Shown here in pieces: positions 1 through 14,487 of a stretch of 14,487 nt of DNA (its first letter is position 1; each line of letters begins with the position of its first letter). Position numbers and translations under genes: made by a program. This DNA is from Alphaproteobacteria bacterium (GTDB lineage: Bacteria; Pseudomonadota; Alphaproteobacteria; RF32; CAG-977): NCBI GenBank assembly GCA_017476085.1, contig JAFVEJ010000231.1, forward strand, positions 1-14,487, given 5' to 3'. The notes beneath the pieces are model-generated. The model saw only the letters and a list, made by a program, of their open reading frames with translations. It was not told the DNA's origin and did not search any database.

Positions 1-1287
1 ACGCAGACGGTATTGGACGGTCGCTTTACCTTTGCCGATTTCCTCCAGTTTTTTGATCATCGTCGGAATGGCGTCTTTTGTCGCCATACCGTCCAAAAAG
101 GCGGAATTAACGGCGATACCGTCAGTAATATCGTCAAAAGTGGTATTTTCAACAACTGGCGTTCCCTCTTTTTTATGCGCGACAACAACGCGCACCGGCA
201 AACCGTATTTGCGCGCGAAATCAAGGTCGCGCTGGTCGTGCGCCGGACAGGCGAAAATCGCGCCCGTGCCGTATTCCATCAAAACGAAGTTCGCCACATA
301 CAGCGGCAATTCCGGATTGCCGCCCAACTTTTTAAATTCTTCGGGGAACGGATGCATCACTTTCAAGCCGGTGTCGAAACCTTTCTTTTCAGCGGCTTCG
401 ATCGTTGCGACGGAGGTTCCCAAGGCTTCGCATTCTTTAATGAATTTGGCCAGTTCCGGATTTGTTTTCGCCAATTCCTGCGCGATCGGATGACCGGCGG
501 AAATTGCGCAGAAAGACGCGCCGAACAATGTGTCCGCGCGGGTCGTAAACACCGTCAGAATCTTGTCCGTTCCGATGACGGGAAAATACATATAAGCCCC
601 ATAGGATTTGCCGATCCAGTTTTCCTGCATCGTGCGGACTTTTTCGGGCCAACCGTCCATCGTTTTCAGGTTTTCCAACAATTCGTCGGCATAATCGGTG
701 ATTTTCAAAAACCATTGCGACAGCTTGCGTTTTTCGACCGGAGCGCCCGTGCGCCACCCTTTGCCGTCAACAACTTGTTCGTTCGCCAGAACCGTCTGAT
801 CGACCGGATCCCAGTTCACCCAGGAATCTTTGCGGTAAGCCAGCCCTTTTTTCAAAAAGTCCAGAAACATTTTCTGTTCGTGGCGGTAATATTCGACTTC
901 GCAGGTGGAAACTTCGCGGCTCCAATCAATGGAAAGCCCCATTTTTTTCATTTCCTCGCGCATATTGGCGATATTTTCGCGCGTCCACTTGGACGGATGG
1001 ACGCCGTGTTTGATTGCCGCATTTTCCGCCGGAAGTCCGAAAGAATCCCCCCCCATCGGATGTAATACGTTATACCCTTGCGCCAGTTTAAACCGAGCGA
1101 TCACATCGCCCTGCGCATAGTTGCGCACATGCCCCATATGGATTTTTCCGGACGGATAAGGAAACATTTCCAAAGCATAGTATTTCGGTTTGGACGGATC
1201 GTCCTTCGCTTTAAAAACTTCCGCATTATCCCAAGCTTTCTGCCATTTTTCTTCGGTTGTACGGAAATTATATCTTTCTTCGCTCAT
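1..1287 (-). CDS. leuS: Leucyl-tRNA synthetase, N-terminal 429 residues (runs off the window)
   Basis: Class I aminoacyl-tRNA synthetase that charges tRNA-Leu in the cytoplasm. Translating the minus strand from the ATG at 1287 gives an uninterrupted frame to base 1. It shows the HIGH-type motif in MFPYPSGKIHMGHVRNYA (about residues 40-57), then HPMGGDSFGLPAENAA. The CP1 editing domain follows, with a threonine-rich TTRADTLFG segment and an ACPAHDQRDLDFA segment containing the editing Asp. The visible part stops at TVQYRLR, just before the usual DWGVSRQRYWG block, so the KMSKS loop and anticodon-binding domain lie outside. Most alphaproteobacterial LeuRS proteins I recall have MGWDAFG where this one has MGGDSFG; this is probably lineage variation. 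The gene follows the DUF3576 lipoprotein gene by 22 bases, suggesting co-transcription. The ribosome-binding site is weak. Confidence 0.96.
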   Translation of the reverse strand, partial: MSEERYNFRTTEEKWQKAWDNAEVFKAKDDPSKPKYYALEMFPYPSGKIHMGHVRNYAQGDVIARFKLAQGYNVLHPMGGDSFGLPAENAAIKHGVHPSKWTRENIANMREEMKKMGLSIDWSREVSTCEVEYYRHEQKMFLDFLKKGLAYRKDSWVNWDPVDQTVLANEQVVDGKGWRTGAPVEKRKLSQWFLKITDYADELLENLKTMDGWPEKVRTMQENWIGKSYGAYMYFPVIGTDKILTVFTTRADTLFGASFCAISAGHPIAQELAKTNPELAKFIKECEALGTSVATIEAAEKKGFDTGLKVMHPFPEEFKKLGGNPELPLYVANFVLMEYGTGAIFACPAHDQRDLDFARKYGLPVRVVVAHKKEGTPVVENTTFDDITDGIAVNSAFLDGMATKDAIPTMIKKLEEIGKGKATVQYRLR

Positions 1288-1309
1288 AATCTGACTTTCA
1301 AACAAAGGG

Positions 1310-1843
1310 TTAATTGTTCAATGATTGGTTTACAATATCATTTTTTATTTTATCTGCAAGCGCTTCATCGTTTTTTTGGTTAACCCATTCACCGTTTTTA
1401 TTCTTTTGACGGCATAAAACCGTAATTTGAACGGTATCTCCCGTTTTTGCGGCATTAATTTTCAACTGTTCGGAAGCATTTTCAGGATTGGAAAACCATT
1501 CCGTCATAATAATCGAATCTTGATGTATTTCGGCAATCGGATAACGCGACAAAACGGGCAGGACGTTCACCCACAGCGGTTGTCTTGCAGGAACGAAAGC
1601 GGTTTGATTTTCAACGGATTCCGTTTTTTCCTCTTTTGTTTCTTCTTTCGGTTTATTAAGATTGAATGTCAGATATTTTTTATTAAAAATCGTGTCGTTC
1701 TTTTCCTCGGCCTCCCGAGCGGTCAGCATTTCATATTCGCCTTTTATTTTTTGCGGATATTTATATTTGACGTTTCCCGTTTCACAGGCCGTCATCAAAA
1801 AAATCGAAACAATAAAAAAAGCAAACTTTGACTTCCGCTTCAT
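1310..1843 (-). CDS. DUF3576-type lipoprotein
   Basis: A 177-residue protein with a lipoprotein signal peptide: basic MKRKSK, a hydrophobic stretch, then LMTAC, placing the lipidated Cys at residue 20. After a charged, low-complexity linker (about 30-85) comes a block at 89-146 (PLWVNVLPVLSRYPIAEI, then TEWFSNPE, then VQITVLCRQ). This resembles the alphaproteobacterial DUF3576 family, whose function is unknown and which commonly lies just upstream of leuS, as here. It is probably an envelope protein anchored to a membrane. The start is supported by an AAAGGAC ribosome-binding site 6-7 bases before the ATG. The family call rests on pattern memory and gene order, not on a search. Confidence 0.75.
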   Translation of the reverse strand: MKRKSKFAFFIVSIFLMTACETGNVKYKYPQKIKGEYEMLTAREAEEKNDTIFNKKYLTFNLNKPKEETKEEKTESVENQTAFVPARQPLWVNVLPVLSRYPIAEIHQDSIIMTEWFSNPENASEQLKINAAKTGDTVQITVLCRQKNKNGEWVNQKNDEALADKIKNDIVNQSLNN

Positions 1844-1875
1844 ATTTTGTCCTTTCCCGAAAATGTATGCGGTAT

Positions 1876-1881
1876 ATCATA
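1876..1881 (-). promoter_or_regulatory. Candidate -10 box for the lipoprotein-leuS unit
   Basis: On the minus strand this reads TATGAT, one base from the sigma-70 consensus, and lies about 33 bases before the lipoprotein start codon. No good -35 hexamer stands at the right distance, so support is weak. The 182-base gap to the divergent porin gene must hold promoters for both directions. Confidence 0.3.
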
Positions 1882-1944
1882 GCATGTTCAAAACGACAGC
1901 ATAACAAAAATGACTATTGTTTTTTAAAAAGATATTGCCTTTTT

Positions 1945-2007
1945 TCCAGCTAATTTTTTATTTACAATTCCAGTAAAATATTTTACTGATTACTGGTTTT
2001 ATAACTA
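1945..2007 (+). promoter_or_regulatory. Upstream region of porin 1, duplicated before porin 2
   Basis: This stretch is recognisably the same as 3251-3315 before the second porin: both begin TCCAGCTAATTTT, continue with TATTTACAATT, and end near AACTA. TTTACA at 1961-1966 could be a -35 box; TACTGA at 1984-1989 follows after 17 bases as a poor -10. Conservation of non-coding sequence between the paralogues suggests a shared promoter or operator, although recent duplication alone could explain it. Confidence 0.45.
1971..1988. promoter_or_regulatory. 18-bp perfect palindrome before porin 1 (operator candidate)
   Basis: CAGTAAAATATTTTACTG is identical to its reverse complement. It lies 5 bases after the candidate -35 box and overlaps the candidate -10, a typical repressor position. 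The matching place before porin 2 keeps only the right half-site (TTTTACT) and a much weaker dyad. It could equally form an AT-rich mRNA hairpin. The regulator is unknown. Confidence 0.4.
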
Positions 2008-2025
2008 TCCCTTGAAACTATCTTA

Positions 2026-3201
2026 ATGAAAAAAGCTGTTTTTTCCGCGATCTTATTCTCTGCAGCCAGCCTCTTATCTTTTCCCGCTTCAGCTACGACC
2101 GAAACTTTCGATCTGCCGATTGAATTGCAACTCGGCGGTTTTATGACATGGTACGGCACATACGGCAATCAGCGCAAAATGACAACGACAAATACCGGCC
2201 GGATTGTCGGTGAATATAACAATTTCGACCTGATGGGAGATGCAGAAATTTATTTTTCAGGAAAAACAAAATTACAAAACGGCGTTAAAATCGGCGCATT
2301 AATTCAGTTGAAAGCGGGAACGGATTCCGATACCAACAATCATGTCATTGACGAAACATATATGACCGTCGATTCAAAAATCGGACGCATTATCATCGGT
2401 AACACCAAAAACGTTTCCAAAAAAATGTCAATTATCGCCCCGTCCGTCAGCTCTCTCGGCGTTCAGGAAACGGATTTCAGACGTATTCTGATTGTTCCGG
2501 CCGGATTTGCTTATAACAAAGCGACGTATCCTCTGTTGGACAATATCTCGACAAAAATATCCTATATCACACCGACGTTTTCCGATTTGACTTTCGGCGT
2601 CAGTCTGATGCCAGGAAACAAAAACAAAGGAAAAGACAGTAATAACCTGTTAATTCCTGACGATGGCATTAAATTGTTCAAGTACGGTGTCGATGCCGCG
2701 GCATTATACGAACACGATTTCGACGGTTACAGCCTTTCCGCCAGCGCGACTTATACGGTCTATAAACCGAATTTGCAGGCGAACGCCATCCCCGGCAAAG
2801 AAAAAGACATCAAAGAATACGGCGGCGGTCTGAACATCGGAATCGGCAACTGGACGATCGGCGGTTCCTATCATTACACCAATATGTCTCAGGAAACAGC
2901 AGCGTTTTTAATTCCACGCGCCAACGTCGCCAAAGGCGCCGCCTGGGATGCGGGCGTCAAATTCACGGCGGGGCCGGTTGAAACCAGTGCCAACGTTTTG
3001 CAGTCCAGAGCCGACAGCTTGCTCGTCAACGGCAAAAAAGATATTTACACGCAATATCAGCTGTCCGGAAAGTATAATATCATAAAAGGAGTCAGCGCTT
3101 TTGCGGACTTGGGTTACATGTATTTCAGATCGGCTTCAAACAACCGCGCTTTAAGCAACAAAGGCCCCGTTGCCGCAGTCGGTATGAATTTGAATTTCTA
3201 A
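2026..3201 (+). CDS. Outer-membrane porin, paralogue 1
   Basis: A 391-residue outer-membrane beta-barrel protein, most likely a general trimeric porin of the Gram-negative porin superfamily (Porin_4-like). The N-terminus is a Sec signal peptide (MKKAVFSAILFSAASLLSFPASA) with probable cleavage after ASA at residue 23. The mature part opens with FDLPIELQLGGFMTWYGTYG and alternates short amphipathic strands with polar loops. It ends in GMNLNF, the C-terminal Phe expected for BAM-dependent insertion. It is a close paralogue of the next gene: roughly 70% identical by eye, with differences concentrated in loop-like segments such as residues 49-60 and 250-260. No good Shine-Dalgarno sequence precedes the ATG, unlike porin 2. 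The substrate is unknown. Confidence 0.88.
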   Translation: MKKAVFSAILFSAASLLSFPASATTETFDLPIELQLGGFMTWYGTYGNQRKMTTTNTGRIVGEYNNFDLMGDAEIYFSGKTKLQNGVKIGALIQLKAGTDSDTNNHVIDETYMTVDSKIGRIIIGNTKNVSKKMSIIAPSVSSLGVQETDFRRILIVPAGFAYNKATYPLLDNISTKISYITPTFSDLTFGVSLMPGNKNKGKDSNNLLIPDDGIKLFKYGVDAAALYEHDFDGYSLSASATYTVYKPNLQANAIPGKEKDIKEYGGGLNIGIGNWTIGGSYHYTNMSQETAAFLIPRANVAKGAAWDAGVKFTAGPVETSANVLQSRADSLLVNGKKDIYTQYQLSGKYNIIKGVSAFADLGYMYFRSASNNRALSNKGPVAAVGMNLNF

Positions 3202-3250
3202 AAGGACTTTATAAATACTTTAGAAAATTTGCAAACGATATCACCCTTTA

Positions 3251-3315
3251 TCCAGCTAATTTTCTATTTACAATTTTCATAGAATATATTTTACTAATCA
3301 CTCGTTCCACAACTA
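3251..3315 (+). promoter_or_regulatory. Upstream region of porin 2, copy of the porin 1 region
   Basis: Homologous to 1945-2007 base for base over most of its length, with TTTACA at 3267-3272. Relative to copy 1 it has two extra bases in the AT-rich spacer (AATATATTTTACT against AATATTTTACT), which disrupts the palindrome and would change promoter spacing. The second porin therefore probably has its own promoter. I saw no hairpin followed by a T-run between the two porins. Confidence 0.42.
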
Positions 3316-3333
3316 AAAATCAGGAATATTTTA

Positions 3334-4539
3334 ATGAAAAAGCATCTTTTTTCCGCGGTTTTGTTTTCTGCAGCCACCGCTTTGTCTTTTCCCGTCGCAG
3401 CCCAAACGAAGGCAACGGTTGAAGCTTTTGATCAGCCGATCGAGTTACAATTGGGCGGATATATGACATGGTACGGCACTTACGGCAACCAGCATAAAAA
3501 TACTCAGACCGTCTCAGGCACTAATGTCGGCGAATATAATAACTTTGACCTGATGGGAAATGCAGAAATCTACTTTTCCGGCAAAACAAAATTACAAAAC
3601 GGCGTTGAAATCGGCGCAATGGTTCAATTAAAAGCCGGAACGGATCCCGATACATCCAATCATGTGATTGACGAAACATATATGACGATTGATTCAAAAA
3701 TCGGCCGGATTATTGCCGGAAACGTCAAAAACGTTTCCAACCAGATGTCCGTCACCGCTCCGTCGGTCAGCACCCTCGGCGAACAGGAAACCGACTTTAC
3801 ACGCGTTTTAGCCGTTCCCCGCCGCTTTTCTTATAACAAAGCGACATATGCTTTATTGGACGACATATCAACCAAACTTTCCTATATCACGCCAACGGTT
3901 TCGGATTTCACTTTCGGTATCAGTCTGATGCCCGGAAATAAAACCAAAGGCAAAGACAGCAATACGTTGCTCATTCCCAACGACGGAATCAAGCTGTTTA
4001 AATACGGAGCGGATGCCGCGGCATTGTATGAACACGATTTCGGCAAATTCAATCTTTCCGCCAGCGCGACTTACACGATTTACAAACCCAACCTGCATGC
4101 AAACGCAACACTTGTTCCCGCCGCTGCCTTTATAAAAGAAAAAAATATTAAAGAATACGGTGCAGGCGTAAATGTCGGCATCGGCAACTGGACGGTCGGC
4201 GGATCTTATCACTACACCAATATGTCTATGAACACCGCAACCTTTATGAATCCGTATGCCAATGTCGCAAAAGGTGCCGCTTGGGATATCGGCGTCAAAT
4301 ATACGGCAGGTCCCTTTGAAACCAGCGCTACCGTTTTGCAGTCCAGAGCGGAAAGTATAAATGTCAACGGCAAAAAAGATATTTATACGCAATATCAACT
4401 TTCCGGAAAGTATAATATCATAAAAGGCATCAGCGCCTTTATGGACTTGGCCTATTTGAATTTTGATTCGGCATCCGCCAACAAAAGTTTAAGTAACAAA
4501 GGCCCCGCAGTCGCTATCGGTATGAATCTGAATTTCTAA
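3334..4539 (+). CDS. Outer-membrane porin, paralogue 2
   Basis: A 401-residue porin-like beta-barrel with the same architecture as its upstream neighbour. The signal peptide is MKKHLFSAVLFSAATALSFPVAA with likely cleavage after VAA (residue 23). The mature start carries FDQPIELQLGGYMTWYGTYG, and long conserved stretches include YNNFDLMG, AEIYFSGKTKLQNGV and SYHYTNMS. It also ends in GMNLNF. It is about ten residues longer than paralogue 1, with an insertion near HANATLVPAAAFIKEK (about 259-274) that probably lies in a surface loop. An AGGA ribosome-binding site precedes the ATG by about 8 bases. Tandem duplication is clear; whether the two copies differ in substrate or expression cannot be read from sequence. 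Confidence 0.88.
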   Translation: MKKHLFSAVLFSAATALSFPVAAQTKATVEAFDQPIELQLGGYMTWYGTYGNQHKNTQTVSGTNVGEYNNFDLMGNAEIYFSGKTKLQNGVEIGAMVQLKAGTDPDTSNHVIDETYMTIDSKIGRIIAGNVKNVSNQMSVTAPSVSTLGEQETDFTRVLAVPRRFSYNKATYALLDDISTKLSYITPTVSDFTFGISLMPGNKTKGKDSNTLLIPNDGIKLFKYGADAAALYEHDFGKFNLSASATYTIYKPNLHANATLVPAAAFIKEKNIKEYGAGVNVGIGNWTVGGSYHYTNMSMNTATFMNPYANVAKGAAWDIGVKYTAGPFETSATVLQSRAESINVNGKKDIYTQYQLSGKYNIIKGISAFMDLAYLNFDSASANKSLSNKGPAVAIGMNLNF

Positions 4540-4552
4540 GAAGAACGCGGCG

Positions 4553-5221
4553 ATGAACGCTCTAACAAATTTTCAGACGGTAACGGAGAAAATCAAACAA
4601 GCGGCGACAGTCTGCGAACGATCGGAAAAAGATATTACGTTGATTGCCGTTTCCAAAATGCACGAGGCAGAAGAAATTCTGCCTCTGTTGCAAGCGGGGC
4701 ATCGTGTTTTCGGCGAAAACCGCGTGCAGGAGGCACAAAGAAAATTTCCTGCCTTAAAAGAGCAATTTCCCGATCTGAAATTACATTTAATCGGTCCGCT
4801 GCAAACAAATAAAGTCCGCGCTGCGGTTTCTCTGTTTGACGTGATTGAATCCGTTGATCGGTTTGAACTGGCTGAAAAACTGGCGGTTGAAATGGAAAAA
4901 CAAAGCAAAATCCTGCCCTGTTTCATTCAGGTCAATACCGGCGAAGAACCGCAAAAAAGCGGCATCACACCTCGTGAAACAATTTCTTTTGTTAAACAAT
5001 GCCGTGATTTAGGACTAAACATCGTCGGATTAATGTGTATTCCTCCGGCTGATGACGAACCCGCTCCGCACTTCGCTTTTCTGAAAAAACTGGCACAGGA
5101 GGCGGGTGTAAAAGAACTGTCGATGGGAATGAGCGATGACTACGACCTTGCCGTTCAGCAGGGAGCAACGTTCGTCCGCGTCGGCACCGCCCTGTTCGGA
5201 CAACGCGATTATTCAAAATAA
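4553..5221 (+). CDS. yggS: YggS/PROSC-family pyridoxal phosphate homeostasis protein
   Basis: A 222-residue fold-type III PLP-binding protein that buffers free pyridoxal 5'-phosphate and affects amino-acid metabolism; no enzymatic reaction is established for the family. The PLP-binding Lys is in LIAVSKMHEAEEI (K35). Other family blocks are RVFGENRVQEAQ, LHLIGPLQTNKV, VIESVDR, FIQVNTGEEPQKSGI, GLMCIPP, LSMGMSDDYDLAVQQGATFVRVGTALFG. Length is normal. It starts 13 bases after porin 2, so it may be read through from the porin promoter, an odd pairing of an envelope and a cofactor gene. A terminator follows directly. Confidence 0.95.
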   Translation: MNALTNFQTVTEKIKQAATVCERSEKDITLIAVSKMHEAEEILPLLQAGHRVFGENRVQEAQRKFPALKEQFPDLKLHLIGPLQTNKVRAAVSLFDVIESVDRFELAEKLAVEMEKQSKILPCFIQVNTGEEPQKSGITPRETISFVKQCRDLGLNIVGLMCIPPADDEPAPHFAFLKKLAQEAGVKELSMGMSDDYDLAVQQGATFVRVGTALFGQRDYSK

Positions 5222-5239
5222 GTTTTTTATTTATACAAA

Positions 5240-5265
5240 ATCTCGCATTAAGCGGGATTTTTTTT
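5240..5265 (+). terminator. Rho-independent terminator after yggS
   Basis: ATCTCGC, loop ATTAA, GCGGGAT form a 7-bp stem (one U-G pair in RNA) followed by eight T residues, 19 bases after the yggS stop. Read from the minus strand the stem has one C-A mismatch and only a short T-run, so it would be a poorer stop for the converging gene at 5276. Confidence 0.82.
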
Positions 5266-5275
5266 GCTAAAACTT

Positions 5276-6205
5276 TTAATCTTCAATAACTTCAGAAATG
5301 TTCCAATCTCGATCTTTTATTTTTCCCGTTTGATAAAATTCCGTAATCAAATTAATAAAATCCTTAAAATCAGGATTTTCCTTAGCAATCCTGTCGATCA
5401 TATCCCAATCCAATTCTTTTTTTTCAATCGCAGGAATCAAAATCTGGCTTTCAGAAGGATCCTCACAATTCAACTGTATTACGCCAATATTGTGACCACC
5501 GCACAAAATTCTAAGCTCATCCATAGCACGCTCATCTATTGATTGAGCGACAAGATAGGAATAATTGGCCCAACTAGAATTGGAAACTGTTTGGAAAAAG
5601 CATTCCCGAACATTTGATAAGTTAATCGTAATTTTGACTTCAAAAGACCATAAAGACGTCTTATTGAAAGCATGTTGATTAGAACAGACTATTACATCCT
5701 TATCCCATCCCTCGGATAAATTTTTCAATCCCACAATATCAGGATGCAACCATTTATTTCCATTATTTCCTTTAGAATTTGAAGATCTTTTTTCGTTAAT
5801 TCGTTTAGGATAAACGCTTAACTCGTTATATAAATACTCACATAATTTAGGATAAGAATCATGCTCTTGATGTTTGTTCGTTTTTGTTTCTTTTTCAGCC
5901 TCTTTCACTTCTTCTGCATCAGACTTTTCCGAATAGTAGTATTTTCTGGGGCGTTCCGATGTCATTTTTATATGGGCGGAAGATAGAAACCATTTTTTTC
6001 TAGCTCCTATTTCTTTTGCAATCTGATCTATCAGAGCCTCTTCTGAATTTAATGGAATAACGGTAGCCTTACTCCTTTCCATTTTTTCAAGACAGTCTTT
6101 ATTTTTTACTTTAAAAATTTCCTGCGCCAACTGTTTAGCCGTATATCCTTTACCCTGTTCTCTTTTTAAAATATCTTCAACAGTCTTGCTTAGATTCAAT
6201 GCCAT
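5276..6205 (-). CDS. HARE-HTH plus PD-(D/E)XK-like protein (HrgA/COG2958 type)
   Basis: A 309-residue protein whose layout matches HrgA/COG2958 proteins. Residues 1-92 (TVEDILKREQGKGYTAKQLA ... KYYYSEKS) look like a HARE-HTH winged-helix domain. A charged linker (93-113) follows. Residues 117-245 (YPKLCEYLYNELSVYPKRI, KWLHPDIVGL, LWSFEVKI) look like a restriction-endonuclease fold, with D156 and E189-x-K191 as the candidate PD...ExK metal site. The family is linked to restriction or DNA-modification sensing, but no methyltransferase partner is present here. Base composition is low: two 60-base samples I counted gave 32% and 35% GC, against 48% for one from ychF. A GGAG ribosome-binding site lies 8 bases before the ATG. 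It is probably horizontally acquired; the nuclease role is inference. Confidence 0.7.
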   Translation of the reverse strand: MALNLSKTVEDILKREQGKGYTAKQLAQEIFKVKNKDCLEKMERSKATVIPLNSEEALIDQIAKEIGARKKWFLSSAHIKMTSERPRKYYYSEKSDAEEVKEAEKETKTNKHQEHDSYPKLCEYLYNELSVYPKRINEKRSSNSKGNNGNKWLHPDIVGLKNLSEGWDKDVIVCSNQHAFNKTSLWSFEVKITINLSNVRECFFQTVSNSSWANYSYLVAQSIDERAMDELRILCGGHNIGVIQLNCEDPSESQILIPAIEKKELDWDMIDRIAKENPDFKDFINLITEFYQTGKIKDRDWNISEVIED

Positions 6206-6238
6206 TTTAAAAACTCCGATAAAAGGAACTAATAACAG

Positions 6239-6266
6239 ATTATATGAAAATCTCTGGTTTTCAAAA
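6239..6266 (-). promoter_or_regulatory. Candidate sigma-70 promoter for the HARE/nuclease-like gene
   Basis: On the minus strand a perfect TATAAT lies at 6244-6239, 33 bases before the ATG, with a weak -35 (TTTTGA, 6266-6261) 16 bases further upstream. It sits in the 65-base gap after the trmL stop, so the gene can be expressed independently of the trmL-ychF-pth run. Confidence 0.5.
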
Positions 6267-6270
6267 GGAA

Positions 6271-6726
6271 TTAAACCAGTTTTTCAAAACTGCCCGTTTG
6301 CCGCAGCGCTTCACTTAGAACGATTGCTCCGGCAATCGCCACATTAATCGAACGGGCGTTCTCGCGCATCGGAATCCGTAAACGCGCGTCAACAGCGTAA
6401 TGCACATAATCCGGAACACCGGCGCTTTCACGACCTAACAACAAAATGTCATTTTTCTGAAAATCAAACGAAACATACGACTGCGCCCCTTTGGTCGTCA
6501 ACAGAACAATCCGCCTCTGATGCTGATCGTAAAAATCCTGCCAGGAATTATGGCGCGTACAGTCAACCATATTCAGATAATCCATACCGGCACGGCGCAT
6601 TTTCTGATCGTTAAAGACAAAGCCGCAAGGTTCAATAATATCAACGGGCAAACCAAAGCATGCCGCCAATCTCAACAGCGTTCCCGTATTTTGCGGAATG
6701 TCCGGTTCAAAAAGAGCCAAACGCAT
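6271..6726 (-). CDS. trmL: tRNA (cytidine/uridine-34 2'-O)-methyltransferase TrmL
   Basis: A 151-residue SPOUT-class, SAM-dependent methyltransferase that 2'-O-methylates the wobble nucleotide of certain leucine tRNAs. The three motifs of the knotted fold are visible: PDIPQNTGTLLRLAACFG (8-25), ILLLGRESAGVP (94-105) and LRIPMRENARSINVAIAGAIVLSEALRQ (116-143). Length is typical for this minimal SPOUT enzyme. The start ATG is 11 bases after the ychF stop, with AAGGC as a modest ribosome-binding site, so it is probably translated from the pth-ychF transcript. Confidence 0.94.
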   Translation of the reverse strand: MRLALFEPDIPQNTGTLLRLAACFGLPVDIIEPCGFVFNDQKMRRAGMDYLNMVDCTRHNSWQDFYDQHQRRIVLLTTKGAQSYVSFDFQKNDILLLGRESAGVPDYVHYAVDARLRIPMRENARSINVAIAGAIVLSEALRQTGSFEKLV

Positions 6727-6737
6727 TTCAATTTGCC

Positions 6738-7841
6738 TTACACGTTAAACAGGAAATGACAAATATCGCCGTCCTGCATCACATATGTTTTGCCTTCAGA
6801 ACGAAGCTTGCCCATTTCGCGGGCTTTTGCCTCGCTTTTACAAGCAATAAAGTCGTCATAGGAAATGATTTCCGCGCGGATAAATCCTTTTTCAAAATCG
6901 GAATGAATAACACCCGCCGCCTGCGGAGCCGTCATACCATCTTTAATCGTCCACGCTTTGGATTCTTTCGGTCCCGTTGTAAAAAACGTTTTTAAATTCA
7001 ACAGCTTGTAACCGGCTGCAATAACGCGGTTCAATCCCGTTTCCTCCAATCCGAGCGTTTCCAAAAATTCTTTCTGTTCCTGCGCATCTTCTAACAAAGC
7101 AACTTCGGATTCAATCGCGGCAGAAATCACGACCGCCTGATTGCCCTGTTTTTCCGCCATTTCAAAAACGCGCTTGGAAAATTCGTTGCCGGTAGCGGCA
7201 GCCCCTTCATCAACATTGCAGACATATAAAACAGGTTTAGAAGTCAATAAAAACAACTGCTTATACAGTTTTTGCTTTTCTTCATCTTCAAAACGCACCG
7301 TTCTGGCCGGTTTTCCTTCCCGCAAAGCGTCCAGAACCGGCTGCATCACGGCGACCATTTCTTTGCCTTCCTTTTCGCCGGCGCGGGCTTTCTTTTCAAA
7401 CGGGACAATCCGACGTTCCAAGCCGTCCAAATCCGCCAACATCAATTCCGTTTCGATCGTTTCCGCGTCGCGTACCGGATCAATCGAACCTTCAACGTGC
7501 GTGATATCGCTGTCTTCAAAACAACGCAAGACGTGGACAATCGCGTCCACTTCACGAATGGACGCCAAAAATTGGTTGCCGAGTCCTTCGCCTTTAGAGG
7601 CCCCTTTGACCAATCCGGCAATATCGACAAACTCCAACTGTGTATAGATCGTCTGCTTGGAATCCGATAATTCGGACAGGATTTTCAACCGCGGGTCGGG
7701 CACGGCGACACGACCAACGTTCGGTTCAATCGTGCAAAACGGATAATTTGCCGCTTGTGCCGCCATTGTTGAGGTCAAAGCGTTAAACAAAGTTGATTTG
7801 CCAACATTCGGCAATCCTACGATTCCGCAATTAAATCCCAT
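6738..7841 (-). CDS. ychF: Redox-regulated ATPase YchF (OLA1 family)
   Basis: A 367-residue TRAFAC-class P-loop NTPase of the Obg-related YchF family, which binds ribosomes and prefers ATP over GTP. The P-loop is GLPNVGKST (9-17), switch II is DIAGLVKGASKGEGLGNQFL (73-92), and the NKxD position is altered to CNVDE (near 209), the change that relaxes guanine specificity in this family. The C-terminus carries the TGS domain (LLNLKTFFTTGPKESKAWTIKDG to QDGDICHFLFNV). The start lies one base after the pth stop (TGAAATG), so the two are translationally coupled. Length and motifs are normal. Confidence 0.97.
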   Translation of the reverse strand: MGFNCGIVGLPNVGKSTLFNALTSTMAAQAANYPFCTIEPNVGRVAVPDPRLKILSELSDSKQTIYTQLEFVDIAGLVKGASKGEGLGNQFLASIREVDAIVHVLRCFEDSDITHVEGSIDPVRDAETIETELMLADLDGLERRIVPFEKKARAGEKEGKEMVAVMQPVLDALREGKPARTVRFEDEEKQKLYKQLFLLTSKPVLYVCNVDEGAAATGNEFSKRVFEMAEKQGNQAVVISAAIESEVALLEDAQEQKEFLETLGLEETGLNRVIAAGYKLLNLKTFFTTGPKESKAWTIKDGMTAPQAAGVIHSDFEKGFIRAEIISYDDFIACKSEAKAREMGKLRSEGKTYVMQDGDICHFLFNV

Positions 7842-7842
7842 T

Positions 7843-8421
7843 TCATTTTCCTTTTTTCTGCTGATATACCGCCAGTCTGGAAGTAAAATTCGCCGCGCCG
7901 CCCGTTAAAACGGCAGGAAAGACTTCTGCCATATCATCCAATAACGCGTTGATTTTTTCCCGATCTTCTTTCGGCAAATCGGAAATAATCCAATTGATCA
8001 CTTGTTCCCCGTGCAACGGCCGTCCTACCCCTATTCTGATTCGCGTATAATCCGGCGAACAATGGCTGTCGATGCTTTTAATCCCGTTATGACCGCCAGC
8101 ACCGCCGCCGACTTTGCTTTTCAATTTGCCGACGGGACAATCCATTTCATCATGAATAACGATGATGTTTTTAACCGGAATTTTATAAAAAGCCATCGCC
8201 GCCTGCACCGCTTCACCGGAATTGTTCATATAGGTTGACGGTTTAAGCAACAACACTTTGTTATTTTCAATTTCTCCTTCGGCGATCTCACCTTGAAATT
8301 TCTTACGCCAAGCGGAAAAAGAATAGCGGCGGAATAATTCATCCGCCGCCATAAATCCGATATTATGCCGGTTGTTTTTATATTCCGATCCCGGATTCCC
8401 AAGACCAACGACCAAAAACAT
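7843..8421 (-). CDS. pth: Peptidyl-tRNA hydrolase
   Basis: A 192-residue esterase that releases peptides from peptidyl-tRNA dropped by ribosomes. Active-site residues are all present: N9 in VGLGNPG, catalytic H19 in NNRHNIGF, N66 in YMNNSG, D91 in IHDEMD, N112 in GGHNGIKS. The GVGRP block follows at 131-135. The ATG has AAAGGA about 10 bases upstream, in the 18-base gap after rplY. The order rplY-pth-ychF is a conserved alphaproteobacterial arrangement. Nothing unusual is seen. Confidence 0.97.
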   Translation of the reverse strand: MFLVVGLGNPGSEYKNNRHNIGFMAADELFRRYSFSAWRKKFQGEIAEGEIENNKVLLLKPSTYMNNSGEAVQAAMAFYKIPVKNIIVIHDEMDCPVGKLKSKVGGGAGGHNGIKSIDSHCSPDYTRIRIGVGRPLHGEQVINWIISDLPKEDREKINALLDDMAEVFPAVLTGGAANFTSRLAVYQQKKGK

Positions 8422-8439
8422 CCGGCCTATCCTTTAAAA

Positions 8440-9081
8440 TTACGCCTTTGCCGAAGTATCAGCAGCAACAGCAGTCGCTTCTGTTGCAGCAGCGGCAGCT
8501 TCAACCGGTTCTTCCATGGAAGACGGCGCAGCAATCGCGGCAATCGTCGTATCCATATCTTCAACGGGTTTAACACCGGCAGGGAATTTGACATCAGACA
8601 TCTTCACGACATCGCCGATATTCAAACCGGTCAAATCGACAATCAGCTGTTCAGGAATGTCTTTCGGCTTACAGGAAACTTCGATCACACGATAAATCGC
8701 GTTCAAAGTGCCGCCTAACTTCAAGCCCGGGCAAGCCAATTCGTTTTCGTACATAACAGGAACTTCGATTTGCAGCTCCGCATTTGCGGACACACGCAGG
8801 AAGTCGATATGAATCGGGCGATCCGTCAACGGATGCACCTGAATATCCTGACAAATAGCGTGATATTTGTTTTTGCCGACTTCGATTTCGAACTGACGGG
8901 TCCAGAAACCTTTCTGACGCATTTGAGCGTCTAAATCCAAAGCGGAAATCGAGAACATCACGGGTTCTTTCTTTTCACCGTAGATAACACCGGGAATCAG
9001 ACCTGCGCGACGTTCTGCGCGGGCTGCCCCCTTACCTGCCGTTGTGCGTTCATTAACGCGAATGGAAGTAATTTTTGCCAT
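8440..9081 (-). CDS. rplY: Ribosomal protein bL25, CTC (TL5-like) form
   Basis: A 213-residue 5S-rRNA-binding protein of the large subunit, in the long two-domain form: L25 core (MAKITSIRVNERTTAGKGAARAERRAGLIPGVIYG ... HIDFLRV, 1-97), then the CTC C-terminal domain (to about 180) and an Ala/Glu-rich tail (EAAAAATEATAVAADTSAKA). An in-frame ATG at 9153 would add 24 residues. I chose 9081 because MAKI... matches the family start and AAAGGA stands 9 bases upstream, whereas the extension is Gly-rich and overlaps a GC-rich leader hairpin. It is first in the rplY-pth-ychF-trmL run. Confidence 0.95.
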   Translation of the reverse strand: MAKITSIRVNERTTAGKGAARAERRAGLIPGVIYGEKKEPVMFSISALDLDAQMRQKGFWTRQFEIEVGKNKYHAICQDIQVHPLTDRPIHIDFLRVSANAELQIEVPVMYENELACPGLKLGGTLNAIYRVIEVSCKPKDIPEQLIVDLTGLNIGDVVKMSDVKFPAGVKPVEDMDTTIAAIAAPSSMEEPVEAAAAATEATAVAADTSAKA

Positions 9082-9107
9082 AGATTTTAATCCTTTAAAA
9101 TAAAGAA

Positions 9108-9136
9108 CGGTTCCGCCTCCAGGGGTGCCTGAACCG
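9108..9136 (-). promoter_or_regulatory. GC-rich hairpin in the rplY leader
   Basis: On the minus strand CGGTTC (9136-9131) pairs with GAACCG (9113-9108), with an inner AGG/CCT closing a short loop and a purine-rich bulge. It lies 27 bases before the rplY ATG in otherwise AT-rich sequence. It might be a ribosomal-protein leader, the residue of a terminator, or chance. The downstream T-run is too broken for an obvious terminator. Confidence 0.25.
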
Positions 9137-9168
9137 CCGTCTTTCCGCCCCATGCGAAAAGCTCTTGT

Positions 9169-9197
9169 TGTTTACACCTTTTTATAGGGAAAAGCAA
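9169..9197 (-). promoter_or_regulatory. Weak candidate promoter for rplY
   Basis: On the minus strand TTGCTT (9197-9192) is followed after 17 bases by TAAACA (9174-9169). The -35 matches 4 of 6 consensus bases and the -10 only 3 of 6. It is the best-placed pair between the ParB-like gene and rplY, but evidence is thin. Confidence 0.25.
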
Positions 9198-9213
9198 GTG
9201 TTCTTTAATCGGA

Positions 9214-9774
9214 CTATCTTTCCCGAACAACTGTTATTTCATAATCGCCTCCGTATTTATAAAGCAAAATACAAGCCCGTCTTTGTCCGTCAATGACAAC
9301 ATTGTTTCTGTTTAAAGCGATAATTGATTTGGAAAGATCGTAACCGTTTTCGTTTATAGAAGCCTCCAGCTTGTTAAAATCGGAAAGATATTTTTCCAGC
9401 TCGCTTTCAGACGGCCGATTGTCTGAAGAAAAATGTTTGAGAATATAAGAGATATAAATATCTTTATCCCGTTTTTCCAAATACTTAAAAGGACTGACAT
9501 CCCTTAATGCATATATTTTTCCTTTCCATATTCTGCGAATATCTTTCAGAGCAATTTTTACAAGCTCTGTTTCACCGAAAAGCAATGCGTCTTCCGGTAA
9601 AGTAATGTTTTGCATTTTAAGACGTTGTTTTAATTGTTCATGGTTTTGCCATTTGTACATTTCCCGAATCATATATTTGTAATTACGGACTTGAAATTTC
9701 ATCCCTAAGACAGAGTAAATCTTCTGAAATTTGCTTTTCTGAACCGAAAAAAGTTTGTTAAAAAATTTTCCCAT
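9214..9774 (-). CDS. Orphan protein with ParB-like C-terminus and a glycan-enzyme-type N-terminal tail
   Basis: A 186-residue protein I cannot name. The N-terminus FFNKLFSVQKSKFQKIYSVLGMKFQVR (4-30) resembles the tail that begins many surface-polysaccharide proteins (FxKIFSxxN...xVIxILGIKxKFK). The C-terminus IIALNRNNVVIDGQRRACILLYKYGGDYEITVV (151-183) resembles ParB/sulfiredoxin-like domains, with DGQRR at 162-166. The middle is charged and helical. No signal peptide or membrane span is seen. The ATG at 9774 is chosen over a TTG at 9807 because the TTG codon is itself transcribed only if the upstream terminator is read through, and AAGGA lies 11 bases before the ATG. It interrupts the usual prs-rplY adjacency. 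Function is unknown. Confidence 0.68.
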   Translation of the reverse strand: MGKFFNKLFSVQKSKFQKIYSVLGMKFQVRNYKYMIREMYKWQNHEQLKQRLKMQNITLPEDALLFGETELVKIALKDIRRIWKGKIYALRDVSPFKYLEKRDKDIYISYILKHFSSDNRPSESELEKYLSDFNKLEASINENGYDLSKSIIALNRNNVVIDGQRRACILLYKYGGDYEITVVRER

Positions 9775-9801
9775 TTTCTGAACATTCCTTACGTTAAAGA
9801 T

Positions 9802-9830
9802 AAACAAAACCTACCTTTTCAAAAGGTAGG
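9802..9830 (-). terminator. Rho-independent terminator of the structured RNA
   Basis: On the minus strand CCTACCTT, loop TTGAA, AAGGTAGG (9830-9810) forms a perfect 8-bp stem, followed by TTTTGTTT (9809-9802). It closes the structured RNA at 9839-9972 and sits 28 bases before the ParB-like start codon, so it either ends an independent RNA or acts as an attenuator for that gene. Confidence 0.8.
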
Positions 9831-9838
9831 CGGATGTT

Positions 9839-9972
9839 CAGAAACCGTATACACATTTACGGCTCGACCTATTGGGCAGACAGCCGTATTCAGCCGACAT
9901 CCGCCCGTAAGCAGAAGCCGGCATAAAAATTAAAGTCGCTATGCGAGGCGACTATGTGTAAAAGGGTTTCTG
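9839..9972 (-). ncRNA. Unidentified structured RNA: four-way junction with kissing loops
   Basis: Helices on the minus strand: P1 9972-9965 with 9846-9839 (CAGAAACC/GGTTTCTG); P1b 9960-9954 with 9856-9850 (TACACAT/ATGTGTA); P2 9953-9948 with 9939-9934; P3 9922-9917 with 9898-9893; P4 9888-9882 with 9864-9858 (TACGGCT/AGCCGTA). Loop 3 (GGGCGGA, 9906-9900) can pair with loop 4 (TCTGCCC, 9880-9874). P3 and the kissing helix each contain a G-U pair that would be an A-C mismatch on the plus strand, which favours minus-strand transcription; so does the terminator just downstream. It is not recognisable to me as 6S, tmRNA, RNase P, SRP RNA or a known riboswitch. True ends are uncertain: the 5' end lies between about 10010 and 9973, and the 3' end at the terminator near 9802. 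Confidence 0.55.
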
Positions 9973-10012
9973 ACGCCCTGAACCCTGAAAAAGAGTTCCT
10001 TTTAAGGATAAT

Positions 10013-10044
10013 AAAAAAAGCCGCTGTTTCCAACGGCTTTTTTT
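10013..10044 (-). terminator. Rho-independent terminator after prs
   Basis: On the minus strand GCCGTTG, tetraloop GAAA, CAGCGGC (10037-10020) forms a 7-bp stem with one U-G pair and a GNRA loop, followed by seven T residues. It lies about 23 bases after the prs stop. On the plus strand the stem would contain a C-A mismatch but is also followed by T residues, so weak bidirectional use is possible. Confidence 0.88.
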
Positions 10045-10060
10045 CAAAATCTGTTTTTTT

Positions 10061-10993
10061 TTAATAAAACAAGCTGGTAATCGAACGTTCTTCACTGATG
10101 CGCAGGATAGATTCTCCGACCAGCTCAGCAACGGAAACGACACGAATGTTCTTAGCGTCTTTCACGGCTTGAGTCGGAGCGATCGTATCCGTAATTACCA
10201 GAGATTCCAACGGCGAATCCGTTACACGCTTAACCGCTTCACCGGATAAAACGCCATGCGTTACATAAGCATGAACAGAATTAGCGCCGGCGTTCTTTAA
10301 AGCCACGGCCGCATTGCAAAGTGTGCCGGCCGAATCGACAATATCGTCAACCAAAATGCAATCTTGTCCTTCTACATCGCCGATAATGTTCATCACTTCG
10401 GAAACACCGGCACGTTCACGGCGTTTATCAATAATCGCCAAATCCGCATTTAAACGTTTGGCTATGGTGCGGGCGCGAACGACACCGCCGACATCCGGAG
10501 AAACGATCATCGGCGTCTTATCACGGAAATGATACAGGATATCTTTCACGATAACGGGAGCCGCCGTCAAATTATCCAAAGGAATATCAAAAAAGCCCTG
10601 AATTTGTCCGGCATGCAAATCCATTGTGACAACCCTGTTCGCACCGGCCGACATAATCAGATTCGCCACCAGCTTGGCGGAAATCGGCGTGCGCGGAGCG
10701 GAGCGACGATCCTGACGGGCATAACCGAAATACGGAACGACGGCCGTGATCCGGCGGGCGGAAGACCGTTTAAACGTATCAAGCATAATCAAAAGTTCCA
10801 TCAGATGATCATTCACCGGAGAACTGGTCGGCTGAATAATAAAAACGTCCTGCCCGCGGACTGTTTCCTGCACTTCCACAAAAATCTCGTTATCCGCAAA
10901 CCGACGCACCGAACATTTCGACAATGCCGTATCGAGATAACCGGTTACCGCTTGTGCAAACGGAAGATTACTGTTTCCTGAAAAAACTTTCAT
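10061..10993 (-). CDS. prs: Ribose-phosphate pyrophosphokinase
   Basis: A 310-residue class I PRPP synthetase making 5-phosphoribosyl-1-pyrophosphate from ribose 5-phosphate and ATP, for nucleotide, NAD, His and Trp synthesis. Visible signatures are [23 protein letters not shown] (33-55), the [11 protein letters not shown] nucleotide-binding loop, [20 protein letters not shown], the [12 protein letters not shown] region and the PRPP loop [12 protein letters not shown]. Length is standard. An AAAGGA sequence precedes the ATG by about 7 bases. It follows pgeF with a 19-base gap and is the last gene before the terminator at 10013-10044, so the HldD-like to prs run can form one transcript. Confidence 0.98.
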
Positions 10994-11012
10994 AACTTAT
11001 CCTTTATCCTGA

Positions 11013-11786
11013 TTAAAATAAAACTTCGTCCAACAATCCTATAACGGAAATCTGCCGACCGCAGCTTTCGCCTTTTTGCGACGAACGACGATAAGAAAAA
11101 TACTCCTTTTCCAAAGCATAGGTATCTTCTCCGACCCATTCAGCCGCCCCGATACCCAAACGTTCCAGTTTAGCCAGAACATATCCGGGCAAATCGAATC
11201 TGTATTTTCCCGCATCGGCGGGAACAAAAAATAAAGAAGCTTTTGAATCTTCTTTTAAAAACTCATCTTTCATTTCCGCGTCAACTTCATAAGACTGCGG
11301 CGCAATACAGGGACCGATCAAAGCAACAATATTTTGCGTTTCGGCTCCCATATCAATCATTGTTTTAACCGTATTTTCCAATATGCCGCCGACCGCGCCG
11401 CGCCACCCCGCATGGGCAGCCGCAACGATTTCTTTTTCAGGATCAGTCATCAAAACCGGCGCACAGTCCGCCGTTTTAATACCTAAAAAAATATTCGGAC
11501 AATTTGTTACCAAGGCGTCGCCGTACGGCGTTTTTTCAAAAGGATCATCCGTTGTGACCGGAATAACAATAGAAGAATGTGTCTGATGCAATACAAACAA
11601 CTTTTCAACCGTACACCCCAAATTACCGGCAACCCGGCGCATATTTTCGCGCACTTTTGCCGGATCATCCCCGACTTTAACTGAACAATTCAAAGAAGAA
11701 AAATCCCCTTCAGACACACCGTTTTTACGCGAAAAAAAACGATAACGAATATTTTCCGGAAAATACAGAGATGTTTTCTTGATCAA
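11013..11786 (-). CDS. pgeF: Peptidoglycan editing factor PgeF / purine nucleoside phosphorylase (YfiH/DUF152)
   Basis: A 257-residue protein of the former laccase-domain family. In E. coli YfiH removes mis-incorporated L-Ser from UDP-MurNAc; homologues also show purine nucleoside phosphorylase and adenosine deaminase activity. Metal ligands appear as H70 (LHQTHSS), C108 (KTADCAPVL) and H125 (AAHAGWRG); GPCI follows at about 158-161. The start is TTG, overlapping the DUF2062 stop (TTGA), and is supported by an excellent AAGGAG 7 bases upstream. This indicates translational coupling. Confidence 0.94.
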   Translation of the reverse strand: MIKKTSLYFPENIRYRFFSRKNGVSEGDFSSLNCSVKVGDDPAKVRENMRRVAGNLGCTVEKLFVLHQTHSSIVIPVTTDDPFEKTPYGDALVTNCPNIFLGIKTADCAPVLMTDPEKEIVAAAHAGWRGAVGGILENTVKTMIDMGAETQNIVALIGPCIAPQSYEVDAEMKDEFLKEDSKASLFFVPADAGKYRFDLPGYVLAKLERLGIGAAEWVGEDTYALEKEYFSYRRSSQKGESCGRQISVIGLLDEVLF

Positions 11787-12535
11787 AGATTATTCTCCTT
11801 ATTATTAACCGCGGCTTCTTCTTGAGCCGCAATCGTTTTTTCAAGCTTCTGTTCCAGCTTTTTCTGTTTTATTTCAAATTTTTGCTGTTTGACTACCATC
11901 TTCAATCCGGCTTTTTCAAGAGCGCGTTCGAATTTTTCCTGCTTTACCTTGATTTTTTGTTCTAATTTTCGTTGACGATTCGTCAAGCGCTTCATCAACG
12001 TTTTTTGACGCCTGCGAATATACCACAACGTCCACTTATACGCGCCCCAACTGCCGATAATAATCCACGGCACAGATCCGATCATCATCGCAAAGCCCCA
12101 ATCTTTAATCAAAACCTCTCCCATAGCCTTCAGAGCTTCTATCATACCGTTTTCAGCCAAAACAGTTTTGATCAGATTATAAAACTTAGCGTATGTCGTC
12201 CGTTCGGCAAATTCGCCCATCATTATTTTGCCGGTAACATAAAACGTATAATAAAACGGAGGCATCGTAAAAACGTTGGTAATCCATGTCCATGCCAACC
12301 CAACCGGCAAACTGAAATCCCACTTGAAAAATCTTTTGGTAAACAGCCATGTCATAAAGACCAGATACATCTGAACGCCGACCAACGGCGTCATCGCCCA
12401 AGCCATACCGATCATCGCGCCGCGCGCTGTTACTTCAGGCGGATTTTTAGATCGAATCATAGGGGCTATCAGCTTCACGCGAACAAGTGAAACGATTGTT
12501 TTGAATACCCCTCTTTTCCTGAAGTTTATCGGCAT
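11783..12535 (-). CDS. DUF2062 inner-membrane protein with coiled-coil tail
   Basis: A 250-residue membrane protein. Residues 37-170 match a DUF2062 domain: VTARGAMIGMAWAMTPLVGVQMYLVF (35-60), then hydrophobic spans at about 76-104 (LPVGLAWTWITNVFTMPPFYYTFYV) and 147-172 (WGFAMMIGSVPWIIIGSWGAYKWTLW). From about 174 to the end it is rich in K, E and Q with heptad-like spacing (RKLEQKIKVKQEKFERALEK), predicting a cytoplasmic coiled coil longer than in many family members. The function of the family is not settled. It lies between two envelope-related genes, lgt and pgeF, and overlaps the pgeF start. Confidence 0.85.
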   Translation of the reverse strand: MPINFRKRGVFKTIVSLVRVKLIAPMIRSKNPPEVTARGAMIGMAWAMTPLVGVQMYLVFMTWLFTKRFFKWDFSLPVGLAWTWITNVFTMPPFYYTFYVTGKIMMGEFAERTTYAKFYNLIKTVLAENGMIEALKAMGEVLIKDWGFAMMIGSVPWIIIGSWGAYKWTLWYIRRRQKTLMKRLTNRQRKLEQKIKVKQEKFERALEKAGLKMVVKQQKFEIKQKKLEQKLEKTIAAQEEAAVNNKENNL

Positions 12536-12599
12536 AATTCCTCTTGCCAGAACATCCGTTATTCCTTTGTTATGAAATAACAGAGAAATATCCCATTGT

Positions 12600-12770
12600 C
12601 TAAGATTTTTTTGCCGCCCAAAGCATTATCCACAAACCGGCGATTAACATCGGTATCGTCAGCATTTGTCCCATCGTAACGCGCGCGAATAAAAATCCGA
12701 TCTGCGCATCCGGTTCTCTGAAATTTTCAACGACACTGCGAATAATCGCATATCCTACTAAAAATAACCC
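12600..12770 (-). pseudogene. lgt: In-frame C-terminal remainder of lgt after the TAG codon
   Basis: Directly after the TAG at 12773-12771, and in the same frame, 56 sense codons read GLFLVGYAIIRSVVENFR, EPDAQIGFLFARVTMGQM and on to LWAAKKS, ending at a second TAG (12602-12600). This is a well-conserved Lgt C-terminus, including the Arg and Glu that correspond by alignment memory to E. coli R239 and E243, and the last membrane span. It has no start codon or ribosome-binding site of its own, so it is expressed only if the TAG is read through. The preserved frame and motifs argue that the stop is very recent or not real. Confidence 0.85.
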
Positions 12771-13403
12771 CTATATAAACCCCGGACGAATCCGAATCCA
12801 AACGCTGGTCGTCCACAAAAAGTACAAAACACAAAATAAAAAGATCCCTTCAAAACCGGCTTCATATAATTGACTGGGATGACGCGGCAAAGGACCTCCG
12901 TTCGGAAAAATAATTGCCCATGGAACAGAAACGGTTACCCGACCGAACAATTCCGAATTAATAAAATTCGCCAAACGCCCGAAAAACAATCCGACCGGCA
13001 CAACGCACGCCAAAATGTCCGTAAATTGAAAAAAGCCGACTTTCACACTGCGCGCATAGAAAAAAACGGCTGAAATCACACCGAGCAAACCGCCATGAAA
13101 AGACATTCCGCCTTTCCACAGGGTAAAAATCTGCACCGGATTTTCCAAATAATATCCGAAATTATAAAACAGAACATAGCCGATCCGACCGCCCGCAATC
13201 AATCCGACCGTAACCCAAAAAACAAGATCGTCTATCATCTTTTGCGTAACCGGACTCGGATACCGCCGCGCCATTCTGCGCATTAAAAACCAGCCCAACA
13301 TAATTCCGGCTAAATATGCCAAAGAATACCATCGTATGCCGAAACTGCCGATATGAACAGCGACCGGATCAATATCCGGAAAATCAATTCCTTTATAAAC
13401 CAT
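12771..13403 (-). CDS. lgt: Prolipoprotein diacylglyceryl transferase, interrupted by in-frame TAG
   Basis: Inner-membrane enzyme that transfers diacylglycerol from phosphatidylglycerol to the lipobox Cys of prolipoproteins. The 210 residues before the stop hold FPDIDPVAVHIGSFGIRWYSLAYL (8-31), GGMSFHGGLLG with H103, the Lgt signature GRLANFINSELFGR with R143, and HPSQLYE (175-181). Translation ends at TAG right after RPGFI, where relatives continue x-GLFLxGY. With the downstream remainder (to 12600) the length would be 267 codons, normal for Lgt. The truncated form lacks catalytic residues and the last span and is probably inactive. GGGAG 6 bases before the ATG supports the start. Other genes here (HldD-like, ParB-like) end in TAG, so codon reassignment is unlikely. 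Confidence 0.9.
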   Translation of the reverse strand: MVYKGIDFPDIDPVAVHIGSFGIRWYSLAYLAGIMLGWFLMRRMARRYPSPVTQKMIDDLVFWVTVGLIAGGRIGYVLFYNFGYYLENPVQIFTLWKGGMSFHGGLLGVISAVFFYARSVKVGFFQFTDILACVVPVGLFFGRLANFINSELFGRVTVSVPWAIIFPNGGPLPRHPSQLYEAGFEGIFLFCVLYFLWTTSVWIRIRPGFI

Positions 13404-13415
13404 ATCGTTCTCCCG

Positions 13416-14402
13416 CTATCTGTACGGATCCGATTGCTCCAGATACCCTTGGATGTACTGTTTTACTCCGTCTTCCAAAGAGGTAAAAGGCTTTGTGTAT
13501 CCGGCCGTTCTAAGCTTTTGAATATCGGCTTGCGTAAAGTATTGGTACTGTCCTTTGATTTCCGCCGGCAAATCCATAAAGTCCATTTCAGGCTCTTCGC
13601 CAACCGCTTCATAAACCGCTTTTAAAACATCGGCATATGTGCGCGCCTGTCCAGTGCCAATGTTAAATAAACCGCTGACTTCTTTATGTTCCAACAACCA
13701 TAAAATCACGTCAACCGTATCCTTAATCCACATAAAATCACGCATCTGCTCGCCGTCTTTATACGTCGGATTATCCGATTTAAATAACGGAAACAGTTTA
13801 CCGTTCTTTGCAGCGTTATAAATTCTTGGAATAACGCTTTGATGACGGGTATTGTGATATTCGTTCGGACCATACAGATTAAAACAGCGCAAGCCTATCC
13901 ATTGCGGCGGAACGATTTCTCCGCGGTTAATCGTATCAACGATTTTGCGATCCAAAAACAACTTTGTCCACGCTTCCGCCGACAACGGCCGAAGTTTTGC
14001 CAACGCCTCGGCGGAATCGTCATCTTTAAATCCCAACGCCCCGTCTCCGTAAACACCGGCCGTCGAATCATAAACAAACGGTTTTTGATGTTCGGCACAC
14101 CATGTCCACAGTCTGAATGTTAAATGAACTCGCTCCTCTATCAGCGAATCCACATCATTTTCATCAATAAATCCCGTATAATTGATATGAATGACAGCAT
14201 CCACGCTGTCAGCATGACGATCCAAATACTCAAACAGTTTTTCAGGAAAAACAATTTCTCTTAAAGAACGCTTGGCGATATTGCGCCATCTGTTGTCTTT
14301 TTGGAAACGGTCAACAATATTGATCTCGCCCATTTCCCGCTCTTCCAAGCCGGCCGCCAGATTAGATCCCAGAAAGCCCGCACAGCCTGTAATGATATAC
14401 AT
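13416..14402 (-). CDS. HldD-like extended SDR with altered catalytic residues
   Basis: A 328-residue NAD(P)-binding extended SDR most similar to ADP-glyceromanno-heptose 6-epimerase (HldD/RfaD), which makes the heptose precursor of LPS core. Supporting blocks are TGCAGFLGSN (5-14), RCFNLYGPNEYH (172-183), GEQMRDFMWIKD (217-228), GLFNIGTGQARTYADV (244-259) and GQYQYFTQADIQKLRTAGYTKPFTSLEDGV (284-313). However, the YxxxK position reads E143-A-W-T-K147, so the catalytic Tyr is Glu. The HKG position reads H183-N184-T, so the second catalytic Lys is Asn. The usual HxGAxSxTTE loop is HINYTGFIDEND. It may be a pseudoenzyme or act on another substrate. GAGG 7 bases before the ATG supports the start. 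It precedes lgt by 12 bases. Confidence 0.85.
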   Translation of the reverse strand: MYIITGCAGFLGSNLAAGLEEREMGEINIVDRFQKDNRWRNIAKRSLREIVFPEKLFEYLDRHADSVDAVIHINYTGFIDENDVDSLIEERVHLTFRLWTWCAEHQKPFVYDSTAGVYGDGALGFKDDDSAEALAKLRPLSAEAWTKLFLDRKIVDTINRGEIVPPQWIGLRCFNLYGPNEYHNTRHQSVIPRIYNAAKNGKLFPLFKSDNPTYKDGEQMRDFMWIKDTVDVILWLLEHKEVSGLFNIGTGQARTYADVLKAVYEAVGEEPEMDFMDLPAEIKGQYQYFTQADIQKLRTAGYTKPFTSLEDGVKQYIQGYLEQSDPYR

Positions 14403-14433
14403 ATCAGCCTCATTAGCTTTTTCACTTTATTCT

Positions 14434-14463
14434 TTTATATGTCAAAACAGGTTGTTTCCTCAA
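14434..14463 (-). promoter_or_regulatory. Candidate sigma-70 promoter for the HldD-like to prs run
   Basis: On the minus strand TTGAGG (14463-14458) is followed after 18 bases by TATAAA (14439-14434), about 32 bases before the ATG. A perfect TTGACA overlaps the spacer but has no good -10 at its own distance. The rest of the 85 bases upstream to the window edge is AT-rich with nothing else recognisable. Confidence 0.4.
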
Positions 14464-14487
14464 ATGTTTTTCTTTAAAAAAACGCCC

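Follow-up and report, generated by a model that had tools for sequence, protein, structure and literature searches.

A predicted riboswitch-like 5′ leader RNA of a dispersed bacterial family related to sRNA-Xcc1

Riboswitches with translational or terminator platforms are 5′ leaders that combine a conserved core with alternative pairings and control of the SD. The C4 antisense RNA (RF01695) of phages, such as phage P1, is a leader RNA that precedes antirepressor genes and is complementary to the start of the gene behind it.

A third RNA, sRNA-Xcc1 (RF02221), is described here from the accessible parts of the cited papers. It was named, assigned predicted targets, cloned, and detected as a discrete RNA of ~100 nt on a Northern blot (PMC2996969), which counts against a pure leader. 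The integrons of Xanthomonas carry sRNA-Xcc1 in front of symE, with the same facing for both, against the cassette promoter, and the authors already proposed regulation of symE by this RNA (PMC12444791). Xylella has seven homologues, with transcripts for all seven (PMC12189769), and one Aeromonas salmonicida genome has 15 copies (PMC8780938). A table row for E. coli EDL933 assigns high read counts to sRNA-Xcc1 (PMC5331693), in columns whose meaning lies outside the accessible part; the coordinate given there has no match in NZ_CP008957. In two other papers, the accessible parts carry sRNA-Xcc1 in the reference list only (PMC8876359 and PMC4909258). Within this accessible literature, to which subscription papers do not belong, no description as a leader or riboswitch was found.

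The RNA analyzed here is located in a stretch of 14,487 nucleotides from an alphaproteobacterial contig, referred to as the window. We consider it probable, from sequence comparison, that this RNA is a cis-acting, riboswitch-like 5′ leader that works as an on/off switch for the gene that follows.

Fold of the window RNA and of its copies

The minus strand of the window at 9800–10010 folds with an energy of −84.5 kcal/mol and a z-score of −7.2, which is equaled by 0 of 200 shuffles. The opposite strand folds more weakly, with a z-score of −5.1 and likewise 0 of 200 shuffles. The RNA extends from about 9998 to 9802 on the minus strand, and its features are listed in Table 1. The first-pass annotation had placed a structured RNA on this strand, and both the folding energy and the covariation described below support it. 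The annotation located the RNA between prs and a ‘ParB-like’ gene. The RNA is better described as the putative leader of this second gene, whose SD/start region repeats the P1 5′ strand, than as merely intergenic between two genes, and the label ‘ParB-like’ lacks Pfam support. The terminator noted after the RNA was found again as a terminator-like hairpin. Promoter prediction called no minus-strand promoter in the window, which counts against the leader reading. Elsewhere in the window, positions 2026–4539 contain two tandem, similar porin genes, the first assigned to Porin_4 by Pfam and the second by eye.

Table 1. Features of the leader RNA and the following gene in the window
Feature	Position	Strand	Basis or remark
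Possible −10 element TATTAT	10008..10013	−	Read from sequence only; within the prs terminator tail
P0, 5′ hairpin of variable sequence, GAACUCU/AGGGUUC	9980..9998	−	Read from sequence
Leader RNA core (R1/R2/R3 match)	9829..9979	−	152.8 bits with R1 and 148.6 bits with R2, the window copy itself being among the model-building sequences
H1 hairpin, AGGG/CCCU, with the P1 5′ strand in its loop	9963..9979	−	Pair counts
P1 5′ strand UCAGAAACC, partner 9838–9846	9965..9973	−	Pair counts and tree-aware test
P1 3′ strand GGUUUCUGA, alternative partner of the SD/start region	9838..9846	−	Covariation and start-region complementarity
P1b 5′ strand, partner 9850–9856	9954..9960	−	Pair counts
P1b 3′ strand	9850..9856	−	Pair counts
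P2 hairpin; loop GCAUA (9944–9940) with UAUGC (9925–9921) forms PK2	9934..9953	−	Pair counts and permutation
P3 hairpin; basal strand 9897–9893 also pairs with 9868–9864 (P4 base)	9893..9922	−	Pair counts
PK1 5′ strand GGCGGAUG, 3′ side of P3	9898..9905	−	Permutation test
PK1 3′ strand CAUCCGCC, also anti-SD	9829..9836	−	Permutation, pair counts and start-region complementarity
P4, internal loop AAUA/AAUA, candidate recognition site	9864..9897	−	Basal-helix pair counts; role inferred
P6, GCCGU/ACGGU, around the P1b 3′ strand	9845..9862	−	Pair counts
Terminator-like hairpin, overlapping the end of PK1	9809..9831	−	Terminator prediction and copy comparison
SD/start region GGAATGTTCAGAAA, mimicking the P1 5′ strand	9775..9788	−	Complementarity and mimicry tests
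186-aa gene behind the leader	9217..9774	−	No Pfam family above cut-off; ‘ParB-like’ is the first-pass label

Relatives of the locus were located through the nearby rplY gene, giving 11 loci from Alphaproteobacteria MAGs, several of them from rumen or faeces according to their titles. The prs gene is present in nine of these loci, and one of the nine (L006) contains the RNA, again preceding a homolog of the 186-aa gene of the window. In L018 and L092, too, RNA copies precede genes whose proteins appear similar on visual inspection, so the RNA and the gene seem to travel together. A search of whole genomes detected copies in 10 of the 11 relatives’ genomes (E ≤ 0.01), including 21 and 22 copies in two of them. 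The window RNA thus reads as a member of a dispersed family of predicted 5′ leaders and not as a lone structure.

Three models, R1, R2, and R3, were built in turn from 26, 76, and 63 sequences. R1 matched 17 of 191 relatives (E ≤ 1e-3). Within the order, R2 found matches in 10 of 12 genomes; counting fragments, G006 (2.2 Mb) has 25 and G005 has 22. It also matched one of two genomes in the order of G177. Even draws were made across the class, where R2 matched 26 of 385 genomes, and across the phylum, where R3 matched 13 of 398 (both at E ≤ 1e-4, with seven candidates scored per genome); these two counts include weak single matches, not all of which were checked singly. R3 also matched the single genome in the order of G112. 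An exact 19-base pattern had 0 matches in viral contigs.

Covariation was assessed in 63 copies with our own script in the manner of R-scape, using a tree-preserving null and 60 simulated alignments. Significant covarying pairs are found in P1, P1b, P2, the base of P3, and the base of P4. The alignment was fitted to P1, P1b, P2, and P3, and was not fitted to H1, P6, PK1, or the P4 base. P1 and P1b are paired in 97.9% and 97.4% of cells, respectively, with changes on both sides at all seven tested pairs of P1 and at seven of seven pairs of P1b. P2 is paired in 95.3%. H1 is paired in 91.4% of cells, with both-side changes at two of four pairs, and P6 in 91.2%, with both-side changes at four of four. 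For the counts of these five helices the covariation score is 0.665, compared with 0.172 after shuffling. Pairing amounts to 92.4% in the P3 base, 70% in the P3 tip, 90.4% in the P4 base, and 89% in PK1. The fold thus appears conserved and covarying in the way of riboswitches. A hairpin at the position of P0 is visible by eye in other copies. H1, P1, and P6 have bases in common, and a single joint fold is therefore only tentative.

The P3 and P4 bases share one strand, 9897–9893, which pairs class-wide with 9864–9868. One pair of each base is significant in the tree-aware test. Because this strand covaries with partners in both helices, P3 and P4 may alternate. In addition, A9889, A9873, and A9872 are unpaired yet conserved.

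These data modify the five-helix fold of the first-pass annotation. P1, P1b, P2, and the P3 base exist and covary significantly among homologs, but P4 as drawn there contains no significant covarying pair in the tree-aware test. The annotation also joined the loops of P3 and P4 in a kissing interaction. The complementarity is present in the window sequence, but the 63 copies pair in 63.8% versus 63.1% for shuffled columns, a level reached by 141 of 500 shuffles, and the interaction was rejected.

According to the copy comparison, the partner of the P3 loop strand is the sequence just after P1, and the two form a pseudoknot (PK1) that was not drawn in the annotation. In a register-free test, the mean longest run is 8.4 for strands of the same copy and 5.5 for crossed strands, with 0 of 10,000 permutations as high, and a run of at least 6 bp is present in 61 of the 63 copies. 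The paired strands are GGCGGAUG:CAUCCGCC in the window, GCCGGAGG:CCUCCGGC in L162, and GACCGGAAG:CUUCCGGUC in L172. The PK1 column pair 180–278 reaches only an E of 0.13 in the tree-aware test; the register-free test is preferred because the alignment probably shifts at this column pair. Outer GGGC:GCC pairs predicted by RNAalifold conflict with PK1 and were excluded from R2 for this reason. A second pseudoknot, PK2, is supported between the P2 loop and the strand 5′ of P3. Its score is 5.08 for strands of the same copy and 4.25 for permuted strands (0 of 20,000), and the run is at least 4 in 54 of 63 copies. Such permutation tests leave shared ancestry in, a point partly answered by the wide range of PK1 types and by the subset with 55 distinct flanks.

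Some copies are interrupted. In L072 (12288–13812), L073, L074, L076, and L075, the RNA breaks off directly behind the P1 3′ strand. In four of these copies the position of PK1 and the terminator is taken by a P4-type integrase gene; L075, the fifth, has a similar break. Both observations count against the switch proposal. Pfam assigns Arm-DNA-bind_3 and Phage_int_SAM_3 to the first 147 residues of one integrase. Further genes in these islands look by eye like abortive-infection or type I restriction genes. A pattern search for a displaced RNA 3′ end found none on the contigs carrying these islands. The leader seems to be used as an integration site. In L129 (4452–4728), L091 (1807–1961), and L190 (1–140), the copies are split by a palindromic insert, AGAGAGTTGCAACTCTCT..., which seems to be shared by all three and resembles a small mobile repeat.

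An element dispersed before accessory genes, carried by integron cassettes in the case of sRNA-Xcc1 (PMC12444791, accessible part), and followed directly by an integrase gene in four truncated copies could act in DNA as an attachment site for the spread of genes and only incidentally resemble an RNA. We regard this as very improbable in view of the RNA-type covariation, the constant orientation to the gene, and the start-region complementarity specific to each copy. The replacement of the PK1 strand in the integrase copies also gives the impression of a site that is exploited, not built for recombination.

Gene position and complementarity to the start region

At 118 of 131 places, a start codon with its SD lies 25–75 nt past the core; when 16 left-out loci are restored, the count is 124 of 150 places. 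The loci left out of the 131 are integrase-linked, interrupted, cut by a contig end, or poorly aligned, together with L126, which has an intact RNA and a start 107 nt away; the duplicates L218, L227, and L239 are counted once. At the remaining 13 places (26 of 150 with the left-out loci), the rule used identifies no start, which counts against the leader reading. Judged by position only, the RNA lies in the 5′ untranslated region, as riboswitches do.

A promoter-like motif resembling TTTGNTA stands upstream of 54 of 80 copies, compared with 5.5 expected, and lies 34–42 nt before the core in 52 of these 54. On the downstream side, a hairpin of at least 6 bp followed by a U-tract is found in 89 of 126 distinct stretches, compared with 3 after shuffling. 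These hairpins begin at a median of 3 nt inside the PK1 strand. In 37 of the 126 stretches a clear terminator is absent by the rule applied, which counts against the proposal.

The P1 3′ strand and the anti-SD together make up the last 20 nt of the core. Complementarity of this segment to the SD/start region of its own copy scores 16.6, versus 13.2 for other copies (97 distinct pairs, 0 of 20,000 permutations). With one copy per distinct flank, the scores are 14.8 and 12.4 (55 pairs, 0 of 20,000). The anti-SD pairings include CUUCC/GGAAG in L172 and L188, CACCC/GGGUG in L167, and CACCCC/GGGGUG in L176. Weak pairing with a score of at most 9 is seen in 4 of 55 (L173, L177, L178, and L180), and counts against the proposal. 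The start region also repeats the P1 5′ strand, with a score of 5.66 versus 5.12 in 130 distinct copies (0 of 20,000), a small effect; the mimicry score is at background in many distant copies, which likewise counts against. The P1 3′ strand thus has two partners, and its choice between them would expose or hide the SD. At the sequence level, competing complementarities exist for both the SD and the terminator.

A riboswitch-like leader was one of two options in the first-pass annotation, and it gains support from the covariation, the placement of the start codon, the upstream promoter-like motif, and the copy-specific complementarity. The other option, a stand-alone small RNA, is argued against by the position before genes.

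The same complementarity could have another use. The leader, once terminated or processed, would be a small RNA that pairs in cis or in trans with its own or sibling SDs in a C4-like, ligand-free manner. Phage copies precede antirepressor genes, as for the C4 RNA of phage P1. A discrete ~100-nt sRNA-Xcc1 and seven transcribed Xylella homologs (accessible parts of PMC2996969 and PMC12189769) would also suit such an antisense RNA. However, P2, P3, P4, P6, and PK2 are conserved and covary more than antisense pairing would require, and no C4 family matched the window up to an E of 5. Many copies in G005 and G006 moreover have the same P1 and start region, and action in trans would not be gene-specific. 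We therefore consider C4-like antisense control rather unlikely.

The genes behind the leaders are diverse. Among 30 downstream proteins searched with Pfam (E ≤ 0.01), families above cut-off include N6_N4_Mtase, PDDEXK_4, P22_AR_N, HTH_3 (two), HU family, TM2 (two), OMP_b-brl (three), PilS, Hexapep, PhyH, and DUF4268, as well as a probably spurious MSC match on a cysteine-rich repeat protein. Bro-N, Phage_pRha, GIY-YIG, and N_methyl are below cut-off, and six of the 30 have no Pfam family. By a crude rule, 60 of 113 downstream proteins would count as secreted or lipoproteins. Families of small paralogs have expanded within one genome, with a leader for each member, in G014 (L083, L084, and L182–L186) and in G300 (L162, L164, and L166). 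Secreted cysteine-rich repeat proteins lie behind the leaders of L104, L022, L033, and similar G005 and G006 copies, many near contig ends.

The scanned targets share no pathway, and the ligand is therefore not readable from them. A global RNA-binding protein that binds the pseudoknotted core and thereby exposes or masks the SD would suit many unrelated targets, among which are DNA-binding proteins (HTH_3 and HU family). No family is common to all 30 downstream proteins, making autogenous control unlikely, and we judge a protein-sensing leader improbable.

Kinship with sRNA-Xcc1 and phage copies

At curated cut-offs, Rfam, riboswitch families included, has no family in the window or in the copies of 17 loci. 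The statement in the first-pass annotation that the RNA matches no known family holds in this sense, and the covariance scan it proposed found no family at cut-off in the window. The statement does not extend to the 3′ half, which is a divergent relative of RF02221. This family matches the 3′ half of the window RNA with 28.3 bits and an E of 0.0046, below its gathering cut-off of 53 bits. Also below cut-off, STnc430 matches the plus strand and STnc40 the prs terminator hairpin, each with 28.4 bits, and the remaining matches in the window are mostly on this hairpin as well.

RF02221 is the counterpart of the 3′ half of the leader RNA. Its closing stem is equivalent to PK1, its middle hairpin to P4, and its last hairpin to P6; in the model alignment, the order of hairpins and the AAUA-type loops agree with the window. 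Both are multicopy, and RF02221 also precedes phage antirepressor genes. However, RF02221 spans only 87 positions, lacks H1, the 5′ strands of P1 and P1b, P2, and PK2, and has the Rfam type ‘Gene; sRNA’.

R3 was built from genomes of one class and does not include RF02221. Three of the 18 loci found with R3 score above the RF02221 cut-off (L206, 69.9; L209, 59.5; and L204, 53.5 bits), six score between 34.8 and 47.9 (L205, L176, L203, L208, L199, and L178), and the remaining nine have no RF02221 match at E ≤ 0.1. RF02221 yields matches with E ≤ 1e-3 in 11 of the 12 genomes chosen for this search and exceeds its cut-off in five of the 12, at nine places; R3 matches over its full length at seven of these nine, the exceptions being L214 and L224. 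G300 has 27 RF02221 matches, all below cut-off, and 14 named control genomes have none.

A search of phages with the L206 leader returned four records, which represent three distinct phages. RF02221 scores above its cut-off in all three (86.1, 78.1, and 79.7 bits), and the annotated genes ant, ant, and KilA-N start 38, 33, and 36 nt after the RNA, respectively, on the same strand. R3 run without filters scores 22.5, 18.4, and 11.3 bits in these phages, the last with an E of only 0.015. These low scores suggest that the 5′ half has drifted, although P1 and P1b are still readable. In Aaphi23, the repeat in the start region covers P1 and P1b and reaches into the SD. The phage relatives thus appear to follow the same logic through mimicry of P1 and P1b before antirepressor genes. 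In L206, a second RNA resembling c4-2 (2882–2950; 34.8 bits, cut-off 41) is located near the RNA that precedes an antirepressor gene.

Rfam and the Xanthomonas literature describe sRNA-Xcc1 as an independent, trans-acting small RNA, and its published name and predicted targets (accessible part of PMC2996969) accord with that description. Applied to the window family, a trans-acting RNA unrelated to the downstream gene is hardly credible. The position before genes is consistent, the start region is complementary, and the 5′ half, absent from the 87-nt model, accompanies the 3′ half at most places above the RF02221 cut-off.

Proposed switch and comparison with known systems

For the riboswitch-like leader, the observed helices, pseudoknots, leader position, start-region complementarity, and 3′-half kinship with sRNA-Xcc1 permit a mechanism to be proposed. 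A short promoter would start the transcript at hairpin P0. The core would then fold compactly into H1/P1, P1b, P2 with PK2, P3, P4, P6, and PK1, with the 3′ side of P3 capturing the sequence right after P1 to form PK1. A stable fold would keep the P1 3′ strand and the anti-SD occupied, weaken the base of the terminator through PK1, and leave the SD free and the gene on. An unstable fold would let the P1 3′ strand and the anti-SD pair with the SD/start region, where the P1 5′ strand is repeated; the terminator would then be complete and the gene off. The balance might be set by a signal; the likeliest candidate is a small molecule that binds close to the conserved AAUA/AAUA loop of P4. We infer the direction of the switch, the cooperation of termination and translation, and the small-molecule nature of the signal from this arrangement.

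On a wider scale, and tentatively, the family could constitute an unrecognized, very widespread class of ligand-responsive switches in Pseudomonadota and their phages, with up to ~25 copies per genome and with sRNA-Xcc1 as its 3′ half. The accessory genes under such a switch would encode surface proteins, lipoproteins, pilins, phage antirepressors, and restriction-modification and other DNA-acting proteins. If so, RF02221 would need approximately twice its length and reclassification from a small RNA to a cis-regulatory leader, and papers that treat sRNA-Xcc1 copies as virulence-linked small RNAs would deserve a second look. Control of dozens of unrelated genes, with surface, phage, and DNA-acting products, by one orphan switch would imply a shared signal for accessory genes, and a single signal might set expression levels across much of the mobile genome. 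The core would also provide a concrete candidate aptamer for ligand screening.

The window family resembles the C4 RNA in being a leader RNA complementary to the start of the following gene and in its association with antirepressor genes. It differs in its larger covarying core and in targets that include bacterial surface and other genes. As in riboswitches, the window RNA is a predicted 5′ leader with a pseudoknotted conserved core, a 3′ strand with two possible partners, and putative control of the SD. Unlike known riboswitches, it matches no Rfam riboswitch family at the curated cut-off, in the window or in the copies of 17 loci, and its scanned targets have no common pathway.
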